64,000 bases of DNA. Source: Paracoccus sp. SCSIO 75233. Lineage in GTDB: Bacteria > Pseudomonadota > Alphaproteobacteria > Rhodobacterales > Rhodobacteraceae. The stretch is from contig NZ_CP115757.1 of the NCBI RefSeq assembly GCF_027912675.1, positions 310,001 through 374,000 of the forward strand, given 5' to 3'. A program made the position numbers and the translations under genes. This document shows, piece by piece, positions 1 through 64,000 of the stretch; the first letter of the stretch is position 1; every line of letters starts with the position of its first letter. A model generated the notes under the pieces. That model was not told the origin of the DNA and made no database searches. It worked only from the letters and a program-made list of their open reading frames with translations.

Positions 1-482
1 TCGGCCATCCATGCCATTTCACGCTCGCCCGTGCCCATATCCGGGGCCGGGACGTTCTGCGACGGCGAGATCAGGCTGCGGCGTGACAGCTCATAGGTGA
101 AGCGGCGGGTGATCCGCTCCAACTCATCCTCGTCCCATTCGCGCGGGTTGATCCGCAGCCCGCCTTTGGAGCCGCCGAACGGCACCTCGACCAGCGCGCA
201 TTTATAGGTCATCAGCGCCGCCAGCGCCTCGACCTCGTCCTGGTTGACCGAGGTCGCATAGCGTATGCCACCCTTCACCGGCTCCATATGTTCGGAATGG
301 ACGGAGCGGTATCCGGTAAAGGTGTGGATCGCACCCCGAAGGCGGACACCGAAGCGCACCGTGTAGGTCGAGTTGCAAACCCGGATCTTCTCCTCCAGTC
401 CCGGCGGCAATTTCATCAGCGAAGCCGCCTTGCCGAACATGATGTCGACTGAGTCGCGGAATGACGGGTGGTTCTGGCTCAT
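1..482 (-). CDS. Glu/Leu/Phe/Val dehydrogenase (glutamate dehydrogenase), N-terminal part
   Basis: This is the first ~160 residues of a glutamate dehydrogenase; the gene runs off the left edge of the window. The family interconverts glutamate and 2-oxoglutarate plus ammonia using NAD(P)H. The translation begins MSQNHPSFRDSV and contains the dimerisation-domain signatures of the family: GYRSVHSEHMEPVKGGIR, then TYKCALVEVPFGGSKGG with its substrate-binding lysines, then VPAPDMGTG. The ATG at 482 is followed directly by this conserved sequence. It is transcribed away from the TetR gene at 636, with about 150 bp between them that must hold both promoters. Cofactor preference cannot be judged because the nucleotide-binding domain lies outside the window. 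Confidence 0.93.
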   Translation of the reverse strand, partial: MSQNHPSFRDSVDIMFGKAASLMKLPPGLEEKIRVCNSTYTVRFGVRLRGAIHTFTGYRSVHSEHMEPVKGGIRYATSVNQDEVEALAALMTYKCALVEVPFGGSKGGLRINPREWDEDELERITRRFTYELSRRSLISPSQNVPAPDMGTGEREMAWMA

Positions 483-635
483 TGTTGGACCTTTTGAGCT
501 GCCTGTTTCTTGGGCAAGCATCGCCTTTATGCCGAAAATTGGCAATGAATTTTGGCGGCCAATTAACGGTCTTGTCGGATTTGCTCTCTATGTGGAATAT
601 GGGCGAGTTTCTTCGATGATTGGTGTGTCTGTGTA

Positions 636-1307
636 ATGATTGAAAAAAAGAAAACGATAACCCGAGGGCGAAAATTCGATCAGGTCATTGAGGGCGCGCG
701 CGGCGTCTTCATGCGCGAAGGTTATGAAGGGGCGAGCGTTGACGATATCGCCCGTGCGGCTGGCGTGTCGAAGGCGACGCTCTACAGCTATTTCCCCGAT
801 AAGGAGGTTATGTATAAGGCCGTGTTCCGGGCGGAGTTGCTGCGCGAGCGGATAGATTGCTCGGCGGTTGGAGATCTGGATTTGCCGATGGCGCAGGTAT
901 TGCGCTTCACCGGGCATCTGATCGCCAGTCATCTGACTTCGGATTTCGGTATATGCATGTTGCGCATGTCGATTGCAGAGGCGGCGCGCTTTCCTGATTT
1001 GGCCAAGGAATATTATGAAATAGGCCCGAAAGCGCTTCTGGAGGCGCTTGTCGGGCGGTTCCGGCAATGGCAGCACGACGGGATGCTGCGGCAGGATCTC
1101 ACGGATCTCGATCTGGTGGCGGATAGTTTCGTGCATCTGAACTCTGCCCGGGTGAAAGATCGGGTGATGCTGATGGGGCGCCGTGCGGTCGATGACGATA
1201 TGATCCGCGATACGGTCAATAACGCGGTCGACGTATTTCTGCGCGCCTATGGTACGCCTGCCGCGCAAGGGGCAGCCTCGCATGAAGCAGATGTGACAAC
1301 GCCGTAG
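636..1307 (+). CDS. TetR/AcrR-family transcriptional regulator
   Basis: A 223-residue regulator. Residues ~11-60 form a TetR-type helix-turn-helix, with the signature VDDIARAAGVSKATLYSYF followed by PDKEVMYKAVF. The rest is an all-helical ligand/dimerisation domain resembling the AefR-like C-terminal type, with conserved-looking AARFPDLAKEYYEIGP. The start ATG lies in the gap opposite gdh. The ligand is unknown. Being divergent from glutamate dehydrogenase makes autoregulation or control of gdh possible, but I found no clear palindromic operator in 483-635. Family assignment is secure; the target is inference. Confidence 0.88.
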   Translation: MIEKKKTITRGRKFDQVIEGARGVFMREGYEGASVDDIARAAGVSKATLYSYFPDKEVMYKAVFRAELLRERIDCSAVGDLDLPMAQVLRFTGHLIASHLTSDFGICMLRMSIAEAARFPDLAKEYYEIGPKALLEALVGRFRQWQHDGMLRQDLTDLDLVADSFVHLNSARVKDRVMLMGRRAVDDDMIRDTVNNAVDVFLRAYGTPAAQGAASHEADVTTP

Positions 1308-1413
1308 CCGATGTGTGCTTAACAGCCGCAGGTAATACGCGTAAGCTTCGGTCAAGGTCCCCGGCAAAGCGGGGCCGTGATGCAGGACATGAAAACGGGA
1401 CAGAAAGAAGCCA

Positions 1414-1761
1414 ATGAAGACAATTTTCAGGATAGCCGCGCCTTTTGCTGCGGCAATTTCACTCTCCGGTTGCATGATGGCACAGGCCCCGGTGAGCGAG
1501 ATGCCGGTGCAGCCCGTGGGGATCGAGCCTCTGCCGACCGCTGCCGATAGCGGGTTGGTGGAACGCAAGCCCGACCTTTGCAAGGCCAGCACCTATGCCG
1601 GCCAGATCGGGCAGCCGGGCAGTGTCATTCCGACGCTTGGGATTTCGCGGGACTATCGCGTGGTTGAATATCGCGGGATCGAGCCGCAGGATTACGATCC
1701 GAACCGGCTGGTTATCAGGCTGGATGCGGCGGGCAATATCTCTGGCGTGGATTGCGGCTGA
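1414..1761 (+). CDS. I78-family peptidase inhibitor-like lipoprotein
   Basis: A 115-residue secreted lipoprotein. Residues 1-20 are a signal peptide ending in the lipobox LSGC, so the mature protein should be anchored at Cys20. The C-terminal ~65 residues match the I78 (potato inhibitor I-like) family: Cys at the domain start, a GQ(I/P)G stretch, then a YRPxRLVIRLD-like beta strand (here YDPNRLVIRLDAAG) and a terminal Cys. Family members are small periplasmic inhibitors of serine peptidases. The stop codon overlaps the start of the next gene (TGATG), and that gene is a second copy of the same family. Confidence 0.8.
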   Translation: MKTIFRIAAPFAAAISLSGCMMAQAPVSEMPVQPVGIEPLPTAADSGLVERKPDLCKASTYAGQIGQPGSVIPTLGISRDYRVVEYRGIEPQDYDPNRLVIRLDAAGNISGVDCG

Positions 1762-2045
1762 TGGCGCGCGGATGGATCGCGGCGTTGCCGGTGATTGTGG
1801 CGATGGCGGCATGCACTTCGGAGCCTGAACCCGGACAGCCGGAACCGCCCCCGCCTTCGGACGCCTGTGGCGCGTCGGAACATCAGAAGCTGATCGGTCT
1901 GAACCGTGCGATTCTGGGTGGCGGCGCCCTCGGCAAGGCGCGGCTGATCGGTCCCGAGACGGCGGTGACGGCGGATTATCGTCCGGATCGGCTGAATGTC
2001 GAATATGACGAGGACGGCGTTATCACCAAAGTCTCTTGCTTCTGA
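1761..2045 (+). CDS. Second I78-family inhibitor-like lipoprotein
   Basis: A 94-residue paralogue of the preceding protein. I take the ATG at 1761, which overlaps the upstream stop (TGATG); an in-frame TTG at 1752 is an unlikely alternative. The N-terminus MARGWIAALPVIVAMAAC gives a signal peptide with lipobox AMAAC. A Pro/Glu-rich linker follows, then the I78 core (CGASEHQKLIGLNRA, ADYRPDRLNVEYDEDG, terminal CF). The YRPDRLNVEYD strand is a closer match to the family consensus than in copy 1. Translational coupling suggests both inhibitors are made together. Confidence 0.8.
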   Translation: MARGWIAALPVIVAMAACTSEPEPGQPEPPPPSDACGASEHQKLIGLNRAILGGGALGKARLIGPETAVTADYRPDRLNVEYDEDGVITKVSCF

Positions 2046-2071
2046 ACGCGAGAGAGTGTCACGATCAAATC

Positions 2072-2416
2072 ATGCAAAACCCGCAGCACCCGATCTCCTC
2101 CCAAAATGACCGGATCGCTTTTGATCGCGAAGAACTCGGCGCGATCCTGTCGGTTTATGGAAGGATGGTCGCGGCCGGGGAGTGGCGGGATTACGCGATG
2201 GCGTTTCTGCGGGATGTGGCGGTGTTTTCCATCTTCCGCCACAGCGCGGAGACGCCGATTTACCGGGTGGAGAAACGCCCCCGGCTGCGCGGCGCGCAAG
2301 GGATGTATGCGGTGATTGCGATGGACGGACGTATTCTCAAACGCGGGCATGATCTGAAACAGGTGATGCGGGTGTTCGACCGCAAGCTGATCCGGGCCGT
2401 CGATCAGCCCAGATAG
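2072..2416 (+). CDS. DUF2794 family protein
   Basis: A 114-residue soluble protein starting at the ATG for MQNPQHPISSQ. It matches the alphaproteobacterial DUF2794 family: FDREELGAILSVYGRMVAAGEWRDYA, an FRHSAETPIYRVEK segment and a conserved C-terminal DLKQVMRVFDRKLIRA. Its function is unknown. Its last 13 bp overlap the 3' end of the convergent thiQ gene. No membrane segment or signal peptide is seen. Confidence 0.85.
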   Translation: MQNPQHPISSQNDRIAFDREELGAILSVYGRMVAAGEWRDYAMAFLRDVAVFSIFRHSAETPIYRVEKRPRLRGAQGMYAVIAMDGRILKRGHDLKQVMRVFDRKLIRAVDQPR

Positions 2417-3096
2417 GCGGCAAGCGCCTCGGGCGGGTTGTCCAGCAGCCTGCCGGTTGCTGTCGGCGCGGAGGCGCGGCCTTCGGTGACGACGATCGTC
2501 TCCGGCGCGAAGGCGCGGGCGTCGTCGGGGTCGTGGGTGACCATCAGCACGGTCGCGCCGCTTTCCTGTGCGATGCGGCCAAGCAGTTCCAGCATCTCGG
2601 CCTTGAGCGCCGGGCCAAGGGCGGAGAACGCCTCATCCAGCAGAAGGATCGGGCGCGCGCGCAAGGCAACGCGGGCAAGCGCCACGCGGCTTTGCTGCCC
2701 GCCGGAGAGGGCTGCGGGTTTGCGTTCCGCCATTCCGCTCAGCCCGACATCGGCGAGGGCTTTGGCGACCGCCGCGTGTTGTTCCGACGACAGCCGCAGA
2801 TCCGGGCGCAGGCCCAGCCCGACATTCTGCGCGACGCTCAGATGCGGGAACAGGTTCTGGTCCTGAAACAGGACCGACACCGGACGAGCGCCGGGATCGA
2901 GGCGGCCAAGATCCTGACCGTTCCACAGCACACGACCAGACGACAGCGGAACGAAGCCGGAGACCATGCCCAGAAGCGTGGATTTGCCCGCGCCGGACGG
3001 GCCGATAACGGCGACCTTGGCCCCCGGCTCGACGGTGAAATCGGCGCTCAGGCGGAACTCGCCAAGCTGGGTTTCGGCGTTGTCAAATCTCAGCAT
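2404..3096 (-). CDS. thiQ: Thiamine ABC transporter, ATP-binding protein ThiQ
   Basis: ATPase of the thiamine/thiamine-pyrophosphate importer, 230 residues. Walker A is IGPSGAGKSTLL (residues ~33-44), the Q-loop lies in VSVLFQDQNLFPHLS, the ABC signature is LSGGQQSRVALARV, and Walker B is ILLLDEAFSALGPA followed by the H-loop THDPDDA. The short length without a C-terminal regulatory domain is typical of ThiQ. It overlaps the thiP stop by 14 bp, making it the third gene of thiBPQ, which sits behind a TPP riboswitch. Its end overlaps the DUF2794 gene tail-to-tail. Confidence 0.94.
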   Translation of the reverse strand: MLRFDNAETQLGEFRLSADFTVEPGAKVAVIGPSGAGKSTLLGMVSGFVPLSSGRVLWNGQDLGRLDPGARPVSVLFQDQNLFPHLSVAQNVGLGLRPDLRLSSEQHAAVAKALADVGLSGMAERKPAALSGGQQSRVALARVALRARPILLLDEAFSALGPALKAEMLELLGRIAQESGATVLMVTHDPDDARAFAPETIVVTEGRASAPTATGRLLDNPPEALAAYLG

Positions 3097-4636
3097 TCAG
3101 GCGGCCTCCCCGGTCGAACGCCCAGAACAGGGCGAAGCTGATCGCCATCAGAATCACGGCGCAGGCGGCTGCGTCGGTCATCCGGTAGCTGTTCATGAGC
3201 TGGTAGAGTTTCAGCGGCAGGGTCGGGTTTTCGCTGTCTGCAAAGAGTGTGATCACACCCAGATCGCCCATTGCGAGCGCCGCCGACAGCCCGCCTGCGA
3301 AGCCCAGGGGCCGGGCGAGGCGGGGCAGGGTCAGGTAGCGCATCCGGGCGAAACCCCGCATGTTCAGCGAGGCCGCAAGCCGTCCGTAATCTGTAAACAG
3401 CGCATACACAGCGGGCAGCAGAATGCGCAGCGCAAAAGGCAGCGCCATGACGGCATTGATGATGACCGTGACCGGCAAGGCAAGCTCCGAAGGCGAAGCA
3501 ACATTGCGCAGCAGCAGGTACAGCCCGGTGCCAAGCACCAGTGGCGAGGCGACGAGGGGCAGCATCCCGGTGATCTCGATCCAGCGGCGACCGCGCGCGA
3601 TTGACAGGGCGAGCGACAGCGTCAGCGCAAGGGTCAGGAAAGCGGATATCAGCGCCATGAGGATGGAGCGGAAGGCGGCCTCCCAGACCGGGCCGGGCAG
3701 GGCGGCAATGCGCGGCGCGCCTTGCAGTATGACGGACAGCATTGGCAGCAGCAGGAAGGCGGCGGCGAGCGCGATCATGGCGGCGTCTGCCGCGACACGC
3801 CAGCCGCGTGGCCCCCGGATCGGGGCGTCGCGGTCCATGCCCGCGCCGAACCCGGCGGGGATGGCGACCCGCGATGACAGCGCGAGGGCGAGCAGGCACA
3901 GCGCGACCTGAATAAGCGCCAGCGTTGCCGCCTTGCCCATGTCGAAATCAAATCGGAACGCCTGATAGATCGCCAGCTCGACCGTTGTGGCGCGTGGTCC
4001 GCCGCCTAGGGCGAGCGCCACGGCAAACGAGGTCAGGCAGACGAGGAACACGGCCAGCCAGGCGCCCGGCAGCACGTCACGCAGCATGGGCCGTTCCAGA
4101 TGCCGTCCGGTATCGGCGGGCGAGAAGCCCAGCGATTCCGCCAGCCGGAAACGCTCTGACGGGATGGCCTGCCAGCCATGCAGGATCATGCGGATCGCCA
4201 GCGGCAGGTTAAAGAACACATGGGCGAGGATGACGCCCTGCCAGCCATAGATCGAGACCGGCGCGATGCCGAACCAGCCGAGCAGGTCATTCGCCAGACC
4301 GCTGCGCCCGAAGACGGTGACGAGCCCCATGATGGCGACGATCACCGGCAGGATGAAAGGGGCGCCCATAACGGTAATCAGCACCGTCCGGCCCGGAAAT
4401 CTGCGCCGTGCGAAGGCCCGCGCGACCGGGATTGCCAGACCGGCGGAGACGGTGGCGGAGACGACCGCCTGCCACAGCGTGAACCAGACGGCGCGCCAGT
4501 CCCAGACCTCCAGCCCGCCGAAGCCGCCGGAATAGACCGCGACAACCCCGAGCGTTCCCAGCACGAGCGCGACGAGCGCGCCCGCGGCCAGCGTGCCTGC
4601 CGGGTCCGCGCCTAGCGCGCGAAGACGTTCAGCCAT
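3083..4636 (-). CDS. thiP: Thiamine ABC transporter permease ThiP
   Basis: Inner-membrane permease of the thiamine importer, 517 residues. Two binding-protein-dependent transport domains are fused, each with about six membrane segments. The EAA-type loops that dock ThiQ are visible in each half, e.g. RFRLAESLGFSPADTGRHLE in the first and YGRLAASLNMRGFARMRYL in the second. The double-length architecture is characteristic of ThiP. It overlaps thiB by 25 bp and thiQ by 14 bp, so the three genes are translationally coupled. Confidence 0.94.
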   Translation of the reverse strand: MAERLRALGADPAGTLAAGALVALVLGTLGVVAVYSGGFGGLEVWDWRAVWFTLWQAVVSATVSAGLAIPVARAFARRRFPGRTVLITVMGAPFILPVIVAIMGLVTVFGRSGLANDLLGWFGIAPVSIYGWQGVILAHVFFNLPLAIRMILHGWQAIPSERFRLAESLGFSPADTGRHLERPMLRDVLPGAWLAVFLVCLTSFAVALALGGGPRATTVELAIYQAFRFDFDMGKAATLALIQVALCLLALALSSRVAIPAGFGAGMDRDAPIRGPRGWRVAADAAMIALAAAFLLLPMLSVILQGAPRIAALPGPVWEAAFRSILMALISAFLTLALTLSLALSIARGRRWIEITGMLPLVASPLVLGTGLYLLLRNVASPSELALPVTVIINAVMALPFALRILLPAVYALFTDYGRLAASLNMRGFARMRYLTLPRLARPLGFAGGLSAALAMGDLGVITLFADSENPTLPLKLYQLMNSYRMTDAAACAVILMAISFALFWAFDRGGRLNAEI

Positions 4637-5589
4637 TCATCGAGTGCCGGTTTGCGCAATGCCTCGGCATCGTCTTCATTCAGGAATATCGTCTTGTCGG
4701 GCCGGGGCAGGGCGGCGAAGTAATCCGGCAACTGATCGGCGGGCAGCTTGGACGGATAGGACCAGTTTGCCTCGGCAATCATGCCTTGGAAGTCTTCGGA
4801 CAGAATATAGTCCATGAATTTCTGCGCCAGTTCCGGCTGATCGCTGGTGGCAAGCTGGGCGGCAAGTTCGACCATGAAATAATGGCCTTCGGGGAAGATC
4901 GCGGCCTGCTTGGTCTCATCCTGTTCGGCACCGATATGATAGGCGGGTGAGGTGGTGTAGCTGAGGACCATATCCGCCTCGCCATCGGTGAACATGCCGT
5001 AGCTTTCCGACCATCCTGCAGTCACAGTCAGCACTTTCGGCTGAAGCTTCTCCCACGCCTCGGTCGCGCGGTCGCCATATACGGATTTCACCCAGAGCAG
5101 CAGGGCAAGGCCGGAAATCGAGCTGCGCGGATCCTGAATGACGATTTTCAGATCGTCCGGCGCGTTCAGCAATTCGTCGAAACTCGCGGGCGGATTTTCG
5201 AGCCGCGTGTTGTCATAGACGAAGGCGGTTTCGCCCCAGTTGAAGGGCAGGAACACATCGTCGGTCCATTCGACCGGCAGGGTCAGCCCGGACAGATCCT
5301 CGTTATGCGGCGCGAAAAGCCCGGTTTCGCGGGCGCGTTTCGTGACATCGGTGTTCAGGCCGATGACCGCATCCGCCGCTGTCTGCTCGCCTTCCAGCAG
5401 GATGCGGGGCAGCACGTCGCCGGTCACGAATTTCAGGTCGCAGTCGCAGATCGCCTCGAACCCTTCCTTGATCTTCGGGCCGGGTCCCCATTCGGAGGCG
5501 AAGTAATCGGGGGCGTAAACGGTGAACTCGGGACCCGCCGCCATTGCGGGCGTGGTCATCAGCAGCAGGGCCAGAACGGAATTCTTCAT
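4612..5589 (-). CDS. thiB: Thiamine ABC transporter substrate-binding protein ThiB
   Basis: Periplasmic thiamine/TPP-binding protein, 325 residues. A Sec signal peptide (MKNSVLALLLMTTPAMA) precedes a type 2 periplasmic-binding fold. Family-typical segments include FTVYAPDYFASEWGPG, LPVEWTDDVFLPFNWG and VLTVTAGWSESYGMFTDGEADMV-type text around residues 190-215. A strong Shine-Dalgarno (AGGAGG) precedes the start. It is first in thiBPQ, directly downstream of the TPP riboswitch, so it should be repressed when intracellular TPP is high. Confidence 0.95.
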   Translation of the reverse strand: MKNSVLALLLMTTPAMAAGPEFTVYAPDYFASEWGPGPKIKEGFEAICDCDLKFVTGDVLPRILLEGEQTAADAVIGLNTDVTKRARETGLFAPHNEDLSGLTLPVEWTDDVFLPFNWGETAFVYDNTRLENPPASFDELLNAPDDLKIVIQDPRSSISGLALLLWVKSVYGDRATEAWEKLQPKVLTVTAGWSESYGMFTDGEADMVLSYTTSPAYHIGAEQDETKQAAIFPEGHYFMVELAAQLATSDQPELAQKFMDYILSEDFQGMIAEANWSYPSKLPADQLPDYFAALPRPDKTIFLNEDDAEALRKPALDEWLNVFAR

Positions 5590-5625
5590 CGCTTCCTCCT
5601 TCTATGAATTACGGAAAGAAAGGGC

Positions 5626-5716
5626 AGCGAAACCTTCCCTCCGCCGGTGTTAGCCGGATCAGGTTCTACGGGTCCGCAAGATTGCGTCTCAGCCAAAGGC
5701 TCCCCGAGGCTCAGCC
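5626..5716 (-). promoter_or_regulatory. TPP (thi-box) riboswitch
   Basis: On the minus strand the aptamer reads CUCGGGGAGCC near 5710, GGCUGAGA near 5690, then ACCUGAUCCGGCUAACACCG around 5668-5649 and the thi-box end GCGGAGGGA around 5644. These are the conserved TPP-sensing helices in the right order and spacing, ending about 40 nt before the thiB start. The thiB ribosome-binding site follows closely, so control could act on translation. Edges are approximate. Confidence 0.93.
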
Positions 5717-5812
5717 AACATGCGCAAACATTCGGGCGGTTGCAACCCCCGATCGCGGGCGCTTGCTGTCGGCCCCCGTGGCGGATAACCAGAAGCGCAA
5801 AGGAGATCCGCG

Positions 5813-6913
5813 ATGAGCCTCAACAGCTTCGGTCATGTTTTCCGCGTCACCACCTGGGGCGAGAGCCACGGGCCGGGCCTCGGCGCGGTTATCGACGGGT
5901 GCCCGCCGGGTTTGGCGCTGAGCGAGGACTGGATCCAGCCCTTCATGGATCGCCGCCGTCCCGGCACGTCGAAAAACACCACGCAGCGGCAGGAGGCCGA
6001 CCGGGTCAGGATCATGTCCGGTGTGTTCGAGGGGCGGACGACCGGCACCCCGATCATGCTGATGATCGAGAATACCGATCAGCGGTCAAAGGATTACGGC
6101 GAAATCGCGACCTCGTTCCGTCCGGGGCACGCGGACATCACCTATCACCAGAAATACAGTATCCGCGATTATCGCGGCGGCGGCCGGTCGAGCGCGCGGG
6201 AAACGGCGGCGCGGGTGGCCGCCGGGGCGGTTGCGGTTGCGGCGCTGCGCGATCTTGCGCCCGCCGTGTCGGTGACCGGCTATATGGTCCAGATGGGCGA
6301 GATGCGGCTCAATCGGGCGAAATTCGACACGGCGGCGATCCGGGATAATCCGTTTTTCCTGCCCGATGCGGATGCGGCGCAGGCGTGGGAGGATTATCTG
6401 ACCGGCATCCGCAAGGCGCAGAACAGCGTCGGCGCGGCGGTTGAAGTGTTGATCCAGGGCTGCCCCGTGGGTCTCGGTGCGCCGGTTTACGGCAAGCTCG
6501 ACACCGATCTGGCGGCGGCGATGATGTCGATCAATGCCGTGAAAGGTGTGGAGATTGGCGAGGGGATGGCGGCGGCTGCGCTGACCGGGACGGCGAATGC
6601 CGATGAAATCCGCATGGGGCCGGACGGGCCGGAATATCTGTCGAACCATGCCGGGGGGATTCTGGGCGGGATTTCGACCGGGCAGGACATTGTGGTGCGA
6701 TTTGCGGTCAAGCCGACCTCCTCGATACTGACGCCGCGACGGACGATCAACCAGTCGGGCGAGGAGATCGAGTTGATCACGAAGGGCCGCCACGACCCTT
6801 GCGTCGGCATCCGTGCCGTGCCGGTGGCAGAGGCGATGGCAGCTTGCGTGGTGCTTGATCACCTGCTGCTGGACCGCGCCCAGACCGGCGGTCAGCGTGG
6901 CCGGATCGGCTGA
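5813..6913 (+). CDS. aroC: Chorismate synthase AroC
   Basis: Converts 5-enolpyruvylshikimate-3-phosphate to chorismate, the last step of the shikimate pathway, using reduced FMN. The 366-residue protein has the family signatures [20 protein letters not shown] (residues ~6-25), [13 protein letters not shown] (~102-114), [20 protein letters not shown] (~119-138) and the C-terminal [19 protein letters not shown] good Shine-Dalgarno (AAAGGAGA) precedes the ATG. It is divergent from the thi riboswitch and converges on the GST gene with a 9-bp gap. Confidence 0.97.
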
Positions 6914-6922
6914 GGCGGTCGC

Positions 6923-7645
6923 TCAGAAATCCAGCAGTGCGTAATGCGGTGCCGGGTGCAGCCCCGGTATCTGGTCGGCCAGCACGCCGCGAAATGCCGG
7001 GCGGGATTTGATCGTCGCATACCACTGCGTCACCAGATCGGAGCGGTTCCAGTCCACGTCCGAAATATAGTCGAGGCATGAAAAATGCGCGGCGGCGGTG
7101 AAATCCGCGAGGCTCAGCGACGGGCCAGCCAGCCAGCGCCGCGCCTCCAGCAGGCTGTGCATGTAGTCGATATGGAACTTGATCGCCGCCAGCCCGGCCT
7201 TGACCACGCGGCTGTCGGGATAGCCGGTTTTCTGGACCTTTTTCCACACGCGTTCGTTCAGCACGGGCCGTGTCGCCTCGGTGTTGAATTTGTCGTCGAA
7301 CCAGGCGCATAGGCGGCGAACCTCATATCTTGCTGCGGCGTTTTCCGGCATCAAGGGTGGGTTCGGGATGGTTTCGTCCAGATATTCGCAGATCGCCTGA
7401 CTTTCGGCGAGAAGCATGCCGTCATGGCGCAGCACAGGCACTTTCCCCGCCGGGTTGCGGCGATAGAGTTCGGGGTTCTGTTCCCAGTAACGCTCCTCCG
7501 CCAGTTCCACCTCGATCCGCTTTTCGGCCAGCACCAGCCGCACCTTCCGGGAGAAGGGCGACAGCGGCGAATGATACAGCCGCGAGGGCTGGTGGCTGGT
7601 GGAGGCGCGAGGCATGGCGGCGTTCGGTGTGAGCGTATCGTTCAT
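6923..7645 (-). CDS. Glutathione S-transferase family protein
   Basis: A 240-residue cytosolic GST. The N-terminal thioredoxin-like domain has SPLSPFSRKVRLVLAEK and the glutathione-binding NPAGKVPVLRHDGMLLAESQAICEYL, with cis-Pro in KVPVL and Glu-Ser in the AES motif. A helical C-terminal domain follows (LAGPSLSLADFTAAAHFSCLDYI). I chose the ATG at 7645 (MNDTLTPN); reading further upstream adds a low-complexity tail unlike the family, and a start at MPRAS is also possible. Substrate unknown. A divergent promoter with argC lies at 7646-7772. Confidence 0.88.
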   Translation of the reverse strand: MNDTLTPNAAMPRASTSHQPSRLYHSPLSPFSRKVRLVLAEKRIEVELAEERYWEQNPELYRRNPAGKVPVLRHDGMLLAESQAICEYLDETIPNPPLMPENAAARYEVRRLCAWFDDKFNTEATRPVLNERVWKKVQKTGYPDSRVVKAGLAAIKFHIDYMHSLLEARRWLAGPSLSLADFTAAAHFSCLDYISDVDWNRSDLVTQWYATIKSRPAFRGVLADQIPGLHPAPHYALLDF

Positions 7646-7772
7646 ATCGCCCTGATAAGCGAATCGGCTGGTGCGTTTCAACTCCGCGCGATTGACCGCC
7701 GGCAAGCTCCCGCCGCATTGCCCCTGCGGGGCCGGGGGGTTATGTGATAGGCCGAAGTAGGAAAGGGTGGGC

Positions 7773-8690
7773 ATGTCACACAAGGTCTTTATCGACGGCG
7801 AGGCCGGGACGACCGGGCTTCAGATCCGCGACCGGCTGGAAGGGCGCGACGATATCGATCTGATCCGCATCGATCATGCCCTGCGAAAGGACGCCGATGC
7901 GCGGCGCGCCTGTTTCGAGGCGGCGGATATTGCCATTCTGTGCCTGCCCGATGACGCGGCGCGGGAAGCCGTTGCGATGACCGCCGGTCTTTCCGTCCGG
8001 CTGATCGACGCCTCGACCGCGCATCGGGTCAGCCCGGGCTGGGTCTACGGCTTCCCCGAACTGACGCCGGAGGCGCGCCAGCAGACGGCGGCGGCGCGCT
8101 ATGTGGCCAATCCGGGCTGCTACGCCACCGGCTCCATCGCGATGATCCGGCCGCTTGTCGATGCCGGTCTGATTGCGCCGGAGGAGGCTGTCTCGATCAA
8201 CGCCGTCTCAGGCTATACCGGCGGCGGCAATGCGCTGATCGGGGAATATGAGGCCGGGACCGCGCCGGATGCGTTCCTGTATGCGCTGGCGCAGAGCCAC
8301 AAGCATATCCCGGAGATCATGGCGCTGACCGGGCTTGGCGTTCAGCCTGTCTTTGCACCGTCTGTCGGCAATTTCGCGCAAGGCATGGCGGTGTCGCTGC
8401 CGCTGCATCTGGGTGGCAGGCGGACGCTGTCATCGCTTCATACGGCCTTGGCGGAGCGCTATGCGGGCGCTGAATTCGTGCGGGTTCGCGAGGCCGAAGA
8501 GGTCGGCGCGAGGGTCGATCCGACAGCGCTGAACGGCACCAATATGCTGGATATTTCGGTCCATGGTGATGACGCTGCGGGATGCGCGGTCGTGGTTGCC
8601 GTGCTGGACAATCTCGGCAAGGGTGCCTCCGGGGCTGCGGTGCAGAACCTGAATATCATGCTGGGGATAGATGAGGGGGCAGGGCTGTGA
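7773..8690 (+). CDS. argC: N-acetyl-gamma-glutamyl-phosphate reductase ArgC
   Basis: NADPH-dependent reductase of arginine biosynthesis, producing N-acetylglutamate semialdehyde. At 305 residues it belongs to the shorter ArgC subtype. Seen are the dinucleotide-binding start KVFIDGEAGTTGLQIRDRL, the catalytic Cys in VANPGCYATG (residue ~115) and SGYTGGGNALI. I use the ATG at 7773; a GTG six bases upstream is in frame but less likely. Its stop overlaps the GTG of gpmI by 4 bp. Confidence 0.95.
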   Translation: MSHKVFIDGEAGTTGLQIRDRLEGRDDIDLIRIDHALRKDADARRACFEAADIAILCLPDDAAREAVAMTAGLSVRLIDASTAHRVSPGWVYGFPELTPEARQQTAAARYVANPGCYATGSIAMIRPLVDAGLIAPEEAVSINAVSGYTGGGNALIGEYEAGTAPDAFLYALAQSHKHIPEIMALTGLGVQPVFAPSVGNFAQGMAVSLPLHLGGRRTLSSLHTALAERYAGAEFVRVREAEEVGARVDPTALNGTNMLDISVHGDDAAGCAVVVAVLDNLGKGASGAAVQNLNIMLGIDEGAGL

Positions 8691-10213
8691 GCGGCAAGAA
8701 ACCTGTTGTTCTGTGCATTCTGGATGGCTGGGGGATCTCTGAGCGGCCTGAACAGAGCGCACCCGATCAGGCCAATACGCCGAGCTATGACCGGCTGATG
8801 GCGGAATGTCCGCATGAGACGCTGATTACCTTCGGCCCGGATGTCGGTCTGCCGAAAGGGCAGATGGGCAATTCGGAGGTCGGCCACACCAATATCGGCG
8901 CGGGCCGGGTCGTGGCGATGGATCTGGGCCAGATCGACCTCGCCATCGAGGATGGCAGTTTCTACGACAATACCGGTCTTGGCGATTTCATCGAAAAGCT
9001 GAAGGCCAGCGGCGGCACGGCGCATCTGATGGGCGTGGTGTCCGATGGCGGGGTGCATGGCCATATCCAGCATGTGATCGCGGCGGTAAATGCCGTGACC
9101 AGAAAGGGCGTGCCGGTCGTGCTTCATGCGGTGACGGACGGGCGTGACGTTGCCCCGAAATCGGCGCTCGGCTTCGTGACGGAGTTGCAGGGCAATCTAC
9201 CGAAGAATGCGCGGATCGGGACCGTCAACGGGCGCTATTTCGCAATGGATCGCGATAATCGCTGGGACCGGGTCAGCCGCGCCTATGCCGCGATGATCGG
9301 AGCTGAGGGCGAGACGGCAGCGGACGCTGCCCACGCCGTCGAAGCGGCCTATCAGCGGGGCGAAACCGACGAGTTCATCCAGCCGACGGTGATTGACGGC
9401 TATACCGGGGCGAAGGACGGGGACGGCCTCTTTTGCCTGAACTTCCGTGCCGACCGGGCGCGTGAGATATTGGCGGCTATCGGTCAGCCCGGTTTCGATG
9501 CGTTCGAGACCGGCAAGCGGCCTGAATGGGCGGCGCTGCTGGGGATGGTCGACTACTCGGACAAGCATAACGAGTACATGACCAGCGCCTATCCCAAGCA
9601 GCAGGTCGTAAACACGCTGGGTGCCTGGGTCGCGGCCAAGGGGCTGCGTCAGTTCCGGCTGGCGGAGACGGAGAAATATCCGCATGTGACGTTCTTCCTG
9701 AACGGTGGCAAGGAAGCGCCGGAGGAGGGCGAGGATCGTCATATGCCCGCCAGCCCGAAGGTCGCGACCTATGACATGCAGCCGGAGATGGCGGCGGATG
9801 AGGTGGGCGATCATTTCGTGAAAGCGATTGAGGACGGCTATGACCTCATCGTCGTGAATTTCGCGAATCCCGACATGGTTGGTCACACCGGCAGCCTGGA
9901 GGCCGCCGTGAAGGCGTGCGAGGCGGTTGACCGCAATCTGGGCCGGGCGCTCGATGCGCTGGAAAAGGCGGGCGGTGCGGCGGTGATTATTGCCGATCAT
10001 GGAAATTGCGAGACGATGGTTGATGCGGAAACCGGCGGGCCACATACCGCGCATACGACGAACCCGGTGCCGGTCATCGTGGTTGGCGGGCCGGAGGGTC
10101 GGCATCTGCGCCCCGGCGGGCGGCTGGCCGATGTCGCGCCGACGGTTCTTGCGCTGATGGGTCTGGACAAACCTGCCGAGATGACCGGCAAGAGCCTGAT
10201 CGGGGACGCATGA
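8687..10213 (+). CDS. gpmI: 2,3-bisphosphoglycerate-independent phosphoglycerate mutase GpmI
   Basis: Glycolytic/gluconeogenic enzyme interconverting 3- and 2-phosphoglycerate through a phosphoserine. The 508-residue protein starts with GTG overlapping argC. Alkaline-phosphatase-superfamily metal and catalytic motifs are present: CILDGWG at the start, MGNSEVGHTNIGAGR carrying the catalytic Ser (~residue 62), HAVTDGRD, and the C-terminal FANPDMVGHTG, IADHGNCETM and PHTAHTTNPVP. It opens a four-gene chain of overlapping reading frames. Confidence 0.97.
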   Translation: MSGKKPVVLCILDGWGISERPEQSAPDQANTPSYDRLMAECPHETLITFGPDVGLPKGQMGNSEVGHTNIGAGRVVAMDLGQIDLAIEDGSFYDNTGLGDFIEKLKASGGTAHLMGVVSDGGVHGHIQHVIAAVNAVTRKGVPVVLHAVTDGRDVAPKSALGFVTELQGNLPKNARIGTVNGRYFAMDRDNRWDRVSRAYAAMIGAEGETAADAAHAVEAAYQRGETDEFIQPTVIDGYTGAKDGDGLFCLNFRADRAREILAAIGQPGFDAFETGKRPEWAALLGMVDYSDKHNEYMTSAYPKQQVVNTLGAWVAAKGLRQFRLAETEKYPHVTFFLNGGKEAPEEGEDRHMPASPKVATYDMQPEMAADEVGDHFVKAIEDGYDLIVVNFANPDMVGHTGSLEAAVKACEAVDRNLGRALDALEKAGGAAVIIADHGNCETMVDAETGGPHTAHTTNPVPVIVVGGPEGRHLRPGGRLADVAPTVLALMGLDKPAEMTGKSLIGDA

Positions 10214-11403
10214 GGCTGAGGACTGCCCTTCCGTCGTTACTCGCTTTCGGGCTTTCGCTCGGGGCGGCGCAGGCGCAGACCAGCGCTGGCGAGGACGCGG
10301 CGCGGGCAGCCTATCAATTGCGCGAGGCGGCCAGCCAGCTGGATGAGGCGTTAAGCAAGGACGATCAGGTCACGGCGCTGACCGATATGATCCACGCCTA
10401 CGAGACCGGGCTTGCGGCGATGCGTGCCGGGCTGCGGCAGGCAGGCATCCGTGAGCGTGAAATCAGGGCGGAGTGGGAGACACGGCGGGATCAGCTTTCC
10501 TCGATCCTTGGGGTGATGGCGGCGATGGAAAAATCGCCCGAGACTCTGATGCTGCTGCATCCTGCGGGACCGGAGGCGACGGCGCGCTCCGGGATGATCC
10601 TGTCCAGTGTCGTCCCCGGTCTGCGGGAAGAGGCGGATGCGTTGAAGAAAAACCTCGACGAAATCGCCGAGGTGCGGAAGCTGCAGGAGGATGCGGCGAA
10701 TACGCTGGCCGAGGGCTTCGGGCAGGTGCAGGAGGCGCGGCGGCTACTGGCGAGCGCGGTTCAGGACCGCTCCACCATGCCGAAACGATTCGGTGAGAAC
10801 CCGGAAGAATTGCAGGCGCTTGAGGCGTCGGCGGCGACGCTGGATGCGTTTGCCGAGGGGCTGGCCGATCTGCAATCCGATGTCGGTGCGCCGATTTCGG
10901 ATTTCGAGGGCGCACAGGGATCGCTGCGCCTGCCGGTCGTCGGGCAGGTTCTGCGCCGGTATAACGAGACGGACGCGGCTGGTATCCGGCGGCCGGGTCT
11001 GGTCATTGCAGCCGCCCCCGCATCGCTGGTGACCGCGCCCTGGACATCGACGATCCGGTATCGCGGGCCGCTTCTGGATTACGGGAATGTGATGATACTC
11101 GAACCCGCGAAGGATTATCTTCTGATCATGGCGGGCATGGCGCAGGTTTTCGGAGAGGTCGGGGATGTTCTGGCCGCCGGTGAGCCGGTAGGGCTGATGG
11201 GCGGCACTGAGCCCTCGGCGCAGGAATTCGGCATCGAATTTGTGGTGAACGCATCGACCGGAGAGGATGCAGATCAGAGTGAAACGCTGTATCTGGAACT
11301 CCGACGGGGCAAGGAAACGCTGGACCCGGCGGATTGGTTCGTGCTCAACCATATCGTAGAAAGCGCAGACATAACGGCAAACGAACAGGCGGATTCTCAA
11401 TGA
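10210..11403 (+). CDS. EnvC-like murein hydrolase activator with degenerate LytM domain
   Basis: A 397-residue exported protein. Signal peptide (residues 1-22, ends AQAQ), then a long coiled-coil region (~25-230) rich in Ala/Glu/Leu heptads, then an M23/LytM-like domain (~255-380; recognisable VTAPWTSTIRYRGPLLDYG and LAAGEPVGLMGG). The HxH and HxxxD zinc ligands of active LytM peptidases are not visible. That is what EnvC-type activators of amidases look like, so it probably regulates septal peptidoglycan cleavage rather than cutting it. It overlaps gpmI and ctpA by 4 bp each. Confidence 0.87.
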   Translation: MRLRTALPSLLAFGLSLGAAQAQTSAGEDAARAAYQLREAASQLDEALSKDDQVTALTDMIHAYETGLAAMRAGLRQAGIREREIRAEWETRRDQLSSILGVMAAMEKSPETLMLLHPAGPEATARSGMILSSVVPGLREEADALKKNLDEIAEVRKLQEDAANTLAEGFGQVQEARRLLASAVQDRSTMPKRFGENPEELQALEASAATLDAFAEGLADLQSDVGAPISDFEGAQGSLRLPVVGQVLRRYNETDAAGIRRPGLVIAAAPASLVTAPWTSTIRYRGPLLDYGNVMILEPAKDYLLIMAGMAQVFGEVGDVLAAGEPVGLMGGTEPSAQEFGIEFVVNASTGEDADQSETLYLELRRGKETLDPADWFVLNHIVESADITANEQADSQ

Positions 11404-12863
11404 AGCATTATCTGATTGCAGGCGTCGGTGGCACTCTGGCAGGGCTGCTGCTCACCTCACAGCTTGCGGGGCCGCTTTCGGCGCAGGACGTGGGCAAGAA
11501 CAGCTCGGTTTACGAACAGCTCGATCTGTTCGGGGATGTGTTCGAGCAGGTCCGCAGCCAGTATGTCGAGGAAACTGAACCGAAAGAGCTGATCGAGGCG
11601 GCGATCAACGGCATGCTGCAATCGCTCGACCCGCATTCATCGTTCCTGTCGGCCGATGCCTATGAGGACATGCAGACGCAGACCCGCGGCAGCTTCGGCG
11701 GGCTGGGGATCGAGGTCGGGCAGGAAGACGGTCTGGTCAAGGTGATCTCGCCAATGGACGACACGCCGGCAGATGAGGCGGGTGTCGAGGCGGGCGATTT
11801 CATCACCCATGTCAACGGCGAGCCGACCATGGGGCTGACACTCGATCAGGCGGTCGATCTGATGCGCGGCCCGGTCGGGTCGGAGGTGACCATCACCATT
11901 CTGCGCGAAAGCGAGCAGGAGCCGTTTGATATCGAAATCGTGCGCGACACGATCAAGCTGACGGCGGTGAAGGGCCGTGTCGAAGGTCATGCGGTTGTGC
12001 TGCGCGTCGCGACCTTCAACGATGAGACGATCTCCTCGCTAGAGGAAGAACTGGCGAGCGCGGTCGAGGAGGTCGGCGGGATCGACCATATCACCGGCAT
12101 CGTGCTCGACCTGCGCAATAACCCCGGCGGGCTGCTGGATCAGGCGATTTATGTCTCCGACGCGTTCCTTGAGCGGGGCGAGATCGTGTCGACCCGTGGC
12201 CGCACGCCGGAAGAGAGCGAACGCTGGAACGCCCGTCCCGGTGATCTGGCGGAAGGCAAGCCGATCGTGGTGCTGATCAACCGTGGTTCCGCCTCGGCGT
12301 CGGAGATCGTTACCGGCGCGTTGCAGGATCATCGTCGGGCAATCGTCGTGGGCGAAAAATCCTTCGGGAAAGGCTCGGTCCAGACGGTTCTGCGCGTGAC
12401 CTCCGACAGCGCCATGCGGCTGACCACGGCGCGGTATTACACGCCGTCCGGGCGGTCCATCCAGGCGCTCGGGATCAACCCCGACATCATCGTGGCCCAA
12501 CCCGCCCGCCGTCCGGCGGAGGACGGGGATGAGGATGCGCCGCGCACCGAATCGAGCTTCCTCAGCTCGGAGGCGGATCTGCGTGGGGCGCTGAACAACG
12601 ACAGCTATTCCGACGAAGAAAAGCGCCAGCTTGAGGAAGAGGCCGCGGAAGTTGAGGCGACCGCGAAGCTGCGGGAAGAGGATTACCAGCTCGCCTATGC
12701 CATCGACATCCTTAAGGGCCTCGCGGCGGTCGATTTCAACGCTGATGACGTTTCTGTGGCCGCAACCCCGGCTGTGACCGGCGAAGGCTCGGGAACGGAG
12801 GCGGCTCCGGTCGAGGATAGTACGTCGGGCGCAGAGGCTCCTGCGGAAGAAGGGGCCGAATAA
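11400..12863 (+). CDS. ctpA: C-terminal processing peptidase CtpA (S41 family)
   Basis: Periplasmic tail-specific serine protease, 487 residues. A signal/anchor segment ([17 protein letters not shown]) is followed by a PDZ domain (~90-170, [19 protein letters not shown]) and the S41 catalytic domain. The Ser/Lys dyad is in [16 protein letters not shown] and [14 protein letters not shown] disordered acidic tail ([12 protein letters not shown] and a Glu/Ala-rich end) is typical for alphaproteobacteria. I place the start at the ATG overlapping the envC stop (ATGA). Confidence 0.95.
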
Positions 12864-13360
12864 TGGCCGATGGCAGTGCGCGTCTCGGCCCGTCCGGTCT
12901 GCCCTACAGGCCTTGCGCCGGGGTGGTTCTGGTGAATGCCGACGGGCTGGTTTTTGCCGGGCAGCGGATCGACAATCCCGGCCATGCCTGGCAGATGCCG
13001 CAAGGCGGGATCGACAAGGGCGAAACCCCGCTGGAGGCCGCATTGCGGGAACTGGGCGAGGAGACGGGTCTGCCCGCCGACACGGTCGAGGTCATCGCGG
13101 AGACGCCGGATTGGGTCTATTACGACCTTCCGGATGAACTGCTTGGCAAGGTGTGGAAGGGTAAATATGGCGGTCAGTGCCAGAAATGGGTGCTGATGCG
13201 CTTTACCGGCTCTGACGATCAGGTGAATATCGAAACCGAACACCCCGAATTCGACAAATGGGCGTGGATGCGCGCGGACGATCTGATCGCGAAGATCGTC
13301 CCGTTCAAGCGTGCCGTTTATGAACAGGTGCTGGCGACGTTCCGCGACCGCCTCGCCTGA
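12863..13360 (+). CDS. rppH: RNA pyrophosphohydrolase RppH
   Basis: Nudix hydrolase that removes pyrophosphate from mRNA 5' ends and so triggers decay. 165 residues, close to the family norm. The Nudix box is complete: [20 protein letters not shown] followed by TGL, with [20 protein letters not shown] before it and the RppH-typical [17 protein letters not shown] after it. The start overlaps the ctpA stop (TAATG). Confidence 0.95.
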
Positions 13361-13376
13361 CGCCGGAACGGGTGTA

Positions 13377-13403
13377 GGGCAGGCGGGCCGCAGCCCGCCC
13401 GTG
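13377..13403 (+). terminator. Hairpin after rppH
   Basis: GGCGGGC and GCCCGCC arms around a CGCA loop, extended by flanking pairs, lie in the convergent gap between rppH and the LOG gene. No strong T-run follows, so it could act as a weak or bidirectional terminator. Confidence 0.45.
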
Positions 13404-13408
13404 CCTTA

Positions 13409-14236
13409 TCAGCAACTATCCGGATCGAAATGGTCGATGATGTCGACTGCCTCATCCGCAGTTTCAACATAGCTGAACAGCTTCAGATCTTCCGCACCGA
13501 TTGTGCCCGCATCGGCGAGTGCCTGCCAGTTTATGATCCGGTCCCAGAACTCCTTGCCGAAAAGCAGGATCGGGACGGGTTTCATCCGCCCGGTCTGGAT
13601 CAGGGTCAGCGTCTCGAATAATTCATCGAGCGTGCCGAAACCGCCGGGAAAGACCGTGATCGCGCGGGCGCGCATCAGGAAATGCATCTTGCGGATGGCG
13701 AAATAGTGGAAGTTGAAGCACAGATCCGGCGTGACATATTCGTTCGGCGCCTGCTCATGCGGCAGAACGATGCCCAGACCGATGGACTGGCCGCCTGCTT
13801 CGTCCGCGCCCTTGTTCCCGGCTTCCATCACGCCCGGCCCCCCGCCGGTGCAGATGACGAATTCGCGCCCATAGGCCTGCAGGCTGCGTTCGGTCATGAT
13901 CCGGGCGAAGCGGTAGGCCTGCTCGTAATATTTCGACAGCTCGGCGAGGGTCTCCGTGCGGGCCTGATCCTTGTGTTCCGGGGCAGGAATGCGCGCGCCG
14001 CCGAACATGACGACAGTTGATTCCACCCCCCGCTCGTCAAGGATCATCTGCGGTTTCAGCAATTCGAGTTGCAGCCGAACCGGGCGCAGCTCTTCCCGCA
14101 GCAGGAAATCCGTATCCGCAAAGGCCAGCTCATAGGCCGGGGCACGGGTCTGGGGTGTGTCGGGGATCTGTTTCGCCGCTTTCGCGTCCTCACGGCTGTG
14201 CGGAAACGGATGGGCGCGGCTGTCTTCGTCGGTCAT
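13409..14236 (-). CDS. TIGR00730/LOG-family (lysine decarboxylase-like) nucleotide phosphoribohydrolase
   Basis: A 275-residue protein of the LOG (LONELY GUY) superfamily, whose characterised members hydrolyse nucleoside 5'-monophosphates; cytokinin production has been shown for some. The signature PGGFGTLDELFETLT is intact, with CTGGGPGVMEAGNKGA upstream. It belongs to the longer form with an N-terminal extension. I prefer the ATG at 14236 (MTDEDSRAH); an in-frame ATG at 14296 would add 20 residues. Divergent from dapD. Confidence 0.85.
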   Translation of the reverse strand: MTDEDSRAHPFPHSREDAKAAKQIPDTPQTRAPAYELAFADTDFLLREELRPVRLQLELLKPQMILDERGVESTVVMFGGARIPAPEHKDQARTETLAELSKYYEQAYRFARIMTERSLQAYGREFVICTGGGPGVMEAGNKGADEAGGQSIGLGIVLPHEQAPNEYVTPDLCFNFHYFAIRKMHFLMRARAITVFPGGFGTLDELFETLTLIQTGRMKPVPILLFGKEFWDRIINWQALADAGTIGAEDLKLFSYVETADEAVDIIDHFDPDSC

Positions 14237-14331
14237 CTCGGCCTCTGGATCGGTCGGGGCGCATTGCGCCGTGGGTTCCTCCCGCTTATAGCGCATGAGC
14301 AAGAGTTTCTACCCTGAGTGAGGAGAACGGA

Positions 14332-15156
14332 ATGTCGAATGACGCGCTTGAAAACGCCATCGAGGCGGCCTGGGAGGCCCGCGATACGATCACCCCGGCC
14401 ACGACGGGCGAAACCCGCGAGGCGATCGAGGACACGCTGAACGCGCTCGACAGCGGCAAACTGCGCGTGGCGGAGAAGCGCGGCAATGACTGGCATGTGA
14501 ACCAATGGGCCAAGAAAGCCGTGCTGCTGGGCTTCCGCATCAAGGATATGGAGATGCAGTCGGGTGGCCCCCAGGGTGGCGGCTGGTGGGACAAGGTCGA
14601 CAGCAAATTCGCGGGCTGGGGCGACAACCAATGGCGCGCCGCTGGTTTCCGCGCCGTGCCGAATTGCGTCGTGCGCAAATCCGCCTTCATCGCCAAGGGC
14701 GTGGTGCTGATGCCGAGCTTCGTCAATCTGGGTGCCTATGTCGACGAGGGCACGATGGTGGATACCTGGGCCACTGTCGGCTCCTGCGCGCAGATCGGCA
14801 AGAATGTGCATCTCTCGGGCGGCGTCGGCATTGGCGGCGTGCTTGAACCCATGCAGGCCGGCCCGACGATTATCGAGGATAACTGCTTCGTCGGTGCCCG
14901 TTCCGAGGTGGTGGAGGGCGTGATCGTCCGCGAAGGTTCGGTCATCGGCATGGGGGTTTTCCTCGGCCAGTCGACCAAGATCGTGGATCGCGAGACCGGC
15001 AATGTGTCCTATGGTGAAGTCCCTGCGGGTTCGGTCGTGGTCTCCGGCTCAATGCCGTCGAAGAACGGGGTGAATCTTTACTGCGCCGTGATCGTGAAAC
15101 GCGTGGACGAAAAGACCCGCTCAAAAACCTCGGTCAACGAATTGCTGCGCGACTGA
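14332..15156 (+). CDS. dapD: 2,3,4,5-tetrahydropyridine-2,6-dicarboxylate N-succinyltransferase DapD
   Basis: Succinyl-CoA-dependent enzyme of the succinylase branch of lysine/diaminopimelate synthesis. 274 residues: N-terminal helical domain, then a left-handed beta-helix of hexapeptide repeats ([40 protein letters not shown]). The conserved [20 protein letters not shown] and the C-terminal lid region are present. A good Shine-Dalgarno (GAGGAG) precedes the ATG. Confidence 0.96.
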
Positions 15157-15160
15157 TCGC

Positions 15161-15246
15161 GCCGGGGGCCTCGGCCCCCGGACCCCCGAGGATATTTGCG
15201 CCAGGATGAAAATGCGTTTCACCCGGATAAAATATCCTCAGGGGGT
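15161..15246. repeat. Intergenic inverted-repeat element downstream of dapD
   Basis: Two nested signals follow the dapD stop. First is a GC hairpin (CCGGGGGC, loop CTCG, GCCCCCGG at 15163-15182). Second is a wider inverted repeat pairing ACCCCCGAGGATATTT (15182-15197) with AAATATCCTCAGGGGGT (15230-15246). From memory, GAGGATATTT blocks of this kind recur between genes in Rhodobacteraceae. It probably acts as a terminator or a REP-like element for the convergent dapD/rsmD pair. Confidence 0.6.
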
Positions 15247-15255
15247 GAATGGCCG

Positions 15256-15840
15256 TCAGGCCAGAGGGGGCGCGAGCGCCCCTTTTTCATGTCTCATCAC
15301 CGTCACCAGAGTGTCGCCGTAGCGTCGCTGATCGAGAAGCCGGAACCCGGCGGGCTGTTCGGGCGGGTTGCTCTCCTCCCAGACGATGACCGCGTCATCG
15401 GCCAGCCAGTTTCCCTCCTCAGCCGAGCGGAGCGCCGCCTCGCCCAGAGCTTTGCCATAGGGCGGATCCATGAAGATCAGGCCGTAACCTGCGCTGCGAT
15501 TGGGGCCGAGCCTTGTGGCATCCCGCCGCCAGACATCGGTGCTGCCCATAGCGCGCGCCTTCTCGATATTCTCGCGCAGCAGGGCGCGTGACTTCGCACC
15601 GTCATCCACAAAGGCGATGCGAGCGGCCCCGCGGGACAGGGCTTCGAGCCCGAGCGCGCCGGTCCCGGCAAACAGGTCAAGCACCCGGATACCGTCCAGT
15701 TCCAGCCCGATACTGTTGATCAGCAGATTGAACATCGCCTCCCGAACCCGGTCAGAGGTCGGTCGCAGATGTGCCTGCTGATCCCCGGCACCGAGTTCGG
15801 CCAGTTTCATCCCGCGCAGTCTTCCGCCAATAATCCTCAC
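15256..15840 (-). CDS. rsmD: 16S rRNA (guanine(966)-N2)-methyltransferase RsmD
   Basis: SAM-dependent methyltransferase acting on 16S rRNA G966. 194 residues. MRIIGGRLRGMKL and RPTSDRVREAMFNLL are RsmD-specific; VLDLFAGTGALGLEALSRG is the SAM-binding motif and FMDPPYGKAL the catalytic DPPY. It overlaps the upstream reductase gene by 4 bp (ATGA). The last codons coincide with a GC hairpin plus T-run on the plus strand (15264-15289), which could terminate transcripts coming from dapD. Confidence 0.93.
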   Translation of the reverse strand: MRIIGGRLRGMKLAELGAGDQQAHLRPTSDRVREAMFNLLINSIGLELDGIRVLDLFAGTGALGLEALSRGAARIAFVDDGAKSRALLRENIEKARAMGSTDVWRRDATRLGPNRSAGYGLIFMDPPYGKALGEAALRSAEEGNWLADDAVIVWEESNPPEQPAGFRLLDQRRYGDTLVTVMRHEKGALAPPLA

Positions 15841-17042
15841 AGCAGGTCTTTCAGCGCGGTTGCGGGGTCGGTGACGCGTTCAGGGGATGCTGTCTTGCCT
15901 GCTTCGATCAGCCGCTTGCCGACCATGTAAGCCCGGGCGTCGTTCAGGGCGTCGATGGCAATCAGCCGACCTTGCCGGTAATACCAGAAGGAGGCCGAAT
16001 GCGGGCTCTCTCCGTGCCGCGTGACGATCTGATCGTAACCGCCGTTCAACCCTGCGATCTGCAATTTGGCGTCATACTGATCCGACCAGAACCACGGTTT
16101 CGGGGCGTAATCCTGTCCCGCACCGAGAATATTCGCGGCGACACATTCCGCCATGTCGATGGCGTTTCCGACGCTTTCCAGCCTGATCCGTTGATCCTGC
16201 CACGGGAAGGATGCGCAATCGCCGGCGGACCAGATGGCCGGGTCCGATGTCCGGCCCTGCGAATTACAGGCGATACCGTTGTCAATCGCCAGCCCCGCTG
16301 CTTCTGCCAGCGCTGTCTCGGGCGAGACGCCGATCCCGACCACCACGATCTCGGCGGCAATCTGTTGACCATCGGCCAGAGACACGGCCTGAACCCGCCC
16401 CTCGCCCTCAAGCCGGGAGATGGCGGTCGATTCCAGGATTTCCACACCATGCGCCAGATGCAGTTCACGGATCGCGGCTGCGGTCTCGGGCGAAGCGACG
16501 CGGCCAAGAATACGCGGGGCGGCCTCGATCAGCGTGACCTCAAGCCCGAGCTTTCTGGCCACGGCTGCAGCCTCCAGCCCGATATATCCGCCCCCAATCA
16601 CAACCATGCGGCGTTCGGGCGTCAATTCGGGTTGCAATCGCGCAATATCGGCGAGGTTGCGGATCGTGTGAACGCCGCCAAGCGCCCCTCCGATTTCGTC
16701 CGGAAGTTGACGGGGCGTCGCGCCGAGTGTCAGGGCAAGCTGATCGTAAGCGACTGGCCCTGCCGTGGTCATGACGGTTTTCGACGCAGTGTCGATATGC
16801 TGTGCCGTGGTGCCGGTGAGCAACTCAATGTCCTGCTCCGCCCACCAATCGGGGCCGCGCAGCATCAGCCGCTCCTGCGGCATTTGGCCCAGCAGATAGG
16901 CTTTCGACAGCGGCGGTCGCTGATAGGGTGCCGCCGCCTCATCGCCGATGATCGTGATCTGGCCGTTATGTCCCAGCCCACGCAGCTTTGCAGCCATCGA
17001 AACCGCCGCCTGTCCTGCGCCGAGTATCAGTATCTTCATCAT
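15837..17042 (-). CDS. FAD-dependent NAD(P)/ferredoxin reductase
   Basis: A 401-residue pyridine-nucleotide-disulphide oxidoreductase of the ferredoxin/rubredoxin reductase (rhodocoxin reductase-like) group. It has an N-terminal FAD-binding GAGQAAVSMAAKLR, an NADH-binding GGGYIGLEAAAVARKLG (~150-166), the second FAD motif IWSAGDCA and a C-terminal reductase domain with FWSDQYDAKLQIAGL. No redox-active CxxC pair, as expected for this class. The electron acceptor is unknown; no ferredoxin gene adjoins. Confidence 0.88.
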   Translation of the reverse strand: MMKILILGAGQAAVSMAAKLRGLGHNGQITIIGDEAAAPYQRPPLSKAYLLGQMPQERLMLRGPDWWAEQDIELLTGTTAQHIDTASKTVMTTAGPVAYDQLALTLGATPRQLPDEIGGALGGVHTIRNLADIARLQPELTPERRMVVIGGGYIGLEAAAVARKLGLEVTLIEAAPRILGRVASPETAAAIRELHLAHGVEILESTAISRLEGEGRVQAVSLADGQQIAAEIVVVGIGVSPETALAEAAGLAIDNGIACNSQGRTSDPAIWSAGDCASFPWQDQRIRLESVGNAIDMAECVAANILGAGQDYAPKPWFWSDQYDAKLQIAGLNGGYDQIVTRHGESPHSASFWYYRQGRLIAIDALNDARAYMVGKRLIEAGKTASPERVTDPATALKDLL

Positions 17043-17145
17043 CCGCCCCTTTCAGCCCTCTCATGACCTGCTGAAGAGTTTGCCGCAAGTCCAACGCGTT
17101 CGCAGCTTGACAAAGCAGCGCGCCCTGTCACATATCGCCCCCTAT

Positions 17146-17221
17146 GGGGCCATAGCTCAGTTGGTAGAGCGCATCGTTCGCAATGATGAGGTCAGGGGTT
17201 CGACTCCCCTTGGCTCCACCA
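17146..17221 (+). tRNA. tRNA-Ala (anticodon CGC)
   Basis: A 76-nt cloverleaf with encoded CCA. Acceptor stem GGGGCCA/TGGCTCC (one G-T pair), D-arm GCTCAGTTGGTAGAGC, anticodon arm CATCG-TTCGCAA-TGATG giving anticodon CGC for GCG codons, T-arm AGGGGTTCGACTCCCCT. Its 3' 18 nt plus two further bases are repeated at 27,250-27,269, so it is the integration target of the adjoining island and was rebuilt by it. Confidence 0.96.
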
Positions 17222-17223
17222 GT
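17204..17223 (+). repeat. attL core (20-bp direct repeat, copy 1)
   Basis: CTCCCCTTGGCTCCACCAGT spans the T-stem 3' strand, acceptor and CCA of tRNA-Ala plus GT. It is identical to 27,250-27,269 and is preceded by A here versus T there, so the repeat is exactly 20 bp. Confidence 0.9.
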
Positions 17224-17280
17224 TTATAGCATGATCATAAATTATTGATTTTATTATACTAAATTTCTCTTCGTCGGAGC

Positions 17281-17311
17281 TTCCCCACACACTTTCCCCA
17301 CCCTTTTGCCC
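17281..17311. repeat. Candidate integrase arm-type site, left
   Basis: Starts TTCCCCACAC and continues with a second CCCCACC block; 25 of 31 positions match 27,167-27,197 in the same orientation. It lies 57 bp inside attL, mirroring the ~52 bp distance of the right copy from attR. Binding by integrase is inference. Confidence 0.45.
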
Positions 17312-17339
17312 CACGCAGATTCCATCTATAGAGCAAGCA

Positions 17340-17497
17340 CGCATTTCTCGACTAAGAAATCAATCAGCTTGCCGAAGAAGGCCAAACCATGCACAGCTTC
17401 CGCCATACAATGCGGGATCGTCTGAGGGATTTTGAAGCTTCTTCTAATGTCGCTGACGCGACTATTGGCTGGGCTGGAAAAAACGTAGGGTCAGGAC
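17340..17497 (+). pseudogene. Relict C-terminus of a tyrosine recombinase
   Basis: The translation around 17,389 reads MHSFRHTMRDRLRDFEA and then IGWAGKNVGSG, matching the catalytic H-x-x-R box and following helix of site-specific integrases. The N-terminal catalytic Arg region is absent: stops interrupt the frame upstream, and the final His/Tyr region is lost where the sequence changes abruptly near 17,497. This is a different integrase from the one at 25,841-27,174, so at least two elements have used this tRNA. Confidence 0.7.
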
Positions 17498-17512
17498 TCG
17501 TTCTTAATCATT

Positions 17513-18253
17513 GCCCCCCCGAACGCCGAGATTGCCATCGCCCCGGCACCGACCGGGCTGGAAGACGACGATATGCCGATGGGTGAGCTGGCGAATGCGG
17601 CAGCCCTTGATGCGATGGCTGAAGATGTCGCGCCGCCGATGCCGGAATCGACCATTGTTGCGGTGTCCGATGCCGACGCCGCCTCCGGGCTTGCAGCGGA
17701 AATTATTGGCGAGGATACGGCTGCCCTGTCCGAACTCGGGATCGTCGGTGCCGAGGATCAGGCGGCGGAGATGATGGACGAACCTGCCGCTGAAGCCGCC
17801 CCGGTTGCCGCAATTGCCGCGACCCGCCCGGCACGCCGCCCGGCGGCCATCGCCGCGCGTGCGCAGGCCGCGCTTGCAACTGCGACCGAAACCGTTGCCG
17901 CAACCGAAACCGCCGAGGCCGCCCCCGCCGCACGTCCCGAGGAGGCCCCGCAGGCCGTGGCAGAGGCCGAAGCGCCCGAACCCGCCCCGGCACAGGTCGC
18001 CTCCGGCGCGCCGCTGGTTCAGATCGGTGCATTCGATTCCGGCTCTATCGCGAACAGCGAATGGGGACGGATTTCGGGCCGCTTCTCGTCGCTCTTCTCC
18101 GGCAAATCGCCGGTTGTCCAGACGACGGAACGGAACGGCCGGACCTTCTACCGCCTCCGCGTCGCAGGCTTCGATTCACGCGACGATGCCCGCCGCTTCT
18201 GCGCCGCGCTGATCGCGGAAGGCACGGATTGCTACCCCGCCACCGCGCAATGA
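17513..18253 (+). pseudogene. 5'-truncated SPOR-domain protein gene
   Basis: An open frame of about 245 codons with no plausible native start. It enters from the left breakpoint as PPNAEIAIAPAP. A long Ala/Pro/Glu-rich linker leads to a C-terminal SPOR domain (~last 75 residues: PLVQIGAFDSGSIANSEWGR, RTFYRLRVAGF, DARRFCAALIAEGTDCYP), which binds denuded septal peptidoglycan. Members of this family carry an N-terminal transmembrane segment, missing here. An internal ATG at 17,573 could give a 226-residue cytosolic remnant without export. The stop overlaps nagZ (ATGA), the normal chromosomal arrangement. Confidence 0.8.
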
Positions 18254-19224
18254 CGACTGCTGCCATATTCGGGCTTTTGGGCACCGAACTCACCAGGGCC
18301 GAGCGGGATTTCTTCCGCTCGGCCGATCCTTGGGGGTTCATCCTGTTTGCCCGGAATATCGAAACCCCGGACCAGCTTCGCCGCCTGACCGGCGATCTGC
18401 GCGATGCGGTCGGACGGGACGCTGTGATCACAATCGATCAGGAGGGCGGACGGGTACAGCGGATGCGCGCGCCGCATTGGGCCGAGTGGACACCGCCGCT
18501 TGAGGACGCCGAAAACGGAGCGAAGGCGCTGCGTCTGCGCTATCGGCTGATCGGGCAGGAACTGCGCGCGGTCGGCATCGACAGCAATTGTGCGCCGACG
18601 CTTGATATCGCCTCCGACGAAACCCATCCGTTTCTGCAAAATCGCTGCCTTGGCCGGAATGTCGCGGATGTCGTGTCGCATGGCCGTGCCGTGGCAGAGG
18701 GGCTGTTGCAAGTCGGGGTACTGCCGGTGATGAAGCATATGCCGGGTCATGGCCGGGCGCGCGTCGACAGCCATTTCGAGACCCCCGCTGTCGCCGCGCC
18801 GCTGGCTGAGTTGACCGACACAGATTTCGCCCCGTTCCGCGCCCTGAACGATCTGCCCCTGGGGATGAGCGCGCATATCCGGTTCACGGAACTGGACGAT
18901 GCCCCGGCGACCGCCTCCGCCCGCATGATCGGGATCATCCGCGATGAGATCGGCTTTGACGGGCTGCTGATGACCGACGACATCTCGATGAACGGTCTGA
19001 GCGGCAGTATCGGCGAACGCAGCGCTGCGGCGATTGCGGCGGGTTGCGATCTGATCCTGCATTGCCACGGCGATATGGGCGAGATGGAGGAGGTCGTGGC
19101 GAATGCAGGCGCGATGACATCAGCCGCGCAGCGCCGTGGCGATGATGCACTCCGCCTGCGCGCGAAGAGGACGGTTGTGGCGAGAAGAATGGCTGAGAAG
19201 AAGGTCTCCGGGCAGCAGTCGTAG
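18250..19224 (+). pseudogene. nagZ: 3'-truncated beta-N-acetylhexosaminidase NagZ
   Basis: Cytosolic GH3 enzyme that removes GlcNAc from anhydro-muropeptides during cell-wall recycling. The start MTTAAIFGLLGTEL overlaps the SPOR stop. The GH3 core is intact: ITIDQEGGRVQRMR, KHMPGHGRARVDSHFE (catalytic His/Asp loop) and the nucleophile Asp in LMTDDISMNGL. Native sequence ends near residue 305 (...DDALRLR); the remaining ~19 residues are read out of a transposase relict on the other strand. Full-length alphaproteobacterial NagZ is ~330-340 residues, so about 30 are missing. Activity is possible but doubtful. Confidence 0.75.
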
Positions 19225-19945
19225 CGGGTCGCCACCCGTCTCCAGTCCTTGAGCCTGCCGAACATGATCTCGATACGGTTGCGGCGTTTGTATCGACGCT
19301 TGTCGTATTTGACGGACTTCTTGCGGGACTTCCGACCGGGGATTCAGACCCGTATCCTATTGTCTTTCAAGGCGTCTCTGAACCAGTCGGCATCATAGCC
19401 CCGGTCTACCATTAACTAATCGGCGTTCGGTGGGCTGCTCAACAGCACCGCCGCACCTTTGTAATCGCTGACTTGCCCGGCAGATGAAAACTGGATAGGG
19501 CGGCCCTTCGCATCGGTGGCGGGGTGCAGTTTGGTATTCATGCCGCCCTTCGTGCGACCTATCTGGCGAGCACGCTCCCCTTTTTAACCGCCAGGCTGGA
19601 GGCGGTGCGGTGCGCTTTCAGGTAAGTCGCGTCGATCATGATCGTCTTGTGTGCAGGTCCTTGGGCAGCCAGGCTCATCATGATCCGGGCGAAGACGCCG
19701 TTCTCGCTCCAGCGCTTCCAGCGGTTGTAGAGCGTCTTGGCGGGTCCGTACTCCCGGGTGCATCGCACCTCCGCAAACCATTGCGATTGATGAAGATTAT
19801 GCCGCTCAACACGCGTCGATCATCAACACGGGGCTTGCCGTGGGACTTCGGGAAATACGGCTGCAGATGCTCCATTCATTCATCCGTCAGCCAGAAAAGA
19901 TTGCTCATCAATCAGGTCTCCTTGCAGAGCCTGAATCACGGCAGA
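19163..19945 (-). pseudogene. Decayed IS5-family transposase
   Basis: On the minus strand the transposase starts MSNLFWLTDE, meets an in-frame stop, and resumes as MEHLQPYFPKSHGKPRVDDRR. Later pieces encode the DDE-fold text TIMIDATYLKAHRTAS and, near 19,200, RVATRYDCCPETFFSAIL, but in different frames with stops between. The left end lacks a terminal inverted repeat and joins nagZ directly at ~19,163, so a deletion followed insertion. Confidence 0.75.
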
Positions 19946-19975
19946 CAGCCAAAATCTATGGGCCTGGAGCCTAGG

Positions 19976-20335
19976 TCATGTTGACAAATGGCGGATCCAG
20001 AGACGGATCGACGTGATGTCAATGAAGCCGAGGAAGCTTTCCGCCGTCTTGTCGTAGCGGGTCGCGACACGCCTGGCGTTCTTGAGCTTGTTGAAGCAGC
20101 GTTCGACCAGATTACGCAGGCGATACAGCGAGCGATCGACACCAATCCGCTTCTTGCGGGACTTTCGCATCGGGATCACGGGCAGGACGTTGCGCGCTTC
20201 CATGCCGTCTCTGATCTTGTCTGCATCGTAGCCGCGATCCGCGAGCAGCACGCTCGGGCGGGGCAGATTATCCGCCATCACCAGATCGAAGCCGAGATAG
20301 TCCGACGTCTGGCCTGGCGTGATCTCTGTCCTCAT
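19976..20335 (-). CDS. IS427-like transposase, downstream frame (OrfB)
   Basis: 119 residues with the rest of the DDE catalytic core: second Asp in VLLADRGYDADKIRD and Glu in LRNLVERCFNKLKNARRVAT. It overlaps OrfA by 4 bp and is probably made only as the OrfAB fusion. Confidence 0.83.
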   Translation of the reverse strand: MRTEITPGQTSDYLGFDLVMADNLPRPSVLLADRGYDADKIRDGMEARNVLPVIPMRKSRKKRIGVDRSLYRLRNLVERCFNKLKNARRVATRYDKTAESFLGFIDITSIRLWIRHLST

Positions 20336-20763
20336 GGGAAGCCCGTGTGCATTGACGAGGAGGTGGATCTTGGTCGTAAAGCCACCTCGAGAACGGCCGA
20401 AACCCTGTCGTGGAGTCCCCCTTTAGCGCCCGCTGCCTGATGGTGGGCGCGGATTACGGTGCTGTCGATCATCTGCAGGGCGCTTGGCACAGCTCCGCTC
20501 TGGTTCAGTGCCTCCATGATGTCCTCCCAGAGCCCGGCCAACGTCCAGCGCCGGAATTGCCGATAGACGCTCGACCACTTGCCGAACTCCCCGGGAAGAT
20601 CGCGCCAAGGCGCCCCGGTTCGGGCAATCCAGAAAATCCCATCAAGAACGAGGCGGTGGTTGGTGGGTTTACGCCCGTTCGGGGCGCGGACGGCGAGGAT
20701 GAAGCGCTCAAAGAACGTCCATTCCTCGTCCGACATAAGGTCTCGTGCCAAGCTGGTCTCCAT
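20332..20763 (-). CDS. IS427-like transposase, upstream frame (OrfA)
   Basis: 143 residues: helical N-terminal DUF4096-like domain (LMSDEEWTFFERFI, NHRLVLDGIFWIARTGAPWR) and the first catalytic Asp in LQMIDSTVIRAHH. The frame ends shortly after KGGLHDR. Continuation into OrfB needs a -1 shift, the usual programmed frameshift of this group. Confidence 0.85.
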   Translation of the reverse strand: METSLARDLMSDEEWTFFERFILAVRAPNGRKPTNHRLVLDGIFWIARTGAPWRDLPGEFGKWSSVYRQFRRWTLAGLWEDIMEALNQSGAVPSALQMIDSTVIRAHHQAAGAKGGLHDRVSAVLEVALRPRSTSSSMHTGFP

Positions 20764-20824
20764 CGCAGATGCCAGCTTGAATCATGCTCAAAGCCTGATG
20801 TGAATCCCTTTTGTCAACACGACC

Positions 20825-21692
20825 TAATCATAACGACGGACCACTTCAAAGGGAGATGATAGATCCGACAGAGGCTCATTAGCAATTCTCAGCCGAACCA
20901 TTTCGGAGTCTTGCCCCGCTGTTGGGCGTCATGCCGAAATGAGCAATCTCCAGAGCATCGGAGAAAATGCGCGCTTATAATATGATTGCACCTCAACATC
21001 ACTAACCTTCTCCTAATTAACTCGCTTTCATGCAACAAACTCAACGACGTCTGCATATGCTCCACAACAATATCTTAGCATTCTTTGCTAATCTGATAAT
21101 GCCTAGTACTACAATTGCCCTTGTGATGAAGATTTGATCCAATTTCTGTCTTGTGGCGGGATGAATTCATGTCCGTTTCGGATTGGGCGTGGGAGGCGTC
21201 GGATTGGCGTAATGCACTTGAAGATATGAGGGTTTTCATGGCCCCACTGCTCCAGCGCTCTGAGCAGCGCATGGGAGTTGTCAGAGAAAACCGATCTGCT
21301 AGAGTTCTTAATAGAAATTTGAGTGGATTTCGCGTTGTGATGCTTGACAACAATCAAGTGAATAAAGAGTTTGTACCGGACAGTAAAATTTTGAGCAAAA
21401 GAATAGTTACATCAGGCATTTTTGTTCTGACAGTGCCATCCAGCCGAAACCGGAGCCCGTTTAGCGCACAGGTCTCTATGCTTCCTGAGGCAAGGTCTCG
21501 AGGGCCTCGAAAAAGCTTGCACGGGATTTTGAGGTACACCTGAGGTTCATCGTAGAAAAACTTAATTTTTCCTTTACAAGGGAACAGTGGAAGTTCTAAT
21601 ATTCGAATAGAATCGAACTTCATTTGAATCAAGTTCAAAGGGCAGTTAAACTCGCCTTCTAGACCTAATAACAAAAATCCTAGGGAAATTTC
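20825..21692. other. 868-bp AT-richer stretch without a confident gene
   Basis: Between the IS and the lipoprotein gene. A plus-strand frame at 21,151-21,543 starts with SDWAWEASDWRNALEDM and LLQRSEQRM, faintly like the N-terminus of an IS701-type transposase, then loses coding character. A minus-strand frame at 21,354-21,674 (TTG start, 106 codons) competes with it. Neither can be supported; the stretch probably holds decayed mobile DNA plus the promoter of the cassette at 21,693. Confidence 0.4.
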
Positions 21693-22229
21693 ATGTTTAG
21701 GTTATTATTTTTGTTACTTTCGTTGGTACTTCTAAACTCTTGCACAGTGAGCCTTTTTCCGGAATTTGACGCCAAAATAATCGAGAAGATAGAAGAGACC
21801 AATGATCAGGCGCAGGTATTATTTGCGACAGTTGAGCGTGGCTCCTCCGCTGCAGAATTCGCATCTTTGGAGCCTACATATAATGAAGTTCTTGGCGGTC
21901 TATCAGCTGTTTTGCTGCAAGTTGAGGCACGGCCGCAACCTGAAACTTCGGAGCGTCTTATAAACAGAATCGTCGGCCGCGAACGGATACAGGACCTCTG
22001 CCGCGAAAGCGAGGATGTGCCCGCTGACGATCCTCGAGCCTGTTTTTTGGTTGTGACGCCGTCTGCCTTAAAAGAGGCAAGAAAAAGCATTTCCGAGATG
22101 CGAAATGCCCATGAGCGCCTCGGACTCGGACCAGTTTTAGCCGAAAACTATAGAAACCTTTTCAATATTTCGATAGAGCAAGCGCTGACCGTAGAGGCCG
22201 CACTTGCAGTCAGCGCGGGAGGGATCTGA
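21693..22229 (+). CDS. Predicted lipoprotein, first gene of a three-gene cassette
   Basis: A 178-residue protein I do not recognise. MFRLLFLLLSLVLLNSC is a clear lipoprotein signal with lipobox LLNSC (Cys17). The mature part is mostly alpha-helical and acidic, with two further Cys flanking a short segment (LCRESEDVPADDPRACFLV, ~residues 108-126) that could form a disulphide in the periplasm. The C-terminal helices are amphipathic. The stop overlaps the next start (TGATG), so the two are coupled. The sequence is AT-richer than the core genome. Envelope-located; role unknown. Confidence 0.7.
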   Translation: MFRLLFLLLSLVLLNSCTVSLFPEFDAKIIEKIEETNDQAQVLFATVERGSSAAEFASLEPTYNEVLGGLSAVLLQVEARPQPETSERLINRIVGRERIQDLCRESEDVPADDPRACFLVVTPSALKEARKSISEMRNAHERLGLGPVLAENYRNLFNISIEQALTVEAALAVSAGGI

Positions 22230-22594
22230 TGAGCATCGAATTGGATAAAGTTGCCGATGATATCTACTCCAAGGTGAAGGAATCGCTGAATGATGACTGG
22301 GACACATTGAGTAATTTCCATAAATCTCAAGGCAGGAAATTGGCGCGTCAAGCCGCGCTTTTGGCCCAGCTAAAGTTGAGCGGGGAAGTGCCTCAAGGGG
22401 ATCCGATTTTTGAAACTCTAATCGAACAGTTCGAGGATGCCGCAAGAAACTTTGCTCAAGCCGTTGCGAACCTTACTGTACTGACGCTCCAGAATGCATG
22501 GAATGCAATCGCTAAAACGCTTTGGGGAGCAGTTAACGAGCTATTTTCCAAGGCAGGATTGGGTAATTTGCCGGTGCCGGGACTTGTTGTTTAG
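22229..22594 (+). CDS. Small helical protein of unknown function, second cassette gene
   Basis: A 121-residue protein, unrecognised. No signal peptide. It is predicted all-helical: an acidic N-terminal helix (MSIELDKVADDIYSKVKES), a central charged part and a hydrophobic amphipathic C-terminal helix pair (AQAVANLTVLTLQNAWNAIA, then WGAVNELFSKAGLG) ending in a Pro/Gly/Val tail. The C-terminal helix is hydrophobic enough to touch a membrane, but I would not call it a transmembrane segment with confidence. Coupled to the lipoprotein gene upstream; GH19-type gene 72 bp downstream. Confidence 0.65.
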   Translation: MSIELDKVADDIYSKVKESLNDDWDTLSNFHKSQGRKLARQAALLAQLKLSGEVPQGDPIFETLIEQFEDAARNFAQAVANLTVLTLQNAWNAIAKTLWGAVNELFSKAGLGNLPVPGLVV

Positions 22595-22666
22595 GCGCCC
22601 TGCTTCCTAATAACGCCGACGTGGGATAAATCGAGTTTATGGAAACTAGCAACGAGGAGCGAAGCC

Positions 22667-23533
22667 ATGATTGACCGCAAGACTTTCTACATCGCCTATC
22701 GAGAGGTCTACGGCAAGTTGCTCCAGTCGCAGGTTGATGGCTACGAGGCGATCCTTGATTTCTGGGACAGCCGCTCGGTGCTCACGGACCTGCGTTGGCT
22801 CGCGTATATCATGGCGACGGCCTTCCACGAAACTGGTCGCCGTATGCAGCCTGTGCGCGAGGGTTTCTGCCCCGACGACCCGTGCTCAGTGCGCGCGGTC
22901 GCGCGGCTCTACAACCAAGGACGCATCAAGACTAATTACGCGCTGCCGCACGCCAACGGGCACAGCTACTTCGGCCGCGGCTTGGTGCAGCTGACCTGGG
23001 GCCACAACTACAAGAAGGCTGGGCAGATGATCGGGCTGGGCGACGCGCTATACGACGAGCCGAGGCTGCTGCTGCGCATGGACGTCTCGGTCAAGGTGAT
23101 GATCGTGGGCATGCTGGTGGGCATCTTTGTGCCGGGCCACAACTTGGAGCGGCACTTCACCGCGACAAAGTCCGACTGGAAGAACGCGCGGCGGATCGTC
23201 AATGGTCTGGACAAATGGGAGTTGATCCAAGGCTACGCTCTCAACTTCTATGGCTTCCTGCGCCAAGCCGTGGGCGGGCCCGCTAACCAGCGCGACGTCG
23301 AGCGGGCGCTGCGCGACATGGAGGACGCGAGGCGCTCCGCCGACGGCGACCTGCTCGACATGAGCTTGGAGGAACTGTCCGAGCGCACCCGCTCAGCATC
23401 GCCCGTCTCGATCTACGACGGACCGGACGTCGAGTTGGGTGAGCGGTCGGCCGATTACGGCGACCTCATCGCCGAGGACCCGTCCGACGTTCGGCTGCTC
23501 GGCTACGACGAAGTGCATGGGGATGCGGACTGA
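22667..23533 (+). CDS. GH19-type chitinase/lysozyme-like glycoside hydrolase
   Basis: A 288-residue protein with an N-terminal GH19/endolysin-like domain (~1-200). Catalytic-site text is visible: MATAFHETGRRMQPVREGF with the expected acidic residues, then the substrate-cleft motif HSYFGRGLVQLTWGHNYKKA. The C-terminal ~85 residues are acidic and probably disordered. No signal peptide, so release would need a holin, lysis or another export route. GC-rich, with codon use unlike the two genes before it, suggesting a separate origin. It starts 72 bp after the small helical gene and may be co-transcribed with it. Phage endolysin-derived peptidoglycan hydrolase is the likeliest role; chitin is the alternative substrate. 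Confidence 0.75.
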   Translation: MIDRKTFYIAYREVYGKLLQSQVDGYEAILDFWDSRSVLTDLRWLAYIMATAFHETGRRMQPVREGFCPDDPCSVRAVARLYNQGRIKTNYALPHANGHSYFGRGLVQLTWGHNYKKAGQMIGLGDALYDEPRLLLRMDVSVKVMIVGMLVGIFVPGHNLERHFTATKSDWKNARRIVNGLDKWELIQGYALNFYGFLRQAVGGPANQRDVERALRDMEDARRSADGDLLDMSLEELSERTRSASPVSIYDGPDVELGERSADYGDLIAEDPSDVRLLGYDEVHGDAD

Positions 23534-23722
23534 CAAGCCGCGGGGACTCGGCGCTGGATGCTATACGGCTCGTCGCCCCAATCGGAAAGCAGTTCTTCCA
23601 AGCGCTCTCCTACAAGTTCGAGTACGTCGGGCGGGCCGGACGCGCTGCCGGCGCTCAGTGACAACGGTGAGGCTGCTCCTTAGATATTGGCACGTTTTGG
23701 GCTGCGGATTGCGAGCTGGGCA

Positions 23723-24109
23723 TTAGGAAGCGGACTCATAAAACCGCATCCATAGTCGTGAGGATGCGAGTAGTATGGCAGCGAGGTAGTTTCGCGCTGT
23801 TTTCTCGTATCGGGTAGCGATCTTTCTGAAGTGTTTGAGCTTGTTGAAGAACCGTTCGACGAGGTTACGCTGGCGATAGAGCCTCTGATCGACGGAACGC
23901 TGGATCTTCCGGTCGCGCTGCGTGGGGATATGCCCCCGTCCGCCATGTGCGGAGATCAGTTCAAGGATGGCCCGGGCATCATAACCGCGATCGGCGACCA
24001 CATCACCGGGCGCGGGATGCGCAGCCAACAGATCGGCGACCGCGACCTTGTCGGAGGCTTGCCCCGGCGACAGCGTGATCGCCACCGGCAGGCCGCGATG
24101 GTCGACCAT
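23723..24109 (-). CDS. IS5-family transposase, downstream frame (OrfB)
   Basis: 128 residues with the second Asp in VVADRGYDARAIL and the Glu in RQRNLVERFFNKLKHFRKIA. The stop codon TAA at 23,725-23,723 lies wholly outside the IS: it is built from the TA target duplication plus the next host base, so where translation ends depends on the insertion site. Confidence 0.8.
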   Translation of the reverse strand: MVDHRGLPVAITLSPGQASDKVAVADLLAAHPAPGDVVADRGYDARAILELISAHGGRGHIPTQRDRKIQRSVDQRLYRQRNLVERFFNKLKHFRKIATRYEKTARNYLAAILLASSRLWMRFYESAS

Positions 24110-24559
24110 GGCGTTGATCTTGGTGCTCAGTCCGCCACGAGAACGACCGATGGCGTGATCTTCGCCCCCTTTTTACCCGAGGCCGCATGCTGGTGAGCCC
24201 GGATGATCGAACTGTCGATGAACTGCATGCTGTCGGGGGATTTCTCGGCAAGGGTTTCAAAGACCTGCAGCCAGACCCCGGCCTTTGCCCAACGGTTGAA
24301 GCGGTTGTAGACAGTGGTGTGGGGACCATATCGCCCGGGCAGATCACGCCAGGGCGATCCGGTCCTCAACACCCAGAAGATACCGTTGAGCACCCTCCGA
24401 TCATCCACCCGTGCTACACCGCGCGGCTTGTTGGGCAGAAGCGGTTGGATCACTGCCCATTCGAAGTCCGTCAGATCGAAACATGCCATGCTCACCTCTA
24501 TCAAAGAGAGTGAAGCATGAATAAACCTTGAGCGGAATCCTGTTTATGGGTTCAGAACC
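23726..24559 (-). mobile_element. Complete IS5-family insertion sequence, 834 bp
   Basis: Left end GGAAGCGGACTCATAAAA and right end (other strand) GGTTCTGAACCCATAAAC form an imperfect inverted repeat sharing the CATAAA core. TA flanks both ends (23,724-25 and 24,560-61). It carries two transposase frames and differs in sequence from the IS at 19,974. It interrupts a small minus-strand reading frame. Confidence 0.85.
24127..24489 (-). CDS. IS5-family transposase, upstream frame (OrfA)
   Basis: About 120 residues from MACFDLTDFEWAVIQPLLP; an in-frame start 15 bp upstream exists. DUF4096-like N-terminal domain (GIFWVLRTGSPWRDLPGRYG) and the first catalytic Asp in SMQFIDSSIIRAHQHA. The frame changes after SGKKGA, the usual frameshift zone. 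Confidence 0.83.
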   Translation of the reverse strand: MACFDLTDFEWAVIQPLLPNKPRGVARVDDRRVLNGIFWVLRTGSPWRDLPGRYGPHTTVYNRFNRWAKAGVWLQVFETLAEKSPDSMQFIDSSIIRAHQHAASGKKGAKITPSVVLVAD

Positions 24560-24561
24560 TA

Positions 24562-24700
24562 GAGCATTGCGCAATATGGTCTCAAAGCCGACTTTTGCCG
24601 ATGCTGTGTGTTTCCATTCCGCTTCCTGAGGTAGGAAATACCTGCCGATTTCTCCGTCATCGGCGTTGCTGGATTTCGGTCGGAAGCCATCAGCGTTCAT
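24562..24700 (-). pseudogene. Unknown small gene split by the 834-bp IS
   Basis: Minus-strand frame from the ATG at 24,700 (MNADGFRPKSSNADDGEIG...), preceded by a purine-rich AAGGAGGAGAG ribosome-binding site, runs 47 codons to the IS border at AL. Removing the IS and one TA restores the frame, which continues at 23,723 as MPSSQSAAQNVP and stops after 22 codons, giving a 69-codon product. No family recognised. Between 24,701 and 24,841 I see only its leader: a purine/pyrimidine-biased stretch and a short palindrome-like ATCGATCC. Confidence 0.4.
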
Positions 24701-24841
24701 AGTTATGCGTTGTGATCTCTCTCCTCCTTCCCTGAGCTCTTCCCAAGCAACTGTGGTTTACCACCATATATAGTAGAGAGGGGGATAGGAGGGCCTAGGG
24801 GGCTCCTTTGGACTGAATCGATCCAATGGAGGCTTTCCAGC

Positions 24842-25537
24842 CTACTTCCTTGTTATAGTGGGTGTCGTGCCGACGATCTTCAAGAAGCTGTCCGAAAACA
24901 TCTGCTCTGCCAGCTCTGCCTGATCCTGCCGGACAATGAGGCTGTCATGGACGGGAAGGGCTGCAATGTCATGCTCCTTGCCCAGACGGAGAATGGCACC
25001 AATAAGCACCTTGCTTTCGGTGAACTGAAGGTCCGCCCAATCCAGCGTTCCGGGTTCCAGCTGGTGCAGGACACTGTGTCGTTTCAGGATTCTCTTTTGG
25101 ACCTCTTGGATCGGGTATTTTCGGCTGAACTGCTGTGGTGTTAGTTTGAGTTGCGCGCTCAGCTCCTGTCTGCCTTTCTGGGGCCATCTGTTGAGATAAT
25201 TTTCGCCTTTGCCAATCATTGCGGTGATGACGAGTTTGACGACGGGTCGCGGCAATCCCTCGAAAACATACGGGTCCCGTTCTGGTATGGCGTTGTGTAT
25301 CCACGCATAGAGAATGCTCAGATGGGATGCCTTGAGGTCCAGCTCAGTCACAGGCTCACCATCGATCCTGATTTTCTGTCGGTCATTCCGTGACATCTCT
25401 TGAAACTTCCCATAGAGACGCCCGCCCTTGTTGAAATCGAAGTTGTCTGCGTCTGCGTTGTTGAAGCAGCGATATATCTCGGGCGGATCCTTGCCCTCGA
25501 AACGATGCGCCTGATAAATACGCTTGATGTCCAACAC
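24842..25537 (-). CDS. Family-A DNA polymerase-like small protein of unknown function, possibly 5'-truncated
   Basis: A 231-residue protein (GTG at 25,537). The same frame is open to 25,585 and reads PCPDTPRVTQLQQQ before a TAG, so the N-terminus may be lost. I see three motifs like the palm/finger motifs of family A polymerases: motif A-like TELDLKASHLSILYAW (~residues 64-79), motif B-like RPVVKLVITAMIG with Arg/Lys spacing, and motif C-like ALPVHDSLIV. Both would-be catalytic Asp are kept. From memory, uncharacterised proteins with a GGRLYG...VELDYS...VHDS pattern are scattered among mobile elements. It is far too short for a normal PolA and has no visible exonuclease domain. Polymerase activity is inference. 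Confidence 0.6.
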   Translation of the reverse strand: MLDIKRIYQAHRFEGKDPPEIYRCFNNADADNFDFNKGGRLYGKFQEMSRNDRQKIRIDGEPVTELDLKASHLSILYAWIHNAIPERDPYVFEGLPRPVVKLVITAMIGKGENYLNRWPQKGRQELSAQLKLTPQQFSRKYPIQEVQKRILKRHSVLHQLEPGTLDWADLQFTESKVLIGAILRLGKEHDIAALPVHDSLIVRQDQAELAEQMFSDSFLKIVGTTPTITRK

Positions 25538-25840
25538 CTGCTGCTGAAGCTGCGTGACTCTTGGTGTGTCCGGACAAGGCAGGGTCTAATGGCGGTGATG
25601 GAAGGTCTAATTAAGACAGCAAAGCTGACTTAATTGTGAGACTATCCGACCCGCAAGCCTGTCGTTAAAAATCCAAAAGGGACCCAAAGGGGGGTATGGG
25701 TTCATCCCAACCGACTTCAAAAATCGAGGCGGGTTTATGGGTTGTTATTCGTTGTTTGGTTGAGGTTCGGGTTTTCTTCGAACGCGGTTCCTGCCGATTG
25801 CGGCATTCGATTTTGCGGTAGGTATCGCCGCTATCAAACG
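25538..25840. other. Gap between integrase and polymerase-like gene
   Basis: About 300 bp, AT-richer than the flanks. It carries the in-frame extension of the polymerase-like frame up to 25,585 and then stops in that frame. A minus-strand frame at 25,665-25,901 overlaps the integrase 3' end and looks non-coding. No terminator or RNA gene seen. Confidence 0.4.
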
Positions 25841-27174
25841 CTACTCCGCAGCCATCGGGGGGCTGCCGGAGATTGTCGGGTTCGCATCCTCCAAGGTCCA
25901 CCCTGCGTATTTCAGGTGAGCAAGAGCCTCCGCCTTGCGTTCCAGCGACGATCCCCCCGAGTACAGACCAAAGGTGATCGTCTTCTTTTCATGCCCGACA
26001 ATATCGGCAACGACACCCTCAGGCACCTCCGCGTTCTCAAGGATCGTCACAACTGTCTTTCGGATGCTGTGAAACACATGCGAACGTCCAAAGCCGTGAT
26101 CCTGCTTCAGTCGTCCGAACCTCTTCCCTATCGCCCCAGAACGCTGTCCGTATTTATCGGTTTCGAGGCCAGACAGTACATAGCCGTCTTTGCTATCGCG
26201 GCAGAGCCGTTCGAGCGTTGGCGCAAGCGAAGCGTGAATGGGGATCTCGCGTATTCCCTTCTGGGTTTTTGCTTCTATGATTTTCAGGCTGCGTTCCGAC
26301 ACATTCTCGACCCTCAACATACAGAGCTCTTCAATTCGGCAACCTGTCCACATGCCTAGCCTGATAAGGTCTGCCAACTGCTGATCCGGCTTACGGGCGC
26401 CTTGAACATGCCGAAGGAGCTTGAGAACGTCTACATCGCTGAACGGAACCCAACTGTCGCTTTGACTCTTGCCTTGGCTTTTCGATTGGTGCCCAAGCAC
26501 ATCGGCAAAGGGGTTATCGTCTCGATCTATGATCTCTCTGTCCTGCATGAAGCGCCAATACCCCCTGAGGGCTCCAAGCTTGCGCGTGATTGTTGCCCGC
26601 TTGAGGCCGGTTGCTTCAAGCTCGGTTGCCCAGCGCTTAACATGTTTCTTGGTAATCTTGTCGGTGGTTGGGAACTTTCCGGCGAACTCTTGAATATCCG
26701 ACCGTCGCATGTCTGCTGTCTTTGCCGTGACCTGATCGCTGTAAACGTTGAAATACGCATCAAGATGTTCCGTCGTGAGGATGAACTCACCGCGTACCAG
26801 CCCACGAAGACGATCTGCCAGTTCGGGGTCCTTTCTCGCAAGCGCGACGGCATGATCCTCAAGGGCGTCGTCATAGTCCATACGGTCTTCGGTGCCCGGC
26901 TTGGTGCCCAAATAATCCTGCCGCCATTCCATCGCCGTCGCGGAAAAGTCCATATCGAGTGGCGACCTTCCGGTTCTATAGGCTTCGAACTCGCTCAGAT
27001 ACGTTGCCGCAAGAGGCTTGGCGCGAATGACTGCCTCGGACCGGCTGTCAGTTTCCAAGGACCGAACTATACGTCTTTGCCATCATAAAACGGTCTAAGC
27101 TTCTTCGGAATGTCTAGGACAAAGTACCAGCGCCGTTTGCGCTTCTCGATGTAGTCGGCCACGGGGTTCCCCAC
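25841..27174 (-). pseudogene. Tyrosine recombinase/integrase of the island, one frameshift near the N-terminus
   Basis: The main frame (from 27,058 leftward, 405 codons) holds a SAM-like core-binding domain (~90-190) and the full catalytic domain: Arg in TGCRIEELCML, H-x-x-R in HSIRKTVVT, and the final His...Tyr in GHEKKTITFGLYSGG. Its first Met codon is only a TTG in mid-domain. Upstream, a second frame from a GTG at 27,174 (or 27,162) encodes NPVADYIEKRKRRWYFVLDI, the expected N-terminal strand, and reaches TAG after DGKDV. Adding one A to the AAA run at ~27,080 would join them as DGKRRIVRSLETDS. So the gene is frameshifted by one base, by mutation or sequencing error. Confidence 0.85.
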
Positions 27175-27197
27175 ACTTCTTCCCCACCTGTTTTCCC
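27167..27197. repeat. Candidate integrase arm-type site, right
   Basis: Partner of 17,281-17,311 (25/31 identical, direct orientation). It overlaps the first codons of the integrase reading frame, so binding here could also repress int. Confidence 0.45.
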
Positions 27198-27249
27198 AAA
27201 AAATCATTTTATTCAATAGCGTTATCGCCTTATGTCCGACGATCTTCCT

Positions 27250-27269
27250 CTCCCCTTGGCTCCACCAGT
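27250..27269 (+). repeat. attR core (20-bp direct repeat, copy 2)
   Basis: Second copy of the tRNA-Ala 3' end, with no tRNA upstream of it. It marks the distal edge of the island, about 75 bp outside the integrase start. Confidence 0.9.
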
Positions 27270-27395
27270 AATTCTGTTTTTCCTGATTTTACCTTAAAAT
27301 TCAGCAAGATACCGGAAGTTTCCGGGAAGGCTTTCTGACCATTCTGGCCAACCATTCTGACCAATTTTTTCTACGAGCCGGAATCGTCTCGTGCC

Positions 27396-27640
27396 CTACG
27401 ATGTGCCAGCCATGCATTCCAGCACATAGGTCGCGAGCGTATGTGCAGAATGGATAACCAACCGGGCATGACGCGGGCGTAGTTCATTCGCTTTGATTTG
27501 CGCCTCTGTGCGCCCGTGTGACGCGCTTTTCTTGTTTCTCAGGAACATTGTGCCGTCCACGATACTGTTCAGCCCTGATGCAATCTTTTTCAGATCGTTT
27601 GAGGCAATGTCCTGATGCTGGCCAATGTCTTTGAATATAT
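27396..27640 (-). pseudogene. Fragment of an abortive-infection (Abi_C-domain) gene
   Basis: The minus-strand frame encodes DLKKIASGLNSIVDG, FLRNKKSASHGRTEAQ and LVIHSAHTLATYVLECM, which matches the Abi_C C-terminal domain (RNxxxxxHGR followed by a helical AAxTLAxFL). The N-terminal part is missing: at ~27,640 the sequence turns into permease-like DNA coding on the other strand. It lies just outside attR, so it is the scar of another insertion at this locus. The interval 27,270-27,395 holds only a small CCGGAAGTTTCCGG hairpin and a short CATTCTG direct repeat. Confidence 0.6.
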
Positions 27641-27643
27641 CCT

Positions 27644-27976
27644 CAGGCGCTCGCCTATCAGGGTATCTTCGTGGTCGCATGGGTTGCGATTGCAATGGTG
27701 CATATCATCGGTGAACGCGGGAATGAGCGGAGCGCTGAGGATATCCGGCGTCTTCTCAACCACAGCCGCGCGGTCAATCCCGCCGGGCTGGGCGCCTGGC
27801 TGATCGGGTCCGGCGTGGGGCTGGTGCTGCATTTCGCCGGTGGTGCGGCTGCGACATTCTCCGCCCCTGCAACCTTCGTCGCGGCTGGTGTGACATATCT
27901 CGTCCTGCGCGGTCGGCACGGGGATGTCGGCGAGGATGCAACCACCAATCCGGCAGGGGATCAGCCGCAAATCTGA
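27644..27976 (+). pseudogene. C-terminal fragment of a membrane permease (NCS1/cytosine permease-like)
   Basis: The frame enters without a start at ~27,644 (QALAYQGIFVVAWVAIAMVH) and ends with a last transmembrane helix (GAWLIGSGVGLVLHFAGG, then APATFVAAGVTYLVL) and a short cytosolic tail. The pattern fits the last two helices of an NCS1-type nucleobase permease. GC content is host-like, so this is probably a chromosomal gene whose 5' end was removed by the insertions to its left. Family is tentative. Confidence 0.5.
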
Positions 27977-28154
27977 CGCGGCGTGCATAATCAGCGGTCA
28001 TGCGCGTCAGGCGCATGCCGCATCAAATCTTCTGCGCGACGCAGGCTGGTATGCCCGCGATCAGAACGCCTTGCAGGCTGTGCGAACATGTCCCGATCTT
28101 AACTAAACTCGGCAGGAAACGAGGCCCTGCTTGTTTGGCTCATCAGGTCGAGCC

Positions 28155-28169
28155 GTCCGAAAATCGGAC
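28155..28169. promoter_or_regulatory. Perfect palindrome upstream of acxR, candidate AcxR site
   Basis: GTCCGAAAATCGGAC, arms GTCCG/CGGAC separated by 5 bp, 128 bp before the acxR start. The same GTCCG/CGGAC half-sites occur four times before acxA. The rest of 27,977-28,296 holds no gene I can support. Confidence 0.55.
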
Positions 28170-28296
28170 AGACGCCGAACGGAATTTCAGCTATATAGTT
28201 GAAATGGCCGCATTTAGGGCTGATCGTATCAGCCCGATGCGCCGATGACTGACCGCTCTGGGGGAGGGCGACGTCACGGATCGGGGGGAGTTTGCT

Positions 28297-30096
28297 TTGC
28301 CTCACAGCATTACGAAGGATGATTGGGAAGCCTATGTCATTTCGGGCCGCGCGCCAGCGAATATCCGGCGCGAGATACTGGCCAGTTGGCAGCGATGCAC
28401 GGGACGCGGCCAGCCAAGTCTGAAGCAGGCACCGCAGCTTGCGGAACAGGCGCTGCTGACCCAGCGTGCGCAGGCCAGACGGCTGCGCAACAGTGCGCGA
28501 ACCGCTTTGCGACGGGCTGGCGTCCTGCTGGATGGAAGCAGCAATATTCTGCTTTTATGCGACAGAAGCGGCGTGGTGCTGGATGCCGTGGGCGATGCCG
28601 AGACGCTGGACCGGGGCCGGGAAAACCATCTCCATCTCGGTGGCGACTGGAGCGAGGAGGTCATGGGGACGAATGCCATTGGCACCGCGATCCACATGCG
28701 GCGCCCCGTGTTGATCACAGCGGCGGAACATTATTGCGAGGAGATCCAGCGCTGGAGCTGTGCCGCGACCCCGATCGCTGACCCGGCGACGGGTGAATTG
28801 CTGGGGGTGCTCGATATATCGTGGCGCAGCGGGCTCCGGCAGGCCAGCGCGGCGGCGCTTTCGGCGGCGCTTGCGGCTCAGGTTGAATCGGATCTGACCC
28901 GGCGGCTGGCGCGGGAACGCGAGCTGCTGATGGAGAGGTTGCAGATGTCCAGCCTGCGTCGCGGGGGCGAGCCGGTCCTGGTCATGGATCGCAGCGGCGC
29001 GGATGTGTTGTCGTCACCGGATTTCGCGCGCTTCTGCGAGGATGACGAGGCGCTCAGCACATTGCGCGCACGGGTGCCGCAGCTGATCGACCAGCGTCCC
29101 GACGCCATCGTCGAGGCGCTTGGTGGTTGTCTGCCGAATACCGAAATGGAGGTCGTTTCAAGGCATGGTGAGGCTATCGGCGTCATGCTGTCTCTGCGCC
29201 GTGGCAGCCGCAGGCCGATAGCGGCCGGGGCCGAGCTTGGTGAAATCGGTCGGATCGGTTCGGTGACCGGCGCGCTATGTGCGCAGGCGCAGCGTCTGGC
29301 GCGCACCCGTATCCCGATCCTGATCGAGGGTGAGACCGGCACCGGCAAGACCTATCTGGCGCGGGCGATCCATCAGGCCAGCGGCCAGTCGGAGGGTGAT
29401 TTCGAACTGCTGGAATGCGCGCTTCTGACGATGGACGGGCTTCGGGACGATCTGGCAGGCATATCCCGCCGCGGCTTCGCTTCGCCGCAAGGCACGCTTT
29501 GCCTCAACGGGCCCGGCTCGACCCCGCCTGAAGCACAGCGGTTGCTTCTGACTTTGGTGGAACAGGCCAGTGAGGCGGGTGTCAGGATCATCACGCTGTC
29601 GGGGCGCTCGCTCTTGTCCGCGATGCAGGCCGGTCAGTTCCGAAGCGATCTCTATTACCACATCGCCGGTGCCCGGCTGCATGTGCCGCCGCTGCGCGAA
29701 CGGCGTGAGGAGATCGCGCCACTGCTGCGCTCGCTGGTTCGCAAGCATGCGGCAGGGGGTGGGCGCGAGTTGAATTTCACGTCTGGCGCAATGGCGGTCC
29801 TGAACGCCTATGCCTGGCCCGGAAACCTGCGAGAGATGGGCAATCTGATCGCCGCGCTTGATGCGTTGTCGATGAGCGGCCTGATCGATGAGAAATCCCT
29901 GCCGCCCGAGATCCGGCGGCCCGTCCGGCCAGAAGGCGGCGAAACGCTGCGCGACCGGGAACAGGCCGAGATCATCGAGGCGATTGAGCGTGAGGATGGC
30001 AATCTGACCCGCGTTGCCCGGCGCCTCGGCATAGCGCGCTCGACGCTTTATCTGAAGCTGGACGCTTACGGCATTCCGCGCACGCGAAGAAGCTGA
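28297..30096 (+). CDS. acxR: Acetone carboxylase activator AcxR, bEBP-like with degenerate AAA+ domain
   Basis: A 599-residue regulator of the AcoR/AcxR type: N-terminal helical segment (ANIRREILASWQRC), GAF-like sensor (~70-200; LHLGGDWSEEVMGTNAIGTA), AAA+ domain (~320-540) and C-terminal Fis-type helix-turn-helix (NLTRVARRLGIARSTLYLKL). Walker A is good (GETGTGKT, ~345-352) and FRSDLYYHIAGARLHVPPLRER is present. The GAFTGA loop that contacts sigma-54 is absent (region reads ISRRGFASPQG), and Walker B, usually GTLFLDE, reads GTLCLNG. Activation may therefore not need sigma-54 or ATP hydrolysis. The TTG start context fits the frame; a later start is possible. Confidence 0.88.
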   Translation: MPHSITKDDWEAYVISGRAPANIRREILASWQRCTGRGQPSLKQAPQLAEQALLTQRAQARRLRNSARTALRRAGVLLDGSSNILLLCDRSGVVLDAVGDAETLDRGRENHLHLGGDWSEEVMGTNAIGTAIHMRRPVLITAAEHYCEEIQRWSCAATPIADPATGELLGVLDISWRSGLRQASAAALSAALAAQVESDLTRRLARERELLMERLQMSSLRRGGEPVLVMDRSGADVLSSPDFARFCEDDEALSTLRARVPQLIDQRPDAIVEALGGCLPNTEMEVVSRHGEAIGVMLSLRRGSRRPIAAGAELGEIGRIGSVTGALCAQAQRLARTRIPILIEGETGTGKTYLARAIHQASGQSEGDFELLECALLTMDGLRDDLAGISRRGFASPQGTLCLNGPGSTPPEAQRLLLTLVEQASEAGVRIITLSGRSLLSAMQAGQFRSDLYYHIAGARLHVPPLRERREEIAPLLRSLVRKHAAGGGRELNFTSGAMAVLNAYAWPGNLREMGNLIAALDALSMSGLIDEKSLPPEIRRPVRPEGGETLRDREQAEIIEAIEREDGNLTRVARRLGIARSTLYLKLDAYGIPRTRRS

Positions 30097-30124
30097 TCGG
30101 TCACCAAATAGGGTTTCCTTCAGA

Positions 30125-30158
30125 AGCGCCCCCGCACCCTTCTGCGGGGGCGCTTTTG
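30125..30158 (+). terminator. Rho-independent terminator after acxR
   Basis: Stem AGCGCCCCCGCA / TGCGGGGGCGCT with loop CCCTTC, followed by TTTT. It separates acxR from the acxABC promoter. An AT-rich palindrome (ATTGTTATTAAACAAT, 30,182-30,197) follows. Confidence 0.85.
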
Positions 30159-30223
30159 CTGTTGGTGTCGATGTCTAGTAAATTGTTATTAAACAATAAT
30201 ATTTGAAAATTCCCAGATCGCGC

Positions 30224-30261
30224 GTCCGCAGCATGTCCGTCGGCCCGGACGAATATCGGAC
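30224..30261. promoter_or_regulatory. Four phased half-sites upstream of acxABC
   Basis: GTCCG at 30,224 and 30,235, then CGGAC at 30,246 and 30,257: four half-sites whose starts are exactly 11 bp apart, two pointing each way, ending 78 bp before the acxA ATG. The same half-sites form the palindrome before acxR, so AcxR is the obvious candidate binder. No convincing -24/-12 (GG-N10-GC) promoter is visible between here and acxA. Confidence 0.65.
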
Positions 30262-30338
30262 GAGGATTTCGCCACAGCCCACGTCAAGCTGAACCTGCGC
30301 TGCCGATTTGGGCGGCGACAAGAGTGGGAGGAGTATCC

Positions 30339-32492
30339 ATGCCATTGGACAGGAAGAACGACCGGACCGTGCAGGTGCTTGGCATCGACGCGGGCGGTAC
30401 GATGACCGACACATTTTTCGTCGACAACGAAGGTGATTTCGTCGTCGGCAAGGCGCAGTCGACGCCGCAGAACGAGGCACTGGGTCTGATCGAATCCAGC
30501 CGTGAGGGGCTGGAGCATTGGGGGTTGTCGCTGGAAGAGGCGCTCGGCTCCATCCAGACCGGGGTTTATTCGGGCACCGCGATGCTGAACCGGGTGGTGC
30601 AGCGCAAGGGGCTGAAGACCGGGCTGATCGTCAATGCGGGGATGGAGGATTTCCACCGTATGGGCCGCGCCTGTCAGGCCTATCTGGGCATGGCCTATGA
30701 GGACCGGATCCATCTGAACACGCATTACTACGACGATCCGCTGGTTCCGCGTCATCTGACCCGTGGCGTCATGGAGCGCGTGGATATGTTCGGTGATGTG
30801 GTCATTCCGCTGCGCGAAGAAACCGCCCGGCAGGCCGCGCAGGAACTGATCGCGCAGGATGTCGAAGGCATCGTGATCTCGCTGCTGCACAGCTACAAGA
30901 ACCCCGAGCACGAACGCCGGGTGCGCGACATCGTGGCCGAGGAGATTGCGAGTGCGGGCAAGGAAATCCCGGTTTTCGCCTCGACCGACTATTACCCGGT
31001 TCGCAAGGAAACGCACCGGACCAATACCACGGTGCTGGAGGCTTTCGCCGCCGAGCCCAGCCGCCAGACGCTGAAGAAAATCTCGACCGCGTTCAAGGAT
31101 AACGGATCGAAATTCGACTTCCGGGTGATGGCGACGCATGGCGGGACGATTTCGTGGAAGGCCAAAGAGCTGGCGCGGACCATCGTGTCCGGTCCCATTG
31201 GCGGCGTGATCGGCGCGAAATATCTGGGCGAGGTACTGGGCTACAAGAACATCGCCTGTTCGGATATCGGCGGCACCTCCTTCGATGTGGCGCTTATCAC
31301 GCAAGGCGAGTTGACGATCCAGAACGACCCGGACATGGCGCGGCTGGTGCTGTCGCTGCCGCTGGTCGGGCTCGATTCCGTCGGGGCTGGCGCGGGCAGC
31401 TTTATCCGGCTGGACCCCTACACCAAGGCGATCAAGCTAGGGCCGGATTCGGCGGGCTACCGGGTCGGGGTCTGCTGGGCGGATTCGGGGATCGATACGG
31501 TGACGATCTCGGACTGCCACGTCATCCTCGGCTATCTGAACCCCGACAATTTCCTCGGCGGTCAGGTCAAGCTGGACCGTCAGCGCGCCTATGACGCCAT
31601 GAAAGAGCAGATCGCCGATCCGCTGGGTCTGAGCGTCGAAGAGGCTGCGGCAGGGGTGATCGAACTGCTCGACAGCGATCTGCGCGACTATCTGCGTTCG
31701 ATGATCTCGGGCAAGGGCTACTCGCCGTCCTCCTTCACCTGCTTCTCCTATGGTGGCGCCGGTCCGGTTCACACCTATGGCTATACCGAGGGCCTGGGTT
31801 TCGAGGACGTGATCGTACCGGCCTGGGCGGCTGGCTTCTCGGCCTTTGGCTGCGCGGCTGCGGATTTCGAGTATCGTTACGACAAATCGCTCGACATCAA
31901 TATCGCCGAGGACGCATCCGCCGACGCTCAGGCGGCCGAGGCGAAAACGCTGAACGATGCGTGGCAGGAACTGACTGAACGGGTTCTGGAGGAGTTCGAG
32001 CTGAACGGCTACACCCGCGATCAGGTCGAACTGCAACCCGGCTACCGCATGCAGTATCGCGGCCAGTTGAACGATCTGGAAATCGAAAGCCCGATCAAGA
32101 CCGCCGGAACCGCAGAAGACTGGGGCCAGTTGGTCGACACGTTCAACGACACCTATGGCCGGGTCTATGCCGCGTCAGCGCGCTCGCCTGAGCTGGGCTA
32201 TTCGGTCACCGGCGCGATCATGCGCGGCACCGTGCCGATCCCCAAGCCGAAAATCCCGAAGGAACCCGAAGGCGACGCGACCCCGCCTGCGGATGCGCAA
32301 CTCGGCACCCGCAAGTTCTACCGCAAGGGCGAATGGGTCGATGCGCAGCTTTACCAGATGGAAAAACTGCTGCCCGGCAACCGTGTCACCGGCCCGGCGA
32401 TCATCGAATCCGACGCCACGACCTTTGTCGTGCCGGGCGGTTTTGAAACCTGGCTGGACGGCCACCGCCTGTTCCACCTGAAAGAAGTGTGA
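30339..32492 (+). CDS. acxA: Acetone carboxylase beta subunit (HyuA/hydantoinase A family)
   Basis: 717 residues. The beta subunit phosphorylates acetone and bicarbonate at the expense of ATP in acetone carboxylation to acetoacetate. It has the acetate-kinase/HSP70-like nucleotide-binding fold of the hydantoinase A/oxoprolinase family: VLGIDAGGTMTDTFFVDN at the N-terminus, FRVMATHGGTISWKAK, SGPIGGVIGAKYLGE, CSDIGGTSFDVALIT and FSYGGAGPVHTYGY. The ATG at 30,339 follows GGAGGAG. It is first in acxABC, with 22 bp to acxB. Confidence 0.95.
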   Translation: MPLDRKNDRTVQVLGIDAGGTMTDTFFVDNEGDFVVGKAQSTPQNEALGLIESSREGLEHWGLSLEEALGSIQTGVYSGTAMLNRVVQRKGLKTGLIVNAGMEDFHRMGRACQAYLGMAYEDRIHLNTHYYDDPLVPRHLTRGVMERVDMFGDVVIPLREETARQAAQELIAQDVEGIVISLLHSYKNPEHERRVRDIVAEEIASAGKEIPVFASTDYYPVRKETHRTNTTVLEAFAAEPSRQTLKKISTAFKDNGSKFDFRVMATHGGTISWKAKELARTIVSGPIGGVIGAKYLGEVLGYKNIACSDIGGTSFDVALITQGELTIQNDPDMARLVLSLPLVGLDSVGAGAGSFIRLDPYTKAIKLGPDSAGYRVGVCWADSGIDTVTISDCHVILGYLNPDNFLGGQVKLDRQRAYDAMKEQIADPLGLSVEEAAAGVIELLDSDLRDYLRSMISGKGYSPSSFTCFSYGGAGPVHTYGYTEGLGFEDVIVPAWAAGFSAFGCAAADFEYRYDKSLDINIAEDASADAQAAEAKTLNDAWQELTERVLEEFELNGYTRDQVELQPGYRMQYRGQLNDLEIESPIKTAGTAEDWGQLVDTFNDTYGRVYAASARSPELGYSVTGAIMRGTVPIPKPKIPKEPEGDATPPADAQLGTRKFYRKGEWVDAQLYQMEKLLPGNRVTGPAIIESDATTFVVPGGFETWLDGHRLFHLKEV

Positions 32493-32514
32493 CGGGCTTA
32501 GGAGGAGACTAGAA

Positions 32515-34824
32515 ATGAATGTTCAATCGGAAATCAGGGGCATCGTCCGCGGCGGCCAGACGCTGAAGCAGCACCGCGACGAGGTCATGGACAAGACCAA
32601 GACCACCGGCCATTACGCCGGTCTCAAGGAAAGGGCGCTGCAAAAGGAAAGCCCGATCCTTTATAACAAGCTGTTCTCAAGACTGCGCGCCGGCGTCGTC
32701 GATGCCCGCGAAACCGCCAAGAAGATCGCGGCGTCCCCGATCGTGGAGCAGGAGGGGGAGCTTTGTTTTACCCTCTATAACGCGGCAGGGGATTCAATCC
32801 TCACCTCGACCGGGATCATCATCCATGTCGGCACCATGGGTGCGGCGATCAAATACATGATCGAGAATGACTGGGAAAGTAATCCCGGCGTCAAGGACCG
32901 GGACATCTTCTGCAACAACGACTCGTTGATCGGAAACGTCCATCCCTGCGACATCCACACCATCGTGCCGATCTTCCATGAAGGGGAGCTGATCGGCTGG
33001 GTTGGTGGCGTGACCCATGTGATCGACACCGGGGCCGTCGGTCCGGGCTCGATGACCACGGGTCAGGTGCAGCGCTTTGGTGACGGCTACTCGGTGACCT
33101 GCCGCAAGGTGGGCGAGAATGACGAGCTGTTCCGCGACTGGCTGCATGAATCGCAGCGCTCGGTGCGGACCACCCGTTACTGGATGCTGGATGAGCGGAC
33201 CCGCGTCGCGGGCTGCCACATGATCCGCAAGCTGGTCGAGGAGGTGATTGCCGAGGAGGGCATCGAAGCCTATTGGAAATTCGCCTATGAGGCGGTCGAG
33301 CATGGCCGGGTCGGGTTGCAGAACCGCATCAAGGCGATGACCATCCCCGGCAAATATCGTCAGGTCGGTTTCGTCGATGTGCCCTATGCGCATGAGGATG
33401 TCCGGGTGCCGTCCGACTTTGCCAAGGTCGACACGATCATGCACACCCCGTCCGAGATGACCATTCGCCCAGATGGGACATGGCGTCTGGACTTTGAGGG
33501 GTCGAGCCGATGGGGTTGGCACACCTATAACGCCCACTCGGTCAGTTTCACCTCCGGCATCTGGGTGATGATGACCCAGACCCTGATCCCGACCGAGATG
33601 ATCAATGACGGCGCGGCTTACGGCACCGAGTTCCGATTGCCCAAAGGCACATGGATGAACCCGGATGACCGCCGCGTGGCCTTCGCCTATAGCTGGCATT
33701 TCCTCGTCAGTTCCTGGACGGCGCTTTGGCGCGGATTGTCGCGGTCCTATTTCGGGCGCGGCTACCTGGAGGAGGTCAATGCGGGCAATGCCAATACCTC
33801 CAACTGGCTGCAAGGCGGCGGGTTCAACCAGTATGACGAAATCCATGCTGTGAACTCGTTCGAATGTGCGGCCAACGGGGTCGGTGCCAGCGCCATCGAT
33901 GACGGCATCAGCCACGCCGCCGCCATCTGGAACCCGGAAGGTGATATGGGCGATATGGAGATCTGGGAACTGGCGGAACCGCTGGTTTACCTCGGTCGCC
34001 AGATCAAGGCCAACTCCGGCGGTGCGGGCAAGTATCGCGGCGGTTGCGGCTTTGAATCGCTGCGCATGGTCTGGAACGCCAAGGACTGGACGATGTTCTT
34101 CATGGGCAACGGCCATATCAGCTCCGACTGGGGTCTGATGGGCGGTTATCCGGCGGCCTCGGGTTATCGCTTCGCGGCGCATGACACCGGGCTGGAGGAC
34201 GCGATCAAGAATGGTGGCGAAATCCCGTGCGGCGGCGATACCGACCCGCAGAACCCGACCTTCGACGCGCTCATCAATCAGGCGGGGATCAAGCGCGACA
34301 AGCAGGCGATCACCACCGAGGAGATGTTCAGCGACCACGACCTGTATCTGAACTACATGCGTGGTGGTCCGGGCTTCGGCGATCCGCTGGATCGCGAGGC
34401 AGCCCGCGTGGCCGAGGACGTCAATGGCGGCTACCTGCTGGAGCGGTTCGCAGCTTCCGTCTACGGCGTCGTGCTGAAGAAGGGCGAGGGCGATCTGCTG
34501 GAAGCCGACGATGCCGCGACGGAGGAACTTCGCGCGACGATCCGCAAGGGCCGTCTCAGGAACGCGGTCCCGACATCGGAGTGGATGGCCAAGGAGCGCG
34601 AGCGTATCCTTGCGAAAGACGCCGGCGTTCATGTCCAGCAGATGTATGCCGCCAGCTTCAAGCTCGGCCCCCGCTGGGAAGAAGGCTTCCGCGCGTTCTG
34701 GGATCTGCCCGTCGATTGGCAGTTGATGGAGGCGGATCTGCCGATCCCGTCCTATGGTCGCGAATATTCGATGGACCTGTCCGAACTGCCCGACGTGAAA
34801 ACCGTCAAGTTCGTCGAGGAATGA
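32515..34824 (+). CDS. acxB: Acetone carboxylase alpha subunit (HyuB/hydantoinase B family)
   Basis: 769 residues. In the known alpha2-beta2-gamma2 enzyme this subunit carries the Mn carboxylation site. A hydantoinase B fold is recognisable from FCNNDSLIGNVHPCDIHTIV (~residues 135-154) with a likely metal-ligand cluster H-x-x-D-x-H and another His in GGVTHVIDTG (168), plus GPGFGDPLDREAARVAEDV near the C-terminus. The ATG follows AGGAGGA with a good spacer. Identity as acetone carboxylase, rather than a hydantoinase, rests on the acxC gene next to it and the AcxR-type regulator. Confidence 0.95.
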   Translation: MNVQSEIRGIVRGGQTLKQHRDEVMDKTKTTGHYAGLKERALQKESPILYNKLFSRLRAGVVDARETAKKIAASPIVEQEGELCFTLYNAAGDSILTSTGIIIHVGTMGAAIKYMIENDWESNPGVKDRDIFCNNDSLIGNVHPCDIHTIVPIFHEGELIGWVGGVTHVIDTGAVGPGSMTTGQVQRFGDGYSVTCRKVGENDELFRDWLHESQRSVRTTRYWMLDERTRVAGCHMIRKLVEEVIAEEGIEAYWKFAYEAVEHGRVGLQNRIKAMTIPGKYRQVGFVDVPYAHEDVRVPSDFAKVDTIMHTPSEMTIRPDGTWRLDFEGSSRWGWHTYNAHSVSFTSGIWVMMTQTLIPTEMINDGAAYGTEFRLPKGTWMNPDDRRVAFAYSWHFLVSSWTALWRGLSRSYFGRGYLEEVNAGNANTSNWLQGGGFNQYDEIHAVNSFECAANGVGASAIDDGISHAAAIWNPEGDMGDMEIWELAEPLVYLGRQIKANSGGAGKYRGGCGFESLRMVWNAKDWTMFFMGNGHISSDWGLMGGYPAASGYRFAAHDTGLEDAIKNGGEIPCGGDTDPQNPTFDALINQAGIKRDKQAITTEEMFSDHDLYLNYMRGGPGFGDPLDREAARVAEDVNGGYLLERFAASVYGVVLKKGEGDLLEADDAATEELRATIRKGRLRNAVPTSEWMAKERERILAKDAGVHVQQMYAASFKLGPRWEEGFRAFWDLPVDWQLMEADLPIPSYGREYSMDLSELPDVKTVKFVEE

Positions 34825-34882
34825 TCCCGACCGGGTGCCGCGTCCCCGGATGCGGCACCCCTTCAGACAACAGGAGACAAAC

Positions 34883-35386
34883 ATGGCCTACACAAAAGCC
34901 AAGATCAAAGACCTCGTCGACGGGACAATCGACCGGGATACGCTGCATACGATGCTGTCCACGCCGAAGGACCGGGAACGCTTTGTGATGTATCTCGAAA
35001 TCCTGCAAGAGCAGGTGCCGTGGGAAGACAAGATCATCCTGCCGCTCGGCCCGAAACTGTACATCGTGCAGCGGCCTGCGGATAAGAAATGGGTGGTCAA
35101 ATCCCATGCCGGTCACGAATTCTGCGACTGGCGGGAGAACTGGAAACTGCACGCCGTGATGCGCGTGCGCGAAACCGCCGAGGAGATGGAAGAGATTTAT
35201 CCCCGCCTCATGGCGCCCACCACCGACTGGCAGGTGATCCGGGAATATTACTGCCCCGCCTCCGGCGATCTGCTGGATGTGGAAGCGCCGACACCGTGGT
35301 ATCCCGTCATACATGATTTTGAGCCGGATATTGACGCGTTCTACACCGAATGGCTGGGGATGGAGATCCCGGAACGCGCGGCCTGA
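34883..35386 (+). CDS. acxC: Acetone carboxylase gamma subunit
   Basis: 167 residues, the small subunit specific to acetone/acetophenone-type carboxylases. The translation MAYTKAKIKDLVDGTIDRDT, DRERFVMYLEILQEQVPWED and HEFCDWRENWKLHAVMRVRE matches the gamma family, with a Zn-ribbon-like C-terminal part (YYCPASGDLLDVE, with Cys35-region HEFCDW). The start follows CAGGAGACAAAC. Last gene of the operon; a GGCGCGGC/GCCGCGCC hairpin sits at 35,400. Confidence 0.94.
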   Translation: MAYTKAKIKDLVDGTIDRDTLHTMLSTPKDRERFVMYLEILQEQVPWEDKIILPLGPKLYIVQRPADKKWVVKSHAGHEFCDWRENWKLHAVMRVRETAEEMEEIYPRLMAPTTDWQVIREYYCPASGDLLDVEAPTPWYPVIHDFEPDIDAFYTEWLGMEIPERAA

Positions 35387-35399
35387 GCGATGCTCCCGG

Positions 35400-35421
35400 G
35401 GCGCGGCTGCACTGCCGCGCC
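35400..35421 (+). terminator. Hairpin after acxC
   Basis: GGCGCGGC, loop TGCACT, GCCGCGCC, then a pyrimidine-rich CTCGTCTCTCTC but no pure T-run. Probable end of the acx transcript. The rest of 35,422-35,624 shows no gene. Confidence 0.5.
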
Positions 35422-35624
35422 TCGTCTCTCTCGGGGTTGGCGTAATGCATCGATGATCCGGCAGATCGCTTGGCTGTGAAACCGCCCGCTTCGGATATTC
35501 CGGGGCGGGTCATTTGCTTTCGCAACAGTTGCCCTCGCAGAGCGTGAATGGTTTTGCTACAGGCTGCAAATGATCTCAGCGGCCTGCGGGCCATGAGGGC
35601 CGGACGTATTCGAGGACACCACGC

Positions 35625-36512
35625 ATGCCGAAGAAAATCTGCCTTACCGTCGCTTGTCCCACGCAGCGGGGCATCGTCGCGGCGATGACCGCCTTTCTTG
35701 CGGAGCGCGGCTGCAATATCGTCGATAGCTCCCAATTCGACGACATGGAAACCGGCAAGTTCTTCATGCGTATCAGCTTTATCCCGGAAACCGGAGCCGA
35801 GCAGGGCGAGCTAAGCGAGGCATTTGCGCAGATCGCGGATGCGTTTGAAATGACATACGCCTTCCATGACGAAAGCCTGAAGATGAAAATGGTCATCATG
35901 GTTTCCCGCTTCGGGCATTGTCTGAATGACCTGCTTTATCGCTGGCGGATCGGGGCGCTGCCGGTGGAGATCGTGGCGGTGATCTCAAACCACATGGATT
36001 ACCAGAAGCTTGTGGTGAACCATGATATTCCGTTCCATTGCATCAAGGTCACCAAGCAGAACAAGGCGCAGGCGGAAGCGCAGATCATGCAGCTTGTCGA
36101 GGAAACCGGCGCGGAACTGATCGTGCTGGCGCGGTATATGCAGATACTCTCGGACGAGATGTGCCGGAAGATGTCGGGGCGGATCATCAATATCCACCAC
36201 TCGTTCCTGCCGTCCTTCAAGGGCGCGAACCCCTATAAGCAGGCTTTTGAGCGGGGCGTGAAGCTGATCGGCGCGACATCGCATTATGTGACCGCCGATC
36301 TCGACGAGGGGCCGATTATCGAACAGGACACGGTGCGCGTCAGCCATGCCCAGTCGGCTGCGGATTACGTCTCGCTCGGGCGCGATGTTGAAAGTCAGGT
36401 GCTGGCCCGCGCCATCCATGCCCACGCGAACCATCGCGTTTTCCTTAACGGCAACAAGACCGTGGTTTTCCCCGCCTCGCCCGGATCGTATTCTTCCGAA
36501 CGCATGGGGTAG
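35625..36512 (+). CDS. purU: Formyltetrahydrofolate deformylase PurU
   Basis: Hydrolyses 10-formyl-THF to THF and formate, balancing one-carbon pools. 295 residues: N-terminal ACT domain (CLTVACPTQRGIVAAMTAFL, ~5-85) and a C-terminal formyltransferase-like domain with the catalytic Asn-His-Asp (NIHHSFLPSFKGANPYKQAF and TADLDEGPIIEQD). SRFGHCLNDLLYRW marks the PurU subgroup. It starts beyond the acx hairpin, so is probably separate from that operon. Confidence 0.95.
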   Translation: MPKKICLTVACPTQRGIVAAMTAFLAERGCNIVDSSQFDDMETGKFFMRISFIPETGAEQGELSEAFAQIADAFEMTYAFHDESLKMKMVIMVSRFGHCLNDLLYRWRIGALPVEIVAVISNHMDYQKLVVNHDIPFHCIKVTKQNKAQAEAQIMQLVEETGAELIVLARYMQILSDEMCRKMSGRIINIHHSFLPSFKGANPYKQAFERGVKLIGATSHYVTADLDEGPIIEQDTVRVSHAQSAADYVSLGRDVESQVLARAIHAHANHRVFLNGNKTVVFPASPGSYSSERMG

Positions 36513-36554
36513 GCGGCAGGCCGATTGTCCGCCGCCTGTCCGCCGGGTGGTTGC

Positions 36555-36956
36555 TCATACGCCGCCGGAATATTGTGCGTCGGTGACATGCTCCAGCCAT
36601 GTCACAACCTTGCCGTCCTGCACCTCCTGAATGGCGATATGGCTCATCCCGGTGTCGCTTGCCGCGCCATGCCAGTGCTTTTCCCCGGGTTCGAACCAGA
36701 CGACATCGCCGGGATGGATTTCCTCGATCGGCCCGTTTTCCCGCTGCACCCGACCGCGCCCGAATGTCACGATCAGCGTCTGACCAAGCGGGTGAGTGTG
36801 CCACGCGGTGCGCGCACCCGGCTCGAACGTGACATGCGCGCCCTGAACCCGCTCGGGCGCGTCCTGATTGAACAGGCCATCGACCCGGACCGAGCCGGTG
36901 AACCAGTCCGCCGGCCCCTTGGCCGAGCCATTCGATCCTGCGCGAGTGATTTTCAT
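36555..36956 (-). CDS. Cupin-domain protein
   Basis: A single-domain cupin of 133 residues. The metal-binding motifs are complete: [17 protein letters not shown] (HxH...Q) and [16 protein letters not shown] (PxxxxHxH-like), resembling the group that includes small (R)-mandelonitrile lyase and carboxymuconolactone-type cupins. The N-terminal [15 protein letters not shown] is typical of that group. The reaction is not predictable from sequence. Good Shine-Dalgarno (AAAGGAAA). Divergent from the serine hydrolase at 37,148. Confidence 0.85.
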
Positions 36957-37147
36957 GCTGTTTTCCTTTCAGAACGGGGCGTTGCTGATTTTCCGGTTGC
37001 AGGTGCAGATCGTGCCGCAAATCACTGCTCATGAGAATGCTACAATACAGATAGCGCTTATCCCGCTACTGCATCAATCCGCCTATTGAACCGGGGCAAG
37101 ACGGCTTCCCACCTAGGTAGCTGGTTTCATTAACACAGGTCGGTTTT

Positions 37148-38146
37148 ATGTCGTCAATTTCCAGAAGAACGATCCTTGCGTCGGGCAGCGCCACGCTCGC
37201 CATGCCGTTTCTGATTGCCCCTGCCGTCGCGCAACCCACGGCGCTTGTTGAGGTCACGGCCGGGGCGTCGCGGCTGGATCAGATTCATGCTTTGGTGATC
37301 CATCAGAACGGCAACAGGGTCTTCGCCGAAGCTTTCCGTGGCCGCGCCCTTGATCGTCCGGCCAATGTGAAGTCGGTTTCGAAAACCATTGTTGCATTGC
37401 TAACCGGGATCGCCATCGACCGCGGCGTTGTTGCGAGCACCGATCAGCGGATCCTGCCCATGCTCGGACGTGCGCCGTTCGGGGATGCGCGCGACGAAAT
37501 GACGGTTGCGGACCTGCTGACCATGCGGGCGGGGCTGAGCAGCACGAGCGGCGCCGATTACGGTGCCTGGGTGTCCAGCCGCGATTGGGTCGAATACGCG
37601 CTGAATCAACCGCTGGAAGGCGCTCCCGGCGGACGCTTCATCTACTCCACCGGCGGCTGGCATGTGCTGGGTGCGGCTCTCGCCCGTGTCTCTGGTCAGA
37701 GCTTGCTTCAACTGGCGCAGGCGTGGCTGGGCAATCCGCTGGATATTGCGATCCCACCTTGGGTGGCCGACCCGCAGGGGCGCTATCTTGGTGGCAATGA
37801 CATGGCCATCAGCCCGCTTGGACTGGCGCGGATCGGGGATATGGTCCTGAATGGCGGGCAACTGGGCGGACAGCGCGTCGTCAGCGAAAGCTGGCTTAAC
37901 AGGTCTTTCGAGGCGCGTGCGCGTTCGCCTTTCTCCGGAGACCAGTATGGGTATGGCTGGTTTCTCACCCGCTTCGGTGGTCAGGCTTCAGCCTATGCGC
38001 GCGGCTATGGCGGGCAGATGCTCGTCGTGGTTCCAAGGCGAGGACTGTCCATCGCGATCACGTCTGATCCGGCACGTCCAGCGCGCAGCGACGGATATTT
38101 CGGTGATCTGCGCCGGTTGGTCGACGACATCGTCCGCGTTGTGTAA
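37148..38146 (+). CDS. Exported serine hydrolase, class C beta-lactamase family
   Basis: 332 residues. The N-terminus has SRRTILASGSATLAMPFL, a twin-arginine-like signal, with cleavage probable after AVAQ. Catalytic S-x-x-K is SVSK (~residue 79), the Tyr motif is YSTGG (in place of YxN) and the KTG-equivalent lies in ARGYGGQMLVV. The Y-S-T variant points to an esterase or D-amino-peptidase-like role rather than a true beta-lactamase. No partner gene adjoins. Confidence 0.85.
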   Translation: MSSISRRTILASGSATLAMPFLIAPAVAQPTALVEVTAGASRLDQIHALVIHQNGNRVFAEAFRGRALDRPANVKSVSKTIVALLTGIAIDRGVVASTDQRILPMLGRAPFGDARDEMTVADLLTMRAGLSSTSGADYGAWVSSRDWVEYALNQPLEGAPGGRFIYSTGGWHVLGAALARVSGQSLLQLAQAWLGNPLDIAIPPWVADPQGRYLGGNDMAISPLGLARIGDMVLNGGQLGGQRVVSESWLNRSFEARARSPFSGDQYGYGWFLTRFGGQASAYARGYGGQMLVVVPRRGLSIAITSDPARPARSDGYFGDLRRLVDDIVRVV

Positions 38147-38181
38147 GCCTGCGTCCGCTGCCCCGGATCACGCCATGCCGC

Positions 38182-38643
38182 TCAGCGATCCGATATGCCC
38201 AGATCGGCCATCACGCGCTGGCGGATCAGCCCGGAGTCGCGGTCGCTGATCCCCAACAGACCCGCCACGAGCCGGACGATGGATTCCTCGTCCGGCGCGC
38301 GATTGCCGTCGGCATAGGTCACTTCCCAAAGTGCGGCGAGGACACCGCTGCGATCTTCCAGCGCGATCCGTTCCTTGATCATCCGGGTGAAGCGCACCGT
38401 GTCCGGTGCCTCCGCCTCGATCATTTCCGCAGCAGCGCGACGTTCGGCGGCCTCCGACATCTCAAGCCCGCGCCGTCGCGCAAGAATGCGGTCGATCCGC
38501 ATCTCTTCCTGCTTGGTGTAGCGGTCATCCGCCCGCGCAACCCGCACCAGAAGCGCAGCAAGCGCAACCTCGGCGTCCTGCCCCTGCAATGGCGCGGATG
38601 GCTCATCATGAGAAAAGAGGCGAGGAATGAGATTCCGGAACAT
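38182..38643 (-). CDS. TerB-family tellurite resistance-like protein
   Basis: 153 residues from the ATG at 38,643 (MFRNLIPRLFSHD); upstream in-frame codons lack a start context. A TerB helical domain (~30-145) with the conserved acidic motifs VARADDRYTKQEEMRIDRIL and LWEVTYADGNRAPDEESIVR that bind metal ions in TerB relatives. It stands alone, without other ter genes. Function in alphaproteobacteria is not established. Confidence 0.87.
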   Translation of the reverse strand: MFRNLIPRLFSHDEPSAPLQGQDAEVALAALLVRVARADDRYTKQEEMRIDRILARRRGLEMSEAAERRAAAEMIEAEAPDTVRFTRMIKERIALEDRSGVLAALWEVTYADGNRAPDEESIVRLVAGLLGISDRDSGLIRQRVMADLGISDR

Positions 38644-38741
38644 GGTTAAATGATACGAACTACGCGCCAAAGAACAAGGCCTTACGACCCCGCCCGCCAC
38701 GGTTTTCGTCGAATTATTTTGCCCCCGGCCGAGGCCCCGGC

Positions 38742-39647
38742 TCAGAATTTCTGCGGAACATACAGATCCCGTGGCAGGACATCCCGCTCATAATCCGGGT
38801 TGAACACCCGGTCGGGCAGCTTGATGTCCTCATGCGGCACTTCCGTATACGGCATAAGCGAAAGCAGATGCGCGATACAGTTCAGCCGCGCCCGTTTCTT
38901 GTCGTTGCCGGGAACGATATACCAGGGCGCTTCGGGAATATTCGTGCGTTCGAACATTTCTTCTTTGGCCTTGGTATAAGCTTCCCAGCGAACGCGGGAC
39001 TGCAAATCCATCGGAGACAGCTTCCACTGTTTCATCGGATCATGGATCCGCATGAGGAAGCGCATCTGCTGTTCCTCGTCGGTGATCGAGAACCAGTACT
39101 TGACCAGCCTGATGCCAGAGCGGACCAGCATCCGTTCAAATTCCGGAACGTCGTCGAAGAACTGCTGCACCTGATCTTCGGTGGCGAAGCCCATGACCCG
39201 CTCCACACCGGCGCGGTTATACCAGCTGCGGTCGAACAGAACCATTTCGCCGCCCGCAGGAAGATGCGGGACGTAGCGCTGGAAATACCACTGGCTCTTC
39301 TCCCGATCCGAAGGGGCGGGCAGAGCGACAACCCGCGCGACACGAGGGTTCAGCCGCTGCGTAATCCGCTTGATCGCGCCGCCCTTGCCCGCCGAATCGC
39401 GACCTTCGAAGATCACGACGACTTTCTGCTTGTAATGGCTGACCCAGTCCTGAAGCTTGATCAGTTCCGACTGCAACCGCAGAAGCTCGTTGAAATACAG
39501 CTTGCGATCCATCTGCTCGGGATGGGTGTCACGGTAAATCTGCTTGATTTCGCGCGATAGGACGGCGTCCTCCAGCTCGATCTCGTAATCCTCGTCAAGC
39601 GTGTCCTGTAGTTCGGCGTCAAGCCAGTCCTGCGGTGCGTCGTTCAT
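38742..39647 (-). CDS. ppk2: Polyphosphate kinase 2 family protein
   Basis: A 301-residue PPK2 that transfers phosphate between polyphosphate and nucleotides. Walker A is FEGRDSAGKGGAIKRITQRL, the lid region follows (PSDREKSQWYFQRYVPHLPA), and Walker B-like VLFDRSWYNRAGVERVMGF is diagnostic. The single-domain layout and length fit class I enzymes (ADP/GDP phosphorylating); class cannot be proven by eye. The upstream gap to pyrG's end (39,648-39,855) shows no gene I can support. Confidence 0.93.
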   Translation of the reverse strand: MNDAPQDWLDAELQDTLDEDYEIELEDAVLSREIKQIYRDTHPEQMDRKLYFNELLRLQSELIKLQDWVSHYKQKVVVIFEGRDSAGKGGAIKRITQRLNPRVARVVALPAPSDREKSQWYFQRYVPHLPAGGEMVLFDRSWYNRAGVERVMGFATEDQVQQFFDDVPEFERMLVRSGIRLVKYWFSITDEEQQMRFLMRIHDPMKQWKLSPMDLQSRVRWEAYTKAKEEMFERTNIPEAPWYIVPGNDKKRARLNCIAHLLSLMPYTEVPHEDIKLPDRVFNPDYERDVLPRDLYVPQKF

Positions 39648-39855
39648 GTGATTTCTCCACTTGGTCAGACAGACGTAACGGGTAATTGTGACAGAGATAT
39701 AGAGCGGGCCATCAATCGTTGCCTCCGATGTTTGCAGGTCGCTGATCCACAGACCGCCGCAGATATTGATTTGAAGGCCATGTCACTCGCTATTCGCAGA
39801 AAATTTCACAAAACCGTTCTGGTGTGCATTTTCCGGCTGACCCCATATCTGAAGA

Positions 39856-41502
39856 TTAAACCAGCCTCGCCCCTTCTTTCGCCGCCTCAATAAACCCCGC
39901 AAACAGCGGCGCGGGATCGAAAGGTTTCGACTTCAGTTCCGGATGCGCCTGCACGCCGATGAACCAGCGGTGATCGGGATATTCGATCGCCTCCGGCAGT
40001 TTTCCGTCCGGTGACATGCCCGAGAAACACAGCCCTGCCGCCTCCAGCTGGGGAATATGGCTGCTGTCGACCTCATATCGATGGCGATGGCGATCCTCGA
40101 TTTCCAGCGCGCCGTCATAGATTTCCGAAATCTTCGATTCCGGTTTCAGGATCGCCGTATAAGATCCCAGACGCATCGTTCCACCCTTGTCGTCATGAAC
40201 GGAGCGCTGGACCGTGTAGTTGCCCTGAACCCATTCCTTCAGGTGGTAGACAATGGGTGTAAACCGCGTTTCGCCGGCTTCGTGATCGAACTCCTCCGAA
40301 CCTGCGTCTTCGATACCGGCCAGATTGCGCGCGGCCTCGATCACCGCCATCTGCATGCCAAGGCAGATGCCCAGATAAGGCACATTCTTCTCGCGCGCAT
40401 ATTTCGCGGCTGTAATCATGCCTTCGGTCCCGCGTTCGCCAAAGCCGCCGGGGACGATGATGCCGTGATAGCCGTCCAGAAGGTGTAGCCCGCCTTCGGC
40501 CTCGATATCCTCGGCGGCGATCCAGTCGGATTTCACCTTCACGCGGTTGGCCATGCCGCCATGCGTCAGAGCCTCTGCAATGGATTTATAGGCGTCCTCA
40601 AGCTGAGTGTATTTGCCGACAATGGCGATCTTCACCGTGCCGTCAGTGTTGGTCAGCCGGTCCATCACGTCTTCCCAACGGGTCAGATCGGGACGTGGGG
40701 CCGGGCTGATGGCGAAGGCGTTGAGCACCGCCTGATCCAGACCGGCGCGATGATAGGCCAGCGGCGCCTCGTAGATGGAGTTCAGGTCATAGGCAGGGAT
40801 CACCGCATCGGGGCGGACGTTACAGAACAGCGCGATCTTGGCCCGCTCCTTCTCCGGGATCGGATGTTCGGAGCGGCAGACCAGTACGTCAGGCGCAAGG
40901 CCGATGGATTGCAGTTCCTTGACGCTGTGCTGGGTCGGCTTGGTCTTCAACTCTCCGCTTGCTGCCAGATAGGGCAGCAGCGTCAGATGCATCAGGATGC
41001 ACTCGCCGCGCGGGCGTTCATGGGTGAACTGGCGGATGGCCTCGAAGAAGGGCAGGCCCTCGATATCGCCGACCGTGCCGCCGATCTCGCACAGCATGAA
41101 ATCGACCTCGTCGTCACCAATGGCGATGAAATCCTTGATCTCATTTGTGACGTGAGGAATGACCTGAATGGTCTTGCCGAGATACTCGCCGCGACGCTCT
41201 TTCTCCAGCACGTTGGAATAGATTCGGCCAGATGAAATCGAATCGGTCTTGCGCGCGTGAACCCCGGTGAAGCGCTCGTAATGGCCGAGGTCGAGATCGG
41301 TTTCCGCGCCGTCATCGGTCACGAACACCTCACCATGTTCAAAGGGCGACATGGTGCCGGGATCGACGTTCAGATAGGGGTCCAGCTTGCGCAGCCTGAC
41401 GGTAAAGCCCCGGGCCTGCAACAGCGCGCCAAGCGCAGCCGAGGCCAACCCCTTGCCGAGGGAGGACACAACGCCGCCGGTAATGAAAATGTAACGCGCC
41501 AT
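39856..41502 (-). CDS. pyrG: CTP synthase PyrG
   Basis: Makes CTP from UTP using ATP and glutamine. 548 residues from [20 protein letters not shown]. Synthetase domain with [20 protein letters not shown] and [16 protein letters not shown]-terminal class I glutaminase with GGFGERG, the nucleophile in [11 protein letters not shown] and the His/Glu in [10 protein letters not shown]. An upstream in-frame start at 41,535 is non-conserved. Downstream of secG on the same strand. Confidence 0.97.
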
Positions 41503-41655
41503 ACGGCCCCCGTGAGTTCTCGAATCGTCGTTCAATGCGGCCGCATGAGAGCGCCGTTCACGGGATTAAAGATATAACCGAAATCTCCCGTGGCCGCAAT
41601 GCGGGCCGCAAGCTGTCGTGGGGGAAAAAACATCTCCCCCAAGGTGTTGTTGTGA

Positions 41656-42111
41656 TCAGTTCGCGGGCGGAGGCGTGGCGGGCGCTGCCGGTGCCTCGCC
41701 GGCCGGGCTTTCCGCCGTTGCCGGGGCAGGGGCTGCGGTCCCCGGTGCCGCGGGCGGCGTTGCGGGTTGACCGACGCCGGGGGGCGGCGCGTAGTTCTCC
41801 AGCCCGGTGCTGCCAGTGTCGCCGCTTTCCTCTTCCGCCGTGCCAGTGCCGATATCCAACTGGTCCAGAACCGATCCGCCTGTCGCGTTACGCGCGGCAA
41901 TGACCGTCAGCGTGATCGAGGTAATCAGGAACCCGACCGCCAGCAGCCATGTAAACTTGCTGAGCGCGTTCGCGGCCTGGCGCCCGGTCATGACACCGCC
42001 GCCCCCGCCGCCGCCCATGCCGAGCCCGCCACCTTCGGAGCGTTGCAGAAGCACAACGCCGATCAGCAGCAGCGCGAGAATCAGGTGGACGGTCAGGATG
42101 ACGTTTTCCAA
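41656..42111 (-). CDS. secG: Preprotein translocase subunit SecG
   Basis: Small SecYEG component. 151 residues with two membrane segments (VHLILALLLIGVVLLQ and FTWLLAVGFLITSITLTVIA) either side of the conserved GGGLGMGGGGGGGVMTGR loop. The C-terminal Ala/Pro-rich tail (~70 residues) is long but common in Rhodobacteraceae. The secG-pyrG order is also typical. Confidence 0.94.
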   Translation of the reverse strand: MENVILTVHLILALLLIGVVLLQRSEGGGLGMGGGGGGGVMTGRQAANALSKFTWLLAVGFLITSITLTVIAARNATGGSVLDQLDIGTGTAEEESGDTGSTGLENYAPPPGVGQPATPPAAPGTAAPAPATAESPAGEAPAAPATPPPAN

Positions 42112-42207
42112 GACACGGGCCTTTCGATTGCGGACGGGCCTATCTAGTCAGCATGTTGCCGCTTGGCAAGCGGGCCAGCGACAGCATTAGGCCGAAAGGC
42201 GGATGGC

Positions 42208-43164
42208 TCAGGCCAGCCCCTTCTTCCCCATATCCAGAAATTTCTGCCGCCGGTCCTTCACCAGTTCTTCCGGCGTCTTCCCGGCCAGTTCCGTCAGCAT
42301 CGCTTCGATCTCCTTGCCGACCGATGCAATTGCGGCCTCCGGGTCGCGCTGTGCGCCGCCCAGCGGCTCGGCGGCGATCCGGTCGATCACGCCAAGCTGT
42401 TTCAGATCCTGCGCGGTCAGGCGCAGCGCCTTGGCGGCGTCCCGCATCTTCTCCGTGTCCTTCCACAGGATCGAGGCGCAGCCTTCGGGCGAGATCACCG
42501 AATAGATCGAATGTTCCAGCATGGCGATCCGGTTGGCCGTTGCAAAGGCAACAGCCCCGCCCGATCCGCCCTCGCCGATAATGGTGGAGACCAACGGAAC
42601 TCCGATCTCAAGGCATTTCTGGGTGCAGCGGGCAATGGCTTCGGACTGGCCGCGTTCTTCGGCACCCTTGCCGGGATAGGCACCCTGCGTGTCGACCAGC
42701 GTGATGACCGGCAGGCCGAAACGATGCGCCATGTCCATCAGCCGGATCGCCTTGCGATACCCCTCGGGCCGGGCCATGCCGAAATTATGCAGAAGGCGGG
42801 ATTTCGTGTCCGATCCCTTCTCATGGCCGATAATGACACAGGGTTGATCGTTGAACCGTGCCAGACCGCCCATCACGGCATGGTCATCGCCGAAGGCCCG
42901 GTCACCGGCAAGCGGCGTGAATTCGGTGAACAGCGCGTCGACATAGTCGCGGCAATGCGGGCGTTCCGGGTGTCGCGCGACCTGCGTCTTGCGCCACGCA
43001 TCCAGATCGCCATAAAGATCCTTCAGCAGGATTTCGGCTTTTTTATCAAGGGCGGCGGCCTCTTTTTCGACATCCACGCCTTCGTCGTCACGGCCCATGG
43101 CGCGCAATTCTTCGGCTTTGCCTTCGATATCGGCCAGCGGTTTTTCGAAATCGAGATAGGTCAT
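42208..43164 (-). CDS. accA: Acetyl-CoA carboxylase carboxyltransferase subunit alpha
   Basis: 318 residues. Forms malonyl-CoA with AccD during fatty-acid synthesis. Family motifs: [56 protein letters not shown] (oxyanion region) and [20 protein letters not shown]. Full length. Divergent from the S49 peptidase gene. Confidence 0.96.
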
Positions 43165-43257
43165 CCGGGGCTCCAGTCAGGTCGCCACCTATATGCGGGG
43201 AAGGGCCGATAATTGCAACGCATGACGCTTGCCGGTCGGGGTCGCGTCGCCTATCTC

Positions 43258-44073
43258 ATGGCCATGAGATTACCATTCGTAAACCGTCCCCCGCGTGTCA
43301 GCGTCGTCCGGCTGCAAGGCAGCATCGGCATCCCCGCCCGTAACGGAGCGGCAGGGTTGAACGATGCAGCCCTCGCGACTGCCCTTGAAAAAGCCTTTAC
43401 CAAGGGAAAGCCGGTCGCTGTGGCGCTTGCGATCAACTCGCCCGGCGGCTCGCCCGTGCAATCCTCGCTGATTGCTGCGCGGATCAGGCGGCTGGCTGAG
43501 AAACATGAGGTTCCGGTCCACGCTTTTGTCGAGGATGTGGCGGCCTCCGGCGGGTACTGGCTTGCCTCTGCCGCGGACAAGATCTGGGCGGATGAATGCT
43601 CTGTTGTCGGCTCCATCGGGGTGATCTCCGGTGGTTTTGGATTTCAGGACTTCATTGCCCGCCACGGGATCGAGCGGCGTATCCACACGGCCGGCGCGTC
43701 GAAATCGCAGCTGGATATGTTCCGCGCCGAGAAGCCCGAAGATGTGGAGCGGCTGAAACGGCTGCTGGACGACATGCACCGGATTTTCATCGCGCAGGTC
43801 AAATCGCGCCGTGGCGAGCGGCTCGCGGCACGGGACGAAGTTTTCAGCGGCGAGTTCTGGCTCGCCCGCCGTGCGCAGGATTTGGGGCTGATCGACGGTA
43901 TCGCACATCTTGGCCCGAAAATGCGCGAGGTTTTCGGTGACAAGATCCGCTTTCAAAGCTTCGGTGCCCGCAGACCCTTCCTGCGCCGCTTCGGTGTCTC
44001 GGGCGAACAGATAGCGTCCGACGCCATCGCGGCGATTGAGGAACGCGCCAGCTTCGAGCGGTTCGGCCTGTGA
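43258..44073 (+). CDS. S49-family peptidase (SppA/SohB-like)
   Basis: A ~271-residue serine protease with the S49 crotonase-like fold. The catalytic Ser is in VEDVAASGGYWLASAADKI and the Lys in TAGASKSQLDMFR. GSIGVISGGFGFQDF and SGEFWLARRAQDLGLIDG complete the core. No clear transmembrane anchor is seen at the N-terminus, unlike SohB. Start uncertain: 43,258 (MAMRLPF) or 43,222 (MTLAGRG). The stop overlaps a 38-codon gene (TGATG), forming an operon with it, the antiporter and the SDR. Confidence 0.88.
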   Translation: MAMRLPFVNRPPRVSVVRLQGSIGIPARNGAAGLNDAALATALEKAFTKGKPVAVALAINSPGGSPVQSSLIAARIRRLAEKHEVPVHAFVEDVAASGGYWLASAADKIWADECSVVGSIGVISGGFGFQDFIARHGIERRIHTAGASKSQLDMFRAEKPEDVERLKRLLDDMHRIFIAQVKSRRGERLAARDEVFSGEFWLARRAQDLGLIDGIAHLGPKMREVFGDKIRFQSFGARRPFLRRFGVSGEQIASDAIAAIEERASFERFGL

Positions 44074-44189
44074 TGATCAAGGGGGTGGTCATCATCCTGC
44101 TGCTGTTCGTGGCGCTTGGACTGGTTTCCGGGCCGGGCTTCCGGCGCGTCATAGCGAAGCTTCTGGGGCTGCCGAACCGTGATCGTTGA
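44073..44189 (+). CDS. 38-residue predicted membrane protein
   Basis: Too short for most gene finders. ATG overlaps the peptidase stop (TGATG) and the frame runs MIKGVVIILLLFVALGLVSG then a basic tail ending GLPNRDR, overlapping the antiporter's GTG by 11 bp. One transmembrane helix with a positive C-terminal end. The tight overlaps on both sides are the main evidence that it is real; without it, a 100-bp gap would sit in an otherwise overlapping chain. Function unknown. Confidence 0.6.
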   Translation: MIKGVVIILLLFVALGLVSGPGFRRVIAKLLGLPNRDR

Positions 44190-45108
44190 CATACTCCTTA
44201 TCCTCGCCGGTCTGGGATTGCTGGTTCTTGGCGGCGATTTTCTGGTGCGGGGCGCGGTTGCCCTGGCGCTGCGTCTGGGTATTGCCCCTGTGATCGTGGG
44301 GCTGACCGTGCTGGCCTTCGGCACTTCGGCGCCTGAACTGATCGTCTCCGTTGCCGCAGCGATTGGTGGCCAGCCCGCCATCGCGCTTGGCAATGTCGTC
44401 GGCTCCAATATCGCCAATGTGCTGCTGATCCTTGGCGCGACCGCCCTGATCGCGCCGGTGCTGAGCCATGATGACGAACTCAAGGTCAGCTGGCGCTACG
44501 CTGTCGCTGCGTCCGTGCTGCTGATCGCGCTGTGTTTTGCCGGGCCTCTGATATGGTGGCACGGTGTCGTGCTGCTGGCAGGTCTGGCGGCGACGCTGAC
44601 CATGCAGATCCGCAGCGCGAAAGCCGGCAAGGGCGAAGGACCGGAACTGGAGGTCCAGAAATCCAGCGCCGGGAAAATCGCGATCTGGCTGGCGATTGGC
44701 ATGATCGCCCTGCCGATTGGTGCGCGGCTGCTGGTGGATGGCGCATCCGACATCGCCCGCGCCTTCGGGATCAGCGAAGCCGTGATCGGCCTGACACTGG
44801 TCGCCATTGGTACGTCGCTGCCGGAACTGGCCGCCTCCGCGACCTCCGCCCTGCGGGGGCGGGCGGATATGGCTATGGGTAATGTGATCGGGTCGAACCT
44901 GTTCAACATCCTGTCGATCATGGGCATCACGGCATTCTTCGGCCCGCTTGAGGTGCCGGAGCAGATGCTGCGCTTCGACCTGTGGTTCATGCTGGCCTGC
45001 ACATTGCTGGTCGGACCATTCATCCTGCGCCATATCCCTGTCAGCCGTCTGGCGGGCGGGGCGTTGCTTGCGATCTATGCGCTTTACACCCTTTGGTTGC
45101 TGGTATGA
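44179..45108 (+). CDS. Calcium/sodium antiporter (YrbG/CaCA family)
   Basis: 309 residues, about ten membrane helices in two inverted halves. Both alpha-repeat ion-binding motifs are present: LAFGTSAPELIVSVAAA with GNVVGSNIANVLLIL, and VAIGTSLPELAASATSAL with GNVIGSNLFNILSIMG. GTG start overlapping the 38-codon gene. The stop overlaps the SDR gene (ATGA). Confidence 0.93.
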   Translation: MIVDILLILAGLGLLVLGGDFLVRGAVALALRLGIAPVIVGLTVLAFGTSAPELIVSVAAAIGGQPAIALGNVVGSNIANVLLILGATALIAPVLSHDDELKVSWRYAVAASVLLIALCFAGPLIWWHGVVLLAGLAATLTMQIRSAKAGKGEGPELEVQKSSAGKIAIWLAIGMIALPIGARLLVDGASDIARAFGISEAVIGLTLVAIGTSLPELAASATSALRGRADMAMGNVIGSNLFNILSIMGITAFFGPLEVPEQMLRFDLWFMLACTLLVGPFILRHIPVSRLAGGALLAIYALYTLWLLV

Positions 45109-45869
45109 ACGTCGCACTTGTGACCGGCGCGGCGCGGCGGCTTGGTCGGGAGATGGCGCTTTGCCTGGCGAAAGCGGGGTATGACGTTGCCATCCATTAC
45201 AACGCCTCGCGCGAGGAGGCGGAGCAGACCGCACGGGATGCAGGCCGTCTTGGCGTCCGCGCCGTAGCCTTTGCCGCGGACCTGCTTGATCCGGATGCGG
45301 TTGAGGGGCTGGTGCCGCGCGTCGCGGGCGAGATGGGGCAGCTTTCGGTGCTGGTCAACAACGCCTCGCTTTTTGCCTATGACGATATCCAATCCGCAAG
45401 CCGGGACAGCTGGGACCGGCATATCGGCTCCAACCTGCGGGCGCCGTTCTTTCTGGCCCAGGCATTCGCCGCGCAGGCGCCGGCAGCGGATCGCAGCGGC
45501 ACTGAACCCGTTCCCCGGGCGCTTGTCATCAATATGGTCGACCAGCGCGTCCTGAAGCCGACGCCGGAATTCCTGACCTACGCCATCGCCAAGGCCGGGC
45601 TGTGGGATCTGACCCGGATGCTGGCACAGGCGCTCGCCCCCGACATTCGCGTGAACGCCATCGGGCCCGGGCCGACGCTTCAGGGTCGACATCAATCCGC
45701 CGGGGATTTCGCGGCAGAGCGTGGCGCGACGATCCTGCGACGCGGTGCCGATGGCAGCGATGTGACCGATGCGCTTCTGTATTTCCTGAATGCGCGGGCG
45801 GTCACAGGCCAGTTGATCTGCGTCGATGGCGGTCAGCATCTGGTCTGGCAGGACAACGGTATACCGTGA
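45105..45869 (+). CDS. Short-chain dehydrogenase, FolM/pteridine reductase-like
   Basis: A 254-residue SDR. Cofactor motif VTGAARRLGREMALCL with an Arg that favours NADPH; NNASLF; YAIAKAGLWDLTRML supplies the Tyr/Lys. The usual catalytic Ser is replaced in NMVDQRVLK (Asp), the pattern of pteridine/dihydromonapterin reductases. It precedes uvrC as in other Rhodobacteraceae, but a 311-bp gap separates them. The substrate is inference. Confidence 0.83.
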   Translation: MNVALVTGAARRLGREMALCLAKAGYDVAIHYNASREEAEQTARDAGRLGVRAVAFAADLLDPDAVEGLVPRVAGEMGQLSVLVNNASLFAYDDIQSASRDSWDRHIGSNLRAPFFLAQAFAAQAPAADRSGTEPVPRALVINMVDQRVLKPTPEFLTYAIAKAGLWDLTRMLAQALAPDIRVNAIGPGPTLQGRHQSAGDFAAERGATILRRGADGSDVTDALLYFLNARAVTGQLICVDGGQHLVWQDNGIP

Positions 45870-46180
45870 GTTGAGATGCTGCAGGCGCAGATCAATTCGA
45901 CGGGATTATCCACCTGTCATAGGACAGCTATAAATACGTCAAGATTCTGTCTTAAAAATCAGTCTCTTGCTCTCTGGAAAATAAAAAACCGTGAATATTC
46001 AGCCCGCTGAGAAACTGCCCAAAAACTAGTCAATGTCCAAGATACCGGCTATTTATGGGCAAAACGCATGATCGCCACAGCTCACCCACAAGCTTATCCA
46101 CAGAATCCGTGGACAGGTTTCGAGTTGATATCGGGCGCTGAAACTTGCAGACCACCTCCAGAATCACCCATTTGACAAAG
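45870..46180. other. AT-richer intergenic region with two DnaA-box-like motifs
   Basis: TTATCCACC at 45,906-45,914 and a perfect TTATCCACA at 46,094-46,102, both in the same orientation, in a 311-bp gap upstream of uvrC. No open frame or RNA gene recognised. It may simply be the uvrC promoter with DnaA regulation. Confidence 0.4.
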
Positions 46181-48037
46181 ATGACCGATTCCACCCCCAG
46201 ACAGACCGGCCACGCCGTCATCGCCGATTACCTCCGCACGCTGGATTCCAGCCCCGGCGTTTACCGGATGCTCGGCGAGAAGGGCGATGTGCTTTATGTC
46301 GGCAAGGCGCGAAATCTGAAGGCACGGGTCTCCAGCTATGCGCGCGAACACGGCCATACCGGCCGGATTGCCCGGATGATCCGCGAAACACACTCGATGA
46401 TGTTTCTGACCACCCGGACAGAGACCGAGGCGCTGTTGCTGGAACAGAACCTCATCAAGCAACTCAAACCGCGCTACAATGTGCTGCTGCGCGACGACAA
46501 ATCCTTTCCGAATATCCTCGTCGCCAAGGCGCATCCTTTTCCCCAGATCAAGAAACATCGCGGCGCGAAAAGCGAGAAGGGGGATTATTACGGCCCCTTC
46601 GCCGGGGCGGGGGCGGTGAACCGGACGCTGAACCAGTTGCAGCGGGTCTTCCTGCTGCGCAACTGCACGGATGCCGTGTTTGAAAGCCGCACCCGGCCCT
46701 GCCTGCTGTACCAGATCAAGCGGTGCAGCGCGCCTTGCGTGGGCCGGATATCGGAACAGGATTACGGCGCGCTTGTCGAGGATGCGGAGCTGTTCCTCAA
46801 GGGCCGCAGCACCAAGATTCAGGCCGATCTCGCCGCTGAAATGGCAGCGGCGGCGGAGGCGATGGAATATGAACGCGCCGCCGCCCTGCGTGACCGGATC
46901 AAGGCGCTGACCGCCGTGCAATCGGTGCAGGCGATCAACCCACGCGGGATTGCCGAGGCGGATCTGGTGGCGCTGCATATGGATGGCGGGCAGGCCTGCG
47001 TTCAGGTGTTCTTCATCCGCGGCAACCAAAGCTGGGGCAACCGCGACTTCTATCCCCGCCTCGGCGGTGCGGAATCGCCCGATGAGGTGATGCAGGCCTT
47101 CCTGATGCAGTTCTACGACAACAAGGTGCCGCCGCGCATGGTGCTGCTGAGCCACGGTGTCGAGGATATGGACCTGATGGCGGAGGCGCTGTCGGAAAAG
47201 GCCGGGCGCAAGGTGGTGCTCGGCGTGCCTCAGCGTGGTGAAAAGGCCGAGATGGTGGAGAACGCGCTGCGCAACGCCCGCGAATCTCTCGCCCGGCGCA
47301 TGTCGGAAAGTGCCGCCCAGATGCGGCTGCTGGAGGGGCTGGCGGAAGCCTTCGATCTGCCCGCCACGCCGCAGCGGATCGAGGTCTACGACAACTCGCA
47401 TATCATGGGCACGAACGCTGTCGGCGGCATGGTCGTAGCGGGGCCGGAAGGCTGGATCAAAAGCCAGTACCGCAAGTTCAACATCAAGGGGACGGAGATC
47501 ACGCCGGGCGACGATTTCGGCATGATGAAAGAGGTGCTGACGCGGCGCTTTTCCCGCCTGCTGAAGGAAGACCCCGACCGGCAGGGGGAGACATGGCCCG
47601 ACCTGCTGCTGATCGACGGCGGTGCCGGTCAGGTCAGCGCCGTGCATGAGATCATGGCCGATCTCGGCGTGGAGGATATTCCGATGATCGGCGTCGCCAA
47701 GGGCGTCGACCGCGACCACGGCAAGGAGGAATTTCACCGCTTCGGCCAGCGCCCCTTTGCGCTGCGCATGAATGACCCGGTGCTGTATTTCATCCAGCGC
47801 ATGCGGGATGAGGCGCATCGCTGGGCCATCGGCACGCACCGGGCGAAACGGGCCAAGGCGGTCTCAGCCACCCCTCTCGACGAGGTGCCAGGCGTCGGCG
47901 CGTCTCGCAAACGCGCGCTTCTTGCGCATTTCGGTTCGGCAAAGGCCGTCAGCCGCGCCGCCGTCGCCGACCTGACCGCCGTGGACGGCATCAGCGAGGG
48001 GCTGGCGCAGAAGATATATGATCATTTTCGGGGGTGA
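46181..48037 (+). CDS. uvrC: Excinuclease ABC subunit UvrC
   Basis: 618-residue dual-incision nuclease of nucleotide excision repair. GIY-YIG domain ([20 protein letters not shown], ~25-100), UVR domain ([18 protein letters not shown], ~225-242), RNase H-like C-nuclease ([33 protein letters not shown]) and tandem helix-hairpin-helix ([17 protein letters not shown]). I take MTDSTPRQ at 46,181 as the start; an upstream ATG at 46,145 is in frame. pgsA/moaDE, which usually follow in relatives, are not present. Confidence 0.96.
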
Positions 48038-48148
48038 GGGGTGCTGCTGTGTGGGACAGAACCACCATTGCGCGCAGGTCGTTGGAGATCGGCTTTGCGG
48101 ACAACCGCCCCGGTGCCGCAGACTTTTTGAATGAAGTCCAGCTTCAGT

Positions 48149-48562
48149 TTATTCGTGTTGGGTGGTCACGTCTTCGGCTTCGCAATTGGCGTAATCTAAC
48201 ACTTCATCTGCAAACTGCTGGATGTCATTCGAAAAGGCCAGTGCTTCGTTGGCATAGTCGATGGCTTCCTGCGCAAAAATAAGCGCCTCCTCGTAATAAT
48301 CCTCTAGGTCCTCGACGTATTCCTCAACCTCATCGAAATAGGCGTTAAGTTCATATTCGTCGCAATCGTGTGTCCCTGAGTAGCTGTACGAGGACAGGCA
48401 GTACGGAACGTCCGGTTTTTGAAAACTTGATGGCGCACTAGGCTCATAACCTGAGAAAGACGGCTCCGATGCATAAACGGACGGTTCACTGCAATACGAA
48501 AAGGAAGCGGTCGGGGCGCTGGCAATCAGCCCTATCACACCAAATCTAAAAAGCGGCTTCAA
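48149..48562 (-). CDS. Secreted acidic protein of unknown function
   Basis: 137 residues. Signal peptide (MKPLFRFGVIGLIASAPTASFS) then a Ser/Pro/Tyr-rich segment with Cys, a GTHDCDEYELNAY motif, and a strongly acidic helix-forming tail (VEEYVEDLEDYYEEALIFAQ, then repeats of A-x-D-Y-A) ending with one more Cys (YANCEAED). The three Cys of the mature chain could be oxidised in the periplasm. I recall similar CDEWE/CDEYE proteins in Rhodobacteraceae but no function. A strong AAGGAGGAG precedes the ATG. Confidence 0.7.
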   Translation of the reverse strand: MKPLFRFGVIGLIASAPTASFSYCSEPSVYASEPSFSGYEPSAPSSFQKPDVPYCLSSYSYSGTHDCDEYELNAYFDEVEEYVEDLEDYYEEALIFAQEAIDYANEALAFSNDIQQFADEVLDYANCEAEDVTTQHE

Positions 48563-48947
48563 ATCTACTCCTCCTTGGTCCTTGAGTGCCTACCAAACTT
48601 TTTTGAAGAAAATCAGGCCCGGTGACCATTGGCAACAAATAACCCCAGCAATGTGAGGCACGGAGGACGATCACCAGGTTTGAGGATGGCCTTGGATTCC
48701 CAATGCCCTCTGCGACCTGATTATACCGTGTTGGGGTCGCGGGATCCGAGGATTGCTTAATGCCCAGAGCAGCCTTTTAGACCATGCGCAGCATTTGGAA
48801 CTTAGGGCTCCAAGCCGACATTTCCCCTCATATACCGCCCGCTCGTCCATCCTGCTGCTTCCGCCCGCAGCCTCGCCCGGAACAATGGGCGGGCGCTTGC
48901 CCTATTTCGACCCCGGCACAGCCCGCCCCCAGCAACAACACCCAACC
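48563..48947. other. Intergenic region, nothing recognised
   Basis: 385 bp between the acidic secreted protein (leftward) and the ruvX 3' end. Short frames on the plus strand lack ribosome-binding sites and family resemblance. No tRNA, terminator with T-run or repeat seen. Confidence 0.4.
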
Positions 48948-49421
48948 CTACCCCGCCTGAATAAACCTCAACCGATCCAGCGCGCCCTGTAAAATATACC
49001 CCGCCGCGACCTGATCTATCACCTCGGCGCGGCGGCGGCGGGAGGTGTCGGCTTCCAGCAGCGCACGTTCTGCGGCGACCGTCGACAGCCGCTCGTCCCA
49101 GTAGGTGAGGGGCAGATCGGTCAGCCCGGTCAGGTTGCGGGCGAAGGCGCGGGTGGATTGGGCGCGCGGCCCCTCGGTCCCGTCCATATTGCGCGGCAGG
49201 CCGAGGACCAGCCCGACCAGCCCGCGATCGGCGGCGATCTTCAGCAGCGCCTGGGCGTCGAGGGTGAATTTCTTGCGCCGGATCACCGTCAGCGGGGTCG
49301 CCACCTGCCGCAGCCCGTCGCTGACCGCCACGCCCAGTGTCTTCGTGCCGAGATCCAGCCCCGCCACAGCCCCGGCGGCGGGCAGGGCGGCGGCGAAATC
49401 GGTGATCTCCTCGAAGATCAT
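48948..49421 (-). CDS. ruvX: Putative pre-16S rRNA nuclease RuvX (YqgF)
   Basis: 157 residues with an RNase H-like fold: [18 protein letters not shown] at the N-terminus carries the first acidic ligand, [16 protein letters not shown] the family loop, and [20 protein letters not shown] the Glu. Start at MIFEEI (ATG 49,421), overlapping the ccmI stop by 4 bp. Confidence 0.93.
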
Positions 49422-50665
49422 TCGCCCAGCCCGGCCTCTGCTGCGGCGGCGTCGATCAGCGTCAACGCCTCCGGCTGATCGGCAAATCGCGCCTGCGCCT
49501 CGGCATGGATGGCGCCGGCCTGTTCCGTGTCGCCCAGCACCCCGAGGGCAGAGATCAGCCGCGCCCATTCCTCCGCGCTGCCGCCCTCCGTCGCCAGCCG
49601 GTCCTGTAGCTGATCGACCATGCTGCGCACAAAGGCCGCGCGATCTTCCGGCGTCATATCCGCCGCGGCGGCCATCGCATCGGCGTCGGGGCCGGGCATG
49701 GCGGGGGCGGATTGGGCCATTTCAGGCGGCACATAATTCGGCTCGCCCGCCATCCATGCGACATCCCCGATGACCTGCCGCACCGTCATCGCCCAAGGCG
49801 AGCTTGACGGGGTATCCTCCAGCAGCTGCGCCCAGATCGGAAAGGCGCGGTCGGGGCGGCCATTCTGCGCCTCAAGCAGCCCGGCCATGTAGCGGGCCTG
49901 CGTATTCTGCGGATCAAGCTGCAAGGCGCGCGCGAGTTCCGCCTCTGCCTCGCTTGTGATCACACCCCCGGCGGCCTCGGCCATCAGCCCGGCGAGGAAA
50001 GCGTGATCCTCTGCCGTCGCCCGGTCGCCCAGCACCGTGACCAGCCGCGCCTGCGCCTCCTTCGCGGCGAGGACATTGCCCAGCCGCACCTCGTTACGGG
50101 CCAGCAGCGCCAGCCCCTGCGGATCGTCCGGGCGCTCGGCCACTGCCGCGCGAAGCTGGTCGATGAGCTGTGCGAATTCCGGGTCCGGTTCTGGCAGATC
50201 GGGCCGGGGACGGCGCGCCGCCTCCGCCTCGGCCTCCTGCTGGGTGGGGCGGCTGGCATAGCGCTCATCGGCGGCGGTGATGCGCGATGCCAGCGGCATG
50301 TCGGGCCGTGCCGGCGCACCGAGCCAGGCATAAATCCCTGCACCTGCTGCGATCAGCCCGACCAGAACCGCGATGGCGACCGCGCCGTGGCGCCCGCCGG
50401 AGCCGCCTTGTGCGGCTTTTTCCCGCGCCAGAGCCCGGTCGGCTTCCAAAATCTTCCGTCCGATTTCAGCCCGCAACCGCCCGGCCTCCGCAGGGTCGAT
50501 CACGCCGCGCGACAGGTCACGCTCGACCTCCTGCAACTGACCGCGATAGACGCGCAGATCAAACGCAGCGGCGGGTTCGGCCTCCGCCCGCGAGCTGCGC
50601 CAGAACGGCAGCAGGATTGAAACAGCGATGATGATCGTCAGGGCAGTGGCGAGAAGCCAGAACAT
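49418..50665 (-). CDS. ccmI: c-type cytochrome biogenesis protein CcmI
   Basis: 415 residues. Two membrane helices ([40 protein letters not shown]) flank a cytoplasmic loop with the typical [20 protein letters not shown]. The C-terminal periplasmic half is TPR-rich ([20 protein letters not shown]). CcmI delivers apocytochrome c to the haem-ligation complex. Start at ATG 50,665 after GAGCGCC; upstream codons in the frame are non-conserved. Other ccm genes are not in the window. Confidence 0.92.
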
Positions 50666-50842
50666 GGGCGCTCCTTTCGGCTGATCGTTAGTTAAGCCGT
50701 TTGTCCCGTCAGAAAAACCCCGGTTTTGCGCGGACGATGCGGCGAAAACCCGCCTTCCATGCGGCAGATGGCAGCAGCTTGTGGAAACAACGGCCAAGTT
50801 GTGCATTGTCTTGGCCGAAGCAATCGCAATTGGAGTGATTTC

Positions 50843-51067
50843 ATGGCTACCGAATCGAACAACAAGAATCTCTATTGGATCATTGGCGCAGTGGTCGTCG
50901 TGGTGCTGCTGATCATCTGGATGATGAGCGGCGGTGACGACGAGGTCGCGGCGGAAAGTGACAGCGGTGAAGCCGCCATCGTCGTTGAAGAAACCCCGGC
51001 CGAGGACGCGGTTGAGGTGGAGACCCCGGCGGAGGGCGAAGCGGCTGAAGAAACCCCTGCCGAGTAA
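50843..51067 (+). CDS. Small single-pass membrane protein with acidic tail
   Basis: 74 residues from MATESNNKNLYWIIGAVVVV. One transmembrane helix (~10-30) then a Glu/Ala-rich tail with repeats of EETPAE. Short polar N-terminus suggests the tail is periplasmic or cytosolic depending on orientation; not decidable by eye. A Shine-Dalgarno-like GGAG lies 12 bp upstream and a good terminator follows. Function unknown. Confidence 0.65.
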   Translation: MATESNNKNLYWIIGAVVVVVLLIIWMMSGGDDEVAAESDSGEAAIVVEETPAEDAVEVETPAEGEAAEETPAE

Positions 51068-51102
51068 GCGTCTTTTCCTGAAAGACTGTCACAAAAAGAA
51101 TG

Positions 51103-51131
51103 ACCCCGGAGCGACGCTTCGGGGTTTTTCC
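51103..51131 (+). terminator. Rho-independent terminator
   Basis: ACCCCG paired with CGGGGT around a loop containing GAGCGACGCTT, followed by TTTT(C)C. It ends the small membrane protein transcript, ahead of sodB. Confidence 0.8.
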
Positions 51132-51248
51132 TTATTTACGCCATATGTTAAGCCTCGGCGCAGGAACCCGCAGCGTGAAGGTCGCGTTGCGTGGGTGACC
51201 GAAGCCGGGCGGGCATTTTGCCGCGCCCCCGATAATGAGGATTGAACC

Positions 51249-51848
51249 ATGGCCTTTACGCTTCCCGATCTTCCCTATGCCCATGATGCGCTTGCCGATC
51301 TGGGTATGTCCAAGGAAACGCTGGAATTTCACCACGATATTCACCACAAGGCCTATGTCGATAACGGCAACAAGCTGATCGCCGGGACCGAGTGGGAAGG
51401 CAAATCCGTCGAAGAGATCGTCAAGGGCACCTACCAGTCCGGCGCGGTTGCGCAGAACGGTATCTTCAACAATGCCAGCCAGCATTGGAACCACACCCAG
51501 TTCTGGGAAATGATGGGTCCGGGCGGCGATACCATGCCGGGTGAGCTGGAAAAGGCGCTGACCGAGAGCTTTGGTTCGGTCGACAAATTCAAGGAAGAAT
51601 TCGCCGCAGCGGGTGCGGGTCAGTTCGGCTCTGGCTGGGCGTGGCTGGTCAAGGACAGCGATGGCAGCCTGAAGGTGACCAGGACCGAAAACGGCGTGAA
51701 CCCGCTTTGCTTCGGGCAGACCGCGCTGCTGGGTTGCGATGTGTGGGAGCACTCCTACTACATCGATTTCCGCAACAAGCGTCCGGCTTATCTGGAGAAC
51801 TTCCTGAGCAAGCTGGTGAACTGGGAAAACGTCGCAGGACGCATGTAA
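51249..51848 (+). CDS. sodB: Superoxide dismutase [Fe/Mn]
   Basis: 199-residue cytosolic superoxide dismutase. Metal ligands are visible: His in LEFHHDIHHKAYVDN, His in NNASQHWNHTQFWEMM, then Asp/His in CDVWEHSYYIDFRNKRPAYL. QFGSGWAWLV and the Gln/Gly pattern favour the iron type typical of Rhodobacteraceae, though Fe versus Mn cannot be settled by eye. Terminator with convergent use at 51,872. Confidence 0.96.
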   Translation: MAFTLPDLPYAHDALADLGMSKETLEFHHDIHHKAYVDNGNKLIAGTEWEGKSVEEIVKGTYQSGAVAQNGIFNNASQHWNHTQFWEMMGPGGDTMPGELEKALTESFGSVDKFKEEFAAAGAGQFGSGWAWLVKDSDGSLKVTRTENGVNPLCFGQTALLGCDVWEHSYYIDFRNKRPAYLENFLSKLVNWENVAGRM

Positions 51849-51871
51849 TTTTCTTTAAATTACAATGATCT

Positions 51872-51897
51872 GGCCCGCCTTTCATGGCGGGCCTTTT
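51872..51897. terminator. Bidirectional terminator between sodB and DUF6522 gene
   Basis: GGCCCGCC, loop TTTCAT, GGCGGGCC then TTTTC; on the other strand an A-rich side mirrors less well. It serves sodB and possibly the convergent gene. Confidence 0.85.
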
Positions 51898-52154
51898 CAG
51901 TTCTGCGAACGCTCGAAACGGGCCCGGCTGAGCAGGTTTCCGTCGCTGTCCACGGTCAGGCGGAGGACTTGCCGGCGGTAGAAGAAGGACAGGCGGAAGC
52001 GGCCTTCATCGGGGCCTTCGCCGCGTTCTGTGCGGGTGGTGATGGCGCCGGTGGACATGGCGCGGGCGATGGCGTGTTCGGGCAGGTCGAGCCCTTCGGC
52101 AATGGTTGCCGCATCGACGGTGAAATCCTCGCCGTTCCGGGTGATCTCCGCCAT
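51897..52154 (-). CDS. DUF6522 family protein
   Basis: 85 residues from MAEITRNGEDFTVDAATIAE. The pattern LPEHAIARAMSTGAITTRTE, then EGRFRLSFFYRRQVLRLTVD and a terminal SRARFERS, matches the small DUF6522 family. No known function. ATG at 52,154 follows AAGGAGGCC. Divergent from the 5-FCL gene, sharing an 85-bp promoter region. Confidence 0.75.
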   Translation of the reverse strand: MAEITRNGEDFTVDAATIAEGLDLPEHAIARAMSTGAITTRTERGEGPDEGRFRLSFFYRRQVLRLTVDSDGNLLSRARFERSQN

Positions 52155-52239
52155 GATCGGGCCTCCTTCGGGGTTGCCAGCACGCGGTCGCTGCCTGCTA
52201 CACTGGGCCGAATATAGCCTTTGCGGGACGGGTGATGAA

Positions 52240-52914
52240 ATGAGCGATGACAAGCCGGAACGCGACTATGCCTCGCCCGTGTGCTTGGCCGGGGAAATCG
52301 CTCCGGATTATTTCGATCCGGGCCGGGTGGACGAACGCGCCGCCGCCGATGCCGACCGCTGGCGCAAGGCGGAGCGGGCGCGGCTGATCGCGGCGCGCGG
52401 GACGCTGGACGAGGCGGCGCGCGCCGCCCGTGACGCAGCGATTGCAGCCCATCTGGACCGGGTTCTGGCGGAGCGGTTTTCGGGTGCTACTGGCAAGGTT
52501 TTGGCGGGTTACTGGCCGATCCGGGGTGAGCCCGATCTGCGCGGCTGGATGGCGGCGCTGACCGGGCAGGGCCTGCGGCTGGCGCTGCCGGTGGTGGTCT
52601 CGCGCGACGCGGCGCTGATCTTTCGCCCTTGGACGCCGGATGCGGCGATGCGGGCCGGTCTGTGGAATATCCCGGAGCCTGACACGGATGAGGTGGTTCA
52701 GCCTGATCTTATGCTTGCCCCGACCGTGGGCTGGGATTCGGCGCGCTACCGGATGGGATATGGCGGCGGGTTTTACGACCGGTCGCTGGCCAGCCTGCGG
52801 CGCCGGCCCTATGCGATTGGCGTGGGGGAGGAGGCTGGACGGCTGCGGACGATTTACCCGCAGCCCCATGACGAACCGCTCGACCTGATCGTGACCGAGG
52901 CGGGGATCATCTGA
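52240..52914 (+). CDS. 5-formyltetrahydrofolate cyclo-ligase
   Basis: 224 residues. ATP-dependent conversion of 5-formyl-THF to methenyl-THF. The C-terminal signature is clear: PDLMLAPTVGWDSARYRMGY followed by GGGFYDRSLASL. RKAERARLIAARGTL marks the N-terminal helix. I start at MSDDKPERDY (ATG 52,240); frames upstream are shadows of the DUF6522 gene. Together with purU it shows active one-carbon salvage. Confidence 0.92.
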   Translation: MSDDKPERDYASPVCLAGEIAPDYFDPGRVDERAAADADRWRKAERARLIAARGTLDEAARAARDAAIAAHLDRVLAERFSGATGKVLAGYWPIRGEPDLRGWMAALTGQGLRLALPVVVSRDAALIFRPWTPDAAMRAGLWNIPEPDTDEVVQPDLMLAPTVGWDSARYRMGYGGGFYDRSLASLRRRPYAIGVGEEAGRLRTIYPQPHDEPLDLIVTEAGII

Positions 52915-53007
52915 GCGCAGCTTAAGAGGATATTGCCGGGGCGTTCGGTGCGTGCGCAACGCGGCGGGGCGTTTGCGCCGGATACCCCGGTATTTGCTGG
53001 GTTTGGG

Positions 53008-53049
53008 GCTGCACAGCCCGTACACAGCCCGTACACAGAGCGTACACAG
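53008..53049. repeat. 11-bp tandem repeats upstream of the VOC gene
   Basis: CGTACACAG begins at 53,019, 53,030 and 53,041, exactly 11 bp apart, with a diverged fourth unit at 53,008. It lies 45 bp before the VOC-gene start and may be an operator array. Confidence 0.55.
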
Positions 53050-53093
53050 ATGTTGCGTAAGTTCGGGCCGATTCTGTCAGGAAAGGAAAAATC

Positions 53094-53657
53094 ATGCGTT
53101 GGCGGGGCGTCAGTCATGTTGAGTTCTCGGTGATCGATTACGAACGCTCGGTCGCGTTTTACGACCAGATGTTCGGCTGGCTGGGCTATCGCAGTTTCTG
53201 GACGATGGATATCGGCTACCGCTCGACCTATTACATGGCGCGGTTTCCGTTCCCGCACAGCTATATCGGGATTCAGCCCGCCAAAACCGGCGGCAAGCTG
53301 GATCACGCGGCGCGGGCGACGGGGATCCATCATATCGCGCTTTGGGCCAGAAACCGGCGCGAGATCGACCGTTTCCACCGTGATTTCCTGTTGGCGCGGG
53401 ATATTCCGGTGACCGATGCGCCGAAAGAATACACGCTGTATGCGCCCGGCTATTACGGTGTGTTCTTCGATGATCCGATCAACGGCATTCACTGGGAACT
53501 GGCGCATACGCCGTTGGTGGCCGGGATCGGTGCCTGGCGGCGCTATTTCCGGGAGATCAAGGCGCAGGAGGCGGCGCATCCCGACTGGCAGGGTTCCTTC
53601 GCGAAAGAGGGGATGCGGTCGCTGCCGGGGAAAAGCGATCCTCCGCCGCAAATGTGA
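53094..53657 (+). CDS. VOC (glyoxalase/dioxygenase)-superfamily protein
   Basis: 187 residues. Two beta-alpha-beta-beta-beta modules, with the usual metal ligands: His in WRGVSHVEFSVIDYERSVAF, His in GIHHIALWARNRREIDRFH, and Glu in FDDPINGIHWELAH. The C-terminal ~40 residues form an Arg/Lys-rich extension. Reaction unknown. Preceded by a good Shine-Dalgarno (AGGAAAGGAA) and the 11-bp repeat array. Confidence 0.85.
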   Translation: MRWRGVSHVEFSVIDYERSVAFYDQMFGWLGYRSFWTMDIGYRSTYYMARFPFPHSYIGIQPAKTGGKLDHAARATGIHHIALWARNRREIDRFHRDFLLARDIPVTDAPKEYTLYAPGYYGVFFDDPINGIHWELAHTPLVAGIGAWRRYFREIKAQEAAHPDWQGSFAKEGMRSLPGKSDPPPQM

Positions 53658-53838
53658 CAAAGAGCGTCAGTCGCCCGTCATGAGGGTGGGCTGAAGGTAA
53701 CGAAGAATCGGCCCGTCGTTTTTCGATCCGATGAGCGGTGACCCGGCTGCGGTCCCTTTATCGTCCGGGCGTTTGCTGCCGCAACGGTTGTGGCCGGTTC
53801 AACCTGCTTGACATCGCGAAAACATAAGAGATAAATGG

Positions 53839-53852
53839 TTCGCATAGCGGAC
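53839..53852. promoter_or_regulatory. Candidate IclR operator 1
   Basis: TTCGCATAGCGGAC. It matches the form TTCGC-N3-GCGGAC shared with sites 2 and 3; a further TTCGCAT half-site follows at 53,859. Confidence 0.6.
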
Positions 53853-54258
53853 ATATCGTTCGCATTTTCTATTCTAGGTAGATGTCGGGTGTTGTTCTGC
53901 GCCTGACAGGAGGTCTGGGGAGGGCCTGCGAAACAAAATTCATCAGCGAATTTTGGGGCGCGTGCCGTCCTTTCCTTTCTTGGGAGGGGGAGAACGACAA
54001 TGAGAGGGTCTGTCATCGGGAGTGCGCGCCCAGGTCTTTTCGGGGTGATGTCGGATAATATTAAAATCATAAATTTTCCTGAGAGTGAAATGTCGGTGTG
54101 CTTGACGCTACGCAGAATGTTCGATGCCGCTCGCGGCCCATCGGCGATGCGCCGGCGATATGATCTGGTCAAGGGTGCGCGCGGGCGTGACTGTAATCTG
54201 CCGCGAATGGATGTCGACCCGGCGCTGGCTGAGGCCGATAGGATTCAATCTATAAGAA

Positions 54259-54272
54259 GTCCGCATAGCGAA
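54259..54272. promoter_or_regulatory. Candidate IclR operator 2
   Basis: GTCCGCATAGCGAA, whose reverse complement TTCGCTATGCGGAC equals site 3. It lies 187 bp before the CoA-transferase alpha start. Confidence 0.6.
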
Positions 54273-54295
54273 ATGGCCGCAGCGGTCAAAGAGAT

Positions 54296-54457
54296 ATGAC
54301 AAGCCGCGTGATCTTTGGCATCGGCGGGGGTCCGGCGATCCGGTCTGGGGTGATGACCGGCACCGTCGGTATCGCTGTGCTGGCCGGGGCCTTGTTGAAC
54401 AATCCGGTTATCGGAGGGCGCTCAGCGCCTTCCGCGCCACCCGTGCAGGAGGAGTAG
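54296..54457 (+). CDS. 53-residue hypothetical protein
   Basis: The frame begins MTSRVIFGIGGGPAIRSGVM and contains a short hydrophobic stretch (TGTVGIAVLAGALLNNP), ending with a Pro/Ala tail, 1 bp before the CoA-transferase start. It could be a small leader protein or a chance frame; no family recognised and the ribosome-binding site is weak. Confidence 0.25.
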   Translation: MTSRVIFGIGGGPAIRSGVMTGTVGIAVLAGALLNNPVIGGRSAPSAPPVQEE

Positions 54458-54458
54458 A

Positions 54459-55124
54459 ATGGATAAACGTGTCGCAAATCTGGCCGAGGCGATCGAGCAG
54501 ATCCCTGACGGGGCGTCGATCATGGTCGGCGGCTTCGGCAACTCGGGTGCGCCCTTCGGTCTGATCAATGCGCTGATCGAGCATGGTGCGAAGGATTTGA
54601 CGATCATCTCGAACAATGCCGGTGCCGGGGATTTCGGGCTGGGCCGGTTGCTGAAAGAGGGGCAGGTTGCGAAATTCATCTGTTCCTATCCGCGCTCCAG
54701 AGGGTCGATCTGGTTCGAGAAAGCCTATGCCGCAGGCGCGATCGCGCTGGAGATTGTCCCGCAGGGCACGCTGGCCGAACGGATTCGCGCGGCAGGTGCG
54801 GGGCTTGGCGGGTTTCTGACGCCGACGGGATTTGGCACCCGGCTGGCCGAGGGAAAGGAAACCCGTGTGATCGACGGCAAGGGCTATGTGTTCGAGCTGC
54901 CCCTGTCGGCCGATTTCGCCCTGATCCGTGGCGAGCGGGGCGATAAATGGGGCAACGTGAGCTATCACGGCACGGCGCGGAATTTTAACCCGGTCATGGC
55001 CAGCGCCGCCCGGACGACCATCGCCGAGGTGCGGCATCTTTCGGATGAGCCGCTGGACCCGGAAAGCGTCGTTTCGCCGGGTATCTTCATTCACAGCATC
55101 GTCGAATATGGAGTGCGCCCATGA
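54459..55124 (+). CDS. 3-oxoacid/3-oxoadipate CoA-transferase subunit A
   Basis: 221 residues. Family I CoA-transferase alpha subunit: MVGGFGNSGAPFGLINALIE, SNNAGAGDFGLGRLLKEGQV, GGFLTPTGFGTRLAEGKE and ALIRGERGDKWGNVSYHGTA. Start after CAGGAGGAG. It overlaps subunit B by 4 bp. The substrate, acetoacetate, 3-oxoadipate or a dicarboxylate such as adipate, is not decidable by eye; context favours a dicarboxylate. Confidence 0.9.
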   Translation: MDKRVANLAEAIEQIPDGASIMVGGFGNSGAPFGLINALIEHGAKDLTIISNNAGAGDFGLGRLLKEGQVAKFICSYPRSRGSIWFEKAYAAGAIALEIVPQGTLAERIRAAGAGLGGFLTPTGFGTRLAEGKETRVIDGKGYVFELPLSADFALIRGERGDKWGNVSYHGTARNFNPVMASAARTTIAEVRHLSDEPLDPESVVSPGIFIHSIVEYGVRP

Positions 55125-55762
55125 AATCCCTGACCGATCATGAGCTTGCCGCCCGTCTTGCGCTGGATATCCCGGATGGGGCCTATGTGAATCTCGGGAT
55201 TGGCAAGCCGACCTATGTCTCCTCTTATGTGCCTGCGGATCGGGAGGTTCTGTATCACTCCGAAAACGGGATTATCGGCGTTGGCCCGACCCCGGATCTG
55301 GGTGAGGAAGATGCCGAGCTGATCGACGCAAGCAAGCGGCTGATCACCGTGGCCCCCGGCGCGGCGTTTTTCGACCATCCCGAGAGCTTTGCGATCATGC
55401 GCGGCGGGCATATCGATATTGCGGTTCTGGGGGCGTATCAGGTCGCGGAAAACGGCGATCTGGCCAACTGGGCGACGATGGACGAGAAATTTCCGCCCGC
55501 CGTCGGTGGCGCAATGGATCTGGTCGTGGGCGTGCCGCAGATCTTTGTCATGATGAGCCATGTCAACAAGGATGGCAGTCCCAAGGTGTTGAAGCGCTGC
55601 ACCTATCCGCTGACGGGGCTGGGTGTCGTCAACCGGATCTATACTGACCTTGCGGTGCTTGAGGTGACGGCTGACGGTTTCAGGCTGGTCGAGCTTGCGC
55701 CGGGCAACTCGCTGGAGGAGGTGCAATCGGTCACTGAGGCCCGTATCCTGCCGCCGGCGTGA
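55121..55762 (+). CDS. 3-oxoacid/3-oxoadipate CoA-transferase subunit B
   Basis: 213 residues. Catalytic Glu in VLYHSENGIIGVGP (~residue 49), preceded by GAYVNLGIGKPTYVSSYVP and followed by RGGHIDIAVLGAYQVAENGD. Translationally coupled to subunit A. It converges on the IclR gene, with a 77-bp gap. Confidence 0.9.
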   Translation: MKSLTDHELAARLALDIPDGAYVNLGIGKPTYVSSYVPADREVLYHSENGIIGVGPTPDLGEEDAELIDASKRLITVAPGAAFFDHPESFAIMRGGHIDIAVLGAYQVAENGDLANWATMDEKFPPAVGGAMDLVVGVPQIFVMMSHVNKDGSPKVLKRCTYPLTGLGVVNRIYTDLAVLEVTADGFRLVELAPGNSLEEVQSVTEARILPPA

Positions 55763-55839
55763 CGATCTGCTGCCGCGCCGGGGCGGGTGGTGACCGGCTT
55801 GCCGGATCGCCGGTCTTTGCGGCGCGGCGTTCGGGTGGG

Positions 55840-56634
55840 TCAGGTCTTGCCGAGGCCAGAGACGGCGCTGCGCAGCCTGTCGCCATATTGTTCGTGCAGT
55901 TCCTCGGGCGAGATCATGAAGGACGGTCCGCCGATATTGACGCCATAGATCGAGGTGCCGTCGAGGGAGCGGACCGGGGCGGCGATGGAGTTGATCTCCG
56001 GTTTCCACGCGCCGAAGCTGGTGCAATATCCGTAGCGGTCAAAATCCTCGACCGCCTGTTTCAGGCTGCGCTCCATACGCTCGCGCTGGCCGGGGAATTC
56101 CGCGACCGCTTTCTGAAGGATCGTTTCCCGATCCTCGTCGGGGCTGCCTGCCAGTATCGCCCGACCGATGCCGGAGTAGAAAAGCGGCAGCCGGGCGCCG
56201 ACGTCGATGGAGATCGTGACGGCCTGCCGCGACCGCCGCACGGCGAGATAAACCGCGCGGGTTCCGCTGCGCTCCGCCAGGGCGACGGTGATATAGGGGT
56301 TCGGTCCCCGGCAAAGCTCCGACATCTGCTCGCTGAAGCGTTCCGATATGTCTGTCGCGGCCAGGGTGCTGAAGCCCAGCTGAAGCACTTTCGGCCCGAG
56401 CCGATACTCTCCGCTTTCGTCGCTGCGCAACAGAAAGCCGGTTTTCATCAGCGTATAGGTGAGGCGGGAGACCGTGGGCCGGGCGAGGCCGGTGCGCTGC
56501 GCGATCTCATGATTCGACAGGTACCGGTCGTTCCGTTTGAAACAGGCCAATATGTCCAGGCCGCGGGCGAGTGCGGTAACGAACTGGCGGTCTCCCTCTT
56601 CCGAGATATGTGGTTCGTTACTGAGCTCGTTCAT
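55840..56634 (-). CDS. IclR-family transcriptional regulator (PcaR/PobR-like)
   Basis: 264 residues from MNELSNEPHISEEGD. N-terminal winged helix (ILACFKRNDRYLSNHEIAQR; GLARPTVSRLTYTLMKTGFL), then the IclR ligand domain (~100-255; VGARLPLFYSGIGRAILAG; CTSFGAWKPEINSIAAPV). Closest in feel to PcaR/PcaU/PobR regulators of beta-ketoadipate-type pathways. It sits inside the catabolic cluster, divergent from the TRAP genes, so it most likely controls both arms. Upstream in-frame codons to 56,733 lack a start context. Confidence 0.88.
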   Translation of the reverse strand: MNELSNEPHISEEGDRQFVTALARGLDILACFKRNDRYLSNHEIAQRTGLARPTVSRLTYTLMKTGFLLRSDESGEYRLGPKVLQLGFSTLAATDISERFSEQMSELCRGPNPYITVALAERSGTRAVYLAVRRSRQAVTISIDVGARLPLFYSGIGRAILAGSPDEDRETILQKAVAEFPGQRERMERSLKQAVEDFDRYGYCTSFGAWKPEINSIAAPVRSLDGTSIYGVNIGGPSFMISPEELHEQYGDRLRSAVSGLGKT

Positions 56635-57069
56635 GGCGCGACACTGTCCGGTTGCAAGGTTGTGATTGCCGGACATCTTAGCCGATGGCGCCCGACAGAT
56701 GCCAGAGTAACCGCATTTTGGGGTGCGAATCAATTTCGCTTTGTGTTCAGGGGGTCTGCTATGCGGTCAGGCTGAGGGCGGGGCTTTGGCGTTTTATGCA
56801 GTGTAAGCAGTGATTTAGGGGGAAATATTTGAATTTAATGAAAAAGCCTTTCAGATTCTTGCGTCGCCAATATCAGATAATATCAATGATAATCATAAAG
56901 TTACAATAATTATCTCAAGTTAGCGCAGAAAATCGATTTGGTCCGGGGTGTTGTTTTCATTCAAAGAACTTGACGTTTGGTTCCTTTATGTTATTAGTTC
57001 GCTATGCGGACGAAAAGATCGCATTGCGAATGGGATGTGGTTCGCGTCATGTTGGAGTGGAGGAAACAA
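56635..57069. promoter_or_regulatory. Divergent IclR/TRAP intergenic region with operator 3
   Basis: 435 bp, AT-rich in 56,815-56,990. Operator 3 (TTCGCTATGCGGAC) is at 56,998-57,011 and a related inverted TCGCATTGCGA at 57,019-57,029, 59 and 41 bp before the TAXI gene start. No coding frame supported. Confidence 0.6.
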
Positions 57070-58215
57070 ATGTTTTTCGCAAAAGGCGCCGTCTGTGCGG
57101 CCGTGTTGACGGCGAGTGTCGCGGTCCCGGTCGTGGCGAATGAGATCGAGTTGCCGCGTCAGATGTCCTGGACCGCCTATGACACCGGCTCTGCCGGGTT
57201 CAATCAGGCGGTTGCCATCGGGGGCGAGATCCAGAAGGCCACCGGCACCAGCCTGCGTGTGCTGCCCGGCAAGAACGACATTTCCCGGACCGAGCCGCTG
57301 CGTCAGCGCCGGGTCGAGTTCTCGGCCACGGGCGTCGGCGGCAGCTTCATGGCGCAGGAAGGCGCGTTCGAGTTCAGCGCGAAGAACTGGGGGCCGCAGC
57401 CGGTTCGTGTGGTGCTGGCCAATTCCGGCGGCGAGATCGGGTTATCCGTCGCTGTTGCCGGGGATGCGGGGATCGAGGTGCCTGCGGATATGCGTGGCAA
57501 GCGGATGGCCTGGGTTACGGGCGCTCCGGGGCTGAACCTGAATATCGAGGCATATCTGGCGCATGCCGGGCTGACCTGGGACGATGTCGAAAAGGTCGAG
57601 TTCGGTGGATATGGTGCCTCCTGGACGGGTCTGATCGAAGGTCAGGTCGACGGCGTCTTCACCTCAACCAATGCCGGCCCGGCCTATGAGGCCGCTGCCG
57701 GTCCGCGTGGTCTGGGATGGGTCAAGATCGACCCGGCGGATGAAGAGGGCTTCAAGCGCATGACGGATGTCGCGCCGTTCTTTGCCCTGACCCATGTCAC
57801 GGTCGGCGCGAATATCGACGGCACGGACGGCTTCGATGGCGCAACTTACGCCTATCCGGTGCTGACGGCGATGGCCGATACGGACGCGGATATGGTCTAT
57901 AACATGACCAAGGCGCTGGTCGAACTGTTCCCTGAATATGACGGCAAGGCGCCGGGCATCAGCGGCTGGAACATCGACAATCAGGACTTTACCTGGGTCG
58001 TGCCCTATCACGACGGTGCCGTCGCCTATTTCAAGGAGATCGGTGTCTGGAGCGATGAGGCGCAGGCCCGCAACGATGAGCTGATCGAGCGGCAGGGTGT
58101 GCTGAAGGCCGCCTGGGACAAGCTGGCCGAAGAAAATCCCGAAGATTGGGAAGCGGTATGGGCGGAGACGCGTCGCAAGGCGCTTGCCGATGCTGGCCTG
58201 CAGGTCGTTTTCTGA
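57070..58215 (+). CDS. TAXI-family TRAP transporter solute-binding protein
   Basis: 381 residues from MFFAKGAVCAAVLTASVAVP; signal peptide cleaved near VVANE. TAXI binding proteins feed fused TRAP permeases. Visible: MSWTAYDTGSAGFNQAVAIG, the ligand-site LRQRRVEFSATGVGG and RGKRMAWVTGAPGLNLNIEA. Strong Shine-Dalgarno (GGAGGAAAC). An in-frame ATG at 57,004 overlaps the operator and is unlikely. Substrate probably an organic (di)carboxylate, by context. Confidence 0.9.
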   Translation: MFFAKGAVCAAVLTASVAVPVVANEIELPRQMSWTAYDTGSAGFNQAVAIGGEIQKATGTSLRVLPGKNDISRTEPLRQRRVEFSATGVGGSFMAQEGAFEFSAKNWGPQPVRVVLANSGGEIGLSVAVAGDAGIEVPADMRGKRMAWVTGAPGLNLNIEAYLAHAGLTWDDVEKVEFGGYGASWTGLIEGQVDGVFTSTNAGPAYEAAAGPRGLGWVKIDPADEEGFKRMTDVAPFFALTHVTVGANIDGTDGFDGATYAYPVLTAMADTDADMVYNMTKALVELFPEYDGKAPGISGWNIDNQDFTWVVPYHDGAVAYFKEIGVWSDEAQARNDELIERQGVLKAAWDKLAEENPEDWEAVWAETRRKALADAGLQVVF

Positions 58216-58345
58216 ACCCGACCGGCCGGGTCACGCCTGATCCGGCCCTTCAATTCTGAAGCGCGACACTGCGCAAGAAAACTGTCACCAGAGATGCGGT
58301 CCGCCGCAACTCTTCCCACGATCTTTGCCTGGAGAGGAGGCCAAG

Positions 58346-60322
58346 ATGCAACCTGCCGACAGCGTTCTGGAAGATCCCGAAAGCCTGCCGACCGGCAGCC
58401 CATTCACCCCGCGTTCGGTGGTTCTGATGGTGCTGACCGTTGCGGCGCTGGCGCTGGTCATCAATCAGCTTTTCAACCTGCGCGCCTTTGGCGTGGTGCT
58501 GATGGATGGCCGTTATCTGAATGTTCTGGCGACGATTTTCCTCGCCGCGACATTCCTGATTTTTGATTTCCGGGGGCATCGCTTCATGCGGACCAGCCCG
58601 CTGGACTGGTTGCTGGCGGCGCTGTCGCTGGGTGCAGGCGCGTATATCGCCGCCACGGCGCTGGATAACCTCAACGAGGGCTGGGAATTCGCGGCCCCGC
58701 AGACGGCGCAATGGGTGGCGTTCCTGTTTGCCGCATTGGTGCTGGAGGCCACGCGGCGAGCGGGCGGTCTGGTGCTGGCGGTGATCGTCACCTTCGTGGC
58801 TTTCTATCCGAGCTTTGCGGGCTATGTCCCGGCGCCGTTTTCCGGCTTTCAAAGCACGCTCAGCCAGACCTTCGCCTATCACGTCTATTCCTCGGAAAGC
58901 ATTTTCGGCATTCCGATGAAAGCCTTTGGCGGCGTGGTGATCGGCTTTATCATCTTCGGCGCGGTGCTGCAGCATACTGGCGGCGGGTCCTTCTTCAACG
59001 ATCTGGCGCTTGGGCTGGTCGGGCGTTATCGCGGCGGCGCGGCCAAGGTGTCGATCTTCGGCAGCGGTTTCATGGGCTCGATGTCGGGCAGCGTGATTTC
59101 CAACGTGCTGACGACGGGCTCGGTCTCCATCCCCGCAATGAAGCGCACGGGGTTTTCCGCCCAGACTGCCGCCGCGACGGAGGCCTGCGCCTCGACCGGG
59201 GGTGTGCTGATGCCGCCAGTGATGGGCGCGACGGCTTTCGTGATGGCGTCTTTCCTGGCGATCCCTTACGCCGAGGTCGTCATGGCAGCGGTCATTCCGT
59301 CGGCGCTGTTCTACTTCGCGCTTTTCGCGCAGATCGACGCCTATGCCGCCCGCCGTGGGTTGCGCGGGCTGGAGCGGGCCGAGGTGCCCCGCCTGCGCGA
59401 TACGCTGCGCACCGGCTGGCCCTATGTGCTGGTGTTCGGGCTGCTGATCTTCATGATGGTGGTTCTGCGGCAGGAAACGGCGGCACCGTTCTATTCGGTC
59501 GCCTTGCTGCTGGTCATCAACCAGATCTCGCCCAAGACCCGCATCGGTTTCCGCAAGTTCTGTGACATCCTGCTGGGGATCGGGTCGAGTCTGGCGGAGT
59601 TGACCGCCGTGATCCTTGGCGTCGGGCTGATCGTGGGGTCGTTCTCGGCCACGGGTCTTGCCGGGACGCTGGTCAATGAACTGCTGTTCATCGCCGGGGA
59701 CAATGTCTTCGTGCTGCTGGTGATGGGTGCTGCGACGGCGTTCATCTTCGGCATGGGGATGACGGCAACGGCCTGTTACATCTTTCTGGCCATCGTCCTT
59801 GCCCCCGCTTTGGAGGCGGGCGGGCTGAACCAGACGGCGGTGCATCTGTTCATCCTTTACTGGGGGATGGTCAGCTATATCACCCCGCCGGTCGCGCTTG
59901 GGGCCTATGCCGCCGCGACGATTGCGGAAACCAGCCCGATGCGCGCCGGTTTCGAATCCATGCGGCTGGGCAGCATCATCTATCTGGTGCCGTTCCTGTT
60001 CGTGCTGAACCCGGCGCTGATCGGCAGCGCCCCGGTGATCGAGGTCGCCATTGCCGTTATCTGTGCCTTCATCGGTGTGTCGATGATCAGCATGGGGCTG
60101 CAGGGCTATGTGACGTTCTTTGGAACACTGGCCGGGCGGGGTGAGCTGCCGCTGCGGATCATGCTGACGCTTGGCGGGTTCTTCATCGCCATGCCGGCCA
60201 TGCCCTTCGCAGGTGTCGGTTTCGGCGTAACGGCCATTTTGGGTATGGCGCTTGCTGCGCTTCCGATACTCGCGGCGCGGCAGCGTGGTCATGCCGTCGC
60301 CACGGTGGAGGCTGCTGAATGA
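58346..60322 (+). CDS. TRAP transporter fused permease (DctQM type)
   Basis: 658 residues and roughly 16-18 membrane helices: a DctQ-like N-terminal part fused to DctM, the form that pairs with TAXI proteins. DctM core signatures: GSGFMGSMSGSVISNVLTTG, ATEACASTGGVLMPPVMGAT, and the second repeat's GMGMTATACYIFLAIVLAPA. Start after GGAGAGGAGG. Energy comes from a Na+ or H+ gradient. A C-terminal extension (~100 residues) holds three extra helices. Confidence 0.92.
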   Translation: MQPADSVLEDPESLPTGSPFTPRSVVLMVLTVAALALVINQLFNLRAFGVVLMDGRYLNVLATIFLAATFLIFDFRGHRFMRTSPLDWLLAALSLGAGAYIAATALDNLNEGWEFAAPQTAQWVAFLFAALVLEATRRAGGLVLAVIVTFVAFYPSFAGYVPAPFSGFQSTLSQTFAYHVYSSESIFGIPMKAFGGVVIGFIIFGAVLQHTGGGSFFNDLALGLVGRYRGGAAKVSIFGSGFMGSMSGSVISNVLTTGSVSIPAMKRTGFSAQTAAATEACASTGGVLMPPVMGATAFVMASFLAIPYAEVVMAAVIPSALFYFALFAQIDAYAARRGLRGLERAEVPRLRDTLRTGWPYVLVFGLLIFMMVVLRQETAAPFYSVALLLVINQISPKTRIGFRKFCDILLGIGSSLAELTAVILGVGLIVGSFSATGLAGTLVNELLFIAGDNVFVLLVMGAATAFIFGMGMTATACYIFLAIVLAPALEAGGLNQTAVHLFILYWGMVSYITPPVALGAYAAATIAETSPMRAGFESMRLGSIIYLVPFLFVLNPALIGSAPVIEVAIAVICAFIGVSMISMGLQGYVTFFGTLAGRGELPLRIMLTLGGFFIAMPAMPFAGVGFGVTAILGMALAALPILAARQRGHAVATVEAAE

Positions 60323-60398
60323 GACGGCGCTCCACTCAACTCACGGATCAGGACGGGCCGGATCGCTGCGGCGTCCGCCACAAGAAGAAGGAACGGGA

Positions 60399-61592
60399 AT
60401 GATGCTTCAAGGATATATCTACGATGGACTTCGCAGCCCCTTCGGTCGCCATGCCGGTGCGCTTTCGGGCATCCGCCCCGACGATCTGGCGGCGCAGGTG
60501 GTCCGGGCGCTTGTGGCGCGCTCCGAACTGCCGGTCGAGCGGATCGAGGACGTGATCATGGGCAATGTCTGCCAGTCGGGCGAGGACAGCCGCAACGTGG
60601 CGCGTTTCGTCGGTCTTCTCAGCGGGATCAATGTCGAGGCCGGGGGCCTGACGGTGAACCGGCTATGTGGTTCGGGGATGGCGTCTGCGCTGGATGCGTC
60701 GCGTTCCATTACCGTGGGTGAAGCCGATCTGTATCTGGCCGGGGGAACCGAAAGCATGACGCGGGCGCCGTTCGTGGTCGCCAAGTCGCCCTCGGCCTGG
60801 GATCGCCGGCCCCATATTTACGATTCGACCATCGGTACGCGTTTCCCGAACCCGGCTGTCGCCGAGCAGTTCGGCGATTTCGCCATGCCGCAAACCGCCG
60901 ACAATCTGGCGCAGGATTACGAGATCACGCGCGAGGCCTGTGACGAATATTCCTATCGCAGCCAGCAGCGTTACGAGGCTGCGCGGGCGGACGGGTTCTT
61001 CAAGGACGAGATCCAACCCATCGAGATTGCCGGTCGCAAGGGCAAGGTGACGGTCGTGGATGCCGACGAACATCCGCGCCCGGATACCACGCTGGAGAAG
61101 ATGGCCTCGCTGCGCAGCCTTTATCCCGGCGGGGTGGTGACTGCCGCGAATGCGTCGGGCGTGAATGACGGGGCGGGGGCCTTGCTGATCGGGTCGAAGG
61201 ATCTGGGGCCGAAGCCGCGCGGGCGGATCGTCTCGGGCGCGATTGCCGGTGTGCCGCCGCGGATCATGGGGATCGGGCCGGGCTTTGCAGTCCCGAAATC
61301 GCTGGAGCGTGCGGGGCTGACGCTGAAGGACATGGACCTGATCGAGATCAACGAGGCTTTTGCCAGCCAGGTCCTTGCCTGCTGCAAGCAGCTTGAACTG
61401 GACCCCGATGACAGCCGGCTGAACCCCAATGGCGGTGCGATCGCCGTGGGCCATCCGCTGGGTGCCTCGGGCACGCGGATCATCCTGACCGCGCTGCGGC
61501 AACTGGAGCGTACCGGCGGGCGCTATGCCAGCCTGTCGATGTGTGTCGGCGTCGGTCAGGGCATTGCAATGGTTATCGAGCGGCTGGAGTGA
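60399..61592 (+). CDS. Acetyl-CoA acyltransferase (3-oxoadipyl-CoA thiolase-like)
   Basis: 397 residues. Thiolase II with nucleophile Cys in VNRLCGSGMASALDAS (~residue 89), LAGGTESMTRAPFVVAK, INEAFASQVLACC, the GGAIAVGHPLGASGTRI His, and the acid/base Cys in SLSMCVGVGQG. The N-terminus (YIYDGLRSPFGRHAGALSGI) and FVGLLSGINVEAGGLTVNRL resemble PcaF-type 3-oxoadipyl-CoA thiolases. Start ATG 60,399 or 60,402. Confidence 0.9.
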   Translation: MMLQGYIYDGLRSPFGRHAGALSGIRPDDLAAQVVRALVARSELPVERIEDVIMGNVCQSGEDSRNVARFVGLLSGINVEAGGLTVNRLCGSGMASALDASRSITVGEADLYLAGGTESMTRAPFVVAKSPSAWDRRPHIYDSTIGTRFPNPAVAEQFGDFAMPQTADNLAQDYEITREACDEYSYRSQQRYEAARADGFFKDEIQPIEIAGRKGKVTVVDADEHPRPDTTLEKMASLRSLYPGGVVTAANASGVNDGAGALLIGSKDLGPKPRGRIVSGAIAGVPPRIMGIGPGFAVPKSLERAGLTLKDMDLIEINEAFASQVLACCKQLELDPDDSRLNPNGGAIAVGHPLGASGTRIILTALRQLERTGGRYASLSMCVGVGQGIAMVIERLE

Positions 61593-61594
61593 GC

Positions 61595-63694
61595 ATGATG
61601 GATCATCCTGTAACGGAGCAGAAATCTCTGCGTGTCGAAACGGACGGCGAAGTCGGGCTGATTGCGCTCGACAATCAGCCGGTCAATGCGCTTGGTCAGG
61701 CCGTGCGGCAGGGGCTGCTGGATGCGGTTGCCGAGTTGAACGCCAATGATGCGGTCAAGGTCATCGCGATTTATGGCGAGGGCAAGATGCTCTCCGGCGG
61801 GGCCGATATTCGCGAATTCGGCAAGACGCCGCAGCCGCCGGGCCTGCCGGATGTGCTGAACGGGATCGAGGGCAGCGCCAAGCCTGTCGTTGCCGTGATC
61901 CACGGCGTCGCATTCGGCGGCGGGCTTGAACTGGCGCTGTCGGCCCATGCCCGGGTCGGTCTGCCGGGTGCGCGGGTCGGCCTGCCCGAGGTCACGCTGG
62001 GTCTTTTGCCCGGTGCAGGCGGGACGCAGCGCCTGCCGCGTCTGATCCCGCTGGACAGTGCCATCGAGATCATCACCTCCGGCCGCCATGTTCCTGTCGC
62101 TGAAGCCGTGGAGCTTGGGCTGGTGGACTGGCTTGCCGAGGGCACCCCGCGAGAGGCGGCGATCAAGGCGGCCCGCGATGTGTTGTCCGGTGCTCTGCCG
62201 ACCCGGCGCACAGGTGAGATCAGCATCAAGCCGGATGAGGCCGTGCTGAACGCTGCACGGGAAAAGCTGGCGAAGAAGCGCCCGGCACTCGCCGCGCCGC
62301 TGAAATGTGTCGATGCCATTGCGGCGTCGGGTCTGCCGATTGCCGAGGGGCTTAAGGCCGAGCGCAGGCTGTTTCTGGAGTTGATGGACAGTCCCGACCG
62401 TCAGGGCCTGATCCACGCGTTTCAGGCCGAGCGGATGGTCAAGCATATTCCCGAAAGCGCCGCCCAGCCCCGCCCGGTCGAAAGCGCCGGCGTGATCGGC
62501 GGCGGCACGATGGGTGTCGGGATCGCCACGGCGCTGCTTCAGGCCGGTATCCCCGTCACGCTGATCGAGATGGACCCCAATCACGCGAAGACGGCGCATG
62601 AGCGGATCGTCAAAAACCTCGATGGCGGCGTCAAGCGCGGCAAGATGAGCGCGGAGACCCGCGATCAGCGCGTCGCCATGCTGACCGCCGAAACCGGGCT
62701 GGAGCATCTTTCGCAGGTCGACGTGGTGATCGAAGCCGTGTTCGAGGATATGAAGGTCAAGACCGGCATTTTCCGCGACCTCGACCGTATCTGCAAACCG
62801 GGCGCGGTTCTGGGGACGAACACCTCTTATCTGGATGTGAACGAAATCGCGGCGGCGACCTCGCGCCCGCAGGATGTGATCGGGCTGCATTTCTTCTCGC
62901 CCGCGCATATCATGCGGCTGCTTGAGGTGGTCGTGGCGGACAAGACCGCGCCTGATGTGGTCGCCACGGCTTTCGCAATGGCGGGCAAGATGAAGAAGGT
63001 CGCGGTGCGTTCCGGCGTCTGCGACGGCTTCATCGGCAACCGCATCCTCGCGCATTACCGGATGGTGGCGGATTACATGCTGCTGGACGGCGCGTCGTTT
63101 GAGCAGATCGACCGCGCGCTTGAGGATTTCGGCTTTGCAATGGGACCGTTTGCCGTCGGCGATCTGGCCGGGCTGGATATCGGCTGGGCCACCCGCAAGC
63201 GCAAGGCGCCGACACGGCCCGCCGAGGAGCGTTATGTCCGTATCGCGGACCGCATCTGCGAGCAGGGCTGGTTCGGGCGCAAGACCGGACGCGGTTACTA
63301 TCTGTATGACGATCCGAAATCACGAACGCCAAATCCGGACGCGGTGGCGATCGTCGATGCCGAGCGCGCGGCGGAAGGTATCTCCTCCCGCACCTTCTCC
63401 GATGACGAAATCGTTGCCCGCTATATGACGGCGATGATTTCCGAGGCCGCGCGCGTGGTCGAAGAGGGGATTGCACATCGTCCGGTCGACGTCGATGCGG
63501 TCTTCCTCTTCGGCTATGGCTTCCCGCGTCATCTGGGCGGTCCGCTGAACTATGCGGACCGGATCGGCGCGGCGGCTCTGGTCGAGCGGATCGAAGGTTA
63601 CGCCAAGGAAGACCCCCATTACTGGCAAGTGCCGAAGCTGCTGCGCGAACTGGCGCAGTCGGGTCGCAGCTTTGCCGATCTGAACAAGGAGTAA
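61595..63694 (+). CDS. Enoyl-CoA hydratase/3-hydroxyacyl-CoA dehydrogenase, bifunctional (FadB-like)
   Basis: 699 residues. N-terminal crotonase domain (~15-190) with GKMLSGGADIREF, GVAFGGGLELALSAHARVG and LPEVTLGLLPGAGGTQRLPR, both Glu kept. Then a 3-hydroxyacyl-CoA dehydrogenase: GVIGGGTMGVGIATALLQAG (NAD), HFFSPAHIMRLLEVV (catalytic His), GFIGNRILAHY, and a duplicated C-terminal domain. This shape is the peroxisomal multifunctional/FadJ-like type. Starts 3 bp after the thiolase stop. Confidence 0.93.
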   Translation: MMDHPVTEQKSLRVETDGEVGLIALDNQPVNALGQAVRQGLLDAVAELNANDAVKVIAIYGEGKMLSGGADIREFGKTPQPPGLPDVLNGIEGSAKPVVAVIHGVAFGGGLELALSAHARVGLPGARVGLPEVTLGLLPGAGGTQRLPRLIPLDSAIEIITSGRHVPVAEAVELGLVDWLAEGTPREAAIKAARDVLSGALPTRRTGEISIKPDEAVLNAAREKLAKKRPALAAPLKCVDAIAASGLPIAEGLKAERRLFLELMDSPDRQGLIHAFQAERMVKHIPESAAQPRPVESAGVIGGGTMGVGIATALLQAGIPVTLIEMDPNHAKTAHERIVKNLDGGVKRGKMSAETRDQRVAMLTAETGLEHLSQVDVVIEAVFEDMKVKTGIFRDLDRICKPGAVLGTNTSYLDVNEIAAATSRPQDVIGLHFFSPAHIMRLLEVVVADKTAPDVVATAFAMAGKMKKVAVRSGVCDGFIGNRILAHYRMVADYMLLDGASFEQIDRALEDFGFAMGPFAVGDLAGLDIGWATRKRKAPTRPAEERYVRIADRICEQGWFGRKTGRGYYLYDDPKSRTPNPDAVAIVDAERAAEGISSRTFSDDEIVARYMTAMISEAARVVEEGIAHRPVDVDAVFLFGYGFPRHLGGPLNYADRIGAAALVERIEGYAKEDPHYWQVPKLLRELAQSGRSFADLNKE

Positions 63695-63698
63695 GCGG

Positions 63699-64000
63699 AT
63701 GGATCTGGAATTCACCCAAGACGAGCTGGCCTTCCGTGACGAGGTCCGCAGCTTTATCGAGGAACGGTTGCCCGATGACATTGCCCAGGCCGTCGCTTAC
63801 GGCAAGGAGCTGGAGAAAGAGCAGATCCTGCGCTGGCAGGCGATCCTGAACGAGAAGGGTTGGGTCGCGACGACATGGCCCAAGGAGAACGGCGGCCCCG
63901 GCTGGACGGCTGTGGAACGGCATATCTTCTCGGAGGAATGCGCCCTGCACAACGCGCCGCGCATGCCGCCTTTCGGGCTGAACATGCTGGGTCCGGTGCT
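63699..64000 (+). CDS. Acyl-CoA dehydrogenase, N-terminal part
   Basis: First ~100 residues, cut by the window edge. MDLEFTQDELAFRDEVRSFI, then ATTWPKENGGPGWTAVERHI and CALHNAPRMPPFGLNMLGPV are the N-terminal helical domain of acyl-CoA dehydrogenases (Ga-type N-termini seen in pimeloyl/medium-chain members too). It follows the FadB-like gene by 4 bp and would supply the first oxidation step of the pathway. Confidence 0.9.
   Translation, partial: MDLEFTQDELAFRDEVRSFIEERLPDDIAQAVAYGKELEKEQILRWQAILNEKGWVATTWPKENGGPGWTAVERHIFSEECALHNAPRMPPFGLNMLGPV

What the first reader, a model, noticed from the sequence alone, without database searches (positions are those of the whole stretch)
21693..23533. 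Unrecognised cassette: lipoprotein + small amphipathic helical protein + GH19-type wall hydrolase
Three consecutive plus-strand genes in the island. The first two are translationally coupled (TGATG) and have no family I recognise. The third is a signal-less endolysin/chitinase-like enzyme whose codon use differs from the other two. An outer-membrane lipoprotein, a small protein with a hydrophobic C-terminal helix and a wall hydrolase make a plausible envelope-attack or lysis module (effector, helper, spanin or immunity), carried by a tRNA island. The functional link is inference.
Basis: partly seen in the sequence, partly recalled or inferred. Interest (0 to 1): 0.7.

Follow-up and report, generated by a model that had tools for sequence, protein, structure and literature searches.

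The report
Transferable lipoprotein and hairpin gene pair
Two of the three neighbouring genes are an undescribed and almost always paired lipoprotein and small helical protein that recur in distant bacteria, while the third, a phage-type wall-cutting enzyme, looks like an unrelated neighbour in a patchwork mobile island.

Summary
A (178 aa lipoprotein) and B (121 aa) are a two-gene unit: a profile built without position information finds A directly upstream of B in 34 of 39 distinct B loci from Alpha-, Beta- and Gammaproteobacteria, and nowhere else in those stretches. Their trees agree (r 0.895). A is predicted as a lipid-anchored four-helix bundle, B as a two-helix hairpin. No family library matched either above chance level.

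C is a phage-type GH19 endolysin with host-like GC3 (0.848; A 0.469, B 0.500). Five other family genomes with B lack a C relative; a sixth has weak ones on other contigs. Wall hydrolases were found near A-B in 6 of 39 loci, four lineages; the Rhizobium one occurs without A-B in a sister plasmid. All lie in a 10-kb tRNA-Ala island with matching 25-nt ends.

Best reading: A-B is a transferable two-part envelope trait and C an orphan endolysin beside it. What A-B does is inferred, not shown.

The parts
21693..22229 (+). Gene A: lipoprotein, 178 aa; predicted four-helix bundle after the lipobox (Cys17)
   Evidence: ORF; invariant Cys; AlphaFold model, mean pLDDT 81.8
22229..22594 (+). Gene B: 121 aa, no signal peptide; predicted two-helix hairpin (5-51, 59-109)
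   Evidence: ORF and TGATG overlap with A; AlphaFold model, mean pLDDT 91.7
22667..23533 (+). Gene C: phage-type GH19 endolysin, 288 aa; judged a neighbour, not a partner
   Evidence: PF00182; PHROG 181 endolysin; phage relatives; GC3 0.848
17146..17221 (+). tRNA-Ala (cgc), integration site of the island
   Evidence: ARAGORN, Rfam
17199..17223 (+). Left attachment repeat (3' end of tRNA-Ala)
   Evidence: direct repeat, 23 of 25
27245..27269 (+). Right attachment repeat
   Evidence: direct repeat, 23 of 25
25841..27058 (-). Tyrosine integrase of the island
   Evidence: PF00589 50.7 bits; PHROG integrase
19976..20763 (-). Transposase reading frames left of A (two frames; identified by eye)
   Evidence: ORFs; related to the right-hand copy, 72% over 131 nt
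23723..24504 (-). Transposase reading frames right of C (two frames; identified by eye)
   Evidence: ORFs; repeat to the left copy

Best explanation
The finding is two separate things brought together in an IS-scarred tRNA-Ala island. (1) Shown: A and B are one co-inherited two-gene unit, found in roughly 1-2% of the proteobacterial genomes sampled; in most loci read it stands alone between unrelated genes, and by base composition it looks recently acquired here. (2) Shown: C is a phage-type GH19 endolysin with host-like codon use and without a conserved link to A-B. Inferred: A is lipid-anchored (no Asp at +2, so probably in the outer membrane) and presents a four-helix bundle to the periplasm; B is made in the cytoplasm without a signal and is an amphipathic hairpin that sits on the inner membrane; the two work as a pair at the envelope. 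Because the pair is rare, transferable and mostly self-sufficient, the likeliest role is an accessory protective or exclusion trait (against phage, wall-cutting enzymes or envelope stress) rather than attack or lysis. I put about 0.85 on the split between A-B and C and about 0.25 on the protective role; the figure below is for the account as a whole without the exact role.
For: A next to B in 34 of 39 loci with a non-circular profile, none elsewhere; the same eight plasmid records match Rhizobium A and Rhizobium B; tree distances correlate at 0.895, 0 of 2000 permutations as high; loci in three classes. Window B not found in 50,697 phage records; B and A not found in IMG/VR by pattern scans. 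C: GC3 contrast, phage relatives, five family A-B genomes without it. Rhizobium hydrolase without A-B in pRspNXC14a. Models of A and B; lipobox called in 33 of 34 A proteins, none with Asp at +2.
Against: Wall hydrolases do stand near A-B in four lineages, and 4 of 17 other B genomes have a weak GH19 relative somewhere against 7 of 139 family genomes, the window's included; these samples are not matched, but an excess is not excluded. The nearest A-B relatives (74-84% identity) could not be read for a third gene. Mirror trees may reflect shared descent alone. B's membrane position is weakly supported (hydrophobicity 0.71 in the window). Nothing tests a protective role.
Confidence: 0.6

Rival explanations
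1. One reading: A-B-C is an envelope-attack or lysis cassette in which C cuts the wall and A and B serve as spanin, helper or immunity.
For: Same strand, 72 nt between B and C; C is a phage-type endolysin; A has a lipobox, as outer-membrane spanins do.
Against: C differs in GC3; no C relative near A-B except one distant GH19 domain in Rhizobium; five other family A-B genomes lack C; B has no N-terminal membrane anchor; no holin-like gene was noticed between B and the transposase.
Confidence: 0.08
2. A-B is a helper for release or export of exchangeable signal-less wall hydrolases, working like a type 10 secretion or lysis cassette but with other parts.
For: Signal-less M15-SH3-GH19 beside A-B in Rhizobium, M15_3 in three Paraburkholderia loci, GH19 in the window; M23 in Glaciecola, though that one has an apparent signal peptide.
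Against: 33 of 39 loci showed no hydrolase; the Rhizobium hydrolase occurs without A-B; no conserved small membrane protein beside A-B was seen in the neighbourhoods read.
Confidence: 0.1
3. A-B is an immunity module against wall-cutting or lipase effectors, kept as an orphan immunity in most genomes.
For: Hydrolases next to A-B in four lineages; a lipase or alpha/beta hydrolase beside it in others; standalone copies fit orphan immunity; A would sit in the periplasm where such effectors act.
Against: Two strictly paired genes, one without a signal peptide, are unusual for immunity (general knowledge); neighbouring enzymes belong to unrelated families.
Confidence: 0.12
4. B is a phasin-like granule or membrane-surface protein and A an incidental neighbour.
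For: One source names a relative (P0027) a phasin; B is a small amphipathic helical protein.
Against: No Pfam match for window B at E up to 1; A is next to B in 34 of 39 loci.
Confidence: 0.06

Closest known systems
Phage GH19 endolysins, e.g. PaGH19Lys of a Pseudomonas cryptic prophage and the GH19 protein of Ruegeria phage vB_RpoS-V18 (for gene C only)
   Same: GH19 domain, no signal peptide, both invariant glutamates (E55, E65); 43.6% identity to the Ruegeria phage protein over residues 2-202.
   Different: Stands alone beside a transposase instead of in a phage lysis region; longer C-terminal tail not covered by the phage matches.
Phage spanin pairs (inner-membrane plus outer-membrane lipoprotein spanin)
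   Same: Two small adjacent genes, one a lipoprotein.
   Different: B has no N-terminal membrane anchor; A is a globular four-helix bundle by prediction; the pair was not found in the viral collections searched.
Type 10 secretion / lysis cassettes (holin, endopeptidase, spanins)
   Same: M15-type peptidases and a lipoprotein gene near each other in Rhizobium and Paraburkholderia.
   Different: No holin-like partner conserved with A-B; most A-B loci without a hydrolase. Papers on these systems seen only as a search listing with abstract starts.
Superinfection-exclusion or surface-exclusion lipoproteins (recalled; e.g. Ltp, seen in a listing)
   Same: Small accessory lipoprotein on mobile DNA.
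   Different: A-B is a two-gene unit outside the viral collections searched; no sequence comparison with these proteins was made.

Membership tests
Phage-type GH19 endolysin (gene C) | GH19 domain above the curated cut-off | tested here: met
   PF00182 30.9 bits, cut-off 25.5; PHROG 181 E 5.7e-24
Phage-type GH19 endolysin (gene C) | Two catalytic glutamates | tested here: met
   E55 and E65 fall in the two invariant Glu columns of nine aligned GH19 proteins; PaGH19Lys pair E51/E60 from PMC12329726 section 12, not itself in the alignment
Phage-type GH19 endolysin (gene C) | Lies in a phage lysis region | tested here: not met
   A-B upstream, transposase frames downstream; relatives do lie among phage genes
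Spanin pair (A-B) | Outer-membrane partner is a lipoprotein | tested here: met
   Cys invariant; box called in 33 of 34
Spanin pair (A-B) | Inner-membrane partner with an N-terminal membrane anchor | tested here: not met
   Most hydrophobic 19-residue stretch of window B is 0.71, at residue 76; in 17 B proteins it lies in the C-terminal half
Spanin pair (A-B) | Encoded by phages | tested here: not met
   Window B: no match in 50,697 phage records; B and A: none in IMG/VR pattern scans; A not searched in the phage records
Phasin (B) | Match to a Pfam phasin family | tested here: not met
   No Pfam family for window B at E up to 1; the name comes from one source label
Known defence systems (A, B) | Match to a PADLOC model | tested here: inconclusive
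   Only chance-level hits: A to PtuA E 0.026, B to HEAT-ARM_XIII E 0.0075, 11.7 bits; none for L002, L003 and L011 proteins at E up to 0.05
Type 10 secretion or lysis cassette | Holin beside the hydrolase and lipoprotein | tested here: inconclusive
   None noticed by eye between B and the transposase or in the neighbourhoods read; no holin profile search was run on them
Known folds (A, B) | Clear match to a solved structure | tested here: inconclusive

The most novel reading that the evidence does not exclude
A-B is an undescribed, transferable two-protein envelope system of Proteobacteria: an outer-membrane four-helix lipoprotein and an inner-face helical hairpin that together act on, export or guard against exchangeable wall hydrolases and lipases, of which the GH19, M15 and M23 enzymes beside some copies are examples.
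Probability: 0.15. Interest if true: 0.75.

Novelty: new variant of a known kind. Interest (0 to 1): 0.42.

Why it matters
A lipoprotein-hairpin pair without a family name, kept together across three classes of Proteobacteria, gives a defined two-gene target for finding a hidden envelope function. It also warns against reading function from island neighbours: the striking wall enzyme is probably a chance neighbour, while the real partner is the small gene that overlaps the lipoprotein. The novelty label is a compromise: the families are undescribed, but paired envelope lipoproteins as a kind are known and the mechanism is not shown.

Tried and rejected
Family searches of A and B in Pfam, PHROGs, NCBIfam and PADLOC and against PDB sequences gave only chance-level hits; the strongest were PADLOC HEAT-ARM_XIII for B (E 0.0075) and NCBIfam ZorA2 for a Shewanella B (E 0.02), both far below any cut-off. 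Window B in plasmids and phages: no match. First genome-contig scan with profile A3: no relatives; the second, allowed because the first found nothing, used the broader 112-aa group and gave 19 loci. IMG/VR: none for B or A, one distant C relative. Structural second look: generic helical proteins; the plain Foldseek searches were never accepted, so the viral structure library was not searched. Empty-site test in two same-genus genomes: inconclusive, because matches to the tRNA and to the neighbouring oxidoreductase lie on different contigs. Hydrolase neighbours were sought with five queries plus Pfam on 25 selected neighbour proteins (5, 10, 10), so some may be missed. The mirror-tree test had no species-tree control. 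Six locus tags of relatives occur in no held paper; no wider literature search for the pair was possible without a name.

Full report
What is in the sequence. The three ORFs are at the stated coordinates and strand, with a TGATG overlap between A and B. A is a lipoprotein by its N-terminus; B has no signal peptide. C has a GH19 domain above Pfam's cut-off and matches the PHROG endolysin family. GC3 is 0.469 for A, 0.500 for B and 0.848 for C; dapD in the same window has 0.811. The region lies between a 25-nt repeat of the tRNA-Ala 3' end (17199-17223) and a copy at 27245-27269 (23 of 25), with a tyrosine integrase inside the right end. Reading frames that I take by eye for transposases lie on both sides; the two copies are 72% alike over 131 nt, so they are not a matched composite transposon.

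A and B are one unit. One-sequence searches gave 11 proteins for B and 8 for A, the window's own included. An A homologue on a Rhizobium plasmid is followed by a B homologue. With it the B profile reached 67 proteins, and a broader group gave 19 genome loci: Amphritea, Ningiella, Glaciecola, Colwellia, Shewanella, Microbulbifer, Chitinimonas and several MAGs. Paraburkholderia plasmids carry it too. Whole-genome searches found B in 6 of 295 and 4 of 394 genomes of the family, 9 of 385 of the class, 3 of 398 of the phylum and 4 of 369 of the class of G778; the samples overlap, and all but the last include the window's genome. Some of these hits are weak, and one genome (G1311) had two partial matches that I did not follow.

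Test of linkage. I held 41 loci with B. Two were contigs already held (L049 = L018, L057 = L022), leaving 39, the window included. To avoid circularity I built an A profile from the window's A and seven proteins found by sequence alone and ran it over 2785 ORFs of at least 60 aa from those loci. It gave 29 hits at E<1e-3, each directly upstream of B. After adding hits and repeating, 34 of 39 loci had A next to B, and the best hit anywhere else had E 0.099. L002 was found through A, so it is not an independent case, and the seven Microbulbifer loci are close kin. The five without A: L006 (contig starts 105 bases before B), L012 (only the end of A remains), and L048, L053 and L056, which are among the weaker B hits. 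Rhizobium A and Rhizobium B match the same eight plasmid records. In 34 pairs the A and B tree distances correlate at r 0.895; none of 2000 permutations reached that, highest 0.46. This fits a working pair, but common descent alone could give it.

What A and B look like. AlphaFold gives B as helices 5-51 and 59-109, mean pLDDT 91.7. A has a signal and then helices 27-47, 53-78, 114-143 and 147-174, mostly above pLDDT 90, with a poorly predicted middle. Structural comparison gave only generic helical proteins. The most hydrophobic stretch of B lies in its C-terminal half and is weak in the window (0.71; range 0.71-2.05 in 17 proteins), so I read B as a soluble or membrane-surface hairpin. A lipobox was called in 33 of 34 A proteins, none with Asp after the Cys; the one not called is the window's LNSC, and in L013 and L055 the script took an earlier Cys. 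Outer-membrane sorting follows the +2 rule (recalled).

C is something else. Its best phage matches are Ruegeria phages, 43.6% over residues 2-202; on an Agrobacterium plasmid a relative follows phage tail genes and precedes a holin. In the family 7 of 139 genomes have a relative, the window's included. Of the six other neighbourhoods, L074 and L075 look by eye like phage lysis regions, L072 and L073 phage-like, L070 and L071 not obviously so. Of 17 other genomes with B, four (G1344, G1533, G625, G467) have a weak GH19 relative (E 2e-7 to 3e-4), always on a contig other than that of A-B; the five other family genomes have none. C keeps both invariant glutamates, E55 and E65, in an alignment of nine GH19 proteins. 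PaGH19Lys, a GH19 muramidase of a cryptic prophage, has its pair at E51 and E60 (PMC12329726: outline with abstract, sections 7 and 12 read).

Is there a looser link between A-B and wall enzymes? With five hydrolase queries, hydrolases appear in the window, in Rhizobium (M15-SH3-GH19 upstream, DUF2272 further up), in three Paraburkholderia loci (M15_3) and in Glaciecola (M23): 6 of 39 loci, four lineages. Against a fixed link, the Rhizobium hydrolase is 96% identical over its last 179 residues to one on pRspNXC14a, where DNA identity ends 12 bases past the stop codon and no A or B was found. Neighbours elsewhere include asparaginase, RNase E, a sulphate transporter, a TonB receptor and a GNAT enzyme. 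For a link: 4 of 17 B genomes with some GH19 relative is a higher fraction than 7 of 139, though the samples are not matched, and two of the four (L080, L082) resemble the Rhizobium GH19 domain. I therefore reject a fixed cassette but leave a loose functional theme open.

Conclusion. A-B is a real, undescribed, transferable two-gene unit that most likely works at the envelope; C is a separate phage-type gene. A protective or exclusion role is the reading I favour, at about 0.25, from distribution and anatomy alone; immunity and export-helper readings are not excluded.

Noticed in passing
window 4557-4650 (-): ARAGORN calls a tRNA-Pyl here; Rfam's tRNA family finds only the tRNA-Ala in the window, so it is probably a false call.
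   Followed up: partly
window 5619-5716 (-): TPP riboswitch, 70.6 bits.
   Followed up: no
window 17389-19262: By eye, a small frame like the C-terminal end of a tyrosine recombinase beside the tRNA, then SPOR-domain and beta-hexosaminidase (nagZ-like) genes that run up to a repeat shared with the transposases (19218-19262): more than one insertion event at this tRNA seems likely.
   Followed up: no
window 24842-25537 (-): Gene matching PHROG 4756 (unknown function, E 1.4e-32) next to the integrase; by eye polymerase-like. It may mark a small satellite or prophage remnant.
   Followed up: no
window 21693-22229: The database copy of window A (P0012) is 160 aa, 18 residues shorter, which removes the lipobox; relatives support the longer start.
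   Followed up: partly
L003, L004, L005 (Paraburkholderia plasmids): Upstream of A-B stands a CHAT-domain gene (L003: PF12770 90 bits; PADLOC SAVED_CHAT E 4.9e-19; homologues in L004 and L005), after a metallophosphatase in L003; an SGNH-like gene follows B in L003 and L005 and is a remnant in L004.
   Followed up: partly
L006, L023, L002 and Microbulbifer loci: Lipase or alpha/beta-hydrolase genes lie near A-B: Lipase_3 (L006), DUF900 (L023), an alpha/beta hydrolase in L002. Five of seven Microbulbifer loci share an upstream gene without a Pfam match.
   Followed up: partly
L085 and L086: GH19 genes related to the Rhizobium M15-GH19 protein sit near other hydrolase genes (patatin-like phospholipase, papain-like protease, amidase) and similar-looking membrane proteins in Rhizobium sp. 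NXC14 and Caballeronia: possibly an unrelated hydrolase island.
   Followed up: partly
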